DNA of 64,000 nt, taken from positions 124,001 through 188,000 of the forward strand of contig KB906757.1 of the NCBI GenBank assembly GCA_000381605.1. The letters are read 5' to 3'. Shown here in pieces: positions 1 through 64,000 of this stretch. The notes under the pieces were generated by a model that was not told the DNA's origin, did not search any database, and worked only from the letters and a program-made list of their open reading frames with translations. Numbering within the stretch: the first letter of the stretch is position 1; each line of letters opens with the position of its first letter. A program made the position numbers and the translations under genes. This DNA is from Acidobacteriaceae bacterium KBS 89 (GTDB lineage: Bacteria; Acidobacteriota; Terriglobia; Terriglobales; Acidobacteriaceae).

Positions 1-2483
1 ATGTGGTCGTAGAGGGTTTGATATTTTTCGGCGTCTTCCTTGCGGCCGAGGGCGAGAGACATTTCGCGCATGTCGCGGGCGACGATGGCCCAGTAGGCGG
101 TGGCGATTAAGTCTTTGGGGGTGTTCTGGTCGGGGGCTAGCCAGTCTGCGTAGTTGTTGCCGAGTTTGTTGCGGCGGATGTAGTCGGGGTTGGTGGTGAG
201 GATGAAGTCCATGAAGCGCTGCATGTTGGGCCAGGAAGTTTCGAGGAGGGTCTTGTCGCCGTACTGGAGCCAGGCGGCGTAGGGGACGAGGATGCCGGCG
301 TCGGCCCAGCCGGGTGCGCCTTCCTTGGTGCCCAGGAGGTTGGGGGAGACGTCGGTGAAGGCGTTTTCAGCGGTCTGGGCGTCGTCGATGTCAAGCATGA
401 ACTTGCGGGTGAAGCTGGCGATGTCGAAGTTGTAGGTTCCGGTGCGCCAGAAGACGCCGGCGTCACCCATCCAACCGAGACGCTCGTCGCGCTGGGGGCA
501 ATCGGTGGGGATGGAGAGAAAGTTGCCGCGCTGGCCCCAGATGCCTAGCTGGCCCATCTTGTTGAGGAGGTCGCTGGAGCTTTGGAAACGGATGGAGGGG
601 GTGGAGGGGAGGCTGTCGAAGACGAGGCCTTCGATGCTGGCGGTGGTGGGTGTGCCGGGGTAGCCGACGAGTTCGACGTAGCGGAAGCCGTGGAAGGTGA
701 AGGCGGGAGTGTAGGTTTCTTCGCCGTTGCCGGAGAGGATGTAGGTGTCGGTTACGGTCGCGTTGCGGAGGTTTTCGGTGTAGATGCTGCCCTCGGGGTT
801 GAGGCGTTCGGCGAAGCGCATGCGCACGAGCGTGCCACGGGGGCCGTGGACGTGGAGGACGATGTTGCCGACCATGTTCTGTCCCATGTCGTAGACGACT
901 GTTGGAGGCTGGTTGGCGGTGGGTATGGGGTTCATTGCTATGGGGTGGAGAGTGTTGGACAGGGCGATGGAGAGGTTGGGTTGGGCGGTTAGTTTTACCT
1001 CGGGAGAGACTTCGGTGGTGACTGCAGAGGTCCAGTTTTTTGCGGCGAAGCTTGGGGCGTTCCAGCCTTCGGTTGCGAGGCGCGCGTCGTAGACTTCGCC
1101 AGCGTAGATTTCGGAGAAGAGCGTTGGGGCTGGGGCGGTCTGCCAGGTTTCGTCGGTGGCGATGGTTTTGTGGGTGCCGTCGGTGAGGGTGATGTCGAGC
1201 TGGGCGCGGAGGGCGTCGGGTTCGGGATAGGCGCGAGTGCCGGCCCAGGTCATGGGAGAGCCGTGCCAGCCGGAGCCCAGGACTGCGGCTAGGGTGTTGT
1301 CGCCGGCGGTGACTAGCGAGGTGACATCGTACGTCTGGTAGAGGACGCGTTTGTTAAAGTCGGTCCAGCCGGGGTTGAGGAGAGTTTGTGGAGCGATGGT
1401 TTTGCCGTTGATGAATGCGCGGTAGGCTCCGAGGGCGGTGATGGTGAGGCGGGCGGATTGGATGGCGGCCGGGAGCTGAAAGTCTTTGCGGAGGAGAGCG
1501 GCGTCGGTGGCGATGCGGTTGGGTCCGGGGACCGCGGAGTGGCGGTCGGTGCCGATGGACAAAGGAGTGGTGATGGGGCCGACGACCTGTGCGGGCTGCC
1601 AGTCTGCGGTGCCGCTGCGCGCCTGCCAGGAGCTGTCGCTGGGGATGCGGCGCTCGGTTCCATCTTGGGCGGTGATGCGGAGGGAGCATGCAAAGGCTGC
1701 GGAGACGGCTGTAGCGGGGACCTTGGCTTCGGCGAGGATTTTTACGAGGATTTCGTTGTCGCCAGCAGGGCCGGAGCCGTGCTTGAGGAGTGGGCCGATC
1801 TCTTCCCAGTCGAAGGCGCCCCAGGCTTTGTGTTGGCCGGTGACGACGCCGTTGACCGTGGCTACATAATTTCCAGGGCTGACGATGTGGAGGCTGGAGC
1901 GCATTGGCTCGGCGTCAAGGTGCAAGGTGTAGCGGAACTCGGCGGGGGTACCGTAGGCGACTTTTTCGGCGTTCGCGCCGGGGAGCCATAGCCAGCGGAC
2001 GGCGGCTAGTTCGGCTTCAGCGGCTGGGTCGGCGTGGCGAATCCATTTGGCGTTCCAGTCGGAGCGGGAGAGGAGGCCGGTTTCGAACCATGCGGTGGGA
2101 GAGGTGGATTCTTTGCCTTTGTTGTCCCAAACGCGGACTGACCAGAGGTATCGGGTTTGCGGTTTGAGGGCGGGACCACCGTAGGTGATGTTGATGGAGT
2201 CGGAGGAGGGGATGCGTCCGGAGTCCCAGACGTCGGCTTTGCCGGAGGCTAGATTTGTGTCGGTGGTGGCGACTAGAACCTGATAGGCGGATTGCATCCA
2301 GTTCGGGGTGGTCGCGTCGCTTTGCCAGGCGAACTGCGGTTTAGCTGCGTCTATGCCGATGGGGTTGGTCTGGTGTTCGGTGCGGAGTTGGACAGGAGAG
2401 GCGGCGGCAGCGAGTGTGACGAGGAAGGGCGATGCGAGGAGGGTGGATCGGATGAGACCTTTGGTTGACGAAAACAAACGCAT
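1..2483 (-). CDS. alpha-L-rhamnosidase, GH78 family (3' end beyond window)
   Basis: Secreted glycoside hydrolase expected to release terminal alpha-L-rhamnose from plant polysaccharides or glycosides. The frame stays open from ATG 2483 to the window edge (about 827 codons) and its C-terminus lies outside. A signal peptide (about residues 1-27, ending in LAAAAS) precedes Ig-like and jelly-roll domains; an N-terminal rhamnosidase module is seen near residues 330-410. Around residue 660 is the GH78 hallmark DCPQRDERLGWMGD, which carries catalytic acidic residues, at the start of the alpha/alpha barrel. GGAG lies 7-8 nt upstream of the start. The many open frames on the opposite strand here are GC-bias shadows. 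Family is confident; exact substrate is inferred. Confidence 0.93.
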   Translation of the reverse strand, partial: MRLFSSTKGLIRSTLLASPFLVTLAAAASPVQLRTEHQTNPIGIDAAKPQFAWQSDATTPNWMQSAYQVLVATTDTNLASGKADVWDSGRIPSSDSINITYGGPALKPQTRYLWSVRVWDNKGKESTSPTAWFETGLLSRSDWNAKWIRHADPAAEAELAAVRWLWLPGANAEKVAYGTPAEFRYTLHLDAEPMRSSLHIVSPGNYVATVNGVVTGQHKAWGAFDWEEIGPLLKHGSGPAGDNEILVKILAEAKVPATAVSAAFACSLRITAQDGTERRIPSDSSWQARSGTADWQPAQVVGPITTPLSIGTDRHSAVPGPNRIATDAALLRKDFQLPAAIQSARLTITALGAYRAFINGKTIAPQTLLNPGWTDFNKRVLYQTYDVTSLVTAGDNTLAAVLGSGWHGSPMTWAGTRAYPEPDALRAQLDITLTDGTHKTIATDETWQTAPAPTLFSEIYAGEVYDARLATEGWNAPSFAAKNWTSAVTTEVSPEVKLTAQPNLSIALSNTLHPIAMNPIPTANQPPTVVYDMGQNMVGNIVLHVHGPRGTLVRMRFAERLNPEGSIYTENLRNATVTDTYILSGNGEETYTPAFTFHGFRYVELVGYPGTPTTASIEGLVFDSLPSTPSIRFQSSSDLLNKMGQLGIWGQRGNFLSIPTDCPQRDERLGWMGDAGVFWRTGTYNFDIASFTRKFMLDIDDAQTAENAFTDVSPNLLGTKEGAPGWADAGILVPYAAWLQYGDKTLLETSWPNMQRFMDFILTTNPDYIRRNKLGNNYADWLAPDQNTPKDLIATAYWAIVARDMREMSLALGRKEDAEKYQTLYDH

Positions 2484-2563
2484 GCATCGGCTCCGGTGTG
2501 GATTCGCTGAACAGAGCGAATGATACCGGATGGCACCCATTCGGTGAACGGCGACCTAGGATT

Positions 2564-3943
2564 TCAGGTGAGGGGCTTGAGGTCTCCGAAGACGGTGGGG
2601 AGAAGTTCGGAAACTGTTGGGTGAATGTGGACTGCGCGTTGGATGAGGGTGTAGGGGGCGCGGGCGTACATCGTGTCGATGATGCAGTGGATGGCTTCGT
2701 CTCCGCCTGTACCGAGGATCGAGGCGCCGAGAATCTCTTTTGTCTGCGCGTCGACGAGGACTTTGATGAAGCCTTCGGTCTCGCCCTTCTCGATGGCGCG
2801 CGCGACCTTAGTCATGGGGCGGGTTCCGATGAGGGCTGGCTTGCCGGATTTACGAACCTGTTCTTCGGTGAGGCCGACTCGGCCTAGCGGCGGGTCGGTG
2901 TAGAGGGCGTAGACGGGAATTCGGTCGGTGACGCTGCGCGGGTCATTGTCGAGGAGGTTGGCGGCGACGATTTCGAAGTCGTTGTAGGCGGTGTGCGTGA
3001 AGGCGCCACGGCCGTTGCAGTCTCCGAGCGCCCAGATGCCGGGGACGTTGGTGCGGAGCTGATCGTCTACTGTGATGAATCCACGTGCGTCGAGGGCCAC
3101 GCCGGCTTTTTCGAGGCCGAGGTCGTGGGTGTTGGGTGTGCGGCCGACCGCGAGGAGAACGTGAGAGCCGATGCTGTCTGTTGGGTCGTCGGTGCAATCG
3201 ACACCCGCGGCGATATCGTTGCCGCGTGGTTCGAAGTGAATGCATTCTGCGCTTGTACGTACGTGGATGCCCTCTTTTTCGAGGAAGCCTCGAATGGACG
3301 CGGAGACGTCTTCGTCTTCACGCGAGACGAGGCGGGGGGACTTCTCGATGATCGTGACTTCGCTTCCGAAGCGGCGGAAGATCTGTCCGAATTCGAGGCC
3401 GACGTAGCTTCCACCTACGACGATGAGATGGCGAGGCAGAGTTTCGAGTTCGAGGATGCCGACGTTGTCCATCCAGGGGACTCGGTCGACTCCGGGAAAG
3501 TCGGGGACGACGGCGCGACCTCCAACGTTGATGAAGATTTCTTTGGCGGTCAGGAGATCGTCGCCGACACGGACTTGATTGGGTGATTCGAAGTGGGCGT
3601 GCCCGGTGAAGGCAGTGCAGCCCTTCATGTTGCGGAGATAATTCTCGAGCCCGTCGCGCGACTTGGCGACGATCTGGTCTTTGCGGGCTTTCACGGCCTT
3701 CATGTCGACGGAGACTGCGCCCTGTACGGTTACGCCGTATGAAGCGGCGGTGCGGGCTTTTTGTGCGACGTAGGCGCTGGCGACGAGAGCTTTTGTCGGC
3801 GTGCATCCAGTGTTGACGCAGGTGCCTCCGAAGAGCTTGCGTTCGATGAACGCGACGGTGCGACCGGATTGCGTGAGTCGTCCGGCGAGGGTTGGCCCCG
3901 CCTGACCGGCTCCGATGATGATGGAATCGAAGGTCGTAGGCAT
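2564..3943 (-). CDS. FAD-dependent pyridine nucleotide-disulfide oxidoreductase (class I, MerA-like)
   Basis: 459-residue cytoplasmic flavoprotein that should transfer electrons from NAD(P)H through FAD to a redox-active disulfide. Visible are the FAD-binding GAGQAG (residues 11-16), the active-site disulfide CVNTGC (C42 and C47), a second Rossmann fold GGSYVGLEFG and the C-terminal HIHPTVSE that supplies the His-Glu base dyad. It resembles mercuric reductase but lacks the N-terminal HMA metal-binding domain and the C-terminal vicinal Cys pair, so mercury reduction is not supported; the physiological disulfide is unknown. Its ATG overlaps the TGA of the upstream DUF4126 gene by one base (TGATG), implying translational coupling. 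Confidence 0.9.
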   Translation of the reverse strand: MPTTFDSIIIGAGQAGPTLAGRLTQSGRTVAFIERKLFGGTCVNTGCTPTKALVASAYVAQKARTAASYGVTVQGAVSVDMKAVKARKDQIVAKSRDGLENYLRNMKGCTAFTGHAHFESPNQVRVGDDLLTAKEIFINVGGRAVVPDFPGVDRVPWMDNVGILELETLPRHLIVVGGSYVGLEFGQIFRRFGSEVTIIEKSPRLVSREDEDVSASIRGFLEKEGIHVRTSAECIHFEPRGNDIAAGVDCTDDPTDSIGSHVLLAVGRTPNTHDLGLEKAGVALDARGFITVDDQLRTNVPGIWALGDCNGRGAFTHTAYNDFEIVAANLLDNDPRSVTDRIPVYALYTDPPLGRVGLTEEQVRKSGKPALIGTRPMTKVARAIEKGETEGFIKVLVDAQTKEILGASILGTGGDEAIHCIIDTMYARAPYTLIQRAVHIHPTVSELLPTVFGDLKPLT

Positions 3944-4404
3944 CAGACTCTTGAGACGATGAAGAGAGCTCCGAGGATGGCCACCGCGTCTTCGAGCAGG
4001 GCGACGGGAAGGTCCTTGCCAGCAATCTTTCCCAATGCGCCTCTTACTGCTGAGCCGCCAAGAGTACCTGCAACCGCGCCGATTGCGCCTGCGATGAGAC
4101 CGCCGATGAGAGAGTCGCGCGAGGCCCCGAGGACTGCACCGGAGAAGGCTCCGGTCACGACACGGGTGATGAACTGGGGTGGAACCTTACGGCTGGGCGT
4201 CTTCGGCAGCTTGTCATTGACGAGTTCTCCGAGCGCCAGAAAGCTGAGGATGTAGCGAGTGATGGGAGAGCTCATGAAGTTGAGGGAGCTGCCGGCGAGG
4301 CTGAACCAGCCCAGACCGGCTCCCCAGGCTACGATTGTCGGGGCCATCAGGGCGCGGAGTCCGGCGATGACGCCGATGAGAAACGCGTAGACAAGGATGG
4401 ACAA
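3943..4404 (-). CDS. DUF4126 family membrane protein
   Basis: Small hydrophobic protein of about 153 residues with roughly four membrane segments (LVYAFLIGVIAGLRAL near the start, then a Gly/Ala-rich region GGLIAGAIGAVAGTLGG). Function is not known for the family. I place the start at TTG 4404 because AGGAGG lies five bases before it; the open frame continues upstream without a better ribosome site. It is followed, with a one-base overlap, by the flavoprotein disulfide reductase, so the two form an operon. Family recognition is from the conserved RALMAP and PPQFITRVVTGAFSG-type regions. Confidence 0.8.
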   Translation of the reverse strand: MSILVYAFLIGVIAGLRALMAPTIVAWGAGLGWFSLAGSSLNFMSSPITRYILSFLALGELVNDKLPKTPSRKVPPQFITRVVTGAFSGAVLGASRDSLIGGLIAGAIGAVAGTLGGSAVRGALGKIAGKDLPVALLEDAVAILGALFIVSRV

Positions 4405-4543
4405 GAAGACCTCCTGGTAACGTGAGATTTCTGATTGTTTATGTAACTTGGCCTGTGCTGAGAAGCCGGACAACACCTTTGGCGGCAGAACCGAGATTTC
4501 GGTTCGGCGTGGTGAAAAGAATTGTACCGAAGAAACAAAAACT

Positions 4544-4966
4544 TCAGGCGAGGCGTTTTTTCAGGAGATCGCGGGCGATGGCGTCGAGGACCCCGTTGAG
4601 GAACGGGATGGACTCGGGTGCGGCGTAACGGCGGCCGATGTCGAGGGACTCGTTGATGATGATAGCGGCGGGGGTGTTGGGGAAGCCGATCATTTCGGCG
4701 ACTGCGGCACGGATGAGATTGCGGTCGACTACGGCCATGCGTTCGATGCGCCAGTTCTGGGCGTGGGCTTCGATGAGGACGTCTATCTCTTCCTGACGGG
4801 TGGTGGCGACGCGATAGAGATCTTCGGTGAAGCCGCGGGTTTCAGCGTCGACGTCTGCGACGGAGGCCCAGAAGAGCTTGCGGACTTCGTCGGGCGTTTG
4901 TTTGCCGAGGTCGCCCTGGAAGAGCATCTGCATGGCGAGTTCGCGGGACTTGCGGCGAGTGCCCAT
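4544..4966 (-). CDS. nusB: transcription antitermination factor NusB
   Basis: 140-residue all-helical RNA-binding protein that with NusE/S10 binds boxA in rRNA leaders and supports antitermination. The N-terminus MGTRRKSRELAMQMLFQ and the IINESLDIGRRY...FLNGVLDAI C-terminal segment are typical, and the length is standard. The start codon overlaps the TAA of the upstream ribH gene (TAATG). The ribH-nusB pair is a common bacterial arrangement and supports the assignment. Confidence 0.96.
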   Translation of the reverse strand: MGTRRKSRELAMQMLFQGDLGKQTPDEVRKLFWASVADVDAETRGFTEDLYRVATTRQEEIDVLIEAHAQNWRIERMAVVDRNLIRAAVAEMIGFPNTPAAIIINESLDIGRRYAAPESIPFLNGVLDAIARDLLKKRLA

Positions 4967-5859
4967 TATTTTTTCACCTGCGCATTCCCGGCTGCGAGTT
5001 TGCGCTGGATGGAGACCATCTCGATGGCAGCGGTTGCGGCCTCGAAGCCCTTGTTACCGGCCTTCAGGCCTGCGCGGTTGAGGGCCTGTTCCAGTGTTTC
5101 GCAGGTGAGGACGCCAAAGGCGTGAGGGACGCCGGTCTCCTGCTGGGACTGGCCGATGCCGCGGGCGACTTCGTTGTAGATGGCTTCGTAGTGAGCGGTT
5201 TCGCCGCGAAGGAGGCAGCCGAGTGTGATGATGGCATCGAATTTCTTGGATTCGGCGAGCGTGCGGGCGGCGGAGGGGACCTCCCACGCGCCGGGGACGC
5301 GGACGATTTCGATGTCTTGCTTCGCCGCGCCGCTGCGATGCAAGGCGTCGAGCGAGCCTTGGAGGAGGCGGTCCGTGATGACGGTGTTCCAGCGGGTGGT
5401 GACGATGGCGAAGCGCATGTTGGCGGCGCTGAGGTCGCCCTCGATAGCAGCGGGTTGATTGTGCAGCGGATTTTCGGACTGCCAGAAGCCTAACTTCATC
5501 TCTGGCGTGAGCTGCACGGTGAAGAGGCGGCTGGTCCAGTGGGTCGGTACCGGGGTGGAAAGGATGGTCGCAATCTCTTCGGTGCGGTGGTTGACTAGGA
5601 GCCACTTTTCTACAAGGGCGTGTATGTGGTCGAGCTGCGTAACTTCGACAAGGATGGGCGGCACGGCCGGCGGACGGCCGGTGACGAACTCGAGGTTGCC
5701 GACGGGGGCGAGGAAGGAGGCACCACGACCCTCGGCATCCTGCCAGCCCTTGCCTTGCTCGAAGCCGAGGGCAGAAAAGAGGCTGGTGAGGCGATCAAAT
5801 TCAGCGCCCGGCGTGCCCGCAGAGGCCACGGCGCTGATAAACGTGATTCCCTTAATCAT
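4966..5859 (-). CDS. ribH: 6,7-dimethyl-8-ribityllumazine synthase with N-terminal VOC-like domain
   Basis: Residues 148-297 are lumazine synthase, the penultimate step of riboflavin synthesis (condensing ribityl-aminouracil with dihydroxybutanone phosphate). Visible are TRWN (usually ARFN), GAWEVP, GETAHYEAI carrying the catalytic His, and FGVLTCETLEQA...RAG. Residues 1-147 are an extra domain resembling a vicinal-oxygen-chelate (glyoxalase-like) fold, beginning MIKGITFISAVASAGTPG; normal RibH is about 155 residues. An internal Met at 148 could also give a standalone RibH. It is the first gene of the ribH-nusB operon and is divergent from the enoyl-CoA hydratase, with an 83-bp shared upstream region. 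The lumazine synthase call is firm; the VOC assignment is by general pattern only. Confidence 0.9.
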   Translation of the reverse strand: MIKGITFISAVASAGTPGAEFDRLTSLFSALGFEQGKGWQDAEGRGASFLAPVGNLEFVTGRPPAVPPILVEVTQLDHIHALVEKWLLVNHRTEEIATILSTPVPTHWTSRLFTVQLTPEMKLGFWQSENPLHNQPAAIEGDLSAANMRFAIVTTRWNTVITDRLLQGSLDALHRSGAAKQDIEIVRVPGAWEVPSAARTLAESKKFDAIITLGCLLRGETAHYEAIYNEVARGIGQSQQETGVPHAFGVLTCETLEQALNRAGLKAGNKGFEAATAAIEMVSIQRKLAAGNAQVKK

Positions 5860-5942
5860 AGATTCGATTGTATCGTCTGGTGAGTACGTACGAGATTGCT
5901 GTCACTTGCTGAACTGGATTGAACTGCCCAGGGGGGATACCC

Positions 5943-6725
5943 GTGAACTACGAAACGTTGCTGTGTGAAGTAAAAGATCAGGTCGCGAAGGTGACGCTGA
6001 ATCGACCGGAGGTGCTGAATGCACTGAACTCCAGGGTCTTCAACGAACTGGAACATGCATTCATGACGCTGGCCGGGGATGCGCGTGTGCGGGTGATTCT
6101 GCTGACGGGCGCGGGAGAGAAGGCGTTCGCGGCGGGAGCCGATATCAACGAAATCAATCGTCTGGACATAGCGACGGGCGAGGCGAAGGCGCGACGAGGA
6201 CAAGAGGTCTTCCGGATGATCGAGACTTCGGGAAAGCCGGTGGTCGCGTGCATCAATGGGTTTGCGCTTGGCGGCGGATGCGAGCTTGCGATGGCCTGCA
6301 CAATGCGGCTGGCGAGCGAAACCGCCCGGATGGGACAACCGGAGGTGAAGCTCGGACTGATTCCCGGGTACGGCGGGACGCAGCGGCTACCGCGGCTGGT
6401 GGGACAGTCAATGGCACTGAAGCTGCTGCTGACGGGCGAGATGATTGGAGCGGCGGAGGCCCTGAGGATCGGGCTGGTGGATGAAGTAGTGCCGGCGAAT
6501 CGCCTGATGGAGCGAGCGGAAGAACTGGCGAAGACGATGGTTGGAATGGCCCCTCTAGCGATTGCAGGGTGCATGGAGGCGGTCCGATGGGGGAACGACC
6601 TAGGATTGGTATCGGCGACTGACGTGGAGGCGGAGATCTTCGGGCGGTTGTGCGGGACGGAGGACAAGGCCGAGGGGACCAAGGCGTTTCTGGAGAAGCG
6701 GCCGGCGGTTTGGCAGGGACGGTAG
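5943..6725 (+). CDS. enoyl-CoA hydratase/isomerase (crotonase family)
   Basis: About 260 residues. Should hydrate trans-2-enoyl-CoA in fatty-acid beta-oxidation. Shows the crotonase oxyanion-hole regions (AAGADINEI and INGFALGGGCELAMAC) and the second catalytic Glu region GQPEVKLGLIPGYGGTQRL, so both Glu residues of a true hydratase are present. I choose GTG 5943 because the GGGGGGA ribosome site sits just before it; an in-frame TTG 24 bases upstream lacks one. The chain-length preference cannot be read. Confidence 0.9.
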   Translation: MNYETLLCEVKDQVAKVTLNRPEVLNALNSRVFNELEHAFMTLAGDARVRVILLTGAGEKAFAAGADINEINRLDIATGEAKARRGQEVFRMIETSGKPVVACINGFALGGGCELAMACTMRLASETARMGQPEVKLGLIPGYGGTQRLPRLVGQSMALKLLLTGEMIGAAEALRIGLVDEVVPANRLMERAEELAKTMVGMAPLAIAGCMEAVRWGNDLGLVSATDVEAEIFGRLCGTEDKAEGTKAFLEKRPAVWQGR

Positions 6726-6787
6726 CTTTCGTTCCTTTGTTTCCAGTGGCGAGATTTTGAGGCTTTTGGAGGTGGGAAGGGCTTGGT

Positions 6788-7339
6788 ATGCTGGTATTCG
6801 TGCGTAAATCACTGCTACTCTTCCCCGCCCTCCTGCTTCCCATTGCCCTGACCGGCTGTACGCGGACTGCTTCGCCCAGCGTCACCGAAGCGAAGGCCAT
6901 TGCGGCACAGGAGCGACAGGAGATCAACCTGGCGCGGCAGCAGATGGACCTGATTCCGCCGCCGTCGAAGACACGCTATATGGCGGTGAAGAGTTTGACG
7001 CTGTGGGAGAACCCTTACCTGACGGTGCAGGGCGGAATGGTGACGTTGCATGTGGTTCAGGCGGATGCGAACAGGAGCGACCTGGGTGTGGGTGGAATGC
7101 TGCGACCGATCGGTGCGAGGCGGCAGGACCTGAATGTGCGTGTGAGCGATCTGCCAACAGCGCTGAATGCCGTACCGCAGAACTTCTGGCCGTATGGGCG
7201 TGTGGTCGCGGTGGAAGAGGCTCATGAGGTGCCGGCGAGTGCGCGGCACGAGGTTCGGCGGAACATGGAGACGGTGATCAAGACGCTGAATGATCTGGGT
7301 GTGGTGGTGTATGAGTGGAGCGATAACGGCCGGAGTTGA
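6788..7339 (+). CDS. hypothetical lipoprotein
   Basis: 183 residues with a lipoprotein signal: basic start (VRKS), hydrophobic core and lipobox LTGC (Cys 24), so probably anchored in the outer membrane. The mature part begins with a helix rich in Ala, Glu and Gln (residues 35-52) followed by a mixed domain of unknown fold. AAGGG precedes the ATG by about six bases. I do not recognise the family. It is codirectional with the hydratase upstream and the symporter downstream, but no functional link is evident. Confidence 0.75.
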   Translation: MLVFVRKSLLLFPALLLPIALTGCTRTASPSVTEAKAIAAQERQEINLARQQMDLIPPPSKTRYMAVKSLTLWENPYLTVQGGMVTLHVVQADANRSDLGVGGMLRPIGARRQDLNVRVSDLPTALNAVPQNFWPYGRVVAVEEAHEVPASARHEVRRNMETVIKTLNDLGVVVYEWSDNGRS

Positions 7340-7412
7340 TCCGGTCTCACTCTTTGTGATGGAGTGAAGGCTGATCATTTGGGTATCTGTTGCGCTAAGA
7401 TGCTCCTACTTT

Positions 7413-8969
7413 TTGCGTGTGGCAAATCTTTTGGAACCGGGTGAACGATTGCAACTGCATACGACGGCGTTGGTGGTCTTCTGCTTCTTCTTTGCACTTG
7501 TAACGCTGGCTGGGTTCTGGGCGGCGCGGTGGCGAAGGCCGAAGGCGGGAATGGGTTCGCTGGAGGAGTGGGGGCTCGCGGGGCGGAGCTTCGGAACGTG
7601 GGTGACGTGGTTTCTGATCGGCGGAGATCTTTATACCGCGTATACCGTGATTGCAGTTCCTGCAGCGTTGTACGGTGCGGGTGCGATGGGCTTCTTCGCA
7701 CTGCCCTATGCGGTGATTGCGTATCCATACATGATGCTGGTGCTGCCGCGGCTGTGGACGGTTTGTCACCGCCATGGTTACGTAACGTTCGCAGACTTTG
7801 TTGCCGGAAGGTATGGGAATCGCTGGTTGACGATAGCGATTGCGCTAACGGGAGTGCTGGCGCTGATGCCGTATATCGCGTTGCAGCTTGTTGGAATGAA
7901 GGTCGTGATCGGGGCTATGGGCGTGGAGGGGGAGTGGCCGCTGGCTGTGGCATTTGTGATCCTGGCCGCTTATACGTACTCAAGCGGGCTGCGCGCCCCG
8001 GCGGTGATCGCAATCGTGAAAGACGTGATGCTGTATGTGATGGTGCTGGCGGCGCTGATCTATATTCCGATCAGGCTGGGAGGTTATGCGCGAATATTTG
8101 AGCTGGCGAATCAAGCGCTGGCGCTTCATACGCCATCAGCGACAATTCATTTGCGGCAGGGACAGTTTCTTGGGTACTCGACGCTGGCGATCGGGTCGGC
8201 GATTGCGCTGATGCTGTATCCACATACCGCGACGGCGGTGTTGAGTGCGCAGAATGCGAATGTGGTGCGGCGGAATGCAGCGATGCTGCCGGCTTACAGT
8301 TTTCTGTTGGGTTTGATTGCGCTGCTGGGGTATCTGGCGTTGGCGGCCGGGGTGGTCACCAAGGACCCGAACATGGCGGTGCCGCTGCTGTTCCTGAAGA
8401 TGTTTCCGGAGTGGTTTGCTGGGTTCTGCCTGGCGGCGGTGGCGATCGGAGCGCTGGTGCCGGCGGCGATCATGTCGATTGCAGCTTCGAACCTTTTTAC
8501 ACGGAACCTTTATGGAGCGGTGATTCGGCGAAAAATGTTGCCGCAGGAAGAATCGCAGATGGCCAAGGTGGTTTCGCTGGCGGTGAAGTTTGGCGCGCTA
8601 GTGTTTGTGCTCAAACTGCCTGCGACCTATGCGATTGAGATGCAGTTGCTGGGCGGGATATGGATGGGACAGCTATTCCCTTCGGTCGTAGTCGGTGTAT
8701 TTACGCGGTGGTTCCATCCGTGGGCGCTCTTTGCCGGGTGGATTGCCGGGATGGCCAGTGGCACTGCGATGGCGTTGTCGCTTGGACTTAAAAGCTCCGT
8801 GTATCTGCTGCATTTGCCGGCGTCTCTGGGTGGTACATATGCAATGTATGCGGCCGTTCCTGCTTTGATCCTGAACCTCCTGGTATCTGTGGTGTTGACT
8901 GTGGTGTTTCGCGCGGCGAAGGTGGACGGTGGGAGCGACGTTACGGATGCGGCAGCTTATGTTGGATAG
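7413..8969 (+). CDS. sodium:solute symporter family transporter
   Basis: About 518 residues with 12-14 predicted membrane helices, of the SSS family that couples Na+ entry to uptake of organic solutes. Recognisable are the TM1-TM2 segment (LAGRSFGTWVTWFLIGGDLYTAY), the TM3 region with FADFVAGRYGNRW, and TM8-9 with AIGALVPAAIMSIAASNLFTRNLYG; this spacing is closest to the monocarboxylate-type (MctP-like) branch. No ATG is available: starts are TTG 7413, GTG 7419 or TTG 7431 and none has a clear ribosome site, so the exact start is uncertain. The substrate is not determined. Confidence 0.88.
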   Translation: MRVANLLEPGERLQLHTTALVVFCFFFALVTLAGFWAARWRRPKAGMGSLEEWGLAGRSFGTWVTWFLIGGDLYTAYTVIAVPAALYGAGAMGFFALPYAVIAYPYMMLVLPRLWTVCHRHGYVTFADFVAGRYGNRWLTIAIALTGVLALMPYIALQLVGMKVVIGAMGVEGEWPLAVAFVILAAYTYSSGLRAPAVIAIVKDVMLYVMVLAALIYIPIRLGGYARIFELANQALALHTPSATIHLRQGQFLGYSTLAIGSAIALMLYPHTATAVLSAQNANVVRRNAAMLPAYSFLLGLIALLGYLALAAGVVTKDPNMAVPLLFLKMFPEWFAGFCLAAVAIGALVPAAIMSIAASNLFTRNLYGAVIRRKMLPQEESQMAKVVSLAVKFGALVFVLKLPATYAIEMQLLGGIWMGQLFPSVVVGVFTRWFHPWALFAGWIAGMASGTAMALSLGLKSSVYLLHLPASLGGTYAMYAAVPALILNLLVSVVLTVVFRAAKVDGGSDVTDAAAYVG

Positions 8970-9043
8970 GGCAGAGCAACGACACAGCCCCTGGAGGCTG
9001 CGGCGCATCTGACGGCTAGATAACTTTGGCGAAGGCGGGGTTG

Positions 9044-9532
9044 ATGAGCGAGAGGCATGAGTTGAACGAGACGACGTATGGACGTTCGCTGGCGAAGGGT
9101 TTGCTGGCGGGATTGATCGGTGGATTGGTAGCGACGGCGGCGAAGACTCTGGTGGAGAGGGTCTATCCGCCAAGGACGCATGGTGAGCCGGAGCCGTCGG
9201 AGATACTCGCGGAGAAGCTGGCTGGACATGAGTTGGTGGGAACCGACAAAGAGGTTGCGACGGACGCGATTGAGTGGGGTTTTGGAGCATTAACTGGCGC
9301 GGCGTATGGAGCGCTGGTCGAGTACTATCCGGCGGCCACGGCGAAGGACGGTGCGGGATTTGGGATGGCGCTTAGTTCGCTGACGCATGGAACAATGCTT
9401 CCGGCGATGGGGCTCGCCGCAGAGCCGGAGGATCAGACGACACGGGAACGCACAAGCGAGATGGCGACACATCTCGTCTATGGGGTGGTGACCGAGACGG
9501 TGCGGCGAGTGGTGAGGAAGATGCTTGGGTAG
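9044..9532 (+). CDS. DUF1440 (YagU-like) membrane-associated protein
   Basis: 162 residues. One clear hydrophobic segment near the N-terminus (SLAKGLLAGLIGGLVATAAK) precedes a charged stretch VERVYPPRTHGEPEPSEILAEKL; two shorter apolar stretches follow (GFGALTGAAYGALVEYY; AGFGMALSSLTHGTMLPAMGL). This pattern matches the DUF1440/YagU family, whose E. coli member is an inner-membrane protein linked to acid resistance. ATG 9044 is preferred over TTG 9026 because an AAGG-type site precedes it. Function here is not established. Confidence 0.7.
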   Translation: MSERHELNETTYGRSLAKGLLAGLIGGLVATAAKTLVERVYPPRTHGEPEPSEILAEKLAGHELVGTDKEVATDAIEWGFGALTGAAYGALVEYYPAATAKDGAGFGMALSSLTHGTMLPAMGLAAEPEDQTTRERTSEMATHLVYGVVTETVRRVVRKMLG

Positions 9533-9602
9533 ATGAAGATGTTTTAGAGTGTCTTCACGGTTTGTGCGCGGGCCGGCCACGATCAAAACTCCCGGGGTCT
9601 CA

Positions 9603-10697
9603 ATGGATAATGACGCTCAACAGGGCGGACAAGGCGGCCAGAAGCCAGAGAAGGGCAGTTCCCTGAAGCTCATCATGGGCTGGGTTGGTGGTGCGACGGC
9701 AGTGCTGGGGTTGATCGCAAGCCTCAACGGATGGTTTCACATCTTTGATACTCATCGGACGCAGCGAGCTGAATTGAATGCTCAGATGGCCGTGGCACAG
9801 GGGCAGTTGAAGCAGGAAGAGTATCGATCTTCGGTTCGAAGTTTTGGGGAGATACTGAAGACGGATCGTCTGTATGCTCTGGCGCTTGAAGGACAGTTGG
9901 ACGCGGCCATGTTGTGGGTGGATAACTTTCAGGTGCTTGGACGCGACGGAGCGAAGGCCGCTGACGTTGCCGGTCCGCTGCTGGATGAGATCATGCCCGT
10001 TCTCGATGCAGGATTCGCTCGTTCGAAGGGCTCGAGGGCCGCGGATGTGCAGGCGCATCTGGGCTGGGCGCATTGGTTGAATTGGCACATAGCCGAAAGG
10101 GAGTTCGGTCCAGCCGCCGAGAAGAATCTGCGCGCCGCGCTGCAACTGGACAAGAACAATGTGTACGCGAATGCGATGCTGGGCAACTGGATGCTGCAGA
10201 ACCACGGCAACTTTCGTGAGGCCGTCGGTCATCTAAACACTGCAGTAGCGACAGGGAAAGCGCGAGCCCTGGTGAGAGAGATGCAGGTGGGCGGCTTTCT
10301 CCATAACGAGGTCGACGGGGCGCGAGCGGAGCTGGTGAAGACGGTCAATGACATGAGGAAGAATGGAGAGGCTCTCGAGGAGGGACAGAAGAGCCGTGTC
10401 GTTGGCTTCTGCTACAACCCCTCGGTGACGAGTCAGACTGAACTTGCCGAGTCTCTCGCAGCCGTCCCGGAAGACGATGCGTGGAAGACTTATTTGTGGC
10501 TTGATACAGGGGAAGGCGAAGACCAAACGACGCAGTCATTGAACCGCGACTTCATCTATGCGAACCTGCTTGAGGTGTCGGGTAAACGGGCGGAGGCGCT
10601 TGAAAAATTCCGGGCGCTACAGCAGCAGCCGAAGATCAAGCTATACAGCTTTAAGAAACGGGTTGATGACGCCGTCAAGCGGCTGTCCAAGGGCTAG
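9603..10697 (+). CDS. membrane-anchored TPR-like protein
   Basis: 364 residues: a polar Gln/Gly-rich start, one transmembrane helix (LIMGWVGGATAVLGLIASLNGWF, about residues 24-46), then an all-helical region with tetratricopeptide-like repeats (for example AAEKNLRAALQLDKNNVYANAMLGNWML, then NFREAVGHLNTAVATG). Probably a scaffold exposed on one side of the inner membrane. ATG 9603 (MDNDAQQG) is preferred over an in-frame start 54 bases upstream that would add a basic, unconvincing leader. Specific partners are unknown. It converges with the PIG-L deacetylase, four bases apart. Confidence 0.75.
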   Translation: MDNDAQQGGQGGQKPEKGSSLKLIMGWVGGATAVLGLIASLNGWFHIFDTHRTQRAELNAQMAVAQGQLKQEEYRSSVRSFGEILKTDRLYALALEGQLDAAMLWVDNFQVLGRDGAKAADVAGPLLDEIMPVLDAGFARSKGSRAADVQAHLGWAHWLNWHIAEREFGPAAEKNLRAALQLDKNNVYANAMLGNWMLQNHGNFREAVGHLNTAVATGKARALVREMQVGGFLHNEVDGARAELVKTVNDMRKNGEALEEGQKSRVVGFCYNPSVTSQTELAESLAAVPEDDAWKTYLWLDTGEGEDQTTQSLNRDFIYANLLEVSGKRAEALEKFRALQQQPKIKLYSFKKRVDDAVKRLSKG

Positions 10698-10701
10698 GAC
10701 A

Positions 10702-11553
10702 CTATCTAGGTGCGGTGAGAGCTTCGAGCCACAGCCGATTGGCCCAGAGACGCTCGCCGTCGTAGCGTTTGGCGAACTCGCTGATGAGGGTGCCGGCTTC
10801 GTCGTCGATCTGTGAGGCATAGCAAAGAACGAGGCGGCGTTTGTATTCGATAGCTGATTCGATCTGATAGAGAACAGGGGCGAGAGGTTCGTTGCGACTG
10901 GCTGCGGCCTCGCGCAAGGCTTCGAGGTCGGTGGCAGCGCTGGGGTAGCTCGCGGCGTAGGGAAGGTCCTCGTAGAAGGCGCTGGGAATATTTGTTGCGA
11001 AGGATTGAGCGGCTTCGCGGACGGTAAGGTGGTCGACGTGATCGCCTATGGCAGCGGGGAGAACGATGGCCTCCATGCCTCCGGCTTCGGACTGTTTGGT
11101 GAGGGCTTTGCGGATCTTCTCGATGGATGCATCTGCTGGATTGACAGGCGTGTCGTTTAGGTCTTCGAGCGGGATGCGGAGGCGGATGGGCGCGTCCTTC
11201 AAGTTGAGGTCGACCATGTGGAGGTTGCTCTTGAGGCCTTTCGGGAGTTTTTCTGTAATGCGGCGGACAAAGTGCTCGTCCTCGCGAAGGCGCATGGCGG
11301 AGACGTAGGAGAGTTCGTCGTTTTCGTGGACGAAGCCGGCGTCGGAGTACGGTGCGTGGCGGCTGCGAGTGAAGACGTTGAGGATGGTGACGGTGTGGCG
11401 CGTGGCGAGCCAATTGGTGATGGCGATCGAGAGCGAAAAGGCCGCGTCGTCGCGGTGCGGAGAGAGGATGAGAATCTTCAGGTGCGGCTCCTTCGGGATG
11501 ATTCTATATGCGAGTGTCCTGCCGGACGGGCCGCCTGCGCGGCGGGCGGCCAC
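10702..11553 (-). CDS. PIG-L family deacetylase
   Basis: Zn-dependent N-acetylglucosaminyl deacetylase family (LmbE/PIG-L). The metal and catalytic motifs are visible: ILSPHRDDAAFS (the HxDD motif near the start) and IGDHVDHLTVREA (the HxxH motif). The usual protein starts right at LKILILSPH. The open frame allows an ATG at 11553 that adds about 27 residues, but a CTG at about 11475 preceded by AAGGAG six bases upstream fits family length better, so the true start may be a CTG. Substrate unknown; an acetylated glycan or thiol-glycoside precursor is possible. Confidence 0.85.
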   Translation of the reverse strand: MAARRAGGPSGRTLAYRIIPKEPHLKILILSPHRDDAAFSLSIAITNWLATRHTVTILNVFTRSRHAPYSDAGFVHENDELSYVSAMRLREDEHFVRRITEKLPKGLKSNLHMVDLNLKDAPIRLRIPLEDLNDTPVNPADASIEKIRKALTKQSEAGGMEAIVLPAAIGDHVDHLTVREAAQSFATNIPSAFYEDLPYAASYPSAATDLEALREAAASRNEPLAPVLYQIESAIEYKRRLVLCYASQIDDEAGTLISEFAKRYDGERLWANRLWLEALTAPR

Positions 11554-11622
11554 TTCGTGACGCGTGTACCTTGTCTCGGTGAGGTGGATGCTTGAGGCCT
11601 CGCGTTGCTCGGCTTTGAACGT

Positions 11623-12678
11623 CTATTTTGCGGGGATGTGATCGCGCGTCTGGGGCCAGTTAGTTACGAGGCTATCGACGACGATGTGACCCACGCGATA
11701 GGCGGAGTCGAGAGAGGGCAGATAGGCGCTGTATTGGCGGACCTTCGTCTCGGAGAGGCTTTCGGCAGCGGTGACGCCGATGCGCTGCTGGTCGAAGTTC
11801 GAGGCGGTGCGGAGGACGAGCACGCGATTGATGTCGAGCTTGTTCGCTTTGGCAAGCCAGGTGAGTGATTGAAGGGTGCCGGTGTCCTCCATACCGCAGA
11901 TGGCGTAGGTGCCGTGGCCATCGGTCTGGTATTTGACCCAGTCGCGAGCCCACTGGTTGAGCAGCTTGCCGTGCCAGAAGGTGGCGGCGGAGAGGTTGTC
12001 TCCACGCAGGACGAAGGGTGCGCGATGGGCGGCTTGGTCCGGGTATTGCATGCGGCGCTCTCTCATCTGCGGAGTGTCGGGGAGTTCGGTGTCTTTGGTT
12101 AGGTTGAAGGCCCAGCCGACGAGCGCGGTGTTGAGATGGTAGATGTTTCCGTCGTCGCCGAAGCGGGCCGCGCGGGGCTGCTCATACGGCGTGGACTTGC
12201 CGAGGGGAACGTATCCGGTCTTCCAGTCCTTTGGAATTTCGCGGGCGTCAATCTCGTGAGCGAGATCGCCGTCGACGACGTAGTCAGACCAGACGGCAGA
12301 GGCGAGGGAGCCCATCTGCGGATCGATGCCACCGATGCCCGCGACGAGGAAGTAGGCGTGGGTGAGGTCGAAGCGCGGGTCGAGTCCCAGCGCCATGATG
12401 GTTGCGGCAGTCCGCGCGGTGCCGACGCCGGTGAGGACGCCGAGGACTCCGGTCTTTGAGTTGAGGTGAAGGTCGTGATAGCCCGCGGGAAAAGGCAGGA
12501 CGGTGTCGAGGTGCTCGCGTTCCACCCAGTACTGGTGCTCGCCGGGGGCGTCGCCTGTGTCTGCGCCGACTTCAAACATGTTGATGACGACTACTTTGAT
12601 TTCGATGGGCTTCTGGGGGGTCTGCGCGAGAGCATACGAGACCGTTGCCAGCAGGAGAAACGTGGAAAGAACGCGCAT
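11623..12678 (-). CDS. purine nucleoside permease (NUP family), periplasmic
   Basis: 351 residues. A signal peptide (MRVLSTFLLLATVSYALAQ) is followed by the NUP-family core: IKVVVINMFEVGADTGDAPGE, GVLTGVGTARTAATIMALG, YFLVAGIGGIDPQMGSL and ICGMEDTGTLQSL. These motifs resemble nucleoside phosphorylases; the family is related to a fungal purine nucleoside permease. The Met at 12678 starts the signal peptide; longer open frame upstream is rejected. It diverges from the alpha/beta hydrolase across 54 bp, so the two may share regulation. Actual activity (binding, transport or phosphorolysis) is uncertain. Confidence 0.87.
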   Translation of the reverse strand: MRVLSTFLLLATVSYALAQTPQKPIEIKVVVINMFEVGADTGDAPGEHQYWVEREHLDTVLPFPAGYHDLHLNSKTGVLGVLTGVGTARTAATIMALGLDPRFDLTHAYFLVAGIGGIDPQMGSLASAVWSDYVVDGDLAHEIDAREIPKDWKTGYVPLGKSTPYEQPRAARFGDDGNIYHLNTALVGWAFNLTKDTELPDTPQMRERRMQYPDQAAHRAPFVLRGDNLSAATFWHGKLLNQWARDWVKYQTDGHGTYAICGMEDTGTLQSLTWLAKANKLDINRVLVLRTASNFDQQRIGVTAAESLSETKVRQYSAYLPSLDSAYRVGHIVVDSLVTNWPQTRDHIPAK

Positions 12679-12732
12679 AAATGATGTTAGCGCGGATTTG
12701 GCTATAGTTTTAGACCAGATGGAGGTGGCGGA

Positions 12733-13623
12733 TTGAGAATGGTTGGCGCACGACAGGGCGGCATATTTTTTAAGGCGGTTTGGGGAGCGGTATTGTTGCT
12801 GGGTGTGGCGGGGCCAGCATTGGCGCAACACGAGCCTGTACTACTGTGGGCGAACGGTGCACCGGCTTCGGAGGGGAAGACTGCTCCGGAGACTGTAGTG
12901 ACGAATGCCGAGGGTGAACGGATTGTGTCGACGATCCATCGACCTTCGATTACGCCCTATCTGCCTCGGCCAGGAATTGCGACGGGAGCGGCGGTGATTA
13001 TCGCGCCAGGTGGTGGGCACTACCAGCTGTCGATCGACCATGAAGGTTATGACGTGGCGAAGTGGCTCAGCGGTCATGGGGTCGCGGCGTTTGTACTGAA
13101 GTACAGACTGGCGAAGGAGAAGGGGTCGACTTATACCGTTGACGGAGATGAACTGAACGACATCCAGCGAGCGATTCGCCTGGTCAGAAGCAGAGCGTCG
13201 GAGTGGAAGGTCGATCCGGCACGAATAGGCGTGATGGGTTTTTCGGCTGGTGGAGAGTTGGCTGTGCTGGCAAGCACTCGGTATGACAATGGTAAGTCCG
13301 GAGCGGCGGATGCGATCGATCGAGAGAACTCAAAGCCTGCGTTTCAGGCGCTGCTGTATCCGGGATTGCCAAAGGACATCAAGCTGACGAAGGAGACTCC
13401 CCCGGCGTTCTTACTTTGCGGAGCAGAGGACAGGGAGAACATCTCGCAGGGTCTGCCGGAGCTGTATCTGGCGATGCGGAAGGCTGGTATTTCAGCAGAG
13501 CTGCATGTTTACGCGGGTGTGGGACATGGGTTTGGATTGCGGTTGAGTAACCACGGTGCGTATTCGGAGTGGCCTTCGCTCTTTCTCGCGTGGCTGGACA
13601 CGAAAGGCTTCCTCAAACATTGA
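12733..13623 (+). CDS. secreted alpha/beta hydrolase, esterase/acetyl-xylan-esterase-like
   Basis: 296 residues with a signal peptide ending PALAQ. The alpha/beta hydrolase core shows IIAPGGGHYQLSIDHEGYDVAKWL (oxyanion hole), GFSAGGELA with the nucleophile Ser, a later Asp in LLCGAEDREN, and the catalytic His in YAGVGHGFG. This matches BD-FAE/acetyl-xylan-esterase-type enzymes that deacylate plant polysaccharides. TTG 12733 is chosen because GGAGG lies seven bases upstream; ATG 12739 is in frame but too far from it. The rhamnosidase in the same window is consistent with plant glycan use. Confidence 0.87.
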   Translation: MRMVGARQGGIFFKAVWGAVLLLGVAGPALAQHEPVLLWANGAPASEGKTAPETVVTNAEGERIVSTIHRPSITPYLPRPGIATGAAVIIAPGGGHYQLSIDHEGYDVAKWLSGHGVAAFVLKYRLAKEKGSTYTVDGDELNDIQRAIRLVRSRASEWKVDPARIGVMGFSAGGELAVLASTRYDNGKSGAADAIDRENSKPAFQALLYPGLPKDIKLTKETPPAFLLCGAEDRENISQGLPELYLAMRKAGISAELHVYAGVGHGFGLRLSNHGAYSEWPSLFLAWLDTKGFLKH

Positions 13624-13650
13624 TGATGGTCGATGGGGGACGGCGCACGG

Positions 13651-14829
13651 TCAGAAATAGCTGAGCCATGGGGCGTTGCTGCGTTGCTTAACGGCTGCGA
13701 ACCAGCGGCAGAGCGGATACATCGCGAGCACGACGCAGGTCCAGATTAGGTAGACGAGTGGTAGAGCGAGTCCCCATCCCGGAGGCTGGGTGATGGGAAA
13801 ATTCGCGAGGTCGGGTGATTGGAACATCCAGTGGATATGCCCGTAGCGCGCGTAACAGACGATGACGGCGAGCGTGTGAATGAGGGTAAAGTGCAACAGG
13901 TAATAAAACAGTGGAACCTTGCCGATGATGAGCGCGGGGCGCAGAAGAGGCGGCGTGTGTGTATCTACAGCCCAGAGGAAGATTAACGCAGGGCCGAGAG
14001 TCATTAGCAGGAAGAGCAATGATGGCGGATATTTCGTTGTGTTCAGAAACGAAAGCAAAGTGAAGGCGACGGAGGGCTGCGTCGTCCAGCGAAATGGGTC
14101 GCCGTAGACGTTAATTGCGCGCAGACCGACGAAGCCGATCGTGAGGGCGATACCGAGGCGAAGGAGAAACGCTCGGCGGTGCTCCGATGTCCACCCATAG
14201 ATTTGACCGAGGCCGTAGCCCACAGCGGTGACTCCGATCCAGGGGATGAGGGGATAGGCGACAAAGACGGTGTGTTTCGGAGTCGAGAAGATGATGTTGG
14301 GAGAGTGCAGGATCGACCAGATCGGGTTGGAGGACCTCACGGAGTCGAATAGATTGTGGGTCGCGATCATGACGACGCCAAATCCCGTGACGACGGATGG
14401 CGGGAGATAGACGAGCGCCGAGAGCACGATCATGGCCCAGCCTAGCGCCCACAGGACCGTGACGGCCGTGACGTGATAGTTGAAGTTGAACTGCACGACG
14501 AGGCAACGGAACAGGACAAGTTCCAAAAAGATGAGCCAGAGGCCTCGCGTGAAGAGGAATCGCGACAGTTGGGATCGTGATTGTTTGCGAAGCGAGAGCC
14601 ACGCGCCGGTGCCGGTGAGCAGGAAGAAGACGGGCGCACAGTAGTTAGTGATCCAGCGCGTGAAGAAGAGCGCGGCCGAGGCGGTGGCAAGGTTGGTGGG
14701 GGAGCCGGGCCGGCCGAAGAAGTCTCGCGTGTGATCGAGCGCCATAACGACCATGACGACGCCACGAAGGAGATCGACCGATTCGAGGCGGGCGCGCTTA
14801 ACTGTGATGGCTTCGGCCACGGTGGACAT
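13651..14829 (-). CDS. DUF1624/heparan-alpha-glucosaminide N-acetyltransferase-like membrane protein
   Basis: 392-residue polytopic inner-membrane protein with about 10 helices. The N-terminal signature RLESVDLLRGVVMVVMALDHTRDFFG matches the DUF1624/HGSNAT-like family, proposed to move acyl groups across the membrane. Other helices include FLFTRGLWLIFLELVLFRC and VPLFYYLLHFTLIHTLAVIVCY. Substrate is unknown. It converges with the hydrolase gene and stands alone. Confidence 0.85.
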   Translation of the reverse strand: MSTVAEAITVKRARLESVDLLRGVVMVVMALDHTRDFFGRPGSPTNLATASAALFFTRWITNYCAPVFFLLTGTGAWLSLRKQSRSQLSRFLFTRGLWLIFLELVLFRCLVVQFNFNYHVTAVTVLWALGWAMIVLSALVYLPPSVVTGFGVVMIATHNLFDSVRSSNPIWSILHSPNIIFSTPKHTVFVAYPLIPWIGVTAVGYGLGQIYGWTSEHRRAFLLRLGIALTIGFVGLRAINVYGDPFRWTTQPSVAFTLLSFLNTTKYPPSLLFLLMTLGPALIFLWAVDTHTPPLLRPALIIGKVPLFYYLLHFTLIHTLAVIVCYARYGHIHWMFQSPDLANFPITQPPGWGLALPLVYLIWTCVVLAMYPLCRWFAAVKQRSNAPWLSYF

Positions 14830-14881
14830 GCGTTGCGTAGTTTATCAAGACGGACGTTTCCTACGCCGCCGAAAACGGCGA

Positions 14882-15565
14882 CTAGACGCCTTTTTTCATC
14901 GGCTCCCAGATGAACTTGTGGATCTGGAGAGAGAGACGCGCGGGAAGGCCGTCGGCGAGCATCCATTCGACAAGCTTGCGGGGGTCGAGGGCCATGTTGT
15001 CCGCGGTGCGCTGCGGGCTGGGGGTTTTGGTGAATGCGGGGCTGAGGAGGATCTGTCCGGCTTTTTCGTGGAGCGCGTGCGTGCCGATGAAGTCGCGGGC
15101 GAAGTCGTAGTCTTCGCGGTTGGAGATGACGAACTTCATCTCGTCGTTTTTCGTGAGGGCTTCGAGGTTCTCGAGTCGGAAGGTGTTGGCTGCGCTGCCT
15201 GCGCCGGGGCACTTAACGTCGACGATCTTGTGGACTGCCTTGGGGACTTCGGCTAGCGGGCGCTCGCCGCTGGTCTCGATCATCAGCGTGTAGTCCTGGG
15301 CGAGAAGGCGATCCATCAGGGGCAGGAGTTCTTTCGCTTGCAGCATGGGCTCGCCGCCGGTGAACTCGACGAGTGTGCAGGGAGCGAGGGCTTTTATCTG
15401 CTGCTCGATCTCGTCAAGGGTGAACGGCTTGCCGCCGGTAAAGGTGTATTCGGAGTCGCACCAGGCGCAGCGAAGGTTGCAACCGGCGAGGCGGACGAAG
15501 ATGCACGGGACGCCAGCGAAGGAGGATTCGCCCTGAACGGATTTGTAGAGTTCGATGAGATGCAT
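14882..15565 (-). CDS. queE: 7-carboxy-7-deazaguanine synthase QueE (radical SAM)
   Basis: 227-residue radical-SAM enzyme converting 6-carboxytetrahydropterin to 7-carboxy-7-deazaguanine in queuosine/preQ0 synthesis. The start MHLIELYKSVQGESSFAGVPC and the cluster motif CNLRCAWCD (three Cys binding 4Fe-4S) are diagnostic, followed by FTGGEPMLQ for SAM binding. I use ATG 15565; the frame is open further upstream but that region is queD in another frame. Twelve bases separate it from queD, so they are co-transcribed. The third pathway gene, queC, is at 32.6 kb. Confidence 0.96.
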   Translation of the reverse strand: MHLIELYKSVQGESSFAGVPCIFVRLAGCNLRCAWCDSEYTFTGGKPFTLDEIEQQIKALAPCTLVEFTGGEPMLQAKELLPLMDRLLAQDYTLMIETSGERPLAEVPKAVHKIVDVKCPGAGSAANTFRLENLEALTKNDEMKFVISNREDYDFARDFIGTHALHEKAGQILLSPAFTKTPSPQRTADNMALDPRKLVEWMLADGLPARLSLQIHKFIWEPMKKGV

Positions 15566-15576
15566 TGGGGCGCGGC

Positions 15577-15954
15577 TTACTCGTAGTAGCGTGCGAAGCT
15601 GGTGTCGGTCTCGTAGAGTGTGCAGTCCTTCACGGTGACGCGGCCTTGGGTCATCTCGTGGAGCTGTAGCCTGGTCTTGTCGTAGAAGTAGCGGGCCAGA
15701 TTTTCGGCCGAGGGGTTGATTGTGGTGAAGGGCTCCAGGTCGTTGATCATCTGGTGGTCGAGGTAGTCGACGACGGGACGCATGACCTGCTTGAGAAGCT
15801 TGAAATCGAGGAGAAGTCCGGCCTCGTCGAGGTCTTTTCCCTGGAGGGTGATGAAGACCTTGTAGTTGTGGCCGTGCGGGTTCTCGCACTTGCCACGGTA
15901 GTTGCGGAGGTAGTGGCCGGAAGAAAAGCCGGCTTCTACGGTTACTTCAAACAT
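15577..15954 (-). CDS. queD: 6-carboxy-5,6,7,8-tetrahydropterin synthase QueD
   Basis: 125 residues. Converts dihydroneopterin triphosphate to 6-carboxytetrahydropterin, the first committed queuosine step. Zn-binding His residues are seen in FSSGHYL and NPHGHNY, preceded by the family Cys in RGKCENPHGHNY, with DYLDHQMIND and the catalytic Glu region LYETDTS near the end. Length is standard. First gene of the queD-queE operon; no clear preQ1 riboswitch is visible in the 98 bp upstream. Confidence 0.96.
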   Translation of the reverse strand: MFEVTVEAGFSSGHYLRNYRGKCENPHGHNYKVFITLQGKDLDEAGLLLDFKLLKQVMRPVVDYLDHQMINDLEPFTTINPSAENLARYFYDKTRLQLHEMTQGRVTVKDCTLYETDTSFARYYE

Positions 15955-16052
15955 GACTCTGGGTCCCTTCGGTTGCCGCGTCCGTCATTTGGATGGGAGC
16001 TGAGGGTCGCGGCTTCAGCCTATTCTTTGATTGTACTGTTTTGTGGGGCTTT

Positions 16053-16298
16053 CTAGCGTTTGCGCCTGGCCCTGCGGGCCTCTTCGGCGCGCCGCTCGGC
16101 CTGTTCGAACAAAGAGGACAAAATTCCGGCCAGGGCTACCAGGAGACCCACGACCAGAAGGCCAAGTCCCATCGTGCGCCATAGGGAGACGTCGCCAGGA
16201 GAGCCGGGCTGCCGGGCGATGTTTGTGTAGGCAATGCCGCAGGAGATGAAGGCGAAGAGGATGAGGCTGCCGGCGAGGATGTAGAGGTTGCGTCCCAT
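16053..16298 (-). CDS. small two-helix membrane protein, unknown function
   Basis: 81 residues with two hydrophobic helices (NLYILAGSLILFAFISCGIAY and TMGLGLLVVGLLVALAGILSSLF) and a strongly basic tail (RRAEEARRARRKR). No family recognised. The Cys-containing first helix could be read as a lipobox-like ISCG but is not preceded by a typical signal. It sits alone between queD and the stress-protein gene. Confidence 0.6.
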   Translation of the reverse strand: MGRNLYILAGSLILFAFISCGIAYTNIARQPGSPGDVSLWRTMGLGLLVVGLLVALAGILSSLFEQAERRAEEARRARRKR

Positions 16299-16356
16299 GC
16301 GGATGGTTCCATTTTACGGCGCAATGATGTTTCCGGCACGTGAGACAGTATTGGAC

Positions 16357-16390
16357 AAAAAAAGCCCGCTCTTAGAAAGAGAGCGGGCTT
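16357..16390 (-). terminator. Rho-independent terminator of the downstream stress-protein gene
   Basis: Perfect 11-bp stem (AAGCCCGCTCT with AGAGCGGGCTT, 7-base loop). On the minus strand it is followed by a run of seven T, so it ends transcription of the gene at 16425-17096. Confidence 0.9.
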
Positions 16391-16424
16391 GCGCAAAAGT
16401 TGCAGATCAACTTGTATGCGGCGA

Positions 16425-17096
16425 TCAGTACCTGGTGGTGGTGCGATCCGCGACGACTACGTCGCCCTGTTCGAGGACTCTCTCTCGGTCTATCGCGCGG
16501 TCCGCAGTACGAGAGGAGAGTCTTTCGCCTTCGGCGATGTTACCGAAGGTTCCTCGTCCGCCCGCGGTGTCCTTCGAACCTGCCTCGCTGGAGGAGGAGA
16601 TGTCGCGAGCGCCGGTGTTCTTGAGGGAGGTTTTGGCAGCATCTACCTGCTCGGAGGTGTCACAGTGAACCGAGAGGAGAGTGCCACCACCTTTGACGGC
16701 ACCTTCGTAGCGCTTCGCTTCGTACTCAGGGATTCCCATGCCAACGAGGGCTCCGACCATACCGCCTACAGCCCCGCCTGCGCCCGCTCCTGCCAGTGTC
16801 GCCATAATGGGGCCGGCTGCGATAAGAGGACCTACGCCCGGTATGGCGAGAGCACCGATGCCTGCGAGCAGACCAAGCGTTCCGCCAATCACGCCGCCAG
16901 TGACGGCGCCGGTGGTTGTGCCTTCAGGTGCTTTGGTCGCCTTTTCATGAGCGAAGGCACGTGTGCTTTCGTCGTCCGGAAGAAGAACGGAGATGGCCGA
17001 GTTCGTAAAACCATTGGCGAGAAGATGATCGACAGCAGCCTCTGCGGTGCCTGGTGTTGCGTAAATACCGAAAACAGCTACGTTTTTGCTGGACAT
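16425..17096 (-). CDS. general-stress-protein-17M-like domain protein with glycine-zipper segment
   Basis: 223 residues. Residues 1-60 (VAVFGIYATPGTAEAAVDHLLANGFTN...) resemble the YflT/GSP17M ferredoxin-like domain. Residues 65-120 are a Gly/Ala-rich double segment (GGVIGGTLGLLAGIGALAIPG... GAGAGGAVGGMVGALVGMG) typical of glycine zippers inserting in membranes. A second ferredoxin-like half follows (GGTLLSVHCDTSEQVDAAKTSLKNTGA), and the tail is polar. Probably an envelope or osmotic-stress protein. It has its own strong terminator and is 51 bp downstream of the BON-domain gene. Confidence 0.72.
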   Translation of the reverse strand: MSSKNVAVFGIYATPGTAEAAVDHLLANGFTNSAISVLLPDDESTRAFAHEKATKAPEGTTTGAVTGGVIGGTLGLLAGIGALAIPGVGPLIAAGPIMATLAGAGAGGAVGGMVGALVGMGIPEYEAKRYEGAVKGGGTLLSVHCDTSEQVDAAKTSLKNTGARDISSSSEAGSKDTAGGRGTFGNIAEGERLSSRTADRAIDRERVLEQGDVVVADRTTTRY

Positions 17097-17147
17097 GATG
17101 TGCTCCTTGGCTGCTGCTGCAGCGAGATTTGTACTGCGTGATAGCGA

Positions 17148-17540
17148 CTACTGCTTGACGGTGAGTTCGTTCGTGATCTTGTCGGCACTGACAACGCTCG
17201 CTGCTTCCGACGCGACCTTCTGCTTCTCTTCTTCTGACTGAACAGGGCCTTTCAGTGTGACTGCGCCATCGACGGTGATGATCTTGACGTTGTGGGCGTA
17301 GGTTGAGAGATCCTTGTCGGCCATGATGGCTTTACGAATCTTTTGCGTGGTGAGCCGGTCAGACTTCGCATTGGTCTGACTGTCCGCGGTCTCCGCGTGG
17401 TTCTTATTCTGATTCGAATTGTCTGGAGCTGTTTGTGCAGTGCCTGATTGAGCGAACGCTTGCACGGCCGAAGGTGCGCCGGGCAGGCATGAGAGAGCGA
17501 TTGCGGCCGAGGCCACAGTGGTGAAACGTAAGAATGTCAT
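17148..17540 (-). CDS. secreted BON-domain protein
   Basis: 130 residues: signal peptide ending near AVQAFAQ, a low-complexity linker rich in Gln, Asn and Thr, then one BON domain (residues 65-130; SDRLTTQKIRKAIMADKDLSTYAHNVKIITVDGAVTL...KITNELTVKQ). BON proteins such as OsmY bind phospholipid and help survive osmotic stress. ATG 17540 gives the signal peptide; the longer frame upstream adds an implausible leader. The next gene downstream on the same strand is also stress-like. Confidence 0.85.
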   Translation of the reverse strand: MTFLRFTTVASAAIALSCLPGAPSAVQAFAQSGTAQTAPDNSNQNKNHAETADSQTNAKSDRLTTQKIRKAIMADKDLSTYAHNVKIITVDGAVTLKGPVQSEEEKQKVASEAASVVSADKITNELTVKQ

Positions 17541-17715
17541 AGAGCAGAACCTTTCTACGGAAACAGGAGTTTCCAAGCTGCCGGGCCGCCAAATGCCAGT
17601 ACGATTGCTCGGTCCCGCGAGCGCAGTCTGTCCAATGTGATGTGAAAGGTGACGGGTGAGTTGTTTACGGTCGCGCATATCCAACGCGTCGGCGCGCTGG
17701 TGTTGCAATCACACG

Positions 17716-19794
17716 CTATGAGGTTTTTTGAAAGAACTTCTCTACGTCGGTGATGTCCTGGGTGAGGCGGTAGGGTGGGAGGGATTCGAGAAAGATGCGG
17801 CCGTAGCGTTGGCGCTGGATGCGCGGATCGAGGAGCATGAGGATGCCGCGATCGGTCAGGCTTCTTATGAGACGGCCGAAGCCCTGCTTGAGCGTGATGA
17901 CCGCGTTGGGGACCTGGTAGTCGAAGAAGGGTTTGCCGCCGAGGGCCTCGATTGCCTCCATGCGGGCCTCGACGACGGGGTCTGACGGAACCGCAAAGGG
18001 GAGACGGTCGATGATGACGCAGCTTAGCTGTTCGCCCTGCACGTCGACTCCCTGCCAGAACGACGAGGTGCCGAAGAGGACGGCGTTGGGGGTGTCGCGG
18101 AACTGCTGGAGGAGGACGTGGCGCGGGGCGGTGCCGTGGAGGAGGAGCGGGTAAGGTAGCTCGGCGAGCAAGCGCTCGTGGATGTTGCGCATCTGCGTGT
18201 AGCTGGTGAAGAGGCAGAAGGCGCGGCCCTTCGTGATCTCGAGAACACGGCGAATGCGCTCGGCAGCCTTTTCGGGAAAATCTGGCTCGCGCGGATCGGG
18301 CATGTTGGGCGGAAGGTAGAGGAGCGCTTGCTTTTCGTAGTTGAAGTGCGAGGGGACAACTAGCTCCCTCGTCGAGGTTAGGCCGAGGCGGCGGCGGATG
18401 TGATCGAAGCCGCCAGATACAGTGAGCGTGGCCGAGGTGAGGATGACGGAGTTGTAGTTGTCGAAGAGCGTGCTGGTGAGGAGCTCGGAGACGTCGATGG
18501 GAGTGGCCTGGAGGTGCGTGTGAAAGGCCGCATGGGCTGCCCCTCGCGCCAGATTGCGAACTCCTCCGGCTGCGCGTCGCTCAATCCAGAAGACGGTGTT
18601 GCGGTCGGGTGATTCGAGGAGAAAAGTAAGATGACCGCGGATGTCTGCGGCTCGTTTGCGCAGGCCGGGGGACTCTTCGACGTTCTTCAGGTAGTCGAGT
18701 TCGCCTTCGAGCCGGGTGAGGGCGTTGAGGACACCAGTGTAGAAGTCGCCACTCTCTTCCAGGAAGGCTTCGCGGTTGTGGAAGGGCATGCGGCCTGCTC
18801 CGCCCGGTAACCCAGACGTTTCCATGGGCAGGATTGCGAAGAACATACGCGAACGGTCTTTGAGGATGGCGCACGCGCTTTCAATCGCGGATGTGCTGGC
18901 CTGTTTTGCCTTCAGCATAAGGTCAACGTCGCGGATGAGTTCGTCGACGCGCTGCGTGCTGAGACCGATGCCGAAGTAATTGGAGGCTACCTCTTCAAGT
19001 TCGTGCGCCTCATCGAAGATGATGGCGCCGGCCTCTGGCAGGATGCCGGCGTCGGGGGCGTTCGCTGCCAGTTGTTTGATGCTGAGATCGGCGAAGAAGA
19101 GGTGGTGGTTGACGATGACGATGTCCGACTCGAGCGCTTTGCGCCGCATGGAGGTGATGAAGCAGCGCTCCCAGTCGGGGCAGGTCTGGCCGAGGCATGC
19201 CTCGGTGCGGGCGTCGAGTTTCTGCCAGAGCGGGGAGGACTCGGGAAGCGCGTCGATCTCAGCACGGTCTCCGGTCTCGGTGGTCTTCTCCCAGGTCGAG
19301 ATGTGGTGGAACTGATCGATCTCCTCGAGGCCGTGGAGGAGGGGGTTGTCGCGCAGTGCGTAGAGCTTGTGGCGACAGAGGTAGTTGTTTCGCCCCTTCA
19401 TGTAACAGACCTTCAGTGGGCCGAGAAGGGATTCGAGGAAGGGGACGTCCTTGAAGAAGAGCTGCTCCTGCAGGTTTTTGGTCCCGGTGGAGATGATGAT
19501 GCGCTGCTGGCGTTCGCGAGCCAGGCGCAGGGCAGGCAGAAGGTAGGCGAGGGTCTTGCCGGTGCCGGTGCCGGCTTCGACGATGAGGTGGCGTTTTTCT
19601 TTGAACGCAGATTCTATGGCGCGGGCCATCTCGTATTGGCCGCGGCGGTATTCAAACGACATGGACGAACGCGACAGGAGCCCGCCCTGGGCGAAGAAGT
19701 CATGCAGATTCGGCAGATTCTCCGGCGGCGCGGGCGTAATCGAGATGGGAGCGGATGTCGACAATGTTGGGATTGCGTGTAGTTCTGGCGGCAC
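17716..19794 (-). CDS. DinG/XPD-like ATP-dependent DNA helicase
   Basis: Superfamily-2 5'-3' helicase of about 690 residues. Seen in order: YRRGQYEMARAIE (Q-motif-like), Walker A EAGTGTGKT, Fe-S cluster cysteines (CYMKGRNNYLC..., CLGQTCPDWERC), DEAH in IIFDEAHELEEVA, motif IV-VI including LFGTSSFWQGVDVQGE and QGFGRLIRS. Probably resolves D-loops or R-loops in repair. The start is unclear: GTG 19794 or TTG 19764 are possible; the open frame beyond 19800 is antisense to der and the intergenic region and is rejected. Divergent from der. Confidence 0.9.
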   Translation of the reverse strand: MPPELHAIPTLSTSAPISITPAPPENLPNLHDFFAQGGLLSRSSMSFEYRRGQYEMARAIESAFKEKRHLIVEAGTGTGKTLAYLLPALRLARERQQRIIISTGTKNLQEQLFFKDVPFLESLLGPLKVCYMKGRNNYLCRHKLYALRDNPLLHGLEEIDQFHHISTWEKTTETGDRAEIDALPESSPLWQKLDARTEACLGQTCPDWERCFITSMRRKALESDIVIVNHHLFFADLSIKQLAANAPDAGILPEAGAIIFDEAHELEEVASNYFGIGLSTQRVDELIRDVDLMLKAKQASTSAIESACAILKDRSRMFFAILPMETSGLPGGAGRMPFHNREAFLEESGDFYTGVLNALTRLEGELDYLKNVEESPGLRKRAADIRGHLTFLLESPDRNTVFWIERRAAGGVRNLARGAAHAAFHTHLQATPIDVSELLTSTLFDNYNSVILTSATLTVSGGFDHIRRRLGLTSTRELVVPSHFNYEKQALLYLPPNMPDPREPDFPEKAAERIRRVLEITKGRAFCLFTSYTQMRNIHERLLAELPYPLLLHGTAPRHVLLQQFRDTPNAVLFGTSSFWQGVDVQGEQLSCVIIDRLPFAVPSDPVVEARMEAIEALGGKPFFDYQVPNAVITLKQGFGRLIRSLTDRGILMLLDPRIQRQRYGRIFLESLPPYRLTQDITDVEKFFQKTS

Positions 19795-19888
19795 AGAGGC
19801 GGTGCAATTTCTATAATAGAGAGGATAGCGAATAAATAGCGTAGAAACCTGGCCGCCTCGAAGGTGCGCGAGAGAAAGTTGGAGATCC

Positions 19889-21757
19889 GTGGCCAAAAGA
19901 GACGACAAGAAACGGTTAGGCAAGAAGCACAGGCAAGCCAGCACGAGACCGAAGAAGGGGCGTGCACCGAGGTCCACCCCGACGACCGGTGCGGTCGATC
20001 CGCGGAAGAGGAAGATACTTTCGACCAAGCGCGCGGAGTCAAACAAAGCTTCGCGGGTGACGAAGCAATCGCCGGAGCGGGAGAAGCGGAAGGCGATTCG
20101 TCCAGATGCCCCACCGAAGAGGGCAGCCGCGGAGCATCCGAAGTTGGCCCGGCCGGCAGATGGGATTGTCGGGCGGCAGACGCCGCGTTCGTCGAATATG
20201 GACGGCCGCGAGGAGGACTGGCGCGATATCGAGCTGCTGGCCTCGCAGATGGTCACTGAGACCGAGAGCGTCGATGCTCGGGAACTGCCGCTGATTGCGG
20301 TGTGCGGGCGGCCGAACGTGGGAAAGAGCACGCTGTTCAATCGGTTGACAGGATCGCGGCGGTCGATCGTTGGCGATGAGCCGGGGATTACGCGCGACCG
20401 TATCTATGGCGAGATTGAGTGGATGGGGAGGGCTGCGCGAATCGTGGACACAGGCGGAGTGGTGCCGGACGATGAGGCACTGATTCCGTCGGAGATATTC
20501 CGGCAGGCGAAGGTGGGATTGGAAGAGGCCGACGCGATTGTAATGGTAGTGGATGGGCGAACCGAACTGGCTTCGCCGGACCTCGAACTCGCGCGTCTCC
20601 TACTGCGCGGGGGCAAACCGGTTTTTCTAGCGGTCAACAAAATGGATACCGAGGCCATGCATGTGCAGGCTGAGAACTTCCGGCGGCTTGGTTTCAGAAA
20701 TGTCCTGCCAATCTCGGCGGAGCATGGAAGCGGCATGGGCGACCTGCTGGATGCGGTGTTTGATGTGCTCCCCGAGCCGGACGAGTTCCTCGAAGAGCCC
20801 GAGGTGATGCTGACTGAGAACGACGAGGCCGAGGAGGATGAGAGCGGTCCTGACTTTTCGATTGACCCTGCGGCGAAGCGGGTTCGGAAGCTCCGGTCGC
20901 ATGGCGAGTATGAGAGCCGGGAGACGAAGATCGCGATCATTGGGCGCCCGAACGTCGGCAAGAGCACATTGCTGAATGCGCTCACGGGAACGCAGCGGGC
21001 GATCGTGTCTCCGATTGCAGGGACGACACGCGATGCTGTGGACGAGGTTGTCGAGCGCGACGGGCATGCGTTCCGTTTTGTCGACACGGCAGGCATTCGC
21101 AGAAAAGGCAAGACAAAGCTGATGGCGGAGAAGCTATCGGTCATTATGGCGCGGAAGCATCTGGAGGCGGCGGATGTTTCCCTGCTCATCATCGATGCAA
21201 CGGAGGGCGTGGCGGCTCTTGATGCGAACATCGGCGGGTATGCACACGAGAGTGGACGGTCGGTCATTATCGTGGTGAACAAGTGGGACCTGATGACGAA
21301 GACCGGCCGCGACGGGATGCGGTTGTTTGATGGAAAGCCGCCTGCCGACCAGAAGCTCTACGAGCAGGACGTTCGCGACAAGTTGAAGTATCTGGACTAC
21401 GCTCCCTTGCTGTTTATCTCCGCCGCCGATGGAAAAAATATTGAGCAGGTGTTTAAGAAGGTGGAACTGGTTGCACGCGAAAGGCGCAAGCGCGTGACGA
21501 CGGGACAGATGAACCGGTTTCTGGAGAAGGTCGATTTCCAGAAGGCGAGCGTGCCGATGAACAAGCGCGTCAGGATCTACTACATGACGCAGGCCGCTGT
21601 TGCTCCTCCTACGTTTGTGCTGTTCACCGATAAAGATGTGAAGATGCACTTTTCGTTCGAGCGATTTCTTGCGAACCAGATTCGCGAAAACTTCGGGTTT
21701 ATCGGAAGCCCAATCTGGTTCAAGATCAAGGCGCGGAACAAGAAGAAAGAAGCTTAG
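19889..21757 (+). CDS. der: GTPase Der (EngA) with a long basic N-terminal extension
   Basis: Tandem-GTPase ribosome-assembly factor acting on the 50S subunit. Both G domains are complete: GRPNVGKS at residues 140-147 and again near 352, with DTGG/DTAG and NKMD/NKWD motifs, then the KH-like C-terminal domain ending RENFGFIGSPIWFKIKARNKKKEA. The protein is 622 residues; typical Der is 440-490. The extra about 130 N-terminal residues are rich in Lys, Arg, Pro and Ser and look disordered. GTG 19889 has GGAG four bases upstream. A shorter start at ATG 20200 (MDGREEDW) is possible but lacks a ribosome site. Confidence 0.95.
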   Translation: MAKRDDKKRLGKKHRQASTRPKKGRAPRSTPTTGAVDPRKRKILSTKRAESNKASRVTKQSPEREKRKAIRPDAPPKRAAAEHPKLARPADGIVGRQTPRSSNMDGREEDWRDIELLASQMVTETESVDARELPLIAVCGRPNVGKSTLFNRLTGSRRSIVGDEPGITRDRIYGEIEWMGRAARIVDTGGVVPDDEALIPSEIFRQAKVGLEEADAIVMVVDGRTELASPDLELARLLLRGGKPVFLAVNKMDTEAMHVQAENFRRLGFRNVLPISAEHGSGMGDLLDAVFDVLPEPDEFLEEPEVMLTENDEAEEDESGPDFSIDPAAKRVRKLRSHGEYESRETKIAIIGRPNVGKSTLLNALTGTQRAIVSPIAGTTRDAVDEVVERDGHAFRFVDTAGIRRKGKTKLMAEKLSVIMARKHLEAADVSLLIIDATEGVAALDANIGGYAHESGRSVIIVVNKWDLMTKTGRDGMRLFDGKPPADQKLYEQDVRDKLKYLDYAPLLFISAADGKNIEQVFKKVELVARERRKRVTTGQMNRFLEKVDFQKASVPMNKRVRIYYMTQAAVAPPTFVLFTDKDVKMHFSFERFLANQIRENFGFIGSPIWFKIKARNKKKEA

Positions 21758-21771
21758 ATGAGAGGATCAAG

Positions 21772-22248
21772 ATGAAGCTGATTGGCGTGGGAGTTTTGCT
21801 TGCCCTGGCTCTGCCGGTGTCGGCACAGGACAAACCGTTCGACTACCACTCGAGCGCGGAGCTGCAGCAGAAGACCGAGCAGACCATGGCAAAGGCGGCC
21901 GCATCTCCCACCGGATCTGCAGGGGAAAAAATCGCAAGCTACGGCGACCATGCGATTGCGATCTCGGCACGGACGAAGTCCGGCGGCCCTGAGGAGCACG
22001 AGCAATGGACCGACGTGATCATGGTTACCGGCGGAGAGGCGACTCTGTTGATCGGTGGCAAGGTCGTCGGCGAGGTTGCGGCAGAGAGCGGCGCGCCCGG
22101 GGAGAAACGTGGAACCGACATCACAGGTGGATCAACGCAGGTGGTGAAGAAGGGTGACATCATCAACATTCCAGCTGGAACGCCACACTGGATCAAGATC
22201 GCGCCCGGCGAAGACTTCAGTTACGTGAATGTCAAGGTGAAGCGATAG
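21772..22248 (+). CDS. secreted single-domain cupin protein
   Basis: 158 residues with signal peptide MKLIGVGVLLALALPVSAQ. The cupin region includes GPEEHEQWTDVIMVTGGEATLLIGG and later GDIINIPAGTPHWIKIAPGEDF. The metal ligands are partly present: one His and Glu in motif 1 (HEQ), and a His in motif 2 (PHW). Function unknown. It lies 14 bases downstream of der and may be co-transcribed. Confidence 0.82.
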   Translation: MKLIGVGVLLALALPVSAQDKPFDYHSSAELQQKTEQTMAKAAASPTGSAGEKIASYGDHAIAISARTKSGGPEEHEQWTDVIMVTGGEATLLIGGKVVGEVAAESGAPGEKRGTDITGGSTQVVKKGDIINIPAGTPHWIKIAPGEDFSYVNVKVKR

Positions 22249-22270
22249 ACGCCTAGTACCATCTATTCCT

Positions 22271-23464
22271 ATGGAGATGCGTGAGAGGCAATACGCGGTT
22301 ACGCCGCGATTTGACGGCGTCGACGTGTTGCGCGGGTTTTCGATCCTGTCGGTGGTGCTGTTGCATACGTGGATACGGATGCATTTTCCGGGGTCGCCGG
22401 TGAACCAGGTGATGCGAGGGCAGCTGGCCCACCTTTTTCTTCGAAATGGCGACAACGGCGTCACGGTTTTCTTTGCCGTATCGGGATTTCTGATTACGCT
22501 GACCTCATTGCGGCGCTTCGGCTCGCTGGGCGCGATGCGGCCGTTGATGTTTTACCGTATTCGTTTCGCTCGCATCGCTCCGCTGCTACTGGTGCTTCTT
22601 GCTGTACTGAGTTTGTTGCATCTCGGGCATGTCGAGGGCTTCCGCATACCTGCAAAGACGACCACTCTGCCTCGGGCGTTGTTTGCGGCATTGACCTTCC
22701 ATCTGAACTGGCTCGAAGCGGTGCGCGGATATCTGCCGGCGAATTGGGACGTGCTGTGGTCGCTTTCGGTGGAGGAGATGTTCTATCTCTTCTTTCCGCT
22801 GCTATGCATTGCGTTGTTGAGGTTGCGACGTGGATTGGCGTTATTTGTTGGCCTGCTGCTTGTGTTTGCCGCGATGGGGCTTTTTGCACGAACCGTGTGG
22901 ACGACGAATCCGATCTGGCAAGAGAAGACCTATCTGGGGGGCATGGATGGGATTGCGCTGGGGTGCCTGTGTGCGCTGGTGACTAACCAACTGCTGCGGC
23001 GTGATGAGGTTTGGAAGAAAGCCTGGTCGTGGCGGTTGATCGCGATAGAGTTCGTTGGCACTGCAATGATTCTGCTGATCGCCGTGTGGCCGCCGTGGCA
23101 TTGGATGCGGTATGTGGGGCGAAGTGGTACGGATGGCACGGTACTCGCGCTCGGGGCGTGCCTGGTGATGGTTGGGTCCGTAGTGCGCGGACATGCAGGC
23201 GGTCGATGGATGTCGCCGATTCGATGGTTTGGGCGGCACAGCTACGAGGTGTATCTAACGCATGAGTTCATCGTGGTGTGGGGAACGATGTTGTATGTGA
23301 AGGTCAGTCGCGGGCCACTGTCACTTTGGTTTTTCGGGATTCTGTTGCTGACGGCCCCTCTGGGCTGGGTCGTTGCAAAGTATTTCTCCGAGCCGATGAA
23401 TCGCAGGCTACGCGGTGCACCACAGCTGGATCGTAGCGCCGAAGAGAAGACCGTCGCTGCTTGA
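22271..23464 (+). CDS. acyltransferase 3 (OafA/YrhL-type) membrane protein
   Basis: 397 residues, about 10 membrane helices. N-terminal RFDGVDVLRGFSILSVVLLHTWI and NGVTVFFAVSGFLIT are the standard motifs of membrane O-acyltransferases that decorate LPS, capsule or other glycans. The essential His (LLH, around residue 36) is present. No SGNH domain is appended. 22 bases downstream of the cupin gene. Acceptor unknown. Confidence 0.88.
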   Translation: MEMRERQYAVTPRFDGVDVLRGFSILSVVLLHTWIRMHFPGSPVNQVMRGQLAHLFLRNGDNGVTVFFAVSGFLITLTSLRRFGSLGAMRPLMFYRIRFARIAPLLLVLLAVLSLLHLGHVEGFRIPAKTTTLPRALFAALTFHLNWLEAVRGYLPANWDVLWSLSVEEMFYLFFPLLCIALLRLRRGLALFVGLLLVFAAMGLFARTVWTTNPIWQEKTYLGGMDGIALGCLCALVTNQLLRRDEVWKKAWSWRLIAIEFVGTAMILLIAVWPPWHWMRYVGRSGTDGTVLALGACLVMVGSVVRGHAGGRWMSPIRWFGRHSYEVYLTHEFIVVWGTMLYVKVSRGPLSLWFFGILLLTAPLGWVVAKYFSEPMNRRLRGAPQLDRSAEEKTVAA

Positions 23465-23476
23465 GTTGCAGTGGAA

Positions 23477-24841
23477 CTAAGACGTTTGCGCCAGCCATGT
23501 CTCCCACGCATTCAGGGCGCGGTCGCATTGGAGTTTGTGGCGCTCCTTTTTGTCGCGGATCTTTTTGCGGAGGTCTTCTTCGAGCGGCGGGAGCAGGTCA
23601 AATGTAATGTTGGCGGGCTGGAACTTTTTTGTCTCCGCGTGAGTGATGTAGTGGGTCAGCGAGCCGTTCGCGCTGAGGCGTGGTGCGGGTGCTGGAGCTT
23701 CGCCGTTCGCGATAGCAGCGGAGTAGATGCCGGCGAGCATGCCCGAAGCAATGGATTCGGTGTAGCCTTCGACACCAGACAGTTGGCCAGCGATCATTAT
23801 GTTCGGATGCGCCTTAAGCTGGAGAGTTTCCGTGAGCAACGACGGTGCGTGAATGTAAGTGTTGCGGTGAATCTGACCGTAGCGTAGGAAAGTCGCGTTC
23901 TCGAGTCCGGGAATGAGTTTCAGAACGCGGTTTTGCTCGCCATACTTCAAGTGGTTCTGAAAGCCGACGAGGTTGTAACTGTCGGCGCGGAGATTCTCCT
24001 GGCGGAGTTGCACGACGGCGTAGGGCCAGCGGCCTGTCTTCGGGTCAGTCAGGCCAACGGGCTTCATGGGGCCGAAGCGAAGCGTGTCGCGGCCGCGGCG
24101 GGCGGTCTCTTCGATCGGAAGGCAGCCTTCAAAGTACTGGAGCTTCTCTGCGGTGCCAGTTGCTGGGAATTTTTCCCAGTCTTTGGCTTCGACGGCTTCG
24201 GCAGTGGTGAGCGCTTCCATGAAGCGGTCGTACTCTTCTTTGGTGAAGGGGCAATTGATGTAGTCGGCTGTGCCCTTGTCGTAGCGTGCGGCGAAGTAGA
24301 CCTTGTCCATGTCGATGGTGGTGGCATCGACGATGGGTGAGATGGAGTCGTAGAAGGCGAGGTGGTCGGAGCCGGTGAGTCGTTGGAGTTCGGCGGCGAG
24401 TGCGGGCGAGGTGAGTGGTCCGGAAGCAAGGACTGTCAGAGTAGTGGGATCGTTTTCGTCCAGGCTGGTGACCTCTTCGCGGTGGACTGTAATGCGAGGC
24501 TCGGCGGAGATGCGTTCTGCAACGCGCCTGGAAAACTCAACTCGGTCGACGGCGAGTGCATGACCGGCAGGAACTGCAGTTGCGTCGGCGGCGGCGAGGA
24601 GGACGGAACCTACACGACGCATCTCCTGTTTCAGGAGCCATGGCGCGCTGTTTTCGGATTCAGACTTGAGGGAGTTGGAGCAGACGAGTTCGCCGAAGTC
24701 GTCCGTCTGGTGCGCCTCAGTGGAGCGCGTGGGGCGCATTTCGTACAGATCGACCGTGCAGCCGCGCTTTGCTGCTTGCAGTGCTGCTTCGGGGCCGGCC
24801 AGACCGCCTCCGATGACTTTAATTTTTCTCATTTGACTCAT
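23477..24841 (-). CDS. trmFO: methylenetetrahydrofolate--tRNA-(uracil-5-)-methyltransferase TrmFO
   Basis: 454-residue folate/FAD-dependent enzyme making m5U54 in the T loop of tRNA. Hallmarks: IKVIGGGLAGPEAALQAAKRG (FAD), LYEMRPTRSTEAHQTDDFGELVCSNSLKS, and the C-terminal PNIMIAGQLSGVEGYTESIASG. Start at ATG 24841 or the Met three codons later (MRKIKV). Its presence is of interest because the Y RNAs at 46.9 and 47.7 kb carry T-arm mimics with TTCGA loops, the context of m5U54 in tRNA. Confidence 0.97.
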   Translation of the reverse strand: MSQMRKIKVIGGGLAGPEAALQAAKRGCTVDLYEMRPTRSTEAHQTDDFGELVCSNSLKSESENSAPWLLKQEMRRVGSVLLAAADATAVPAGHALAVDRVEFSRRVAERISAEPRITVHREEVTSLDENDPTTLTVLASGPLTSPALAAELQRLTGSDHLAFYDSISPIVDATTIDMDKVYFAARYDKGTADYINCPFTKEEYDRFMEALTTAEAVEAKDWEKFPATGTAEKLQYFEGCLPIEETARRGRDTLRFGPMKPVGLTDPKTGRWPYAVVQLRQENLRADSYNLVGFQNHLKYGEQNRVLKLIPGLENATFLRYGQIHRNTYIHAPSLLTETLQLKAHPNIMIAGQLSGVEGYTESIASGMLAGIYSAAIANGEAPAPAPRLSANGSLTHYITHAETKKFQPANITFDLLPPLEEDLRKKIRDKKERHKLQCDRALNAWETWLAQTS

Positions 24842-24953
24842 TTAGCGGGCTGCAGTTCCTGAACAATTGCCACTTGTTGTGCAAGCTTTTTCATAGTGAC
24901 CAGGTTCAATTCTACTAAGTGTTCTACTCTCAATCTTTACGTCATCAGAATTA

Positions 24954-24969
24954 TGGCGATCGGATTGCA
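24954..24969 (+). promoter_or_regulatory. candidate sigma-54 promoter for the PEP-CTERM gene
   Basis: TGGCGATCGGATTGCA: TGGC at -24 and TTGC at -12 with exactly ten bases between GG and GC, as required for RpoN. It would give a leader of about 150 bases before the PEP-CTERM gene. Single match by eye; chance occurrence cannot be excluded. Confidence 0.4.
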
Positions 24970-25130
24970 CTCAGTGTGTTCACTCAGCGGTTCGCGTCAC
25001 TTAGAGGACTGCCCGGCCCCTCCCATTCAGAATTTCGTCCGCTCTTCGTAATCAGAACGATTCGGCTCCCCTCTTATTTCAGAGCTTTACGGCCCCCCTT
25101 ACCACTCTACTTTTCGGTCCAGGAGGACTT

Positions 25131-25979
25131 ATGCGAAGACGTTCCCTCGCGACGTTTGCACTATTTGCCGTCTCTTCATCCATCTTCACGTTCGCGGATT
25201 CAGTGACACTCAACACCAACGCAACTCAACTTGCCACAGCGGTGACCTCAGGAAATACGGGTGTCACTGTAACCAGTGCGACGCTTCAGGGTCAGAGCAG
25301 CGGTGCAGGCTCTGCGTCAACCGGAACGTTTTCAAACATCTACGGACTGGCATCCGGTGCCGTTATCAGCACTGGGAATGCAGCGAACTACGGCTCGGGC
25401 CCAAATACAACTGATGGCTTTACAACTGATTTCGGTACCACCGCGACTGCGGCCCAGGCGCTTTTGCTGGATCCGATAAGTGGCGGAAACACCAGCCATT
25501 TCGATGTTACGCAACTCGATCTGTCCTTCACGGTTGATCCTGGGATCTCGACTATCTTCTTCAATGTGGCCTTCGGATCAGAAGAGTTCCCGGAGTTTGT
25601 CGGTTCTGAGTTTGTGGATGCGTTCGGTCTGTATTTGAATGGTACGGACATCGCATTTGTTAATTCGCTGCCGGTCAATATCGATCATCCCTGTTTCGCT
25701 GCCATCACTGGGACGGAACTAGACGGTGTTCTCGCCTGCGGCAACAATCCAGTCAATACGTTTAGTGGAGCGGTCCACGAGGGAACCAATACACTAACGT
25801 TCATCATCGCTGACACGAGCGACCACATACTCGACACAACGGCCTACATTGGCGCCCTGGGAACTTCAGAGCCCATACCACCAATACCATCCGAAGTCCC
25901 CGAACCGAGTTCCATTGCGCTGTTGGGCACAGGTCTTCTGGCAGTGGCCGGAGCAGTTCGCCGTCGCTTGATTGCGTAA
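25131..25979 (+). CDS. PEP-CTERM sorting-domain protein with choice-of-anchor L-like domain
   Basis: 282-residue exported protein. Signal peptide at residues 1-22; mature region Ser/Thr/Gly/Asn-rich with the choice-of-anchor-L type pattern (QLATAVTSGNTGVTVTSA, SGAVISTGNAAN, FNVAFGSEEFPEFVGS.VDAFGLYLNG). The tail is a textbook PEP-CTERM signal: VPEPSS, a 15-residue hydrophobic helix, then RRR, recognised by exosortase (XrtA). GGAGGAC lies upstream of ATG, and a strong terminator follows. The EPS locus at 59-64 kb is of the XrtA-associated type, so the sorting machinery is probably encoded nearby beyond the window. Confidence 0.93.
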   Translation: MRRRSLATFALFAVSSSIFTFADSVTLNTNATQLATAVTSGNTGVTVTSATLQGQSSGAGSASTGTFSNIYGLASGAVISTGNAANYGSGPNTTDGFTTDFGTTATAAQALLLDPISGGNTSHFDVTQLDLSFTVDPGISTIFFNVAFGSEEFPEFVGSEFVDAFGLYLNGTDIAFVNSLPVNIDHPCFAAITGTELDGVLACGNNPVNTFSGAVHEGTNTLTFIIADTSDHILDTTAYIGALGTSEPIPPIPSEVPEPSSIALLGTGLLAVAGAVRRRLIA

Positions 25980-26009
25980 CGCATCCGGTTCTACTAACGA
26001 ACAAACTAA

Positions 26010-26047
26010 GACACGTCCCCGTCCTGAGGGGGACGTGTCATTTTTTT
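26010..26047 (+). terminator. Rho-independent terminator of the PEP-CTERM gene
   Basis: Perfect 11-bp stem (GACACGTCCCC with GGGGACGTGTC) and 8-base loop followed by seven T. Confidence 0.93.
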
Positions 26048-26071
26048 GTCTTAGGTAAGACCAACCCGGTC

Positions 26072-26590
26072 TCATGATTTCGGGAGCGCATCGAGTTGCG
26101 GCCCCGTGACGCGCATGGTGCGCCACTCCGTCAACATCTGTGCGCCCATCTGTTCATAGAAGCCGATAGCGGAAGTGTTCCATTCGAGGACGTCCCACTG
26201 CAGGCGTGTGCAGCCTTCGGCCACGGCGATGGCGGCGACGCGGGTCAGGAGCGCCTTGCCGATCCCCTTTCCGCGATGCTCGGGACGGACGTAGAGGTCC
26301 TCGATGTGGATGCCCGCGTGGCCGCGCCAGGTGGAGTAGTTGTGGAAGTACAACGCGAAGCCAACGGCGAGCGTCGCGCCGGATTGATTCAGCTCCGCGA
26401 CCAGGCAATCGAAGCGCCTGGTTGAGCCGAAGCCGTCGCGGAGAAGGTCGGCCTCCGTCGCATGGACGGCGTCGGGTTCGCGTTCATACTCGGCGAGGTC
26501 GCGAATGAAGGCAAGAATCTGCGGGACGTCGGCGGGTGTCGCGGGACGCAGGTTGAGGGTGTCGTTCTGTTGAGGGGAAGACTGTGTCAT
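26072..26590 (-). CDS. GNAT family N-acetyltransferase
   Basis: 172 residues. The acetyl-CoA-binding loop is VRPEHRGKGIGKALL, preceded by the beta-strand segment HAGIHIEDLY and followed by CTRLQWDVLEWNTSAIGFYEQMGAQ, a pattern close to the spermidine/diamine acetyltransferase branch. N-terminal LRPATPADVPQILAFIRDLAEYE is typical. Substrate not proven. 20 bases downstream of the next gene on the same strand, hence probably co-transcribed with it. Confidence 0.9.
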   Translation of the reverse strand: MTQSSPQQNDTLNLRPATPADVPQILAFIRDLAEYEREPDAVHATEADLLRDGFGSTRRFDCLVAELNQSGATLAVGFALYFHNYSTWRGHAGIHIEDLYVRPEHRGKGIGKALLTRVAAIAVAEGCTRLQWDVLEWNTSAIGFYEQMGAQMLTEWRTMRVTGPQLDALPKS

Positions 26591-26610
26591 CGCTGGTTCT
26601 TTCAGGGTGC

Positions 26611-27339
26611 TCAGGGTTTTGGCGAGGTCTCGGCGGGCTTCTCAGAGGTCTTCTGACTAGCTTGCGCAGCGAGCCACTTATCAAACGGGATGTTGAAGTC
26701 GAAGAGTTCCTTCTTGTTGCCGTCCTTGTCGGCGACGGTGTGGACCATCTTGATGAAGATCTCGGCCCCTTTGAGAGGATATTCGTCGAGCTGGCGCACA
26801 TCGTAGAAAAGGTAACCAGCGAGGTTGCTGTGGGGATCAACAGTGGTGTTCTTGAAGCCGAAGTCGTTCTCATCCTGCGTGATCTGCTTGTCGACAGGTT
26901 TGTCGTGAAGGGTAATGGGCGGCAGCGGAGCGGGCAGCGGGACTTTACGGCCTTTGATGCTCTGAGTAGAGAAGAGCCGACGCTGGATGTCGTCGTCCGT
27001 GGCCGCGGGAATCTTGTCGTTGTTGATGGAGATGAACTGAATGCGGGCGTCGTCGAGTGAGAGTGCGGTGTCGCTGTCGTTGGTGAAGATGACGCGGACG
27101 GGAATGAAGCCGTGCTGGATGTAGGAGAGGCGGAAGAAGTCGCAGTCTTTGGCATCGTCGCAAGGTTCTGCAGCCACGGTGACCTGCTCCTTTGGATGTG
27201 TGTCGAAGGCAGCGTATTGGTTCGCGGGCTTGGTTGGCGGCGCTTTCCTTGGTTTGTCGGAGGCGGAGGAGGTTACCGCAAAGAGGAGGGTTGTAGTTAC
27301 TACCAGGAGCGGAATATGAGGGAATAGGTGGGACTTCAT
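26611..27339 (-). CDS. hypothetical secreted protein
   Basis: 242 residues with a signal peptide (MKSHLFPHIPLLVVTTTLLFAVTSSAS). The mature part contains a CDDAKDC pair (possible disulfide) and a beta-rich region (FIPVRVIFTNDSDTALSLDDARIQFISI) resembling an Ig-like fold, then SNLAGYLFYDVRQLDEYPLKGAEIFIKM. The C-terminus is Ser/Thr/Pro-rich. No family recognised. ATG 27339 is chosen as the signal-peptide Met. Confidence 0.7.
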   Translation of the reverse strand: MKSHLFPHIPLLVVTTTLLFAVTSSASDKPRKAPPTKPANQYAAFDTHPKEQVTVAAEPCDDAKDCDFFRLSYIQHGFIPVRVIFTNDSDTALSLDDARIQFISINNDKIPAATDDDIQRRLFSTQSIKGRKVPLPAPLPPITLHDKPVDKQITQDENDFGFKNTTVDPHSNLAGYLFYDVRQLDEYPLKGAEIFIKMVHTVADKDGNKKELFDFNIPFDKWLAAQASQKTSEKPAETSPKP

Positions 27340-27396
27340 GGCCAAGTTGATTATCATCTTCGCTGGCGTACAAGGTAAAGCGGGGGGGCAACGGTG

Positions 27397-28692
27397 ATGA
27401 TCGTGTACAGCGCGCTGCTGCTCGCTGCCTTGGTTTTGGGCGCGCCATACTGGTTGCTGCGTATGGCGACGAGCGGGCGGTATCGCGCGGGTTTGCGGGG
27501 ACGGCTAGGCTGGGTGCCCGAGACACTGAAGGCCGCGGTGGCCGGACACAATGTGATTTGGGTCCACGCGGTTTCGGTGGGCGAGGTGCTGGCGGCAACC
27601 CAATTGGTACGGGAGTTGATGATAGCTCTGCCGGGCTGGGCATTTGCTGTGTCGACGACCACAGAGACCGGGCAGCGGCTCGCGACAGAACGGCTGTCGG
27701 GATCGCCGGTGTTTTATCTGCCCCTGGACTTTCGGTTCGCCGTACAACGGTATTTGCGGGTGCTGCGGCCGAAGATGCTGGTGCTGATGGAGAGCGAACT
27801 TTGGCCGCGCCTTATTGACGAGTGTGCGAAAGGCGGGATTCCTGTGGCAGTGGCCAATGCGCGGATCTCCGACCGCTCGTTTCCGCGATATGTGCGGTTG
27901 AGGCGGTTATGGCGGCCCTTTCTCGAGGTGATTTCGGTGTTTCTCGCACAGAGTAAAGAGACGGCCGAGCGACTGATGAGGATCGGCGCTCCGCCGGAGC
28001 GGGTCGTTGTGATGGGAAATCTGAAGTACGACGTTCGCGCTGGCAACGAAAGCGAGCTGACGGCGATGTTACGGCAGCGGCTTCCCGTGGGTTCGAAGGT
28101 ACTCGTCTGCGGAAGCACCTTGGAAGGGGAGGAGCAGCTCCTGCTGAACGCGTGGACAGCAGTTCTAGCGACCACACCCAATGCGGTGATGGTGCTGGCG
28201 CCGCGGCATCCCAACCGGTTTGCGAGTGTGGCGGCCATAGTTGCAGCCAGCGGCTTTCAGTCGATGCGCGCAAGCGAGTTTCGAAGGCAGCCTGCACCTG
28301 TAACTCCGGGGAGTGTTTTTTTGCTCGACACGATCGGGGACCTGGCTTCGATCTACGGACTGGCAACAGCCGCGTTTGTGGGAGGAAGCCTCGTGCCGAA
28401 GGGTGGACATAATCCGCTGGAGCCGGCCCAGTTTGCCGTGCCGGTGGTGATGGGGCCGTCGTTCGAAAACTTTCGCGAGGTAGTGGAAGGAATGAAGGCC
28501 AAAGAGGCGATCCGTATCGTCTCGCCTCAGACAGTCGCTGCGGCGCTGGTTGGATTGTTGCAAGACGCCGATCAGGCGCGCACGTTGGGTGAGCGCGGGC
28601 GTGCCGTCTTCGAAGAACAGGCCGGGGCCACGGCACGGACGGTTCGGGCGCTGACGATGCTGCTGCGGGAGAGGCCGGTGACACAACAATGA
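27397..28692 (+). CDS. waaA: 3-deoxy-D-manno-octulosonic acid transferase WaaA (KdtA)
   Basis: GT30 glycosyltransferase adding Kdo to lipid A precursor at the cytoplasmic face. One N-terminal membrane anchor (MIVYSALLLAALVLGAPYWLL), then IWVHAVSVGEVLAATQLVREL, the acceptor-site region, and C-terminal GGSLVPKGGHNPLEPAQFAVPVVMGP. 431 residues, normal length. ATG 27397 (or GTG one codon earlier). It overlaps lpxK by four bases, starting the LPS core operon. Confidence 0.96.
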   Translation: MIVYSALLLAALVLGAPYWLLRMATSGRYRAGLRGRLGWVPETLKAAVAGHNVIWVHAVSVGEVLAATQLVRELMIALPGWAFAVSTTTETGQRLATERLSGSPVFYLPLDFRFAVQRYLRVLRPKMLVLMESELWPRLIDECAKGGIPVAVANARISDRSFPRYVRLRRLWRPFLEVISVFLAQSKETAERLMRIGAPPERVVVMGNLKYDVRAGNESELTAMLRQRLPVGSKVLVCGSTLEGEEQLLLNAWTAVLATTPNAVMVLAPRHPNRFASVAAIVAASGFQSMRASEFRRQPAPVTPGSVFLLDTIGDLASIYGLATAAFVGGSLVPKGGHNPLEPAQFAVPVVMGPSFENFREVVEGMKAKEAIRIVSPQTVAAALVGLLQDADQARTLGERGRAVFEEQAGATARTVRALTMLLRERPVTQQ

Positions 28693-29717
28693 CCACTCGA
28701 AGGCCTCTACTGCTTCCGCTGACCCCGTTGTATGGGGCCATCCTGGCGATGAAACGCCAGTTGTTCCGGTGGGGATGGTTGAAGCAGAATCGTCTGCAGA
28801 GTCCAGTCATCAGCGTAGGCAGCGTCTCGGCGGGCGGCGCAGGTAAGACCCCGATGGTATTGATGCTGGCGTGGGTCTTTCGTCACCGCGGCTATGCCGT
28901 CAGGATTCTGACCCGGGGGTATAAGCGAAGCGGCAGGGCCACAACGCGTGTCGAACCGTTCGACGACGCGGTCTGGTATGGCGACGAGCCGGTGCTCCTG
29001 GCGCAGCGATCCGGCGTCCCGGTGTACGAGGGAGCGGACCGCTATCAGGCCGGCCTGATGGCAGAACGGAGCGAGCCGTCAGAGAAGCTTGTGGTGCATC
29101 TGCTCGATGACGGATTCCAGCACCGGCGTCTGGCGCGCGATGTCGACATCGTTTTGCTGACGAAGGCAGACGTTGAGGACACGCTGCTTCCGGCAGGAAA
29201 TCTGCGGGAGCCTCTTGCAGCGCTGGCGGATGCAGACATCGTTGTCCTGCGTGAAGAGGAGGCGGACACGCTTCGCGGCGTCGTCGCAGGGGTGAGCGGA
29301 GCGAAGGGGACGCCTGCAATTTGGGTGGTCCGTCGCAGTCTCAGCCTGGGAGAGGGGGGCGAGGTATCCCTGCCCACTGAGCCACTTGCCTTTTGCGGCA
29401 TCGCACGGCCTGAGAACTTCTCGAAGATGCTCGCTGCGCAGGGCTATCAGCCCACAGATATCCTCGCCTTCCCCGATCACCATGCGTATAACGACGACGA
29501 CGTGCACCGCTTGCTGGAACTTGCGCGACAAGTTGGAGCAAACGGCTTTGTGACGACGGAGAAGGACGCTGTGAAGCTGACGCCGATCATGCGCGAGCAT
29601 CTGGAGATGGTCGGCGCGATCATCGTGGCGCGGCTCAGCGTGGAACTGCTGAACGAACAGGAGTCTTTGTCGCAGTTGATTACGATGGTGGGACGACTGG
29701 ACCGGCGCAAACACTGA
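28689..29717 (+). CDS. lpxK: tetraacyldisaccharide 4'-kinase LpxK
   Basis: 342-residue membrane-associated kinase that phosphorylates the 4'-position of the lipid A disaccharide. Walker A SVSAGGAGKTP, HLLDDGFQHRRLARDVDIVLL and the C-terminal FPDHHAYNDDDV are diagnostic. ATGA overlap with waaA indicates coupled translation. Confidence 0.96.
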   Translation: MTTRRPLLLPLTPLYGAILAMKRQLFRWGWLKQNRLQSPVISVGSVSAGGAGKTPMVLMLAWVFRHRGYAVRILTRGYKRSGRATTRVEPFDDAVWYGDEPVLLAQRSGVPVYEGADRYQAGLMAERSEPSEKLVVHLLDDGFQHRRLARDVDIVLLTKADVEDTLLPAGNLREPLAALADADIVVLREEEADTLRGVVAGVSGAKGTPAIWVVRRSLSLGEGGEVSLPTEPLAFCGIARPENFSKMLAAQGYQPTDILAFPDHHAYNDDDVHRLLELARQVGANGFVTTEKDAVKLTPIMREHLEMVGAIIVARLSVELLNEQESLSQLITMVGRLDRRKH

Positions 29718-29757
29718 TTGCGGCAGCGCAACCATGGCTGCGTGAGAAAATTGAGTC

Positions 29758-30891
29758 TTGGCTACGGAACACACGCTTTCGCACGGTACTGCTGCACCTA
29801 AGGGGGACCGTCCGCTCAGCGTGTTGATTGTCCGTATCGGCGCCATGGGGGACGTACTGCACGCGATGCCGGCAGTCGCGGCGCTCCGTGAGCTGCATCC
29901 GGAGTGGGTGATCGGATGGGCGGTTGAGCCGGCGTGGCGTGAGCTGCTGGAGGCCGAATGTGAAACCCACGATGTTGCGTGGCGATTTTCGGGCAGGGGC
30001 GCGCACCGTCCACTGATCGATCGATGGTCTTCAGTTCCCACTCGAGAGTGGAAGCGGCGTCCGTTGTCCCTCAACACGGTGCGAGACATCGCAGGTCTGC
30101 GCCGTGAGTTGCGCACAGACCGCTACGACATCTGTGTGGATATGCAGGGATCGATCCGGTCGGCGATGGTGGGGTGGATGGCGGGAGCACTTGTGTTCGC
30201 CGGCGCTGCAGATCCGCGAGAAGCTCCGGCTGCGTGGTTGTACAAGCAAAAGATAAGGTTGGCCGCGGCTCATGTCGTGGAACAAGGATGTGAGCTGTTG
30301 GGAGCGGCAGTTGGGGAGACGCTTCGGCCCGCAAAGGTGACGTTGCCGGTCGACCCTGCGGCAGAGCGATGGTGCGATGCATTGCTCGCTGGCACGGAGG
30401 AACGGTTTGTTGTGATTGCGCCGACGGCGGGGTGGGGAGCCAAGCAGTGGCCGGCGGAGCTGTTCGGTGCAGTGGCGGCGGAGTTGGCACGAGGGGGGGT
30501 TCGCGTAGTCGTGAACGCTTCTACATCCAACGATGAAGTAGGCTGGCGGGTCGTGGAGTCGAGCAATCGAGCTGCGACGCTGGTTCCCTGCTCTGTTGGG
30601 CAGATGATCGCGCTCATTCGACGCGCGGGACTTGTGATTGCCGGGGATTCGGGGCCGTTGCATCTCGCGGCGGCGCTGGAGAGGCCCGTGGTCGGGTTGT
30701 TTGGACCGACGGACCCGGCGCGGAATGGACCCTATGGCACGGTATCTCGTGTGCTACGGCATGCGTCCAGTAAGAACGATCATTCGCGGCATCAGGAATC
30801 CGAGCATGGTCTGATGCAGATTACGACGGACGAGGTCCTCAACGCCGCGCTTGAGCTGTTACGCGCCAGACAGGATAAGGTGTACGAGTGA
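29758..30891 (+). CDS. waaC: lipopolysaccharide heptosyltransferase I-like (GT9)
   Basis: 377-residue GT9 enzyme expected to add the first L-glycero-D-manno-heptose to Kdo. N-terminal LIVRIGAMGDVLHAMPAV and the C-terminal GDSGPLHLAAALERPVVGLFGPTDPARNGPYG are standard for WaaC. The start is TTG 29758, 40 bases after lpxK, with only a weak ribosome site. It overlaps the following methyltransferase gene by four bases. Confidence 0.9.
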   Translation: MATEHTLSHGTAAPKGDRPLSVLIVRIGAMGDVLHAMPAVAALRELHPEWVIGWAVEPAWRELLEAECETHDVAWRFSGRGAHRPLIDRWSSVPTREWKRRPLSLNTVRDIAGLRRELRTDRYDICVDMQGSIRSAMVGWMAGALVFAGAADPREAPAAWLYKQKIRLAAAHVVEQGCELLGAAVGETLRPAKVTLPVDPAAERWCDALLAGTEERFVVIAPTAGWGAKQWPAELFGAVAAELARGGVRVVVNASTSNDEVGWRVVESSNRAATLVPCSVGQMIALIRRAGLVIAGDSGPLHLAAALERPVVGLFGPTDPARNGPYGTVSRVLRHASSKNDHSRHQESEHGLMQITTDEVLNAALELLRARQDKVYE

Positions 30892-31490
30892 GTGGCATGA
30901 GTGAACGAACAAGGTGGCAGAAGATCGCGCGGCGCATCCGCGTGCCACTGGGATTTGTCTTTGCCGGTGTGTTCCTCTGGCTTGCACAGCCGACATGGAA
31001 GACGATGCTGTGGAGCCTGTTGCTGGTCTTGCCCGGAGTGTGGTTGCGAGCGTACGCGGCGGGGTATGTTCGCAAGAACGCCGAACTGACTCTGACCGGG
31101 CCTTACGCGTATACGCGGAATCCGTTGTACCTGGGTTCGATGATGATTGCGTTCGGCTTTGCTGTGGCCGCGGGGAGCTGGATCATACTGATCACCCTGG
31201 CTGTCTTGTTCGCAGTGATCTATCTGCCGACGATCCGGTCGGAGGAACTTTATCTGCGGGAACACTTTGCGGGCTTCGACGAGTACGCAGCCAAGGTCCC
31301 CAGGCTGCTGCCACGATTGACGCCCGCGGGGTTTCCAGCAAACGAGAATGCGAGCGGGGGCAGGTTTTCTGCCGGACAGTGGCGCCACCACCGCGAGTAC
31401 AATGCTTTAGTGGGTGCCGGCGCGATCTATTTGGCGCTGGCGGTCCGGCTCTTTCTCAATCACCAAGGGGTGATGGGGGGTCTGCGCTGA
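30888..31490 (+). CDS. ICMT/PEMT-like membrane methyltransferase
   Basis: 200 residues with about four membrane helices and the conserved segment GPYAYTRNPLYLGSMMIAFGFA, then IRSEELYLREHFAGFDEYAAKVPRLLP, the SAM-binding signature of isoprenylcysteine carboxyl methyltransferase-like proteins. GTG start 30888 overlaps waaC by four bases. Methyl acceptor unknown; the setting suggests a lipid or LPS component. Confidence 0.85.
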   Translation: MSGMSERTRWQKIARRIRVPLGFVFAGVFLWLAQPTWKTMLWSLLLVLPGVWLRAYAAGYVRKNAELTLTGPYAYTRNPLYLGSMMIAFGFAVAAGSWIILITLAVLFAVIYLPTIRSEELYLREHFAGFDEYAAKVPRLLPRLTPAGFPANENASGGRFSAGQWRHHREYNALVGAGAIYLALAVRLFLNHQGVMGGLR

Positions 31491-31543
31491 CGGCGTGGAG
31501 GCTGGGGCGAAACGCCCACACCAACTCGTACGGGTGCTGCCCT

Positions 31544-32356
31544 TTGCTGAAGCTTGACCGGTCTCTCGTGTTGATTCTGTTGACGTTTTGTTCTGCGGGC
31601 TCGCTGCCTGCGGGGGCACAGCTGTTAGGACTGGGGCAAAAACCAGCGCCCGTAGTCATCCCAACCCTGCAACCCCCGCCGCCAGACTTCGTCTTCCCCA
31701 CCAAACGAACCCTGACGTTTACCGTCGACTGGCGCGTGTTCACGGCCGGCACGGCGGTCATTCAACTGGAGCAGGAGGGAACCGTCCAGAAGATCAACGC
31801 CTCGGGAGGCTCCATCGGCGCGGTAACCATGCTGTTTCCCGTAGTCGATAAGTTTCAGGCCGGGTTCGATACGAAGACGGGTTGCTCGACGGGATTCAGC
31901 AAACAGTTGCAGGAAGGCCGGCGCAAGGTCTCGAGCGATCTGAGCTTCGACTATGCGCAGGGCAAGCAGAAGCAGGTGGAAAAGAACCTGGTGAAGGGGA
32001 CGTCGAAGGAGCAGACAGCGTCAATTCCAGCCTGCGTAACGGACTCACTATCGGCGATCTTTTATGCCGCGTCGCAGCCGATGGTAGTGGGTCAGACAAT
32101 CCGCTTCCCCCTGGCCGACTCCATGCGCACCGTAACCGTGACCATGAAGGTAGAGGCCAAGGAAGAGGTCAAGACGCCCGCCGGAACCTTTCAGACGATT
32201 CGCGTGGAGCCGACTGCGGACGAGGGCATTGTGAAGAACCGCGGCAACATCTGGGTCTGGTACACCGACGATGCGCGGCATATGCCGGTGCAGATCCGGG
32301 CGCACCTGTTCTGGGGAACAATCACGGCGCACCTGCAGTCGTACGAGGACAAGTAA
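31544..32356 (+). CDS. DUF3108 domain protein, exported
   Basis: About 270 residues, with an N-terminal hydrophobic segment (LVLILLTFCSAGSLPAGAQ) as signal peptide. Mature region: LTFTVDWRVFTAGTAVIQLEQEG, VDKFQAGFDTKTGCSTGFSKQLQEGRRKV, VKTPAGTFQTIRVEPT, NIWVWYTDDARHMPVQI, matching the DUF3108 family of periplasmic beta-rich proteins found by LPS/envelope genes. Start is uncertain: TTG 31544 or GTG 31568; the frame is open far upstream inside the methyltransferase gene, which is rejected. Confidence 0.82.
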   Translation: MLKLDRSLVLILLTFCSAGSLPAGAQLLGLGQKPAPVVIPTLQPPPPDFVFPTKRTLTFTVDWRVFTAGTAVIQLEQEGTVQKINASGGSIGAVTMLFPVVDKFQAGFDTKTGCSTGFSKQLQEGRRKVSSDLSFDYAQGKQKQVEKNLVKGTSKEQTASIPACVTDSLSAIFYAASQPMVVGQTIRFPLADSMRTVTVTMKVEAKEEVKTPAGTFQTIRVEPTADEGIVKNRGNIWVWYTDDARHMPVQIRAHLFWGTITAHLQSYEDK

Positions 32357-32376
32357 AGCAAGACAGGAAGACTTGA

Positions 32377-32655
32377 ATGACAGATTTGATCTCAGATCCA
32401 GATAAATTCGTGACCGTCGGCAAGTTCCTTGAGCCCACGAATGCCCAGATGGCGAAGGGGCTGCTCGAGTCGGCCGGCATCGAGTGTTTTCTTCAGGGAG
32501 AGAACGCGAACAGCCTGCTGGCACTGGCCTTTCGCGCGCGCCTGCTGGTGCACAAGCACGACGAAGCGGCCGCGCGTGAGCTGCTTGGCGGCGAAGGCGA
32601 CGAGTTGACCGCAGAAAAGCAGAAGGAGTTGGAGGCAGGCGATGGCGAAGTCTGA
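32377..32655 (+). CDS. DUF2007 domain protein (putative signal-transducing/PII-like fold)
   Basis: 92 residues. Core FVTVGKFLEPTNAQMAKGLLESAGIECFLQGENANSL...ARLLVHKHDEAAARELL is the DUF2007 ferredoxin-like pattern; a Glu/Lys tail follows. Function unknown in the family. Overlaps queC by 14 bases. Confidence 0.85.
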   Translation: MTDLISDPDKFVTVGKFLEPTNAQMAKGLLESAGIECFLQGENANSLLALAFRARLLVHKHDEAAARELLGGEGDELTAEKQKELEAGDGEV

Positions 32656-33340
32656 GGCGGGCCGCCCACGCGCCGTAGTCTGCCTCTCGGGCGGGATGGA
32701 CTCCTGTGTCTGCGCCGCGCTGGCAGCACGGGACTACGAGGTATTTGCCGTCCACTTCAGCTACGGTCAGCGGACCGAAGCCAGGGAGCTGCATTCGGCA
32801 CAGGAGATTGCGCGGCTCGTCGGCGTGCGAGAGCTGCTGCATCTGAAGATCGACCTCTTTCGACGTATTGGTGGATCGGCGCTGACCGACCATGCCATCG
32901 CAGTGCCCACAGCATCGGAGAATGAGGCCGAGATCGGCACCGAGGTCCCCGTGACCTACGTTCCGTTCCGCAACGCACATTTCCTTTCGGCGGCGGTGAG
33001 CTGGGCTGAGGTCCTGGAAGCAAAAACCGTGTTTATCGGTGCGGTGGAGCAGGACAGTTCCGGTTATCCGGACTGCCGCCCGGCCTACTATGAGGCCTTC
33101 AACCAACTCATCAAAATGGGGACCAAAGACGGGGAGATTCGCGTGGTTACGCCCCTTATCCAGATGCGCAAGAGCGAGATCGTCCGGCTGGGAGTTGAAT
33201 TGGGCGCACCGTTCCATGTAAGTTGGTCTTGCTATTCCGGTGAGACTGAGGCCTGCGGCGTATGCGAAAGCTGCGTTCTGCGACTGCGGGCTTTTCGCGA
33301 CGCCGGAGCGACCGATCCTATACCGTATGCGGTCGCGTAA
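32642..33340 (+). CDS. queC: 7-cyano-7-deazaguanine synthase QueC
   Basis: 232 residues, ATP-dependent conversion of 7-carboxy-7-deazaguanine to preQ0. PP-loop motif CLSGGMDS, FSYGQRTEARE, and the zinc site CYSGETEACGVCESC. Starts inside DUF2007. It is separated from queD and queE by about 17 kb and sits at the end of the LPS operon. Confidence 0.96.
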   Translation: MAKSEAGRPRAVVCLSGGMDSCVCAALAARDYEVFAVHFSYGQRTEARELHSAQEIARLVGVRELLHLKIDLFRRIGGSALTDHAIAVPTASENEAEIGTEVPVTYVPFRNAHFLSAAVSWAEVLEAKTVFIGAVEQDSSGYPDCRPAYYEAFNQLIKMGTKDGEIRVVTPLIQMRKSEIVRLGVELGAPFHVSWSCYSGETEACGVCESCVLRLRAFRDAGATDPIPYAVA

Positions 33341-33430
33341 AGGCTGCATTAAGCATCAAATTTCGGTAGCAATGAGCTGTTGTGCCAAGTAGACGTATGC
33401 CCGCACCGGTGGGCCAGGAGAACTAAAAGC

Positions 33431-34636
33431 ATGAATCGCATCGGATTGAAGATAGGAAAGACAAGCAAGGTAAGCAGTGCATTGGCGGTCGCTCTGCTGG
33501 TGGTCTTCGCGACTGCGCTTCCGGCCCGGTCCATAGCCCAAGCGACGGGCACGGCCACCATTCACGGCCACGTCAACAATGCCGCTGGACAGCCGGTCAC
33601 CAAGGGGGAGATACGGTTATCGACGGATCGGAGCTCGCCGGCGAAGGAACGCAAGTATCAGTACACGTTCCCCATAGACCAGAACGGGGACTACAAGGGA
33701 TCGGGAATCGCCCCTGGAAATTACGTTGTCTTCGTCTTCCAAGGAGATCTGAGCCTGGACTTCAACGAGAGCGTCGTGTTCGCGACTGGCGACGATAAGA
33801 CTGTGAACTTCGATATGTCACGCGCGGAGTACATCGAGAAGATGTCTCCCGAAGATAAGAAGGCACTGGAGGAATACAAAAAGAAGAACGCTGAGGTCGT
33901 GGCCGCCAACAGCAAGATCCAGAATCTGAACGCGCTGCTGACTCAGGCGCGCGCGGACAACAAGTCGGGGAACTATGCCGCGGCGATCACGGCAATGCAG
34001 CAGGCAACGACTGCGAAGCCGGATGAGGGTATCCTCTGGATCACCCTTGGTGATGCACAGCTGGGTAGCGCGGACGCCGCCGCAAAGGCCGCGAAGGCCG
34101 CCGGGACCTCCCCCACCGATGCCGCAATCACCGCGCAGTACAACGATGCGGTGACTTCCTATAAGAAGGGCATCGACCTCAACGCTGCTTCCAAGAAGCC
34201 AAGCCCGGAGGCGGCTGCAGCCGGTTACAACCAGCTGGGACAGGCATATGGCAGGATGGGGAACGCCAAGGACTCCGCCGATGCGTACGAGATGGCAGCC
34301 AAGGCCCAACCAGCCAGTGCGTCCATGTATTACTTCAACGAAGCGGCCACCCTGTACAACGCGGGCAAACTGCCGGAGGCAAGTGCTGCAGCAGACAAGG
34401 CAATAGCGGCCGATCCGAAGAAGGCGGAGGCCTACTACATCAAGGGCCAGGCTCTGATTCCGCAGGCAACGGTCGATCCGAAGACGCAGAAGATCGTCGC
34501 TCCCCCAGGATGCATTGAGGCTTATCAGACGTACCTGGAGCTAGCGCCCGACGGGCCGCATGCGGCGGATGTGAAGGGTATCCTCGAAGGCATCGGCGCG
34601 CAGGTGAAGTCGAGCTACAAGGCTCCGAAGAAGTAG
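33431..34636 (+). CDS. secreted TPR protein with carboxypeptidase-regulatory-like domain
   Basis: 401 residues. Signal peptide ending ARSIAQA; residues 35-140 form a prealbumin-like domain (TATIHGHVNNAAGQPVTKGEIRLSTD...GNYVVFVFQGDLSLDFNESVVF); the rest is helical TPR-like (YAAAITAMQQATTAKPDEGILWITLGDAQ; YNQLGQAYGRMGNAKDSADAYEMAAKAQP; YYFNEAATLYNAGKLPEASAAADKAIAADP). Probably a periplasmic scaffold. ATG 33431 with GGAG upstream; followed by a terminator. Confidence 0.85.
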   Translation: MNRIGLKIGKTSKVSSALAVALLVVFATALPARSIAQATGTATIHGHVNNAAGQPVTKGEIRLSTDRSSPAKERKYQYTFPIDQNGDYKGSGIAPGNYVVFVFQGDLSLDFNESVVFATGDDKTVNFDMSRAEYIEKMSPEDKKALEEYKKKNAEVVAANSKIQNLNALLTQARADNKSGNYAAAITAMQQATTAKPDEGILWITLGDAQLGSADAAAKAAKAAGTSPTDAAITAQYNDAVTSYKKGIDLNAASKKPSPEAAAAGYNQLGQAYGRMGNAKDSADAYEMAAKAQPASASMYYFNEAATLYNAGKLPEASAAADKAIAADPKKAEAYYIKGQALIPQATVDPKTQKIVAPPGCIEAYQTYLELAPDGPHAADVKGILEGIGAQVKSSYKAPKK

Positions 34637-34648
34637 CTCTCACGTGAA

Positions 34649-34688
34649 GAAAAGGGCCCTGGGCGAGGCTGCCCGGGGCCTTTCTCTT
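34649..34688 (+). terminator. Rho-independent terminator after TPR gene
   Basis: GC-rich stem (AAAGGGCCCTGGGC against GCCCGGGGCCTTT, one bulge) with a T-rich tail, 12 bases after the stop of the TPR gene. Confidence 0.75.
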
Positions 34689-34718
34689 TGGTGGTCACCA
34701 GAATCTGAGGGGAACGCG

Positions 34719-35960
34719 ATGAGGAAGGCTACTGCTGGTGTTGTCGGCTTCGAGGAAGCGCTGGAGATGGTGCTGGGGCACGCCGCCGATCTGACGGCTC
34801 CGACAACGGAGATTCTGCCTTTGCTCGCCTGTAGCGATCGTGTGCTAACCGAGGCCGTCCAGGCCGACCGCGATCAGCCACCGTTCGATCGCTCGACCCG
34901 AGACGGGTTTGCGGTACTTGCCTCAGAGTTCGGCAACGGTGCGTTGAAGATTGCTGGTGAAGTTAGGGCGGGAGAACAGTGGCTGGGCAGTGCGCTTCAG
35001 ACTGGCGCTGCGATCGAGATCATGACTGGTGCGCCGATACCGGAAGGCGCCGATGCCGTCGTGATGGTCGAGCATGTGGAGCGGCTCGACGGAGAGATTC
35101 GCCGCATGGGCGACCGAACGGTTCGCAGCGGCGAGAATATCGTCCCGCGCGGAAGCGAGGCCAGGATGGGTGAAGCAGTCCTGACGGCGGGAACACTGAT
35201 TGAAGGCGCGGAGATTGCTCTGGCTGCCGCCTGTGGGCTCTCCGATCTGAAGGTGTTTCGCAAGCCGAGGGTGGCGATTGTCGCTACGGGCGATGAGTTG
35301 GTTGAGATCGATGCGAAACCCGGCCCCCAGCAGATTCGTAACTCGAACAGCTACGGCCTGGCGGCTCTGGTGGCACGGGCTGGTGGCGACGCCGTGCGAC
35401 TGCCGATCGCTCCCGACCGACGCCCGGAGTTGGAGGCGATCATTCGTTCGGGACGCCGATGCGAGTTGATGCTGCTATCGGGCGGCGTCTCGATGGGAGC
35501 CTATGACCTCGTCGAGGAGGTGCTCAAGACACTCGGCGCGGAGTTTTTCTTTACCGGAGTCAAGATGCAACCAGGAAAGCCAGTCGTCTTCGGCCGCCTG
35601 CCTGCCAGTGAAGGCCTTCCGGCTCAATTCTTCTTCGGGCTGCCGGGAAATCCCGTCTCGACCCAGGTGACGTTTCATTGTTTCGTCGAACCCTTGTTAC
35701 GAGCCATGAGCGGGGCCGCCGCGCTGAGCCCAAAGTTTGCGCAGGCCACCCTGGCCGCAGACGTGATATCGAAGCCCGGATTAACACAGGTCCTGCCCGC
35801 CCGGCTTACTTCAAACCTGGAGCGGCCGAAGGTAAACCTGGTGAGTTGGCAGGGATCGGGCGACCTCGCGGCGAACGCCCGCGCCAACTGTTACGCCGTC
35901 CTGCCTGAAGAGAAAGAACGATTTGCGGCAGGCGACGTGATTACAATCCTGCTGCGGTAG
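34719..35960 (+). CDS. moeA: molybdopterin molybdenumtransferase MoeA
   Basis: 413-residue cytoplasmic enzyme inserting Mo into adenylylated molybdopterin. N-terminal VVGFEEALEMVL, PPFDRSTRDGFAV, MTGAPIPEGADAVVMVEHV, NSNSYGLAALVARAGG, SGGVSMGAYDLVEEVL, and KPVVFG...GLPGNPVSTQVTF are diagnostic. ATG 34719 has GAGGGG upstream; an earlier GTG start would fall in the terminator. Twelve bases before moaC. Confidence 0.96.
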   Translation: MRKATAGVVGFEEALEMVLGHAADLTAPTTEILPLLACSDRVLTEAVQADRDQPPFDRSTRDGFAVLASEFGNGALKIAGEVRAGEQWLGSALQTGAAIEIMTGAPIPEGADAVVMVEHVERLDGEIRRMGDRTVRSGENIVPRGSEARMGEAVLTAGTLIEGAEIALAAACGLSDLKVFRKPRVAIVATGDELVEIDAKPGPQQIRNSNSYGLAALVARAGGDAVRLPIAPDRRPELEAIIRSGRRCELMLLSGGVSMGAYDLVEEVLKTLGAEFFFTGVKMQPGKPVVFGRLPASEGLPAQFFFGLPGNPVSTQVTFHCFVEPLLRAMSGAAALSPKFAQATLAADVISKPGLTQVLPARLTSNLERPKVNLVSWQGSGDLAANARANCYAVLPEEKERFAAGDVITILLR

Positions 35961-35972
35961 TAGGCTTTAACC

Positions 35973-36518
35973 ATGAAAAAGAAAGATACGATCTATTCAG
36001 ATGAGTTGATCGTCGACGATCTCGCGGACGGTCTGCCCGACGCTGAGACCCCGACGCTGTCGCATTACGACGAAACAGGTCAGGCGTGCATGGTCGACGT
36101 AAGTGGGAAGCCAGCGACAAAGCGCGAGGCCGTCGCAGCAGCGTTCGTGGAGCTGTCCGACGCCGTGTTGGAGGCGCTGCCTCAAAATCCAAAAGGAAAT
36201 CCGCTGGAGGTTGCGCGCTTCGCGGGAATTCAAGCCGCCAAGCAAACCTCGAATTTGATTCCGATGTGTCATCCGCTCGCGTTGAGCTTTGTCGATGTAC
36301 AGGTTCAGGTGGTCGAGGGCGGTGTGGCGATCGAGGCCACCGCCGCCACCGTCGCGGGCACAGGAGTCGAGATGGAAGCGATGACCGCTGCTTCGATCGC
36401 GGCGCTTACCGTCTACGACATGACGAAGGCGCTCGACAAGGGCATCCGCATCCGCGAGGTGATGCTGGTCCGCAAGAGCGGCGGCAAGAGCGGGGACTAT
36501 CGGCGCGAGATCGTCTAA
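35973..36518 (+). CDS. moaC: cyclic pyranopterin monophosphate synthase MoaC
   Basis: 181 residues, second step of molybdopterin synthesis. MVDVSGKPATKREAVA, IQAAKQTSNLIPMCHPLAL and GTGVEMEAMTAASIAALTVYDM..KALDKG are the family motifs. Slightly longer N-terminus than E. coli MoaC (about 20 residues). Operon with moeA. Confidence 0.97.
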   Translation: MKKKDTIYSDELIVDDLADGLPDAETPTLSHYDETGQACMVDVSGKPATKREAVAAAFVELSDAVLEALPQNPKGNPLEVARFAGIQAAKQTSNLIPMCHPLALSFVDVQVQVVEGGVAIEATAATVAGTGVEMEAMTAASIAALTVYDMTKALDKGIRIREVMLVRKSGGKSGDYRREIV

Positions 36519-36527
36519 GCTAGCGAA

Positions 36528-37562
36528 TCAAAGCGCGGTCGCTAACGTCACAGCGAAGAAGTGCTGCGGGTCCCGCCACGATTTCGTCGCCTTGAAGTTC
36601 GCGGAAGCCAGCAATGCCTCGACCGCCGCGGGAGTGAATTTGTAACTGTTTTCGGTGTGTATGGTTTCGCCTTGCGCAAACTCAACCGTGAACGCATCCG
36701 TACCCCCAAACGCCGGAAACTGGACAGTCTGTTCCACCAACGATTCAAGGTGCATCTCGATGCGAGACTCTGTCGGATTCCAGAGCACCTTGTGACGAAA
36801 GTTGTCCGTCTCGAAATCGGCGCCCAGGTCGCGGTTCAGGCGCGTAAGGACGTTCATGTTGAAGGCGGCCGTTGTTCCGGCAGCATCGTCGTAGGCAGCC
36901 AGCAGCATCGCTTCGGTCTTGGGCGCACCGGCCCCCGCGAACGGAGCAAGATCCGTTCCCAGCAGCAGCGTATCGCCGGGTAGCAGCTGAGCACGGAGGT
37001 TGCGCAGAACCTCGCGCGCCCCATCAGGTGTGAAGTTGCCGATGCTGGAGCCTATGTAAAGCGCGAGTGTCCGCGTGTTCGGCAGGCGGTTCAGCGGAAG
37101 CGCCTCGCGGGTGTAGTCCGTCACCTGGCAGCGCACCGTGACGCCAGGGATGTTGTTCAGGATGTTTTCGCTCGCCTCCGCCAGCGCGGTCTCGGAGACG
37201 TCCACAGGCTGATAGACGACGCTTCCCTGCTGACGGACAGCCGCCGCAAGCAGAATCCCGGTCTTCGTCGCAGTGCCTGCACCCAGCTCAATCAAGGTAA
37301 GCTTGCCGGCCGGTCCCTGTCCCAGCGCCGCCGTTTGCAGAATCTCATCGGCGTGCGCCTCGAAGATGCCGCGTTCGGTACGCGTCAGGTAATACTCAGG
37401 AAGCTCAGTAATCTCCTCAAAGAGATACGAACCTGCCTCATCGTAGAAGAGCCATGGGGAGAGAGTCTTGGGCGTCGCAGTGAGGCCCTCTCGAACCTCA
37501 CGGGCCACCGCGTCGCTGGTACTGGTCGATATGGCTTCCGGTGCGATTGCAAATGTCGACAC
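36528..37562 (-). CDS. egtD: L-histidine N(alpha)-methyltransferase EgtD
   Basis: 344 residues. SAM-dependent trimethylation of histidine to hercynine, first step of ergothioneine synthesis. PKTLSPWLFYDEAGSYLFEEITELPEYYLTRTE and LIELGAGTATKTGILL are characteristic, as are YIGSSIGNFTPDGAREVL and IHTENSYKFTP. GTG 37562 is chosen with AGGGGG about six bases upstream. Transcribed after egtB on the same strand, 309 bp downstream of it. Confidence 0.95.
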   Translation of the reverse strand: MSTFAIAPEAISTSTSDAVAREVREGLTATPKTLSPWLFYDEAGSYLFEEITELPEYYLTRTERGIFEAHADEILQTAALGQGPAGKLTLIELGAGTATKTGILLAAAVRQQGSVVYQPVDVSETALAEASENILNNIPGVTVRCQVTDYTREALPLNRLPNTRTLALYIGSSIGNFTPDGAREVLRNLRAQLLPGDTLLLGTDLAPFAGAGAPKTEAMLLAAYDDAAGTTAAFNMNVLTRLNRDLGADFETDNFRHKVLWNPTESRIEMHLESLVEQTVQFPAFGGTDAFTVEFAQGETIHTENSYKFTPAAVEALLASANFKATKSWRDPQHFFAVTLATAL

Positions 37563-37871
37563 GTAGAGTCCCCCTAGGTTCTTGCAACCATATATGCGGC
37601 ACAACTCAAAGGTTCTCTTCCCACCGCTGTCTGACTTTGATGCATATCAGGCGAATTTTGTGCAGCTTTTCTGTACGGGTTTCTATGGCTTTTCCAATTG
37701 GCCCAATTTCCGCGAATCAGATTCGATTGAGGAGCGACAATGATACCGAAGACCAACGCTCCCCTTGATAAACCATTGATAAATAACGCCGTCACACAGG
37801 TTCATGCGGAGGATAATTTTAGCTTTTGGGGAGATCGCCGCAGAGCGTTCTCCCAAGGCACACAGTGAGGC
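37563..37871. other. 309-bp spacer between egtB and egtD
   Basis: No protein gene I trust. One short hairpin (GGGAGA with TCTCCC, about 37837-37859) just downstream of egtB has no clear T-run. The spacer could hold a separate egtD promoter; none is convincing by eye. Confidence 0.5.
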
Positions 37872-39260
37872 CTACTTCACTGCGTCCTCGGCAAGCCGCA
37901 GTCCCGAAAACTGCCATCGAGTCCCCGGACCAAAAAAGTTGCGATACGTAGCCCGAATATGCGTCGCCGGAGTGACGCACGAACCTCCACGCAGCACAAC
38001 CTGCGACGACATGAACTTGCCGTTGTACTCTCCCAGCGCTCCCGGCAGAGGCTTGTAGCCGGGATAGCCCGTGTGACCCGACTGAGACCACTCCCACACA
38101 TCGCCAAACATCTGCTGCAGCCCGGAGAGCGCCATGGCCGGCCTGGGGTGCAGGCTTCCAGTCTCGAGCAGGTTCGCCGTCGAAGCAGGCAGGACCGCCG
38201 GTTTCTTCACTGCGTCGGCATTCGGATAAGTGATCAGCGCAGGCTGCGAGTCGACCTCTTTGCGCAGGAGACCAAGCTGGCTGGCGGCATGCTCCCACTC
38301 AAACTCCGTGGGCAAGCGGCGTCCGGCCCACCGGGCATACGCGTCGGCCTCGAAGAGGCTCAGGTGACACACGGGCGTCTCACTCAGTTCGTCGAGCGAC
38401 CGGAAGCCATGCATCGTGTAGATGCACCATCCGGAGTTGGTGCTGTTGTCATGCTGCCAGTAAAGCGGCGCCTGCCACCCTTCGGCGCGCATCGTCGTCC
38501 ATCCCTCGGCAAGCCACAACTCAGGGCGGTTGTAGCCATTCTGGTCGATGAAAGCGAGGTACTCTGCACAGGTGACCAGGCGGGTCGCAAGCCGAAAGGG
38601 CGAGAGATAAACAGGATGCCTCGGCGTCTCGTTATCGAAGGCAAACGTATCGGTCGACGCGGAGGCAAGCGTAAGACCGATCTCCGTCAGACCAGGTGCA
38701 AAGTCGACCCAGTCCAGCGGCGGCGCGATCGTCTCGGACCTATGCTTTGCGGTTTCCTCAAGGTACGCCGGATGCAGCGGATTCGTGAAGAACGCATGCT
38801 TGATATCGGTGGCGATCAGCTCCTGGTGCTGCTGCTCATGTTCGAGCCCCAGCGCAATGCGTCGCGCAGCTTCATCCTCCAGCGGATGCTGCATCCGCGC
38901 GATCATGGCGGCGTCCACATGTGCGCGATAGGCGAGAATCGCGTCGAGCGGCGGTCGCGAGAACGAAGCGCGCAGCTTCTTCTCCGGCATATCGCCGAGC
39001 GAGTTGTAGTAGCTGTTGAACAGCCAATGAAATTCGGGGTGGAAGGGTTGGTATCCGGCGGCGAACTCACGCAGTACAAACGTTTCGAAGAACCAGCTGG
39101 TATGGGCGAGGTGCCATTTCACTGGGCTCGCCTCAGGACACGATTGCACCATCATGTCTTCAGGAGATAAAGGGCTACAAAGACGCTGGGTAGCCTGACG
39201 CACTGCCTTGAAGCGGGCAAGAAGAGAAGTAGCGGCTGCGGTTTCTACAATCAAGGGCAT
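37872..39260 (-). CDS. egtB: ergothioneine biosynthesis sulfoxide synthase EgtB
   Basis: 462-residue non-haem iron enzyme joining hercynine to a thiol with O2. N-terminal DinB-like half carries a probable three-His iron site: H53 in HLAHTSWFFE and H141/H145 in HEQQHQE. The C-terminal formylglycine-generating-like half contains GDVWEWSQSGHTGYPGY and RGGSCVTPATHIRATYRNFFGPGTRWQFSGLRLA. No egtA, egtC or egtE is nearby; acidobacterial EgtB (Chloracidobacterium) is known to use cysteine directly, which would make the pathway short. Confidence 0.95.
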   Translation of the reverse strand: MPLIVETAAATSLLARFKAVRQATQRLCSPLSPEDMMVQSCPEASPVKWHLAHTSWFFETFVLREFAAGYQPFHPEFHWLFNSYYNSLGDMPEKKLRASFSRPPLDAILAYRAHVDAAMIARMQHPLEDEAARRIALGLEHEQQHQELIATDIKHAFFTNPLHPAYLEETAKHRSETIAPPLDWVDFAPGLTEIGLTLASASTDTFAFDNETPRHPVYLSPFRLATRLVTCAEYLAFIDQNGYNRPELWLAEGWTTMRAEGWQAPLYWQHDNSTNSGWCIYTMHGFRSLDELSETPVCHLSLFEADAYARWAGRRLPTEFEWEHAASQLGLLRKEVDSQPALITYPNADAVKKPAVLPASTANLLETGSLHPRPAMALSGLQQMFGDVWEWSQSGHTGYPGYKPLPGALGEYNGKFMSSQVVLRGGSCVTPATHIRATYRNFFGPGTRWQFSGLRLAEDAVK

Positions 39261-39370
39261 GGCCTTCTCGCTGGTGAAGAGATAGCAAACGGGATTGTGA
39301 TGCCTGATGAGACTTGAAAGTTGCCGAAAGGTTACCGTGGAACTGCTTCGATCTTACCTCGAAGACTCGT

Positions 39371-40069
39371 CTACGGTTTGGCGATCACGCCCAGGTCCAC
39401 CATGCCGTTCACAAAGTACTGCACAGCCAGCGCGACCAGCAGCAACCCCATGATTCGCACCAGGATCCTTACTCCGGTCTCGCCCAGTCGCCGCCCCACA
39501 AGGTCCGAGTTCCCCAGCACCAGGTAGCAGATTGCCGCCGTAATCAAGATCGCCGCCAGAATCGCCGCCATCTTCTTCCACTCGCCTTCCGCCTGCCCGA
39601 CCAGGACCATCACACTGGTGATCGCGCCCGGACCCGCCAACATGGGAATCCCCAGCGGCACAATACCCGCATCCTCTTTCCGTGCCGCCGCCGCCGACTC
39701 TTCGTGCGACTCCTGTGTCGGCGAGCGTTTCGCCTCAAGCATGTCCAGCCCGATTAACAGAAGAATCACTCCGCCCGCAATCTCGAACGCAGGCAACGTG
39801 ATCCCGAACATCTTGAAGATGTACTGACCCGCCACTGCGAATGCGCTCAGCACCACCAGGGCCGTCACTGATGCCTTCCACGCCATCTTCTTCCGCCGCT
39901 TCGCGTCTGCCCCAGCCGTCACCGCGAGAAACGTCGGCAACGCGGCAAACGGATCGACCAGAAAAAAGATGGAACTCAGCGCCAGCGCGGAAAACCGCAC
40001 ATACGCCGAGTGCTGCAGCCCCGCAAGACTGACAGAATGGGGATCAAACATCACTACCCATTCTCCCAT
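39371..40069 (-). CDS. MarC family membrane protein
   Basis: 232 residues with six membrane helices in two halves; FFLVDPFAALPTFLAVTAG and GIPMLAGPGAITSVMVL are the repeated P-G motifs of the family. Originally linked to multiple antibiotic resistance in E. coli, but real function is unclear. Start ATG 40069 or the Met at 40051 (MFDPHSV). Divergent from ilvE across 47 bp. Confidence 0.88.
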   Translation of the reverse strand: MGEWVVMFDPHSVSLAGLQHSAYVRFSALALSSIFFLVDPFAALPTFLAVTAGADAKRRKKMAWKASVTALVVLSAFAVAGQYIFKMFGITLPAFEIAGGVILLLIGLDMLEAKRSPTQESHEESAAAARKEDAGIVPLGIPMLAGPGAITSVMVLVGQAEGEWKKMAAILAAILITAAICYLVLGNSDLVGRRLGETGVRILVRIMGLLLVALAVQYFVNGMVDLGVIAKP

Positions 40070-40116
40070 ACCGCTCCCGCCGCTATAATTAATCCTCAGG
40101 CTACAGGAGCCCGCGA

Positions 40117-41058
40117 ATGACCATTCAAAGCACCAGCAACATCTGGCACAACGGAAAGCTCATCCCCTGGGACAAGGCGCAGATCCACGTGATGTCCCAC
40201 GTCATCCACTACGGCTCGTCGGTCTTCGAGGGCATCCGCTGCTACACCCAGCCCAACGGCGCCGGCGTCTTCCGCCTTCCTGAACACATGGCACGCCTCG
40301 TCGACTCCGCCAAGATCTATCGTATGCCTCTGCCCTACACCGCAGAGCAGCTCGCAGCCGCAGTGGTCGACGTCATCGAAGCCAACGGCGTCACGCCCTG
40401 CTACATTCGCCCCATCGCCTTCCGCGGCTACGGCGAGATGGGCGTCAACCCGCTCAAGAGTCCCGTCGAAATCTACATCGCCAACTTCCCCTGGGGCAAA
40501 TACGTCCACGGCAACGAAGGTGCCGATGTCTGCGTCTCCAGTTGGAGCCGCCTCGCACCCAACACCATGCCCTCACTCGCCAAGGCCGGCGCCAACTACA
40601 TGAACTCGCAGCTCATCCGCATGGAGGCCGAGATCAACGGCTACTCCGAGGGCATCGCGCTCGACACCAACGGCTACCTCTCCGAGGGCTCCGGCGAAAA
40701 CCTGTTCCTCGTCCGTGGCGGCGTCCTTTACACATCACCTCTCGCAAACTCCGTGCTCAACGGCATCACGCGCAGCTCGGTTCTCACGCTCGCCCGGCAA
40801 CTCGGTATCGAGGTCGTCGAGCAGCCCCTTCCACGCGAGCTGCTTTACATCTGCGACGAAGCCTTCTTTACCGGCACCGCCGCAGAGGTCACCCACCTTC
40901 GTTCGGTCGACCGCATCCTGATCGGCGACGGCAGCATGGGTCCCATCACCACCGCCCTGCACGATGAGTTCTTCGGCATCGTCAACGGCACGCGCCCCGA
41001 CCGTCACAACTGGCTCACCCCGGTTAACGTCAAGGTCGCAGAACCCGTCGGCGCATAA
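40117..41058 (+). CDS. ilvE: branched-chain amino acid aminotransferase IlvE
   Basis: 313 residues, PLP fold type IV. HYGSSVFEGIRCY, GYGEMGVNPLKSPVEIYIANFPWGKY, PLP-Lys region MPSLAKAGANYMNSQL, NGYLSEGSGENLFLVRGG and SVLNGITRSSVLTLARQLGIEVVEQ are typical IlvE motifs. Final step in Ile/Leu/Val synthesis. ATG 40117 preceded by AGGAG. Confidence 0.96.
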   Translation: MTIQSTSNIWHNGKLIPWDKAQIHVMSHVIHYGSSVFEGIRCYTQPNGAGVFRLPEHMARLVDSAKIYRMPLPYTAEQLAAAVVDVIEANGVTPCYIRPIAFRGYGEMGVNPLKSPVEIYIANFPWGKYVHGNEGADVCVSSWSRLAPNTMPSLAKAGANYMNSQLIRMEAEINGYSEGIALDTNGYLSEGSGENLFLVRGGVLYTSPLANSVLNGITRSSVLTLARQLGIEVVEQPLPRELLYICDEAFFTGTAAEVTHLRSVDRILIGDGSMGPITTALHDEFFGIVNGTRPDRHNWLTPVNVKVAEPVGA

Positions 41059-41080
41059 GCAACCGCTTTCGCTGCAAAAT

Positions 41081-41112
41081 AAAAGAGGCAGCCGCGATGG
41101 CTGCCTCTTTTT
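41081..41112. terminator. bidirectional terminator between ilvE and TPR gene
   Basis: Perfect 13-bp stem (AAAAGAGGCAGCC with GGCTGCCTCTTTT, loop GCGAT). T-runs on both sides; serves the convergent ilvE and the TPR gene at 41132. Confidence 0.93.
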
Positions 41113-41131
41113 ATTCCTAACATCTTCTACT

Positions 41132-42805
41132 TCACTCCGCTGCGCTCACCTTTCCGGCCACAAAAGCCTTGGCGTGGGCCAACGAAGTCCGCGAAGAATG
41201 CGCTCCATCGTCGGTATTCTTCAACATCGCCTCGTAGTACGAGGAGGCTTCCTTCTTCTTCCCAAGGGCTTCTGATGCACGACCGGCTCCGTACAGCCCG
41301 TTCAAGCGGTTCGGACTCAGCACAAGTGCAATCTTGTACTCAACAAACGCCTCCTCCGGACGATTCAGCTGCATCAGCATGTCTCCCACCATCTCGTGCG
41401 TTGGAATATCCACCTCTCCCTGTCCTAGTTTGTCTTGCTGATTGGCGGCCTTCCTCATCGTTGCAACCGCTTCATCGGTCTTTCCTTCGGCAAACTCCTT
41501 CCACGCCACCAGTTCATCGCGGTCCACCGTCATCTGCCCCACCAGAAATGCATAGGGACTCTTCTTCATCTCCTCAAGCCCCGCATCGAACTGCGTCAGG
41601 TTGGCGGCCGCATCTTCGGCCCGCCGAAGATGTCCATCCGCAACCCCGCGTCCCCAATACGTAACCAGTGCAAACAACCCGCTGGTATGTGGCGCCGGAA
41701 CCAGCGCTGCGGCTGACTTCCAGTCCTGCATCTCCAGGTCATAGAAGACTGGAAACTCATTGCGCACATACCCCGACATGTCTTTCATATCATCCATGCC
41801 TGCCATCGCGTCCAGACGATCGGCCAGAGGATTGATCCCATCCACCAGTTGCTTCGCCTTCCCGTCCTGACCCGTCTGCAGATACGCATAAAGCAGAAAC
41901 TCCTGCGCATGGAACATATGGTGGGTCCCCGGAATCCCTGCTGCCTCAGCTTTCTCGCTCGCCGCAACCGAAGCCAGATTCGAACTGATGTCTTCCGGCC
42001 ACATTCCTAATCTCGCAAAGATATGTCCCGGCATATGCAGCGCATGCGGCGAAGACGAGGCAATCTGCGCGTATTTTTGCGCCGCCGGCAATCCCTGCTG
42101 CGCCAGCTTCGGCGTATCGCAGGTGTGAATGATGTAGTGCGCGAGGCCGGGATGATCTGGATTTTTCTCAAACAACGGCACCAGCACGGCAAGCGCTTTC
42201 CGCTCCTTCACGAGGCTCGTGTCATCGGGAGAAACATCCGCCAGCAAAGAAAGTGCGTAGAAAGCCGAGGCCTCCACATCCGCCGGATACGCTTCGTGCT
42301 GCGCCAACATCCCCGCCGTATACGCATCCACGCGAGACTGATAGTTGTCGCCCTTCGCAGGATCATAGAAGCTGCTCAACGCAGCGATATATCTCCGTTC
42401 GCGATCGGTCTTCGCTCCAAGCTTCTGGGCCTCCTGCATCTCGACCCAGCCCTTATCCATCTCAGCCTTCTCTGGACGCCCCCACAACTCATGGAAACCG
42501 CTCATCGCAACGCCCCAGTGCGCCATCGCGCACTTCGGATCGCTCTTCGTCAGCTCCGTAAACTGTTCTCCAGCCTCCTCGTACCCAAACGAGTGCAGCA
42601 ACGCAACTCCTCGCTCCATCGGCACCTTCGACGCGGCCTCGCACGACACCGGAAACGACACCGATCCCAGCTTCTCCCCATCCGGCGCATGATGATGATG
42701 CATCCCCGGCATCTCGCCCATCTGCGCGTTCGCAACACAACAACTCACCAAAACGGCGGATAACCCGGCCGCTATACACGTCGTTCTCAAACTGATTCTT
42801 AGCAT
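41132..42805 (-). CDS. secreted TPR-like protein with His-rich N-terminus
   Basis: 557 residues. Signal peptide (LRISLRTTCIAAGLSAVLVSCCVANA), then a Met/His segment MGEMPGMHHHHAPDGEK that may bind metal, and helical repeats (FGYEEAGEQFTELTKSDPKCAMAHWGVAMSGFHELWG; YAQIASSSPHALHMPGHIFARLGMW; EAFVEYKIALVLSPNRLNGLYGAGRASEAL). Conserved HxPGHIFxRLG-type motifs suggest a specific TPR subfamily in Acidobacteriota; function unknown. ATG 42805 as start. Confidence 0.8.
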   Translation of the reverse strand: MLRISLRTTCIAAGLSAVLVSCCVANAQMGEMPGMHHHHAPDGEKLGSVSFPVSCEAASKVPMERGVALLHSFGYEEAGEQFTELTKSDPKCAMAHWGVAMSGFHELWGRPEKAEMDKGWVEMQEAQKLGAKTDRERRYIAALSSFYDPAKGDNYQSRVDAYTAGMLAQHEAYPADVEASAFYALSLLADVSPDDTSLVKERKALAVLVPLFEKNPDHPGLAHYIIHTCDTPKLAQQGLPAAQKYAQIASSSPHALHMPGHIFARLGMWPEDISSNLASVAASEKAEAAGIPGTHHMFHAQEFLLYAYLQTGQDGKAKQLVDGINPLADRLDAMAGMDDMKDMSGYVRNEFPVFYDLEMQDWKSAAALVPAPHTSGLFALVTYWGRGVADGHLRRAEDAAANLTQFDAGLEEMKKSPYAFLVGQMTVDRDELVAWKEFAEGKTDEAVATMRKAANQQDKLGQGEVDIPTHEMVGDMLMQLNRPEEAFVEYKIALVLSPNRLNGLYGAGRASEALGKKKEASSYYEAMLKNTDDGAHSSRTSLAHAKAFVAGKVSAAE

Positions 42806-43021
42806 GTACTTAAGCCTAGTCCATCGCACTCAGCCCGGGCAAGAAAGCATCAGACAAGGTCGCGTAGCCGGACCTGTCACGATAGACCGTTCCAGGATAT
42901 CCCGCCCAATCAAGCCTGCGATGGCACTCGACGTCGCAGCAACCGACCCATCTCTGTTGGCGCGACAAAAAGTAGGAAAAGTTTCCGCCCCTCCACCACT
43001 CTGTGCGACCATACCCAGCAC

Positions 43022-44419
43022 ATGCCCTCATCATCGCCCGCTCCAGAGGTCAGCCTCCATCGCCAGCTTCGCTTGCGCGACCTTGTCCTCACGCAGGTCC
43101 TCTGCGTCGTCGGCAGCTCATGGGTCGGTATCGCCGCTGGCCTCGGCAGAGCCCAGGCCCTTACCTGGATCGCCGCCATGGTCCTCTTCTACCTTCCCAT
43201 GGCCGTCTCCGTCATCTACCTCAACCGCGAGATGCCTCTCGAGGGCGGCCTCTACATCTGGGCACGCACCGCCTTCGGCGACCTGGGCGGCTTCATGACC
43301 GCCTGGAACCTCTGGTTCTACGGCATCGCCGTCACCGCTACCATCCTCTACGCCATCCCCACCGAGCTTGCCTACCTCATCGGCCCATCCGCCGCCTGGC
43401 TGCCCGAAAACCGCCTAGCCGCCTTCGTCATCACCGCCGTCATCACCCTAGCCGTCAGCGTCGCAGCCTATCGCGGCCTCGAACTCGGCAAATGGATCCA
43501 CAACATCGGCGGCATCTCCATCCTCATCGTCTACTGCACGCTGATCGTGCTTCCCTTCTGGGCCATGGCCCGTCACCAACCCATCCACTACGAGCCGTTG
43601 CCCATCCAACTCCCCCAACTCAACATGGTCTCCTTAGCGCTCTTTGGCCAGATGCTCTTCGGCGCTCTCTGCGGCCTCGAGTACATCGCCATCCTCGCCG
43701 GAGAAAGCAAAGACGCCGCCCGTTCCATCGGCCAATCCGTCGTCTTCGCCTCTCCAATCATCTGCGCGATGTTCATCGCCGGAACCAGCTCCGTCCTCGC
43801 CTTCTCTCGCGGCCATATCGACTTCATCGCTCCCATCCCCCAGACCCTTCGCTACGCCCTCGGCAACAGCGGCCTCGCCAATCTCATCGCCATGGCTGCC
43901 ATCCTCCTCGTCCAGTTCCGCCTCATCGCAGCCTCCAGCTTCATCTTCACCGGAGTCACCCGCCTCCCCATGGCCGCCGGTTGGGACCACCTCATCCCCG
44001 AATGGTTCACCCGCCTGCACCCGCGCTACCGCACGCCGGTAAACTCCGTCGTCTTCACCTGTGTGTTGGTTCTGTTCCTACTCTTTCTCGCAAACGTCGG
44101 CGTCCACGCGCAGGAGGCCTTCCAGGTTCTCAGCAACGCGGCCATCACTCACTACGAGATCGCCTACCTCTCCATGTTTGCCATTCCACTCATCGGAGCG
44201 AAGGCTCTTCGCGCCAGACTCCCCCGCTGGATCCGCTGGACCTCCATCGCCGGCCTCTGCGCCACTCTGTTCAGCTTTCTCATCTCCGCCTACCCCTTCG
44301 TCGACGTCGTAGACCCGCGCGCCTACGCCGCCAAGATCCTCGGCACCACCCTCATCAGCAACATCATCGGATACACCTTCTACCGCATCCGCAATCGCCA
44401 AACGCCCCATGTAAAATAA
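43022..44419 (+). CDS. APC family amino-acid permease
   Basis: 465 residues, about 12 membrane helices. Start region LRDLVLTQVLCVVGSSWVGIAAGLG, EGGLYIWARTAFGDLGGFMTAWNLWFYGI, and LFGQMLFGALCGLEYIAILAGESKDAARSIGQSV are typical for APC permeases. Likely imports an amino acid or amine. 121 bp before ggt; a functional link (uptake of amino acids released from gamma-glutamyl compounds) is inferred. Confidence 0.9.
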   Translation: MPSSSPAPEVSLHRQLRLRDLVLTQVLCVVGSSWVGIAAGLGRAQALTWIAAMVLFYLPMAVSVIYLNREMPLEGGLYIWARTAFGDLGGFMTAWNLWFYGIAVTATILYAIPTELAYLIGPSAAWLPENRLAAFVITAVITLAVSVAAYRGLELGKWIHNIGGISILIVYCTLIVLPFWAMARHQPIHYEPLPIQLPQLNMVSLALFGQMLFGALCGLEYIAILAGESKDAARSIGQSVVFASPIICAMFIAGTSSVLAFSRGHIDFIAPIPQTLRYALGNSGLANLIAMAAILLVQFRLIAASSFIFTGVTRLPMAAGWDHLIPEWFTRLHPRYRTPVNSVVFTCVLVLFLLFLANVGVHAQEAFQVLSNAAITHYEIAYLSMFAIPLIGAKALRARLPRWIRWTSIAGLCATLFSFLISAYPFVDVVDPRAYAAKILGTTLISNIIGYTFYRIRNRQTPHVK

Positions 44420-44540
44420 ATTCATTCACTAGATATTAGATATCGGTTCCTGAGACTTGAGCTCTGGCAGCAGCGTCCATTACTCAACCAGACCGCCAAC
44501 CCTCCATCGAACCTGACTCCGCCGCAAAAGGAAAATTGGC

Positions 44541-46235
44541 ATGAAAATTATCGCTCTTGCAGCCGCAATGGTCCTTTCAATCTCTCCGATGGCAGTGGGC
44601 CAGATATCGTCTTCAACCCCCGGTCAAGGCCGCTCCATGGTCGTAACAAAGTTCGGGATCGTCGCGGCCCCGCAGTTTCTCGCGGCGCAGGCCGGCGCAC
44701 ACATACTTGAAGAAGGTGGCAACGCCATCGATGCGGCCATCGCAGCGAACGCCGTGATGGGCGTCGTGCAGCCCTATGTCAACGGCATGGGTGGCGACCT
44801 CTTCGCTCTCTACTACGAAGCGAAGACCGGCAAGCTCTACGGCCTCAACTCCAGCGGATGGACTCCTAAGGCCCTCACCATCGACTACATGAAGGCCCAC
44901 AACATCGACAAGATCAATGACATCGGAGTCCACACCATCGATATCCCCGGAGCCGTCGCAGGCTGGGACGCGATGCGCACCCGATTCGGCACCCTTCCCT
45001 TCAGCCAGACCCTTGCCCCCGCAATCTACTACGCGCAAAACGGATTCCCCCTGGCAGAGCGCAACGCGCGTTACTGGGTTGCCAAGAAGCTCATCGACCA
45101 GCCCGGCTACAAGGAGACCTACCTGCCCAACGGAGTCGCCCCCAAAGTAGGCGATCTCTTCAAGAACCCTGCACTCGCAAACTCACTCCGTCAGGTCGCC
45201 GAGCACGGACGCGATGCCTACTACAAAGGTCCCATGACCGAGACGATGGTGAAGTTCCTTCAGTCCCAGGGAGGCGCCCACACCCTCGAAGACTTCGCCG
45301 ACTTTCAGCCCGAGTGGGTCGAACCCATCTCCACCACCTATCGCGGCTGGACCATCTACGAGCTGCCGCCCAACGGACAAGGAATCGCCGCCCTCTCCAT
45401 GCTGAACATCATGGAGCAGTTCCCCATGGCGCAGTACGGGCATAACTCCGTCGACGCCCTGCACGTCATGATCGAAGCCAAGAAGCTCGCCTACGCCGAC
45501 ATGTACCACTACGTCGGCGATCCAAGGTTCACCGCCGTACCCGTAAAAGAGATGGTCTCAAAAGATCTGGCCAAAGAGCGAGCCAAGCTAATCCAGATGG
45601 ACAAGGCCTCCGCCCAGACCGTTCCATCGAAGATCGCGCAATCACTCAACGCTCACGGCAACTCGACCATCTATCTCTCCACCATCGATAAAGACGGCAA
45701 CATCGTCTCGCTCATCCAAAGCAACTTCGCGGGCTATGGCACAGGCATGGTCGCACCGGGCCTTGGGTTCTCCTTCCACAACCGCGGCGCAGGATTCCAA
45801 CTCACCCCCGGACTTCCCAATTCGCTCGCCGGACACAAGCGTCCTCTCCACACCATCATCCCCGCCTTCATGGAAAAGGGTGACGTCCACATCGGCTTCG
45901 GCATCATGGGCGGCTGGAACCAGGCGCAGGCCCACGCACAGTTCGTCGCCAACATCGTCGACTACGGAATGAACGTACAGGCAGCGCTCGAGCAGCCGCG
46001 TTTCACAAAAGGCACCTTCGATGGTCTCGACGTGGAGATGGAAGAGACCATCTCAGAGGCAGTCAGAGCCGGACTCACCAAACGCGGACACGAGATTCAA
46101 CTTCTCGAACCGCTCTCCTTCACCGTCGGCCAGGGTGAAGCCGTAGTCAGAGACAGCACTCGCAGCGTCAACTTCGCAGGAGCAGACCCACGCTCCGACG
46201 GAGAAGCAATCCCGCAAGGCCCAAACACAAAGTAG
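44541..46235 (+). CDS. ggt: gamma-glutamyltransferase
   Basis: 564-residue Ntn-hydrolase, exported (signal peptide MKIIALAAAMVLSISPMAVGQ). Precursor autocleaves before the nucleophile Thr, here T376 in GNSTIYLSTIDKDGN. Other motifs: ILEEGGNAIDAAIAANAVMGVVQP, GMGGDLF, GQGIAALSMLNIMEQF, HTIIPAFMEKG. Cleaves glutathione or gamma-glutamyl peptides in the periplasm. The usual TTH before the nucleophile is NST here. Followed by a terminator. Confidence 0.94.
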   Translation: MKIIALAAAMVLSISPMAVGQISSSTPGQGRSMVVTKFGIVAAPQFLAAQAGAHILEEGGNAIDAAIAANAVMGVVQPYVNGMGGDLFALYYEAKTGKLYGLNSSGWTPKALTIDYMKAHNIDKINDIGVHTIDIPGAVAGWDAMRTRFGTLPFSQTLAPAIYYAQNGFPLAERNARYWVAKKLIDQPGYKETYLPNGVAPKVGDLFKNPALANSLRQVAEHGRDAYYKGPMTETMVKFLQSQGGAHTLEDFADFQPEWVEPISTTYRGWTIYELPPNGQGIAALSMLNIMEQFPMAQYGHNSVDALHVMIEAKKLAYADMYHYVGDPRFTAVPVKEMVSKDLAKERAKLIQMDKASAQTVPSKIAQSLNAHGNSTIYLSTIDKDGNIVSLIQSNFAGYGTGMVAPGLGFSFHNRGAGFQLTPGLPNSLAGHKRPLHTIIPAFMEKGDVHIGFGIMGGWNQAQAHAQFVANIVDYGMNVQAALEQPRFTKGTFDGLDVEMEETISEAVRAGLTKRGHEIQLLEPLSFTVGQGEAVVRDSTRSVNFAGADPRSDGEAIPQGPNTK

Positions 46236-46268
46236 CTGCGGAGCTGGACAGTTCTAAATAGGTAGTGA

Positions 46269-46317
46269 AAAAGTGAGGGGCGTAAAGATAGAAAATGTCT
46301 TCGCGTCCCTCACTTTT
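46269..46317 (+). terminator. terminator of ggt
   Basis: 11-bp stem (AAAAGTGAGGG with CCCTCACTTTT) and long loop of about 27 bases, 34 bases after the ggt stop. Confidence 0.75.
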
Positions 46318-46421
46318 ATTTCCCTGAATAACTGGCTCTAGCAAATAAAACTAGAAAAAATAATCGATTAATCCCGTAAATATCCTTGCTATTCTCCTGC
46401 GACCTATGGCAAAGTACACTC

Positions 46422-46553
46422 TGCGTAGGAGAAGCCCGATGAATTTCAAATCGCACAACACGATGCGTAGGTCCCTGGGACGAGTCAGTCTCCCGGGCGA
46501 TCGCCGGGCTTGGTTCACCGCTGGTTATAACCGCTAGCGCTCGATCCTACGCA
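46422..46553 (+). ncRNA. candidate structured RNA or leader upstream of the Y RNA array
   Basis: A perfect 9-bp long-range stem (TGCGTAGGA at 46422-46430 with TCCTACGCA at 46545-46553) encloses 114 bases, with inner hairpins such as GGGA...TCCC (46477-46494) and CCCGG...CCGGG. The 5' strand contains the AGGAG that would serve the small ORF inside. It lacks the TGGCG...TCGYTWAWTCCC motif of the four downstream Y RNAs, so it is a different element. Confidence 0.35.
46439..46537 (+). CDS. candidate 32-residue basic peptide ORF
   Basis: ATG 46439 to TAG 46535, encoding a basic peptide (starts MNFKSHNTMRRSLGRV, ends WFTAGYNR). AGGAG lies seven bases upstream but is part of a 9-bp stem that pairs with the region just downstream of the ORF. 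Could be a leader peptide or chance. Low confidence. Confidence 0.3.
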   Translation: MNFKSHNTMRRSLGRVSLPGDRRAWFTAGYNR

Positions 46554-46575
46554 AATCGCTCGCAAAATCAATCAT

Positions 46576-46647
46576 TCCTGAGTGGCGAAGAGGCCAGTTA
46601 CTTCGACTTGGTCATCGCTACAACTGACCTCGCTTAATCCCTCAGGA
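46576..46647 (+). ncRNA. Y RNA-like element A (short form)
   Basis: 72 nt closed by TCCTGAG/CTCAGGA. Carries the shared Y-like internal loop: TGGCGA on the 5' side (46583-46588) and TCGCTTAATCCC on the 3' side (46630-46641), an upper stem (GAGG.CAGTT with AACTG.CCTC), then TACTTC (46599-46604). The apical loop is only about 22 nt and shows no tRNA-like parts. Located in the Ro60 locus. Confidence 0.75.
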
Positions 46648-46694
46648 TACGATGCGCCATCCGCGCCGCCGCGAACCTGCGTCTGCTAGGAAAC

Positions 46695-46853
46695 TGCCAG
46701 TGGCGACAGAGAAGAGTTACTTCCTCCGCCTAACACAACGCAGGGAACGGAAATCCCTGCCGGAGCAAGACACTCTGGGACAGAGGCGTAGCCTCGACTT
46801 ACAAAGTTCCAAAGAGCACTTACTCCGAAACTCTTCTCGTTTATTCCCTGGCA
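46695..46853 (+). ncRNA. Y RNA-like element B (branched, non-tRNA apical domain)
   Basis: 159 nt closed by TGCCAG/CTGGCA. 5' TGGCGACAGAGAAGAGTTACTTC and 3' AACTCTTCTCGTTTATTCCC give the common core and a 9-bp upper stem AGAAGAGTT/AACTCTTCT. The apical part has nested hairpins: CTCCG...CGGAG around CAGGGA-ACGGAAA-TCCCTG, and GAGGC-GTA-GCCTC. No TTCGA T-loop, so the module is not a tRNA mimic. Confidence 0.75.
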
Positions 46854-46880
46854 AAGCATCGTCGCAATTTACATAAATTC

Positions 46881-47012
46881 GGCCGGTGGCGCAGATAGCA
46901 GTTACTTCGGCTCATAACCGGGTGGACGCAGGTTCGATCCCTGCCGCGGAGTAGTTCCGCGTAGCTCAGTGGTAGAGCACCTCATAGATCTGTTATCGCT
47001 TATTCCCCGGCC
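46881..47012 (+). ncRNA. Y RNA-like element C with tRNA-like module (YrlA type)
   Basis: 132 nt closed by GGCCGG/CCGGCC with TGGCG and TCGCTTATTCCC core and TACTTC. The apical module is a circularly permuted tRNA: anticodon-like arm CGG-CTCATAA-CCG (46908-46920, a Met-type CAT loop), T arm GCAGG-TTCGATC-CCTGC (46928-46944), acceptor-like stem CGCGGA/TCCGCG closed by GTAGT (46945-46961), D arm GCTC-AGTGGTA-GAGC (46964-46978). Matches the known YrlA design in which the acceptor end is closed and the body opens on the anticodon side. Confidence 0.87.
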
Positions 47013-47052
47013 AAAACCATCCAGCCATGTCGGCTAGAAAGAGAGGGTCGCT

Positions 47053-47283
47053 ATGTACAAGTTGTTCGGTAAGAACGAAACTTCTGTCAATTTGAATTCT
47101 TTGTGCACAACTTGCACCAGCGCGCTCGTTCTCAACGGCTACGGCAAAGCCCAACAGAAGATCATGTGCACGTATGTACATCCAAACGTTGCAATGCCCT
47201 TCATCGTGAAGATCTGCTCTGGTTACTACAACAAAAACCAGCCAAAAAGGGTCATCGAAGGATTCAAGCCCACACCCATATAG
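47053..47283 (+). CDS. small four-cysteine protein 1 (Ro60 locus), unknown
   Basis: 76 residues. C18-x2-C21-x17-C39-x15-C55 with SLCTTCTSA, GY at 29-30, CTYVHPN, PFIVKICSGYYNKNQP. The same four Cys positions recur in its neighbour at 47354. Ribosome site GAGAGGG lies five bases before ATG. No signal peptide; zinc binding or a redox role is possible. It lies between Y RNA-like elements C and D, codirectional with Ro60. I recognise no family. Confidence 0.72.
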   Translation: MYKLFGKNETSVNLNSLCTTCTSALVLNGYGKAQQKIMCTYVHPNVAMPFIVKICSGYYNKNQPKRVIEGFKPTPI

Positions 47284-47353
47284 CAACCGGTGTCAACGCT
47301 GCTATTCACAACTAAACGGTCCAGCTAGTTGCTGGTTAGAAAGAAGGCTTGCC

Positions 47354-47650
47354 ATGGGCAAGGCATACATCAAGAACGGAACGCCCGTCGGCAACGAGTC
47401 GCTGTGCAGGACTTGCACGAATGCGCACATCATCGCCGGTTACCGCGAGTCTGAACTCATTACGATCTGCACCAACGTGGGGCCGAACTTTGTTCTTCCC
47501 TTCACGGTCTACGAATGCAGTTGCTACTACGACAAGAACCGTCCGGACTGGGAGCAGATGCAACGACTCGCAATTCATGTCACTCCGGGAACTTTGAAGC
47601 CGGTAGGCTTCAAAATCGGTGCGACCAGCCCCATCAACGACGAAGACTAA
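47354..47650 (+). CDS. small four-cysteine protein 2 (Ro60 locus), paralog of the upstream gene
   Basis: 98 residues, aligned without gaps to the upstream protein over the first 64 residues: both have C18, C21, C39, C55, SLC.TCT.A, GY30, CT.V.PN, PF.V..CS.YY.KN.P. It has one extra Cys (C57) and a longer C-terminal tail (HVTPGTLKPVGFKIGATSPINDED). The leaders are also similar (CCAGC hairpin, then AGAAAGA and a G-rich site), so leader plus gene arose by tandem duplication. Ends six bases before Y RNA-like element D. Confidence 0.72.
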   Translation: MGKAYIKNGTPVGNESLCRTCTNAHIIAGYRESELITICTNVGPNFVLPFTVYECSCYYDKNRPDWEQMQRLAIHVTPGTLKPVGFKIGATSPINDED

Positions 47651-47656
47651 ACCATT

Positions 47657-47785
47657 CGCCGGTGGCGATAGACAACGGATACTTCAGTGGTCGGAGCACC
47701 ACCAGCGATGGTGGAGTGCAGGTTCGAATCCTGTCACGAGCGCAATCTCGTGAGAGCTCATTCCGTTGTCGCTAATTCCCCGGCG
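47657..47785 (+). ncRNA. Y RNA-like element D with tRNA module opened in the D loop
   Basis: 129 nt closed by CGCCGG/CCGGCG; core TGGCGATAGACAACGGATACTTC and TCCGTTGTCGCTAATTCCC with a 9-bp upper stem GACAACGGA/TCCGTTGTC. The tRNA-like order is: D-loop 3' half plus GAGC (47686-47697), anticodon-like hairpin CCACCA-GCGA-TGGTGG (47699-47714), T arm GCAGG-TTCGAAT-CCTGT (47718-47734), acceptor-like CACGAG/CTCGTG closed by CGCAAT (47735-47752), and D-stem 5' strand GCTC (47756-47759). So the chain breaks inside the D loop. Ends 38 bases before the Ro60 gene. Confidence 0.85.
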
Positions 47786-47823
47786 ATCTTCCTCCAAGCC
47801 CGCACAAAAGGAGGTGCGACAAC

Positions 47824-49158
47824 ATGAAGCTGAACATCCTCAAGCTGGCCCATCTCGCGCGCCCCCGCACCCACGAAGGCGCACCCGCGGCCATCCTCAC
47901 GTTCGAGCAGGCACTCCGGCGCTCTGTCCTCTCCTGCATGCTCTGGGAGAACGAGTTCTACGAGTCCGGCGTAGCCATCGCAGGCCGCATCCGCGAGCTC
48001 GTACCGAAGGTCGCCCCTGAAAAGGTAGCCGCCCTCGCCGTCGAAGCCCGCACCGCGATGAAGCTTCGTCACCCGCCTCTGCTTCTGGTTCGCGAGATGG
48101 CTCGTCACGCGACCCACCGCGGTCTCGTCGCCGAAACCCTCGTTCGGGTCATCCAGCGTGCCGACGAGCTCTCCGAGTTCGTCGCCATCTACTGGGCTGA
48201 GGGGCGCCGTCCGCTCTCCGCACAGGTGAAGAAGGGGCTCGCCGCAGCGTTCACCCGCTTCGACGAGTACGCGCTCGCGAAGTACGACCGCGCCAGCGTT
48301 GTTCGTCTCCGCGACGTCCTCTTCCTCAGCCACGCGAAGCCGCGCGACGCGGAACAGGCAGAGCTCTGGAAGCGGCTCATCGCCAACGAGCTCACCACGC
48401 CCGACACCTGGGAGGTTGCACTCTCCTCGGGCGGCGACAAGCGTACGCACTGGGAGCGTCTACTCACCGAGCGCAAGCTCGGCGCCCTCGCTCTCCTGCG
48501 TAACCTTCGCAACATGAAGGACGCAGACGTGCCCGAGTCGCAGGTCGTGGCCGCGCTCGACGCGATGCGGACCGACCGTGTCCTTCCCTTCCGCTTCCTC
48601 GCTGCTGCCCGTCACGCGCCACAGCTGGAAGAGGCACTCGAGCGTGCAATGTTTCGTTCGCTCGAAGGGCGCGGAGCCAAAGATGACTTGGCACAGCTCG
48701 CCGGACACACCATCATCCTCGTCGACGTGTCTGGCTCCATGGTCGCACCGCTGTCGCGCCGGTCGCAGATGCTCCGCACTGACGCGGCTTACGGACTCGC
48801 CGTGCTTCTGCGCGAGATCGCCGAGAAGGTAACCGTGTACACCTTCTCGAACACCGCAAAGCGTGTCCCGCCCCGGCGCGGATTCGCTCTGCGCGATGCA
48901 ATGGAGTCGAGCCAGTCTCACAGCGGAACCTACCTCGGCGCCGCACTCGACGCCGTCGAAGAGCGATACGACCGCATCATCGTCATCACCGATGAGCAGT
49001 CGCACGACCGCGTCGCCGCCCCGCGCGGCAAGGGCTACATGATCAACGTAGCCTCTGCCCGTAACGGTGTCGGCTACGGCTCGTGGGTCCACATCGACGG
49101 CTTCAGCGAAGCGGTCATCAATTACATCCGCGAACTCGAAAACGTCGAGTCGCGCTAA
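47824..49158 (+). CDS. rsr: Ro60/TROVE-domain RNA-binding protein (Rsr ortholog)
   Basis: 444 residues. N-terminal HEAT-like TROVE domain (residues 1 to about 290; FEQALRRSVLSCMLWENEFYESG, LRHPPLLLVREMARH, WAEGRRPLSAQVKKGLAAAFTRFDEYALAKYDR) and a C-terminal von Willebrand A domain with an intact MIDAS (D301, S303, S305, T369, D390). Binds Y RNAs, and in Deinococcus is linked through a Y RNA to PNPase for RNA decay. Shorter than Deinococcus Rsr (531). AAGGAGG lies eight bases before ATG. Four Y RNA-like genes precede it. Confidence 0.95.
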   Translation: MKLNILKLAHLARPRTHEGAPAAILTFEQALRRSVLSCMLWENEFYESGVAIAGRIRELVPKVAPEKVAALAVEARTAMKLRHPPLLLVREMARHATHRGLVAETLVRVIQRADELSEFVAIYWAEGRRPLSAQVKKGLAAAFTRFDEYALAKYDRASVVRLRDVLFLSHAKPRDAEQAELWKRLIANELTTPDTWEVALSSGGDKRTHWERLLTERKLGALALLRNLRNMKDADVPESQVVAALDAMRTDRVLPFRFLAAARHAPQLEEALERAMFRSLEGRGAKDDLAQLAGHTIILVDVSGSMVAPLSRRSQMLRTDAAYGLAVLLREIAEKVTVYTFSNTAKRVPPRRGFALRDAMESSQSHSGTYLGAALDAVEERYDRIIVITDEQSHDRVAAPRGKGYMINVASARNGVGYGSWVHIDGFSEAVINYIRELENVESR

Positions 49159-49165
49159 ACCAAAG

Positions 49166-49189
49166 GGGCCGGAGACACCTCCGGCCCTT
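49166..49189 (+). terminator. terminator of Ro60 gene
   Basis: Stem GGGCCGGAG/CTCCGGCCC with loop ACAC, followed by TTCTTG; weak T-run. Confidence 0.65.
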
Positions 49190-49313
49190 CTTGCCTGCCC
49201 TGCAGCTCTCGCGGCACGGTAACTTCCAAAACAATTGCCTGCATTTTCAGTTTTTGTTTTGCCGGGACATCTCACCTGGCACTCAAAGCCGCGAAGTCTC
49301 CCGGAGATTCCAA

Positions 49314-49586
49314 TCAGCTGGCTAAGTCGTAGGGAAGCACAGGAACCTCACCGGAAGGCAATCTCACGCCCGGAAAGGCTGCACTCGCACGCGCGTCCCA
49401 CGACTTGCACTGGCCGCAGTACCGGCGATGGCGCCCGATCACCCGATGGATCCTGATCAGATCGTAATCCACCTTCAACAGGTCCATATCCGAACCCTCG
49501 CGGAGGATCAACTTGCTTCGCACGTCATAGGTCTCTCGCATCAATTTGGCAAGACCCTTCAACCTGGGGCACGCGGATTGCAACAT
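49314..49586 (-). CDS. small CxxC protein, unknown
   Basis: 90 residues, converging on Ro60. ATG 49586 has a perfect AGGAGG six bases upstream. Features: basic helices (LKGLAKLMRETYDVRSKLILREG), DYDLIRIHRVIGRHRRYCGQCKSWDA, one CxxC. Not obviously related to the four-Cys pair. Function unknown; may be redox or metal binding. Confidence 0.6.
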   Translation of the reverse strand: MLQSACPRLKGLAKLMRETYDVRSKLILREGSDMDLLKVDYDLIRIHRVIGRHRRYCGQCKSWDARASAAFPGVRLPSGEVPVLPYDLAS

Positions 49587-49856
49587 CATCAACCTCCTGA
49601 ATATCAGTAGCTATCGGCAGGAGTACTGTCCTTGATCAACAGACCGAACGACCCCGGCACAAAAAGTACCGACGGACCCTGCCGAATGAGATGCCCCGAA
49701 GGGCCGAAGCGAAAAGATGTTCACTTGGCCCCCGCGAAACGTCTTTTGATTTCATCAAATCAAAGGCCGAAAAACGGTTCGCCCTTTGCAAAAGCCGCCA
49801 AGACAAAGAGGCGGCCGCCAGGCCACCTCTTCGCCACTCGACCACAAATCCCTGCA

Positions 49857-51110
49857 TTACTCCGGCGTAATCACCGCCTCTTTCTTCGCAATCTTGGCCA
49901 GAAAATCCTCTCCAACCTGGATGTGCTCATCCACCAGCCGCGAAGGCGTATGGGCCAGCCACTCCGCCAGAGAAATATCTTCGTAAAATGGCGTCGGGAA
50001 GACCTCGATAAACACCAGGTCTTCATCCCCCGTATTCTCGATATAGTGCGGCATCGAGATATCGATGTACCCCACATCGCCTCCTTCAAAGTCCATCGTT
50101 CGCGCCAGGCCACCTGCCGCGAAGACCGTCATCCGGCCCTTGCCCTTCACGTAGTACTGCCATTCGTCCGCGTTCGGATGCCAGTGCAGCTCCCGCAGCC
50201 CGCCCGGCTTCAGCGTCACAATAGCCGACGCGATGTCAGTCGCCGGGAAGTTTTTGCGATCAACAATCTTCACCTCGCCGCCTTTGGACACCTTGCTCGG
50301 CCGCATCTTGCCCGGAAAGAACGCAAACGTATTCGGCACTCCGCCCGTCACCGCCTCAGCCTGACGCTTCTCTTCCGCCAGCGGACGCGGCAACTCTCGT
50401 TGAAAGATGAACAACTCCTTCTTCGGCACCTTATCGAACGTAGACTCCGGCACATTGAAGTTCTTCGCCAGCACCTCCTTCGGCGTATGGTGCATCCATT
50501 CGGTCAACAGAAAAGTTCCGAACTCGTTGAAGTTTCCGTCCTTGAACACCAGTAGAAACTTGCATCCATCCTCCCCCAGGCCTTGGATCGAGTGCGGAAT
50601 GCCCCCAGGAAACAGCCACAGATCGCCGGCATTCACGTCCTCCACAAACGCCCGTCCCTCTTGGTCCACCGCCGTGATCCGCGCCGAACCGTACAACATC
50701 AGTGCCCACTCCGACGCAACATGCCAGTGCAGTTCGCGGATGCCGCCGGAGATCAGCCGCATCTCCACCCCAGCCATCGTCTTCGAGAGCGGAAGGTCAC
50801 GCACCGTCACCTGTCGCGTCCACCCGCCGGCCTCGACCCGCTTATGCGACAGCGAAAATGAATACTTGAAAGGAGGTTGTCCACCCGCGTCCGTCTCTGG
50901 CGGCCACACCGAGTCCTGGTTCTGGCCGTCCAGAACCGTGTTATTTTTTGGCCCCGGCTGGCTCTCGTTGATCCCGGTGTGCGGATCCGTGGGATAAATC
51001 TTGCTCTGCTGACCCTGGGCCTGCATCCCCGCAGCTGCCACCAACACCGCCGATCCGGCCTCCAGAAATCTACGCCGGCTTAACTTCGATTGGTCCTTTT
51101 CCTCTGACAC
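49857..51110 (-). CDS. Tat-exported bicupin, oxalate decarboxylase family
   Basis: 417 residues with a Tat-type signal (SRRRFLEAG). Two cupin domains, each with an HWHxxxxEW-type Mn site: GIRELHWHVASEW and GLRELHWHPNADEW, and matching GGIPHSI and SMPHYIEN second motifs. Family members convert oxalate to formate and CO2. The flexible lid (SENS in B. subtilis OxdC) is not recognisable, so oxidase or other activity remains possible. GTG 51110 is preceded by AGAGGG. Downstream of the broken porin gene on the same strand. Confidence 0.88.
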   Translation of the reverse strand: MSEEKDQSKLSRRRFLEAGSAVLVAAAGMQAQGQQSKIYPTDPHTGINESQPGPKNNTVLDGQNQDSVWPPETDAGGQPPFKYSFSLSHKRVEAGGWTRQVTVRDLPLSKTMAGVEMRLISGGIRELHWHVASEWALMLYGSARITAVDQEGRAFVEDVNAGDLWLFPGGIPHSIQGLGEDGCKFLLVFKDGNFNEFGTFLLTEWMHHTPKEVLAKNFNVPESTFDKVPKKELFIFQRELPRPLAEEKRQAEAVTGGVPNTFAFFPGKMRPSKVSKGGEVKIVDRKNFPATDIASAIVTLKPGGLRELHWHPNADEWQYYVKGKGRMTVFAAGGLARTMDFEGGDVGYIDISMPHYIENTGDEDLVFIEVFPTPFYEDISLAEWLAHTPSRLVDEHIQVGEDFLAKIAKKEAVITPE

Positions 51111-51203
51111 GTTTGTTCCCTCTCTTTCACAGCTCCCAATAATTGATATATGAAATATGACCCTGAAGCGATAATTCTAAACAAAATCGTCTACATCATT
51201 GGC

Positions 51204-52636
51204 TTATGGGCCAGTAGCACCTTCCTTGCCGCTGATTTTGAAGCGATAGGTCAATCCAAAATACACAAGCATCTGCGGAGCGCCGTGCGCATTCTCCCGC
51301 ATCACCGTTCCCGGAGAAAAGCGCCCTACACCCACATTCATCACCAGGTAGTCGCGGATCACCCACTTCCCCCGACGCGTCGAACTCCCTGCCAATGTCA
51401 CCGCTCAGAAACCCAGTTGTCGGAGCCTTCACCACCGTTCCCGCACTGCCGCTGTAGATGTTGTCGAACCTTGAAGCGACCTGCAGCCATTCCTGCTGGA
51501 GCAGCACCGTCACATGCTTCGCCGGCGTCAGGTCCAGGTTCATCCGCTCCTGTCTGATGTTCTGAAAGCCGAACTGGTCAGTCAGTCCAAACGCATTGTG
51601 GTTGCTCGGATACTGCTGATCGAACGTATTGATCTTGTTCAAATCCTGACGCGTATCTCCCGAGGCATAGTCATACTCGCCGAGAAAACGAGGCTTCAGG
51701 AACACATTTTTCAGCGTGTACCCGGCCTTGATATAGCCTGCGCTGGAGTCGATCGAGTTGTTCGAGTAGCTGCCTCGCTGCAAGGCGATCAGGCCGTCAA
51801 AATCAAATCCACTGGGAAGATTGCCCGCGGCCTCAACTCCTGGCGTCACCTCAGTCTCCGTACCGAATATCCCCTGCTGACTCTGTACCCGCGGGAATGC
51901 TTTGACATAGACAAACGGCTGAATCACCGCATGCGGAACCCACGTCCCTATCGTACCGACAGCGCCGAAGAAGGTCAGTCCGGCGCCGTGCGTATCGAGC
52001 GAAGTTGGATTGACCGTCACAACCGATGTCGCGAAAAGGTCTAAGCGGTTCTTATCGCCGACCCGTCCCAAAAAGCCGTCCCAGGAGCGGCTGTTGTTCG
52101 TCCAGTCGCTGATACCCACCAGACGTTCGCCGCCGTATCTCAACTCCTGCCGCCCCGCAATGATCTTGTACTGCTTGAAGTGAAAGTCGAGGTAGGCCTG
52201 CCGGTCGTCGAAGCTGTCCCGCATATTGTCTGCGGTGAACCGGAGCGGTAGACCCAGCCCATGCGTATCGATGAACTGGATATAGCCGGTCAGATACTTC
52301 GACGGACGGACTCTCATACCGCCATAGATACGCGTCAGTTCATAGAGCTGTCCGTTGCCCGGGATGTAGTCGACAGACGTCTGGTTCTCCGTCCGTCCGC
52401 GTATCTGCCCGTCAAACGTCGCCCACTGCGGAATCCCGTCCAGGTGCAGTGGCTGTTCCTTTTCCCAGAATCTGCGGATACTCAATGTATTGCGCCGCCG
52501 AATCCTGCGCCGATGCATGCACCGCCAAAATCAGCCACACCGACAACCCAAGAAATAGACACTTTTTAGGAACTATGCTGCCTACTAGTTTCAACCATGA
52601 TCGCGGATTCAAACTACAACCCTTCAACGGTGCCAA
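51204..52636 (-). pseudogene. alginate-export-type outer-membrane porin, broken by two frameshifts
   Basis: The signal peptide (LFLGLSVWLILAVHASAQ, frame 1), the main barrel (RRFWEKEQPLHLDGIPQW... to GREFDASG, frame 2) and the C-terminus (KWVIRDYLVMNVGVGRFSPG...YFGLTYRFKIS, frame 3) lie in three frames. First shift is near 52455-52465; second at a G5 run (about 51378-51382 on the plus strand as CCCCC), where one more G restores the frame. The barrel resembles the alginate_exp family. Either a decaying gene or two sequencing indels; homopolymer context favours testing the latter. Confidence 0.8.
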
Positions 52637-52776
52637 GTACCTTCCCCTGGGTGGCCTGGACTCGCTCTGCCGTGGGCAGACTTTTGGCCCTCAATTAGTT
52701 CGATGTAAGTACCCGGAAATTGATGCGCACCTGGAGCGATAGGAATGGTGAGTCGCAAGATCCGGCCCTTCGCCAA

Positions 52777-52800
52777 TGCAGCCAGACAAGCGTGGCTGCA
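52777..52800. repeat. isolated 8-bp hairpin
   Basis: TGCAGCCA and TGGCTGCA, perfect, with an 8-base loop. No T-run on either strand. It lies in the 283-bp spacer between the porin and AraC genes; role unknown. Confidence 0.4.
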
Positions 52801-52919
52801 AAGAACACATCGTGCAAACTTTGGAGCCAGTTTTTAAGCGCCCGCTCAACCAAAAAAGCGCAAAAAAACTGAAAAAATATTTGTGGCAGGCTCCGCGTAT
52901 TTTCGGCAGCAGCACACAA

Positions 52920-53936
52920 TCAGTCCGGCGTCTTCTGGTGAGGCTGCGAATGCCCATCGGCCGTGCTCTGACGCTTACGCCGAAACTGCCCCGGAGGGCA
53001 ATCAAACTCTCGTTTGAACGCGCGGTTGAACGACGCCTCAGAGCCATAGCCCACCGCCGCAGCCACCTCGGCGACGCTGTCCTCGGTCGTCCGAAGCATC
53101 TCAGCACCCAGCTTCAGCCGCCATTGGGTCAGATATGCGATCGGGGACTCTCCGAGAAAATGCTGAAAGCGATCAGCAAGCCGCGTGCGTGAAAGACCGA
53201 CGCGCCTCGCCAGGTCCGCAATCGTCCATGGATGTGCAGGCTCCTTATGCAGAACAGCAAGCGCCTGGCCGACAACTGGGTCGCGTGCACCTGCCAGCCA
53301 TCCGGTCTGCCCTTCAGGCAAGCCATTGATGTAGCGCCGCAGTGTCTCCACAAACAGCAGTTCAGACAACTTGGCGAGCACCAGTTCGCTGCCCGCATGC
53401 GCCCCGCTGACCTCGTCGACCGAGAAGCGGATCGAATGTTCGAGCCACTGTCCCGAACCTTCCTTAGTCACAGGCACCGTGAGTATCTTCGGCAAGCCGG
53501 CCAGAAAGACCTCACTCAGCCGGGGGTCGCAGAACATATATCCGCACACGAATTTGGTCGTCTCTCCGCCACCGCCAAAGCGGGCGAGCTTCAAACCCTC
53601 CTTCAGGTTCTTCGCCAGCATCTTCAACGAATCCACCGGTTTTGCAGCTTGCCCGTTGCCCAGCATGTGCGCATCGCCGTGTGGGAAGACCACAATGTCT
53701 CCTGCGGACAGCTCTTCCTGCTGTCCATCGGCAAGCCTGGCGTAAGCGTGGCCCTCCGTCAGGAAGTGATAGATGATCAAGTGCCCTTCAGCAGGGGGAA
53801 GATACGGCGCCATCGCATTCGATCCCGAGGCGAGACACCAGGGCGCAGAGAACTCGCCGTGAAAGAACAGCGCTCCCTCCAGCTTGACGACCTTCAGAAC
53901 CTCGGAAAGCACGTCCATCCCCATAGCATCGCCCAA
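52920..53936 (-). CDS. AraC family regulator with N-terminal cupin domain
   Basis: 338 residues. N-terminal Cupin_6-like sensor domain (SAPWCLASGSNA, LADGQQEELSAGDIVVFPHGDAHML), C-terminal AraC HTH pair (WTIADLARRVGLSRTRLADRFQHFLGESPIAYLTQWRLKLGAEMLRTTEDSVAEVAAAVGYGSEASFNRAFKREFDCPPGQFRR). Upstream on the same strand of the porin/oxalate decarboxylase genes, which it may regulate. Confidence 0.9.
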   Translation of the reverse strand: MGDAMGMDVLSEVLKVVKLEGALFFHGEFSAPWCLASGSNAMAPYLPPAEGHLIIYHFLTEGHAYARLADGQQEELSAGDIVVFPHGDAHMLGNGQAAKPVDSLKMLAKNLKEGLKLARFGGGGETTKFVCGYMFCDPRLSEVFLAGLPKILTVPVTKEGSGQWLEHSIRFSVDEVSGAHAGSELVLAKLSELLFVETLRRYINGLPEGQTGWLAGARDPVVGQALAVLHKEPAHPWTIADLARRVGLSRTRLADRFQHFLGESPIAYLTQWRLKLGAEMLRTTEDSVAEVAAAVGYGSEASFNRAFKREFDCPPGQFRRKRQSTADGHSQPHQKTPD

Positions 53937-54059
53937 TATTGTGCGTTTGTGCCAAGTATTCGGGCCGATGGATCAAGTCAGCAGCGTTTCGAGGTCGCAT
54001 AATATGACTCAACTCGCGCAACGCGTCGGGCGGCAACGCCCAGGAAGAGGGAAACAAAG

Positions 54060-54617
54060 ATGAATTCAACTGCAAGCGCAACCGAGACAAGCAGAGGTTC
54101 CGAAAAACTCAAAAAGGCGGGATCCACCAGCCGCCGTGCAGAATCACTCGCCCAGCGCATCGAAGAGGGCGCCGCGGGCCTCGCGGCTTTTGCCGAGGCT
54201 CTCTCCGAAACAGAGTGGCGTGAAGCCGTACTCGAAAGTGGGGGCAATAGCCGTCCGGTCGGCGTCATCGTGCATCATGTCGCGACTGTCTACCCGATTG
54301 AAGTTCAGTTAGCCCAGATAATCGCAAGCGGCAACGCAGTAACCGACGTTACATGGGAAGTCGTTGCTCAGTTGAACGGCAATCACGCCAAGGAAAATGC
54401 GTCCATCACCAAATCCGCCGCGCTCGACCTTCTGCGCCGGAATAGTCAGGAGGCCGCAGCAGCTGTGCGAGCCTTCACCGACGACGAGTTGGATCAAGCC
54501 GCACCGTTCTCGCTCAGCTTCGGGGCCCCCGTCACCGCCCAATTCGTAATCGAGGACCACGCTCTACGCCACAGCTGGCATCACCTCGCACGCATCCGCA
54601 AAACTCTGGGCCGCTGA
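54060..54617 (+). CDS. DinB-like domain protein
   Basis: 185 residues. Four-helix DinB-like fold with possible metal-binding His residues in VIVHHVATVY and HALRHSWHHLARI. N-terminal 20 residues are Ser/Thr-rich. Family members include thiol-dependent S-transferases (bacillithiol or mycothiol type). GAGGG precedes ATG. Substrate unknown. Confidence 0.78.
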   Translation: MNSTASATETSRGSEKLKKAGSTSRRAESLAQRIEEGAAGLAAFAEALSETEWREAVLESGGNSRPVGVIVHHVATVYPIEVQLAQIIASGNAVTDVTWEVVAQLNGNHAKENASITKSAALDLLRRNSQEAAAAVRAFTDDELDQAAPFSLSFGAPVTAQFVIEDHALRHSWHHLARIRKTLGR

Positions 54618-54719
54618 GCTCGCTCACCGCCAGCGTTTGGTCACATGTCGTCGCGGTCGCGATCTTTAGCTCCTCCGCAAGGGGTACCGGCGGAGGAGCC
54701 CACGAAGTCAGTTCGACGA

Positions 54720-55553
54720 TCAGGAATGCGCGCGGTTCTTCTTGACCACATTCCAACCGATCGCACCAGCCAACACCAGCAGAGCGAGCAAGACGATCAG
54801 CCACATCGTCGAGAAGTGACTTGCGGCCTCCGGCGTTACTGCTGACTCTGTTCCTGCTCCTGGCGTTGCTCCCGGCTCTGTTGTCGCTGTTGGAACCGGC
54901 TCCGGTTTTCCCTCTGCGATCAGAATCGGTACATCCGGTGGGGGCGTTGGTTGTACTTCCGTCGCAACCTTTGGCGCCGCCTGGCCTGTCACAGTCTTCT
55001 CTTGCGTGACTACAACGGCGGGCTCCTCCACGATCTTGGTGGCGGTGACCATCATCCCCTTGCGCACGCCAAAAGCATCCAGCATCTCTCCATTTACGTT
55101 GAACTTCTGGTCCTTGGGTATTTTGAACTGCTGGTTTTGCCCGTCTTCAAGGGTCAGAATGATGCTCAGCGGTGGATTGATATGCCAGACCTTTCCCCTG
55201 ACAGTCTGCACGGTCGTGATGGTCATGGGAGTTGTGGCAGTGGTGATCGTCCGCTGGAGCTTCATCCCTGGGTGCAGGTCATGAATCCCGAGTTGCTTAC
55301 CATCTACCGTTACTCGTGCGCTCTCGGGCACATCCTCAATATTGCGCATACTGCCGTCAGCCATCTTGACTATCAGGTCGTTACCAGAGACGGTCACGAC
55401 TTCACCACGCGCCACGTTTGTTACGTAGGTGGTTTTTCCTTCCGCCGTCGAAGTCCTCGTCTCCACCTGCGCTCCTAGGCCCAGAGCAAAGGAAAAGCAG
55501 ACCGTAACCGTTGCAAGCATCGAACACACACGCTTCCAAACGAATATTTTCAT
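54720..55553 (-). CDS. hypothetical exported protein with C-terminal membrane anchor
   Basis: 277 residues. Signal peptide (VCSMLATVTVCFSFALGLGAQ), beta-rich repeats (VARGEVVTVSGNDLIVKMADGS, VRGKVWHINPPLSIILTLEDGQNQQFKIPKDQKF), Pro/Thr-rich linker and C-terminal helix MWLIVLLALLVLAGAIGW plus KKNR. ATG 55553 is chosen over ATG 55559 because GGAG is eight bases away. No family recognised. Confidence 0.72.
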   Translation of the reverse strand: MKIFVWKRVCSMLATVTVCFSFALGLGAQVETRTSTAEGKTTYVTNVARGEVVTVSGNDLIVKMADGSMRNIEDVPESARVTVDGKQLGIHDLHPGMKLQRTITTATTPMTITTVQTVRGKVWHINPPLSIILTLEDGQNQQFKIPKDQKFNVNGEMLDAFGVRKGMMVTATKIVEEPAVVVTQEKTVTGQAAPKVATEVQPTPPPDVPILIAEGKPEPVPTATTEPGATPGAGTESAVTPEAASHFSTMWLIVLLALLVLAGAIGWNVVKKNRAHS

Positions 55554-56008
55554 CGCCATTTCTCCTTGCAGCCAATCATGAGGATCGCTGTCAGCCCGAA
55601 AGCATACTCCTTCCCGGAGACCGGTGGAGACGATTCTGGAAAAAGTCCGATCAATCTCGGTCGGAGCGTGACGCCGCCTTTGCCGTCGAAGAGGCACCCG
55701 TTCTGAAACAGTGCACTGCCTTGTCGACGCAGTAAACTAGCGCGAATGGATAGATTGCCCGCCCGCGATCCTCCCACCCGACGACGTTCCGCATCGGGAA
55801 AGTGTCCAAAAAAAAATTTGAAAAAGTTGGCGTGTTTTTCAGCGGCGAAAAAGGACCATCCAACCCACCACATTTACCACGCAATTCACCACAACTTCAC
55901 CACAAAAACACCACGGCTGCGCACCACATTTTTGAAAACCACCCCCAAAAATACGGGCATTTTCGGCCTTTTTCGCCGGCGGTGACTTCCCAAAATTTTT
56001 TCTAAAAA
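55554..56008. other. 455-bp spacer with CACCAC-rich low-complexity tract
   Basis: No credible gene. The last 200 bases are A/C-rich on the plus strand and contain spaced CACCAC units (see separate feature). Short open frames here are rich in His, Pro, Lys and Asn because of the repeats and are rejected. Confidence 0.6.
55866..55927. repeat. degenerate CACCAC repeats with about 11-nt period
   Basis: CACCAC (or TACCAC) begins at 55866, 55875, 55887, 55898, 55909 and 55922, separated by A/T-rich spacers. The period is close to one helical turn. Function unknown; the opposite strand reads GTGGTG. Confidence 0.65.
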
Positions 56009-56500
56009 CTAAGCAGGATTTTTGGAGAAATTACGCATCCCGAGCACATGGAAGTCCTTCAAACCAGACTTCAGCACATAGACCAGCCGGTTATTTCCAT
56101 TGGGATCAGTCGGCCTCAAAAAGAAACCAGACTCCAGCACAAAGTCCTTGGCATTGCTGATAATTCCTTCAATCATCTCGCTGTCATAGAAGTACACCCG
56201 CACCCACAACCCCGGAACGGTCGGCGCATGTTCATGAAAATGCAGGGCCCTATGGCGAAGGTCCCCGTCGAAGGTCTTGACGAAGAACACCGCCTTGGCA
56301 TCCTTCGTCGACACATCTTCCATCACGCCTGAATCCAGCAGCTTTAACCGAATCGAATCAAGCGGATACATAGGGTCATTGCGTAGCAACTGATCAATCG
56401 ACCCAAGCTCGCTCGGCTCCACCAGCCCCTTGACCGCATGCTTCTCGTACCGGATGATGACGCGGTAAGTATCTGATTCTTTATCGCTCTTCTTCGGCAC
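56009..56500 (-). CDS. DUF6982-like protein, downstream partner of the sigma-54 activator
   Basis: 163 residues, beta-rich: DTYRVIIRYEKHAVKGLVEPSELGSID, VFFVKTFDGDLRHRALHFHEHAPTVPGLWVRVYFYDSEMIEGIISNAKDFVLESGFFLRP. The pattern resembles the DUF6982/PilZ-like group, from memory. GTG 56500 overlaps the TAG stop of the activator (TAGTG), so translation likely re-initiates there. No clear own ribosome site supports coupling. Confidence 0.7.
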   Translation of the reverse strand: MPKKSDKESDTYRVIIRYEKHAVKGLVEPSELGSIDQLLRNDPMYPLDSIRLKLLDSGVMEDVSTKDAKAVFFVKTFDGDLRHRALHFHEHAPTVPGLWVRVYFYDSEMIEGIISNAKDFVLESGFFLRPTDPNGNNRLVYVLKSGLKDFHVLGMRNFSKNPA

Positions 56501-57933
56501 TAAGACGCGTGGTTCCGCGGAGACAGATCGTATTGCTTGATCTTGTACAGGAGCGCCTTGTAGCTTATTTGCAGATCGTTTGCCGCGGCCTTCCTGTTCC
56601 ATCCAACTCCCTCCAACACCTGTGCAATTGCCGTCGACTCCGCATCACCCTTCAGGTTCCGTACCATCGCCTTCAGTCCAGCGCCATTCGGCACCTCCTG
56701 TGGCACTGCTGCCGCACCCTGATACGCCGTTGACGGGGAAAGCTCCTCAACGATCGATCGCTCTTCTCCAAGCACCAGGTAACGGTTGACGACATTCTCC
56801 AACTCACGCAAATTGCCGGGCCAGGAGTGCTCGCTCAGCACGTTCAAAAGGTTCGCCGAGAATGAAAGCGGCTCCCGGCCATAACGCCTGGCGCCCTTGC
56901 GCATGAAGTACTCCGATAGTACCGGAATCTCCTCCCTGCGCTCCCGCAACGGCGGAATACTCAGGGTAAACCCATTCAAACGATAGTACAGGTCCTCCCG
57001 GAAGGTCTTGTTGGCCATAGCTTCCTTCATATTGATATTCGTGGCGGCGATCACCCGCACATCAACCTTCATCGGCGATCGGCTGCCCAGACGCGAGAAC
57101 GTGCCGTCCTGCAACACCTGCAGCAGCTTGGCCTGCAAAATGGCTGGCATTTCACCAATCTCGTCGAGAAAGATCGTTCCACCCGTGCAAACTTCAAATT
57201 TGCCGGGCTTGGTCTTCACCGCGCCGGTAAATGCGCCCTGCTCGTAGCCAAACAGCTCGCTCTCGAGCAGGTCGGCCGGTACCGCCGCACAGTTGACCTT
57301 CAGGAAGATGTTCTGACTGCGCGCCGACATCTTGTGGGTGTAAAGCGCAAGGATCTCCTTGCCAGTACCGCTCTCTCCAAGAATGAGGAGAGGAATATCG
57401 GCGCGGGCCACCAGGGCCGCCTGGGCCTCGAGATCGCGCATCCGCTTGCTCGAACGCACAAACGAGTGCGTTTCGTTGAGCGGAATCTCCTTCAAGGCGT
57501 CCGAAGCCGGCACGTTCTTGTCCGCAGCTGACAGGTGCTCTTCAATGGCCTGCTCCACGTCGCTGCCAATGAACGGCTTCATCACAATACCGCGGACACC
57601 AAGCCGGATCACCATCTCCAGGTCTCGCAGTTCGGCGGAGCACGACAGGACAATGATGGGAAGATGCGGTTTGGTGCAGCGAATGTGAGTCAGAAGCGGC
57701 AAAGGGTCCCGGCTGGTGTGCAGCGCAAGCAGAAGCAAATCAGGCTGCTCGGCCTTCTCGAGCCGATCGAGCAGGGCCTGCTCTTCTGAAAACAGATTGA
57801 GGGAGTACTGAGACCCAAGGGTCAACCGAAGATAATCGAGGACAGCGAGATCCGGCTCCAGGATCAGAATTTGGGAACGCGACCTGGCACTCGACTTCAA
57901 GGCAGAAACTGGATACGACAGCGCAGCTGACAT
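56500..57933 (-). CDS. sigma-54-dependent Fis-family activator with degenerate receiver domain
   Basis: 477 residues: REC-like (about 21-135), AAA+ (about 160-400; Walker A GESGTGKE, GAFTGA loop for sigma-54 contact, DEIGEMP Walker B), Fis-type HTH at the end (STAIAQVLEGVGWNRKAAANDLQISYKALLYKIKQY). The receiver lacks the phospho-acceptor Asp: the position in PDLLLLALHTS is A70, though K119 remains. So activity is probably not set by phosphorylation. AGGGG precedes ATG. Near the XrtA EPS genes; resembles PrsR-type regulators. Confidence 0.92.
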   Translation of the reverse strand: MSAALSYPVSALKSSARSRSQILILEPDLAVLDYLRLTLGSQYSLNLFSEEQALLDRLEKAEQPDLLLLALHTSRDPLPLLTHIRCTKPHLPIIVLSCSAELRDLEMVIRLGVRGIVMKPFIGSDVEQAIEEHLSAADKNVPASDALKEIPLNETHSFVRSSKRMRDLEAQAALVARADIPLLILGESGTGKEILALYTHKMSARSQNIFLKVNCAAVPADLLESELFGYEQGAFTGAVKTKPGKFEVCTGGTIFLDEIGEMPAILQAKLLQVLQDGTFSRLGSRSPMKVDVRVIAATNINMKEAMANKTFREDLYYRLNGFTLSIPPLRERREEIPVLSEYFMRKGARRYGREPLSFSANLLNVLSEHSWPGNLRELENVVNRYLVLGEERSIVEELSPSTAYQGAAAVPQEVPNGAGLKAMVRNLKGDAESTAIAQVLEGVGWNRKAAANDLQISYKALLYKIKQYDLSPRNHAS

Positions 57934-58270
57934 ACAAATACCCCTATTTTCGCGGTTTGGATCCTATTGCCCAAACCTTGCGGTGATTCTGGATCCGGCT
58001 CGTTCTCGAATTCCAATTACTTCAATCGATAGAAGCAGTCGCAAAGTGGGGAGTCTTCACAACAACTTCTCAGCGCATTCTAGATTGTTCAACGTCACTT
58101 TGACATAAAAATGTTAAGAACTTTGCCGACAAAAGAGATAAAGGTTTACCACTCCTGCTCACAAGTAGGCCTAGCTTACATGGTGATCGGCAACATGAAA
58201 CGAAAAAATAGGGATTTTTTTCATGAGGTTACTTTGGTTGTAGAACCCTTGGTGACTTCAAAAATTGACG

Positions 58271-58286
58271 CAAAATTGCAATTTTG
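58271..58286. promoter_or_regulatory. perfect 16-bp palindrome, candidate operator
   Basis: CAAAATTGCAATTTTG is its own reverse complement. It sits about 100 bases upstream of the sigma-54-like promoter, a distance typical of an enhancer-type site. Confidence 0.5.
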
Positions 58287-58368
58287 ACCGCATCAAGTCC
58301 TCATTTCATAGCCAATTCCGTTCTCCGGACGCAAAAACCTCCTGTCTTTTTTCCTATACGTCTAACGA

Positions 58369-58385
58369 TTGGCGCTAAACGTGCA
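58369..58385 (+). promoter_or_regulatory. candidate sigma-54 promoter of the plus-strand activator
   Basis: TTGGCGCTAAACGTGCA: GG and GC separated by ten bases. Would start transcription about 40 bases before ATG 58437. Consensus is TTGGCAC-N5-TTGC; the -12 element is GTGC here. Confidence 0.45.
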
Positions 58386-58436
58386 GAGTGAAGCATATTG
58401 CAAACTTTGCGGTTCTGCCGACGCCGATAGGAAAAA

Positions 58437-59528
58437 ATGACCTTGGTCCATAACGCCGAATCCGCCGCTACTCTTAACCTGCCACCTCTGGATATTATTT
58501 TTGGCAAAACTGCAGCAATGCAGGCCGTCCGAAATAAGCTGGAGCGAGTAGCTGAGACTGATGTTCCCGTCCTGATCCAGGGCGAGAGTGGAACCGGTAA
58601 AGAGATTTGTGTGCGCCTGTTGCATGCCTTCTCGATGCGTGCCCGTGGCTCGCTGGTTAAGGTAAGTTGTCCGGCCATACCCCATTCGTTGCTTGAGACC
58701 GAGCTCTTTGGCTATGAAAAGGGGGCATTTACGGGCGCGATGTCCACCAAACTCGGCCGGGTTGAGCAGTCGCACAACGGCACCCTGTTTTTGGATGAGG
58801 TCGGCAGTCTCGATCTGGCGGTCCAATCAAAGCTCCTCCAGGTGCTGCAGGACGGCACCTTCGTCCGAGTCGGTGGCCACGAACCCCGCTCCATCGCCAC
58901 CAGGCTGGTCTCGGCCTCTAATAGCGACCTGCGGAACCAGGTCGAAGACGGAACCTTTCGACTCGACTTCCTCTTCCGAATTAATGCGGTGACCATCAAC
59001 CTCCCGCCTCTCCGCCAGCGGATTGCCGATTTGCCGATTTTGATTGACTATTTCATCGATCACTATGCAAAAGTTTTCCACAACACACCGGAATTGCTCT
59101 CCAGGAGTGCCGTACGCCTGATGCAGAACTACCACTGGCCGGGTAATGTTCGTCAGCTTGAAAACCTCATCCGCAGCTACGTTCTAATTGGCAGCGAGGA
59201 GGCGCTTGTCGCGGAGCTCATGCCCGAAGCGCCCCGCGGTATCGTCACCGAGATCGACCTAAGTGAGCCGGTTTCCCTGAAGAACATTACTAAGAAGGCG
59301 ACCCAAGATCTCGAACGCCAGATCATCCTGAAGGTGCTTCAGGAAAATAGCTGGAACCGGCAAAAGACGGCAAAGTGGCTCCAGATCAGTTATCGGTCGC
59401 TGCTTTATAAGCTGAGTGAGGTCGGTATGCCGGAGGTTCCGCCACGGCCCCTCCGGATTCCCCATCTGGTCAAGAAAGAGGAACGGACACTTAAGCCCGC
59501 CCTCTCCTCTCGTACGAGAATCTACTGA
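58437..59528 (+). CDS. sigma-54-interaction-domain Fis-family regulator (no receiver)
   Basis: 363 residues. AAA+ domain right after a 20-residue N-terminus: GESGTGKE, CPAIPHSLLETELFGYEKGAFTGAMSTK, FLDEVGS, RLDFLFRINAV, PGNVRQLENLIRSYVLIG; then HTH KVLQENSWNRQKTAKWLQISYRSLLYKL. No sensing domain, so partners or synthesis control its activity. Convergent with the sugar-transferase gene; divergent from the other activator across 503 bp. Likely controls EPS and PEP-CTERM genes. Confidence 0.92.
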   Translation: MTLVHNAESAATLNLPPLDIIFGKTAAMQAVRNKLERVAETDVPVLIQGESGTGKEICVRLLHAFSMRARGSLVKVSCPAIPHSLLETELFGYEKGAFTGAMSTKLGRVEQSHNGTLFLDEVGSLDLAVQSKLLQVLQDGTFVRVGGHEPRSIATRLVSASNSDLRNQVEDGTFRLDFLFRINAVTINLPPLRQRIADLPILIDYFIDHYAKVFHNTPELLSRSAVRLMQNYHWPGNVRQLENLIRSYVLIGSEEALVAELMPEAPRGIVTEIDLSEPVSLKNITKKATQDLERQIILKVLQENSWNRQKTAKWLQISYRSLLYKLSEVGMPEVPPRPLRIPHLVKKEERTLKPALSSRTRIY

Positions 59529-59615
59529 TCTCTCAGCGAGTTGCTGTTGCCGGACATCCACGATCTTTGCGAACATCAGGGACAAATCTTTTCCGCCCAG
59601 TAGGCGGACCAGTTC

Positions 59616-60992
59616 TTATTGCGCGCCCTGGCGCCTTATGATCGTCTTCACCGTCTCGAACATGATCAGCAGATCGAGCCCGAGCGTCATGTGCTTGATG
59701 TAATACAGATCAAATTCCAGCTTTTCGCGGGCTTCGGCCAGCGTCGCTCCATATCCATAACGTACTTGCGCCCATCCGGTCAGCCCGGGGCGAATCATAT
59801 GACGCAGGTTGAAGTATGGAATCTGCTCAGAGAGCCACGGCACAAATTCTGGCCGTTCCGGACGCGGACCGACAAACCCCATGTCGCCACGCAGCACATT
59901 CCACAATTGCGGCACTTCGTCCAACCTCGTCTTCCGCATTAACAGGCCGACGCGGGTAGCGCGTGGATCGTCCTTGATCGCCCACTTGGCGCCGGCCACT
60001 TCGGCGTCGGTCCTCATCGTACGAAACTTGTAGACACTAAAATTTCTCCCGCCGAGACCAACCCGCGTCTGCTTGAAGAAGATCGGCCCCGGGGAAGAGA
60101 GACGGACCATTAGCACCACGATCGGGAAAAATGGAAGGAACAGGAGCAGCCCAGTTGCGGCCGTCAGCGTCGACACAATACGCCGTGCAATCTGCTGCGA
60201 TGGCTTTACCCGAAACCCTTCGCTATAGATAAAGCTGCTGGGATGAAGTCCATCCAGATGGAGCTTGCCGGTCAGCCTCTCCAGCAGGCTCCCTGCCTCT
60301 TCAATCACGACTCCATTGAATCGCAGCTTGAGCAGTTCATCGACCGGAAACTCGCCACGACGGTCCTCGAGCGCAACGATGACTCGGTCGATAGACGGTT
60401 TTGGCCCGTGGAATCGTCCCAGAGCAGCATTGAACGCCTCTTTGCGCTCCATCTTGTCGGCCAACACACCGTCCCAGCCTACGACCTGCATGCCTGCGTC
60501 CTTGCGAGCCTGAAGCAACTCCACGATCGAGCGCGCACGTTCACCGGCACCCAGGACATAGACCCGCTCCTGGAACAACTCCCTTCCTATCATCCATTCG
60601 TACGCACTGCGCCACGCCACCAGAGCCACGGTAAGAAAGATGAGCCCCAGTAAAAAACCATAGTGGGCAATATCAGCGTCAGGATAGAAATAGATGATCC
60701 CGGAGAGCAGAAAAGAGAGGAAGCCCAGGACGAGCAGCAGGCGAAAGTAAATCTCCCAGCGCGCAGAGATGCGTTGGGGTTCATAGAGATCGAAGTAGTA
60801 CGAGAAAAGCAGCGTCAAGACAGTGAGGCCAAGGATCTTTAGGCCACCATATTCGTAGTTCAAGACGAGATACGTATCTGGCCCCAAAAGCAATACCGTC
60901 GCGAGCAGGAAGCAGCCGCTGACAATAAGCGCTTCACAAAGCAGGAGAACGATGGTGCGGGTGGGGTAATACACGTTGAACAGCCGGATCAT
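59616..60992 (-). CDS. sugar transferase, PEP-CTERM/XrtA system associated (EpsB-2 type)
   Basis: 458 residues. Four N-terminal membrane helices, a Rossmann-like CoA-binding segment (ERVYVLGAGERARSIVELLQARKDAGMQVVG), a fifth helix and the C-terminal bacterial sugar transferase domain (FKQTRVGLGGRNFSVYKFRTMRTDAE, KTRLDEVPQLWNVLRGDMGFVGPRPERPEFV). Transfers the first sugar phosphate to undecaprenyl phosphate in exopolysaccharide synthesis. Last gene of the operon in the window. Confidence 0.92.
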   Translation of the reverse strand: MIRLFNVYYPTRTIVLLLCEALIVSGCFLLATVLLLGPDTYLVLNYEYGGLKILGLTVLTLLFSYYFDLYEPQRISARWEIYFRLLLVLGFLSFLLSGIIYFYPDADIAHYGFLLGLIFLTVALVAWRSAYEWMIGRELFQERVYVLGAGERARSIVELLQARKDAGMQVVGWDGVLADKMERKEAFNAALGRFHGPKPSIDRVIVALEDRRGEFPVDELLKLRFNGVVIEEAGSLLERLTGKLHLDGLHPSSFIYSEGFRVKPSQQIARRIVSTLTAATGLLLFLPFFPIVVLMVRLSSPGPIFFKQTRVGLGGRNFSVYKFRTMRTDAEVAGAKWAIKDDPRATRVGLLMRKTRLDEVPQLWNVLRGDMGFVGPRPERPEFVPWLSEQIPYFNLRHMIRPGLTGWAQVRYGYGATLAEAREKLEFDLYYIKHMTLGLDLLIMFETVKTIIRRQGAQ

Positions 60993-61012
60993 CGTCTTCC
61001 AATCACTCCCTT

Positions 61013-61990
61013 TTATTTCTTGGCGGCGTCGTAGCCGTAGTAGCCACCGACTTCAGGCGTCTCCAACACGGCGTTCAAAACGAAGCCCAGAACATTCGAG
61101 GCCTTCAATTCACTCTGTGCACGTTGTGCAACAGGGAACTTGGTCACGCCACCGCGCGCTACCAGAAGAACGCCATCGCACGACCGCGCAAGGTTGACTG
61201 CATCGGAGACCGGCAGTACGGGTGAGGAGTCCACAATAATCCAGTCAAAATATGGCGCCGCCATCCGAAGCAACTCACCAAAACGCGGGCTGCCCGAGAG
61301 ATCGGCCGCTTTATCTCCGCCGTTCCCGCCCGCAATAAATGTCAGGTTCGGAAGAACCGCGGTTGCCGCTGAGGAAGCTGACTGCAACGGCTCCGGCCGC
61401 TGCATCACCTCCAGGATCGTTGCCTTGCCGGCCAGATAATCGGCCAGTCCTGGATGCGACTCGCACCCTAGAAGCTGGTGCAGCGTATACCTCCGCATGT
61501 CACCGTCGATCAAAAGTACCTTGCTGTTCTTGTGGCGTGCCAGGCTCAGAGCGAGGTTCGTCGCAACGAAGCTCTTTCCCTCCTGGGGCAGGCCACTGGT
61601 AACGAGAATTGTCTTCAGCGGGCTGATGTCGCGAAGCTCAAATATCCGCGAACGCAGGCTGCGGAACTGCTCCACCGCAGGCCCCCGCTCCTGCAACGCG
61701 GGCAATTGCTCAAGAGACATCGACCATTGCCGCGTTGCGACCTTGCTGAGATCCAATGACTCTCCGCCGATTCGCGGCGTGGACGACACCCGGTAGGTTT
61801 CGGAGAAAATTGGCTCGGCGAAGATCGGCTCGGCGAAGGCCGACTCAGAGCCGCTCTCTTCGGCCTCGTCGATTGCTGCCGCAATCGTCCCTACGCTGAC
61901 CGGCTGCTCCGGTGTTTGCGACTCTTCTTCGCGCCGCTCCGATTTCCGCTCGGATTCTGCCTTCTGCAATGCTTCGTAAATTCGGCTCAT
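61013..61990 (-). CDS. polysaccharide biosynthesis tyrosine autokinase (XrtA-associated, CpsD-like)
   Basis: 325-residue cytoplasmic BY-kinase. N-terminal MSRIYEALQKAE is typical of XrtA-associated kinases. Walker A TSGLPQEGKSFVATNLA, Walker A' VLLIDGDMRR, Walker B WIIVDSSPVLP, and C-terminal Tyr cluster (GGYYGYDAAKK). Controls chain length together with the Wzz-like protein. Its ATG overlaps the stop of the ATPase gene by four bases. Confidence 0.92.
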   Translation of the reverse strand: MSRIYEALQKAESERKSERREEESQTPEQPVSVGTIAAAIDEAEESGSESAFAEPIFAEPIFSETYRVSSTPRIGGESLDLSKVATRQWSMSLEQLPALQERGPAVEQFRSLRSRIFELRDISPLKTILVTSGLPQEGKSFVATNLALSLARHKNSKVLLIDGDMRRYTLHQLLGCESHPGLADYLAGKATILEVMQRPEPLQSASSAATAVLPNLTFIAGGNGGDKAADLSGSPRFGELLRMAAPYFDWIIVDSSPVLPVSDAVNLARSCDGVLLVARGGVTKFPVAQRAQSELKASNVLGFVLNAVLETPEVGGYYGYDAAKK

Positions 61991-62913
61991 CGCTCTTGCC
62001 TTCCCGGAGTCTCTCTGTTGAATGCCTCAATAAAATTGTCTTCCGATTCGGATCGTGGCGACCGTGACCCTCCGCCCAGTGCGGCAGAAGAGAGCATGAA
62101 CGGCTGCATCTCCAACTCCAGCTCAGTAGCCACGCTCTCGACAATCGTCGTGGTCACCTGTTGCACCTGCTCAACGTACGCCAGAATTAACGAGTGCTCG
62201 CAGACCAGATTGATGATGCGCGGAATTCCTCGGCTGTAGCGATGGACCAGCGCCAGCGCATCGGGAGAGAAAAGCTGCCAAGTGGCACCCGCAATTCTCA
62301 AACGCTCCGTCACGTAGGCATGAGTCTGAACTTCAGTCAATGCCTGTGTCCGGCACCATAGCGAAACCCGTTGACGTAACTGCCGCACACTCGGATGACG
62401 CAATTTTTCTTCGAGTTCGGGCTGCCCCGACAGAACGATCTGCAGTAATTTCTCCGACGACGTTTCAAGATTGGTCAGAAGCCGGATCTCTTCAAGCAGG
62501 TCCCACGAGAGATTTTGCGCTTCATCAACTACCACCACACACGTCTCTTCCATGCGGAACCGTTCGATCAGCCAGCGGTTCAACTGCAGTAGCATGCCCG
62601 ATTTCGTCCGCGTCTGCGGCACAAGGCCGAAATCTGTCAGCACAAATTCGAGAAAGTCCAGAACATCCAACCGCGGATTGAAGACAAAGGCAGTAGATAC
62701 TCTGCGGTTGCTGAACGAGCTTAGCGCTCGGCGCAGGAGCGTCGTCTTCCCGGTACCGACTTCGCCCGTCAGCACCGTGAAGCCCTTACGCGCCGAGATC
62801 CCGTACTCCAGACACGCGAGCGCCTCCCGCGTGTGGGGCATCATGTAGAGGAACCGAGGGTCAGGGCTGGTTCCGAATGGACTACTCTGCAGTTTGAAAA
62901 AACTTTTGTACAT
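61987..62913 (-). CDS. AAA ATPase of the XrtA/EPS system (ExeA-like)
   Basis: 308 residues. MYKSFFKLQSSPFGTSPDPRFLYMMPHTREALACLEYGI, Walker A TGEVGTGKTTLLR, Walker B VVVVDEAQNL and the lid region IPRIINLVCEHSLILAYVEQV match the XrtA-associated ATPase family (general secretion pathway A-like). ATG 62913; longer upstream frame lies in the Wzz gene. Two bases downstream of it. Confidence 0.92.
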   Translation of the reverse strand: MYKSFFKLQSSPFGTSPDPRFLYMMPHTREALACLEYGISARKGFTVLTGEVGTGKTTLLRRALSSFSNRRVSTAFVFNPRLDVLDFLEFVLTDFGLVPQTRTKSGMLLQLNRWLIERFRMEETCVVVVDEAQNLSWDLLEEIRLLTNLETSSEKLLQIVLSGQPELEEKLRHPSVRQLRQRVSLWCRTQALTEVQTHAYVTERLRIAGATWQLFSPDALALVHRYSRGIPRIINLVCEHSLILAYVEQVQQVTTTIVESVATELELEMQPFMLSSAALGGGSRSPRSESEDNFIEAFNRETPGRQER

Positions 62914-62915
62914 CG

Positions 62916-64000
62916 TTAGCCACCCGCATTCATCAGCGGCTTCGTGCCCGCCGTAATGTCTGGATTTCGACGCCAGAACCACTTCCTCTTCACTGTCTCT
63001 GGTTCGCCGTTGAAGGCGATAACGCCCAGCGTCGGCAGTTTCGTGAATGCCCAGATATCCCGTTCACTCCGGACGGCGGTGTCCAGGTATTCCAGCAAAG
63101 CCACGATGAGCAGGCCCAAGGCCAAGCCAGCGCCAAGGCCTCCACCAACGAACACCTGGCGCTTTGGAAACGATGGCGACTCGGGCAGATTTGGCTCATC
63201 CATAACGCGGAACTGCTCCCCTTGCTGGCGTCTCTCGAGGTCAGTCGCCATCTTGGATTGATTCATCTTGTTATTGAGATCGTCATAGAACGCTCGCGCC
63301 GTTTGGCTGTCTCGCGTAATGCTCTTGTATTCCTCTTCAACTGCAGGGCTGGATGCAACACGATCCTGATAGGTGCGAAGCTGAGCCTGGACCGCGGCCT
63401 GGTCGCGTTTCTTCTGCGCGATACCCTGGTCCATCGCACGAATCTGAAGGCGAAGCTGTTGGACAGCGGGGGGATCGGTAATCTTGGGAGTTGAAGGTGT
63501 GGCTGCGACGGCAGGTGGAGGAGGAGAAGCTGCGATCTTCTGGCGGAGTTCCGCGATCTTTCTCCTGACAGCGACCACGTCGGGATAGTCGTCCGTATAC
63601 CGCGTAGTCAGATCGGCTTCCTGCGCCAGAAGCTGCTGCAACTCCATCTGTTGCGCCTGTGGGGCCAATCCGCCATGTTCGGGAGCCTGTGTCCCCTGGT
63701 TTTGAAGCTGCATCGCCAGGATAGATTCAGCGTAGCTCTTGTCCTGCTCCATGCGCGACAGGCCCTGAGTCGCGGCATCGAGCTGCGTATTCAAGGTCGT
63801 CAGCATGTTGATGTTGGACGCCTCTGCGCCGGGCAACTTGCCCATATACATCTGTTGGAACTTTGCCAGCTTGGCATCCTGCTCATCCAGCTTCGCCTTA
63901 GCGTCCGCCAGCTGCCCCTTCAGAAAGTCAGTCGTCCCTGCCGCAGACGCCGCCCTGTCGCTAAGGTTTTCGCTTACGAAAAGCGACTGAATCTCTCCGC
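62916..64000 (-). CDS. XrtA-system polysaccharide chain-length determinant (Wzz-like), N-terminus beyond window
   Basis: The frame is open to the window edge (361 residues visible). Central coiled coil (EIQSLFVSENLSDR...FLKGQLADAKAKLDEQDAKLAKFQQ; RARTEIAELRQ-like segments), the SPAVEEEYKSITRDSQTARAFYDDLNNKMNQSKMATDLERRQQGEQFRVMDEPNLPESPSFPKR motif region, and the C-terminal helix VFVGGGLGAGLALGLLIVALLEY. A Pro/Ala-rich insert lies near residues 195-210. Co-polymerase for EPS; first gene of the visible operon, whose start lies outside. Confidence 0.92.
   Translation of the reverse strand, partial: GEIQSLFVSENLSDRAASAAGTTDFLKGQLADAKAKLDEQDAKLAKFQQMYMGKLPGAEASNINMLTTLNTQLDAATQGLSRMEQDKSYAESILAMQLQNQGTQAPEHGGLAPQAQQMELQQLLAQEADLTTRYTDDYPDVVAVRRKIAELRQKIAASPPPPAVAATPSTPKITDPPAVQQLRLQIRAMDQGIAQKKRDQAAVQAQLRTYQDRVASSPAVEEEYKSITRDSQTARAFYDDLNNKMNQSKMATDLERRQQGEQFRVMDEPNLPESPSFPKRQVFVGGGLGAGLALGLLIVALLEYLDTAVRSERDIWAFTKLPTLGVIAFNGEPETVKRKWFWRRNPDITAGTKPLMNAGG

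Follow-up and report, generated by a model that had tools for sequence, protein, structure and literature searches.

The stretch of DNA analysed here (the window) covers 64,000 nt of contig KB906757.1 from Acidobacteriaceae bacterium KBS 89. It contains a gene for Ro60, a ring-shaped RNA-binding protein, here with TROVE and vWA domains, on the plus strand (47824-49158; Pfam TROVE, E 6.4e-16; VWA_2, E 6.1e-6), whose best solved relatives are 9l5y and 9kop ("TROVE domain-containing protein", E 1.1e-25). Several RNAs with a Ro60-type handle precede this gene. One of them, element D (47658-47784, plus strand), is the main subject here, and the Ro60 gene begins 39 nt past it, with AAGGAGG in between. 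Further upstream lies element C (46882-47011, plus strand), a YrlA-type RNA with an intact D arm and an anticodon-side opening, which is matched by RF02553 and by R1, a covariance model of D-type relatives (see below). Element B (46696-46852, plus strand; R1, 27.7 bits, E 2.9e-5) is a handle RNA with a long insert and without a recognisable T arm. Its relatives, which are also long handle RNAs, occur in the Ro60 loci L003, L006, L007, L032, L033, L035 and others and share a conserved insert that is not tRNA-like (GCAGGG..CCCTGCCGGAG ... GCGGGACGGGGGCGTAGTCCCGA), and the family reads as a separate, recurrent type of Y RNA. Element A (46577-46646) was recognised by eye as a short handle RNA (TGGCGAAG, TTACTTC, AATCC) and is not matched by R1 at E 10. 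Between the end of the preceding gene at 46235 and element A, the region ~46410-46555 contains GC-rich repeats (CTGCGTAGG...CCTACGC) and tRNA-like words, for which Rfam gives no match at E 10. Two small ORFs lie between C and D (47053-47283 and 47354-47650), and their proteins, which have no Pfam match, share a C-x-x-C pattern near the protein start. A comparable small ORF is found upstream of Ro60 in L029, and it is possible that the two ORFs encode small metal-binding proteins of the Ro60 locus.

The sequence of element D, its predicted fold and its match to R1 identify it as a Y-type RNA, which has a Ro60 handle and a tRNA-like body that is opened at the D arm. The 5' side of the handle (47658-47678) is composed of the outer stem GCCGG (47658-47662), TGGCGATA and the inner stem GACAACGG (47671-47678), followed by the conserved handle motif TACTTC (47680-47685). 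Then comes the rest of a D loop, AGTGGTCG, with a G18G19-like GG, and the 3' strand of the D stem, GAGC (47694-47697), which together cover 47686-47697. The anticodon-like hairpin CCACC-AGCGAT-GGTGG (47699-47714) has a stem that matches tRNA-Val(cac) of the same genome and a loop that is not an anticodon loop. It is followed by the T arm GCAGG-TTCGAAT-CCTGT (47718-47734) and by an acceptor stem with a closing loop and without a free CCA end, CACGAG-CGCAAT-CTCGTG (47735-47752). After this hairpin the order is AGA, the 5' strand of the D stem, GCTC (47756-47759), ATT, and the 3' side of the handle (47763-47784; CCGTTGTC, GCTAATTCC and CCGGC), all on the plus strand. The opening is located at the 5' edge of the D loop, with AGTGGTCG entirely on the 5' side and GCTC followed by ATT alone. 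Judged by this order of parts, the body is a cloverleaf whose acceptor end is joined and whose opening lies at the D arm. Element D shares with bacterial Y RNAs the conserved basal two-stem handle, which has a conserved internal bulge, and the nearby Ro60 gene, and its handle is probably similar to that of animal Y RNAs.

The first-pass annotation of this DNA had placed GCTC at the far 3' end of the body and the D-loop rest with GAGC at its 5' end, and both the sequence and the secondary structure prediction that it proposed agree with this. The minimum-energy fold from RNAfold (47654-47788, -56.8 kcal/mol) contains all the parts including GAGC/GCTC, and none of 200 shuffles folds as low (z -3.58), while the centroid of the same stretch leaves the D stem open. 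The mean D-stem pair probability in the trimmed element is 0.31 and its tRNA profile score does not gain from rotation, so that element D of the window is a weak example of its type. R1, which was built without the window sequence, matches D with 74.3 bits (E 1.4e-17). It also matches element C with 70.8 bits and broken D-stem pairs, and because C scores similarly, the bit score reflects handle, T arm and acceptor stem and not the topology of the D arm, which was therefore judged from the D strands. In the window, Rfam gives no match at gathering level and ARAGORN predicts 0 tRNAs. RF00005 matches D partially (47680-47734) with 17.3 bits against a cut-off of 29, and D lacks the full tRNA cloverleaf with acceptor end and 7-nt anticodon loop. 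Since it has neither a free acceptor end nor a usable anticodon loop, the body cannot work as a tRNA.

Relatives of the Ro60 protein are present in 38 of 150 genomes of the family, and 80 named Ro60 loci from GTDB genomes were added. At threshold 28, a scan of 110 loci for the handle yielded 146 elements, spread over 73 of them, against none on the reverse strands, and an earlier and looser scan (threshold 26, first 30 loci) found 40 against one on the reverse. Handle-type RNAs are specific to the strand and the side of Ro60. R1 was made from 11 well-aligned D-type relatives, the rows being chosen in view of a plain MAFFT alignment of 18 D types that misplaced the 3' D strand in the window and some others. 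It gave 299 and 45 matches, from which 311 distinct handle RNAs were kept after removal by hand of same-contig duplicates and a few weak or off-locus rows. By script, 103 of the 311 have the YrlA order (D arm intact, 3' of the acceptor), 18 have a split D stem, 64 have T arm and acceptor without D arm, 35 have the T arm only and 91 have no T arm; these classes are rough, as at least 4 of the 64 are missed D types. The initial classifier made many accidental "both" calls and was replaced by a stricter one, which missed L044-5645, L035, L095 and L096, read by eye as D types. Two RNAs called split D types by script (L087 and L039) were rejected by eye. R1 was also run on whole genomes with strict filters and few candidates per genome. 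The resulting tallies (89 of 398 and 29 of 247) should not be taken for numbers of D types, as many of the matches near 30 bits probably arose by chance or from ordinary tRNAs, and the candidate L184, which resembles ordinary tRNAs, was discarded. Besides, small handle RNAs in four loci (L054 2074-2188, L059 5040-5154, L072 1630-1736 and L010 438-530) contain TTC-TGG(T/C)A-GAA beside an anticodon-like hairpin and a T arm. They may represent another reduced form, with a D stem provided by the handle.

The curated set contains 26 D-arm-opened RNAs, of which 22 come from Terriglobales-type loci (including the window), three from Alphaproteobacteria (L085, L095 and L096) and one from another family of Acidobacteriota (L186). 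Some of the Terriglobales-type loci are metagenome bins with odd titles, for example L074 ("Opitutia"), whose Ro60 falls inside the Acidobacteriota part of the tree. The first-pass annotation had named loss of the GCTC/GAGC pairing in homologs as counting against its reading, and the pairing is conserved: GAGC with a downstream GCTC or GCTT can form four pairs in 19 RNAs, three in six and none in one (L068), according to script output in which L044, L085 and L060 were corrected by eye. L068, which has no good partner strand, was retained among the 26 as a failure. A G18G19-like GG precedes the GAGC strand in 23 of 26 (L085 by eye). In the alignment of the 11 relatives, 87.5% of 351 cells pair, compared with 35.5-46.1% for versions slid by 1-3 columns. 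Two-sided changes occur in 20 pairs, whereas shuffling gives 9.9 on average and reaches this number in 0 of 500 cases. These changes affect all seven acceptor pairs and six of eight inner-handle pairs, and both the outer and the inner handle stems covary. In the D stem, three of four pairs are invariant and one shows a G-U change, which makes this stem conserved without covariation. Alignment of the anticodon stem is poor, and it pairs in 45.9% of its cells. Likewise, a covariation model favouring another fold had been named as evidence against the reading, and RNAalifold, given the 11 relatives and not the window, arrives unaided at the split D stem and gives no anticodon hairpin. The computed probability of the pairing between GAGC and its 3' partner ranges from 0.00 to 0.88 and is at least 0.3 in 11 of 24 scored D types.

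The D type is patchy on the Ro60 tree. On a quick tree of 89 rows its label needs 19 changes, and 64 of 500 shuffles are as low. The closest relative with sequence at this place (L002, Ro60 83% identical) has a handle RNA without a tRNA body. In the comparison of orthologous loci suggested by the first-pass annotation, the D type is thus represented by 26 curated RNAs and patchy among the relatives, and the window itself holds a weak member. The RNA at L164 1501-1625 (the same as L037 5839-5963; Granulicella sp. L46) is a D type whose T loop has shrunk to a GCGGGAACCCGC hairpin and whose D-loop GG is reduced to one G, with GAGC/GCTC kept.

A second setting was found in another family of Acidobacteriota (genome G560), where a D-type RNA with the handle GGCGAATGC (L191, 3614-3738) stands among tRNA genes. 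The array has 12 ARAGORN calls at 2727-5159, of which the one that overlaps a YrlA-type RNA is doubtful, and it is followed by a divergent Ro60 gene (5573-7147; vWA_Ro60, 65.3 bits; TROVE, 32.2) and RtcB (419.3 bits). Our profile A1 of Terriglobales Ro60 does not find this protein. With its GGCGAATGC handle and divergent Ro60, the D type of G560 indicates that D-arm opening also occurs in another handle and Ro60 lineage. In this Ro60-RtcB locus (L191, contig G560:C19, 2727-8638), tRNAs alternate with Y-type RNAs on the GGCGAATGC handle, one of them D-arm-opened, and the YrlA-type RNA at 5094-5159 is called tRNA-SeC by ARAGORN. The array may be a mobile or phage-type tRNA array.

In five relatives, four from Acidobacteriota (L042, L093, L165 and L169) and one from Bradyrhizobium (L110), the AGCT after the acceptor stem is gone and GAAG stands in place of the GAGC strand. 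This GAAG can pair with the CTTC of the handle motif TACTTC, which in these RNAs serves as the 5' strand of the D stem, across loops such as AGTGGTA and AACGGTA (GGTA in L110). The GAAG types share with D the handle, the anticodon-like hairpin, the T arm and the acceptor hairpin, as well as the place before Ro60 in L042 and L093. They differ from it in a complete 5' D-arm hairpin that uses the handle CTTC and in an opening between the acceptor and the D arm. When rows were picked by the 5' motif alone, the downstream AGCT was present in 16 of 21 rows with GAGC and in none of five with GAAG (chance with fixed margins 0.0038, by hand); one of the 16 (L109) looks spurious, and the intact-D-arm filter also removed genuine D types, among them window D, L033 and L056. 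In the curated set the figures are 23 of 26 and 0 of 5 (Fisher p 3.3e-4, to be read with caution, as the choice of GAGC rows was partly based on the 3' strand and the rows include relatives, which do not count as independent). The mean pair probabilities of CTTC/GAAG in the five RNAs are 0.23, 0.66, 0.61, 0.77 and 0.87. On the quick Ro60 tree, the GAAG locus L169 is sister of the GAGC locus L048 (support 84) and L042 (GAAG) of L166 (GAGC; support 80), and the GAAG label needs five changes, four of them forced by well supported branches. We read this as a D stem that has been kept through exchange of its partner, more than once, and this partner switch is the best evidence for a D stem.

From the order of the parts, the conserved handle and T arm, the closed acceptor hairpin, the conserved GAGC/GCTC and the repeated partner exchange, we propose that element D belongs to a subclass of Ro60-bound Y RNAs for which the literature searched gave no description, and in which a four-way cloverleaf is closed through the D stem and not through the anticodon stem. 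We give this explanation a probability of about 0.6. The D-arm-opened topology is highly probable on its own, and the functional part, which is drawn from work on bacterial Y RNAs, stands at roughly even odds. By analogy with that work, Ro60 would grip the handle, and the tRNA-like body would act as a module that recruits or positions a partner; the known partners of YrlA are PNPase and tRNA-modifying enzymes. Element D would then present the same rod of T arm and acceptor stem, with the elbow, from Ro60, hung by the D arm. With the handle attached at the D arm, the anticodon-like hairpin would be free and the elbow of D loop and T loop would face Ro60, which predicts a partner orientation, or a partner choice, other than with the neighbouring YrlA-type RNA. 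The different geometry of D and C suggested by the first-pass annotation would follow from their different attachment points.

It is also conceivable that D acts, perhaps in addition, as a cis-acting leader of the Ro60 mRNA, so that Ro60 bound to the handle tunes its own translation or processing. The D type is the handle RNA nearest to Ro60 in 18 loci, in 12 of them at 23-45 nt from the start, and the GAAG type is nearest in two, at 27 and 32 nt. The gap before Ro60, which has an AAGGAGG-like ribosome-binding site, would hardly accommodate a separate promoter. Element D is therefore probably transcribed with Ro60 in the first instance, so that a role in cis is conceivable. On the other hand, D or GAAG types lie 147-551 nt from Ro60 in eight loci, the nearest handle RNA is of neither type in 62 loci, other types fill the near spot in many loci, and a leader could act in trans as well. 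We consider the leader unlikely, though with enough in its favour to be kept in mind.

Another explanation is that the T arm and the closed acceptor hairpin are all that matters, and that D is the relic of a permuted tRNA whose D strands are left-overs and which is being reduced to a small hairpin of T arm and acceptor on a Ro60 handle. The 64 RNAs without a D arm, at least four of which are missed D types, and the 35 with a T arm only speak for it, and such reduced RNAs adjoin Ro60 in L055, L036, L063 and L045. The low D-stem probabilities in many members and L068, which has no partner strand, point in the same direction. Against this, GAGC and its partner keep three to four pairs in 25 of 26 RNAs, and in RNAs that have lost the 3' strand, the 5' one can change so that it pairs with the handle. 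We judge the relic rather improbable.

As for the proposed subclass, its closest known counterpart is YrlA. The crystal structure of YrlA is 6CU1. The basal stem of YrlA tethers Rsr/Ro60, and the tRNA-like domain, which is made up of the D, T and acceptor arms, binds PNPase and is modified by DusA and TruB (PMC8394870). YrlA superposes on tRNA as a circular permutation (PMC11472068). Element D resembles YrlA (RF02553) in its Ro60-type handle of paired 5' and 3' ends, its place adjoining the Ro60 gene, the T arm, D arm and closed acceptor stem, and the circular permutation of a tRNA. However, the opening of YrlA is on the anticodon side, and its D arm remains a hairpin (RF02553 consensus; PMC8394870), whereas D is opened at the D arm, with GAGC 5' and GCTC 3' of the body, and keeps the anticodon-like hairpin. 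Element C has the YrlA topology: the T arm is followed by the acceptor hairpin and by a D arm that is intact, and the handle is on the anticodon side, the intact D arm and the anticodon-side break having been noted by the first-pass annotation. RF02553 matches element C at 46895-47005 (45.3 bits, E 1.9e-8). The same model has no match to window D at E up to 10. In the loci of five relatives, it detects the C type in four (L033, L041, L047 and L048; 39.5-45.0 bits) and at E 0.01 never the D type. Neither C nor D reaches its gathering score of 69. That D folds as an ordinary YrlA, with the D-arm opening an artefact of reading, could draw on the similar R1 scores of C and D, but D has a single GCTC and a single GAGC on the two outer sides of its body, RF02553 matches C and not D, and the D-stem pairs of R1 are broken in C, so that such a fold is very improbable.

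The likeness of the D-arm-opened bodies to tRNAs was examined with a profile of 34 own-genome tRNAs, after rough trimming of the handle. Rotation into tRNA order raises the score in 20 of 24 D types and in none of five GAAG types, as expected if only the D types are opened inside the D arm. The exceptions are window D, L035, L068 and L096; window D scores 10.8 both unrotated and rotated, and 3 of 20 shuffles are as high. ARAGORN calls tRNAs in five of 24 rotated D types and one of five rotated GAAG types (L033, L038, L047, L163, L166 and L110, several with odd loops), in none of 29 unrotated bodies, and not in rotated window D. The window's own genome has 48 tRNAs. Among these, Val(cac) matches window D best, with a score of 49.5 compared with a shuffled maximum of 39.0 (42.5 without rotation), and Lys(ctt) matches element C best, with 81.5 compared with 46.0. 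The search of the host genome for a parent tRNA of D, which the first-pass annotation had called for, therefore gave a score above the shuffles but in Val(cac) only a lead. The two different best matches fit different sources of C and D and are no proof of them. Independent origins of the two elements, which had also been suggested, are not borne out: both have a common handle and the unusual loop-closed acceptor stem, and their bodies are too short to decide on descent.

In algae and archaea, permuted tRNA genes are spliced to working tRNAs through a circular intermediate. Element D resembles such genes, in which the 3' half of the tRNA comes before the 5' half (PMC4033280), but it has a Ro60 handle and no usable anticodon. 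That D is itself the gene of a working permuted tRNA, spliced to a normal one, is extremely improbable, as the window element is without a 7-nt anticodon loop, many relatives have 4-nt loops there, the 5' and 3' ends make a conserved Ro60-type handle, and the acceptor loops are 4-8 nt in most. The Ro60-tethered mimic that we favour has in common with viral and tmRNA mimics a tRNA-like fold in a non-tRNA RNA, and those mimics are not tethered to Ro60; in the table of PMC11472068, permutation is absent in the tmRNA fragment and non-circular in TYMV and BMV. In the literature searched, which covers the primary YrlA papers incompletely, tRNA mimicry by Y RNAs is described for one topology so far and no account of a D-arm-opened Y RNA was found, so that it may be new.

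In a wider sense, Ro60 loci of Terriglobales and some Alphaproteobacteria may run several tRNA mimics that differ in the arm by which they hang, a generalization that we hold tentatively and at somewhat less than even confidence. It would include three hanging points: the anticodon side (YrlA), the D loop (element D), and a point between the acceptor and the D arm, where CTTC is shared with the handle. If it is true, the face of the common tRNA shape that is presented would vary with the hanging point, so that PNPase or other tRNA-binding enzymes could be held by one Ro60 ring in more than one orientation. The third form would share bases between the handle and the tRNA fold, and Ro60 binding and mimicry could be interdependent. 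In practice, RNAs of the D type are missed by the Rfam model of YrlA. Neighbouring genes with a second opening point, and probably with a third one, amount to a natural experiment on what Ro60 complexes need of the tRNA shape: the rod of T arm and acceptor stem is always kept, the D stem is kept by change of partner, and the anticodon is not kept. The way in which a Y RNA orients its tethered enzyme would be directly testable with two RNAs from one genome.
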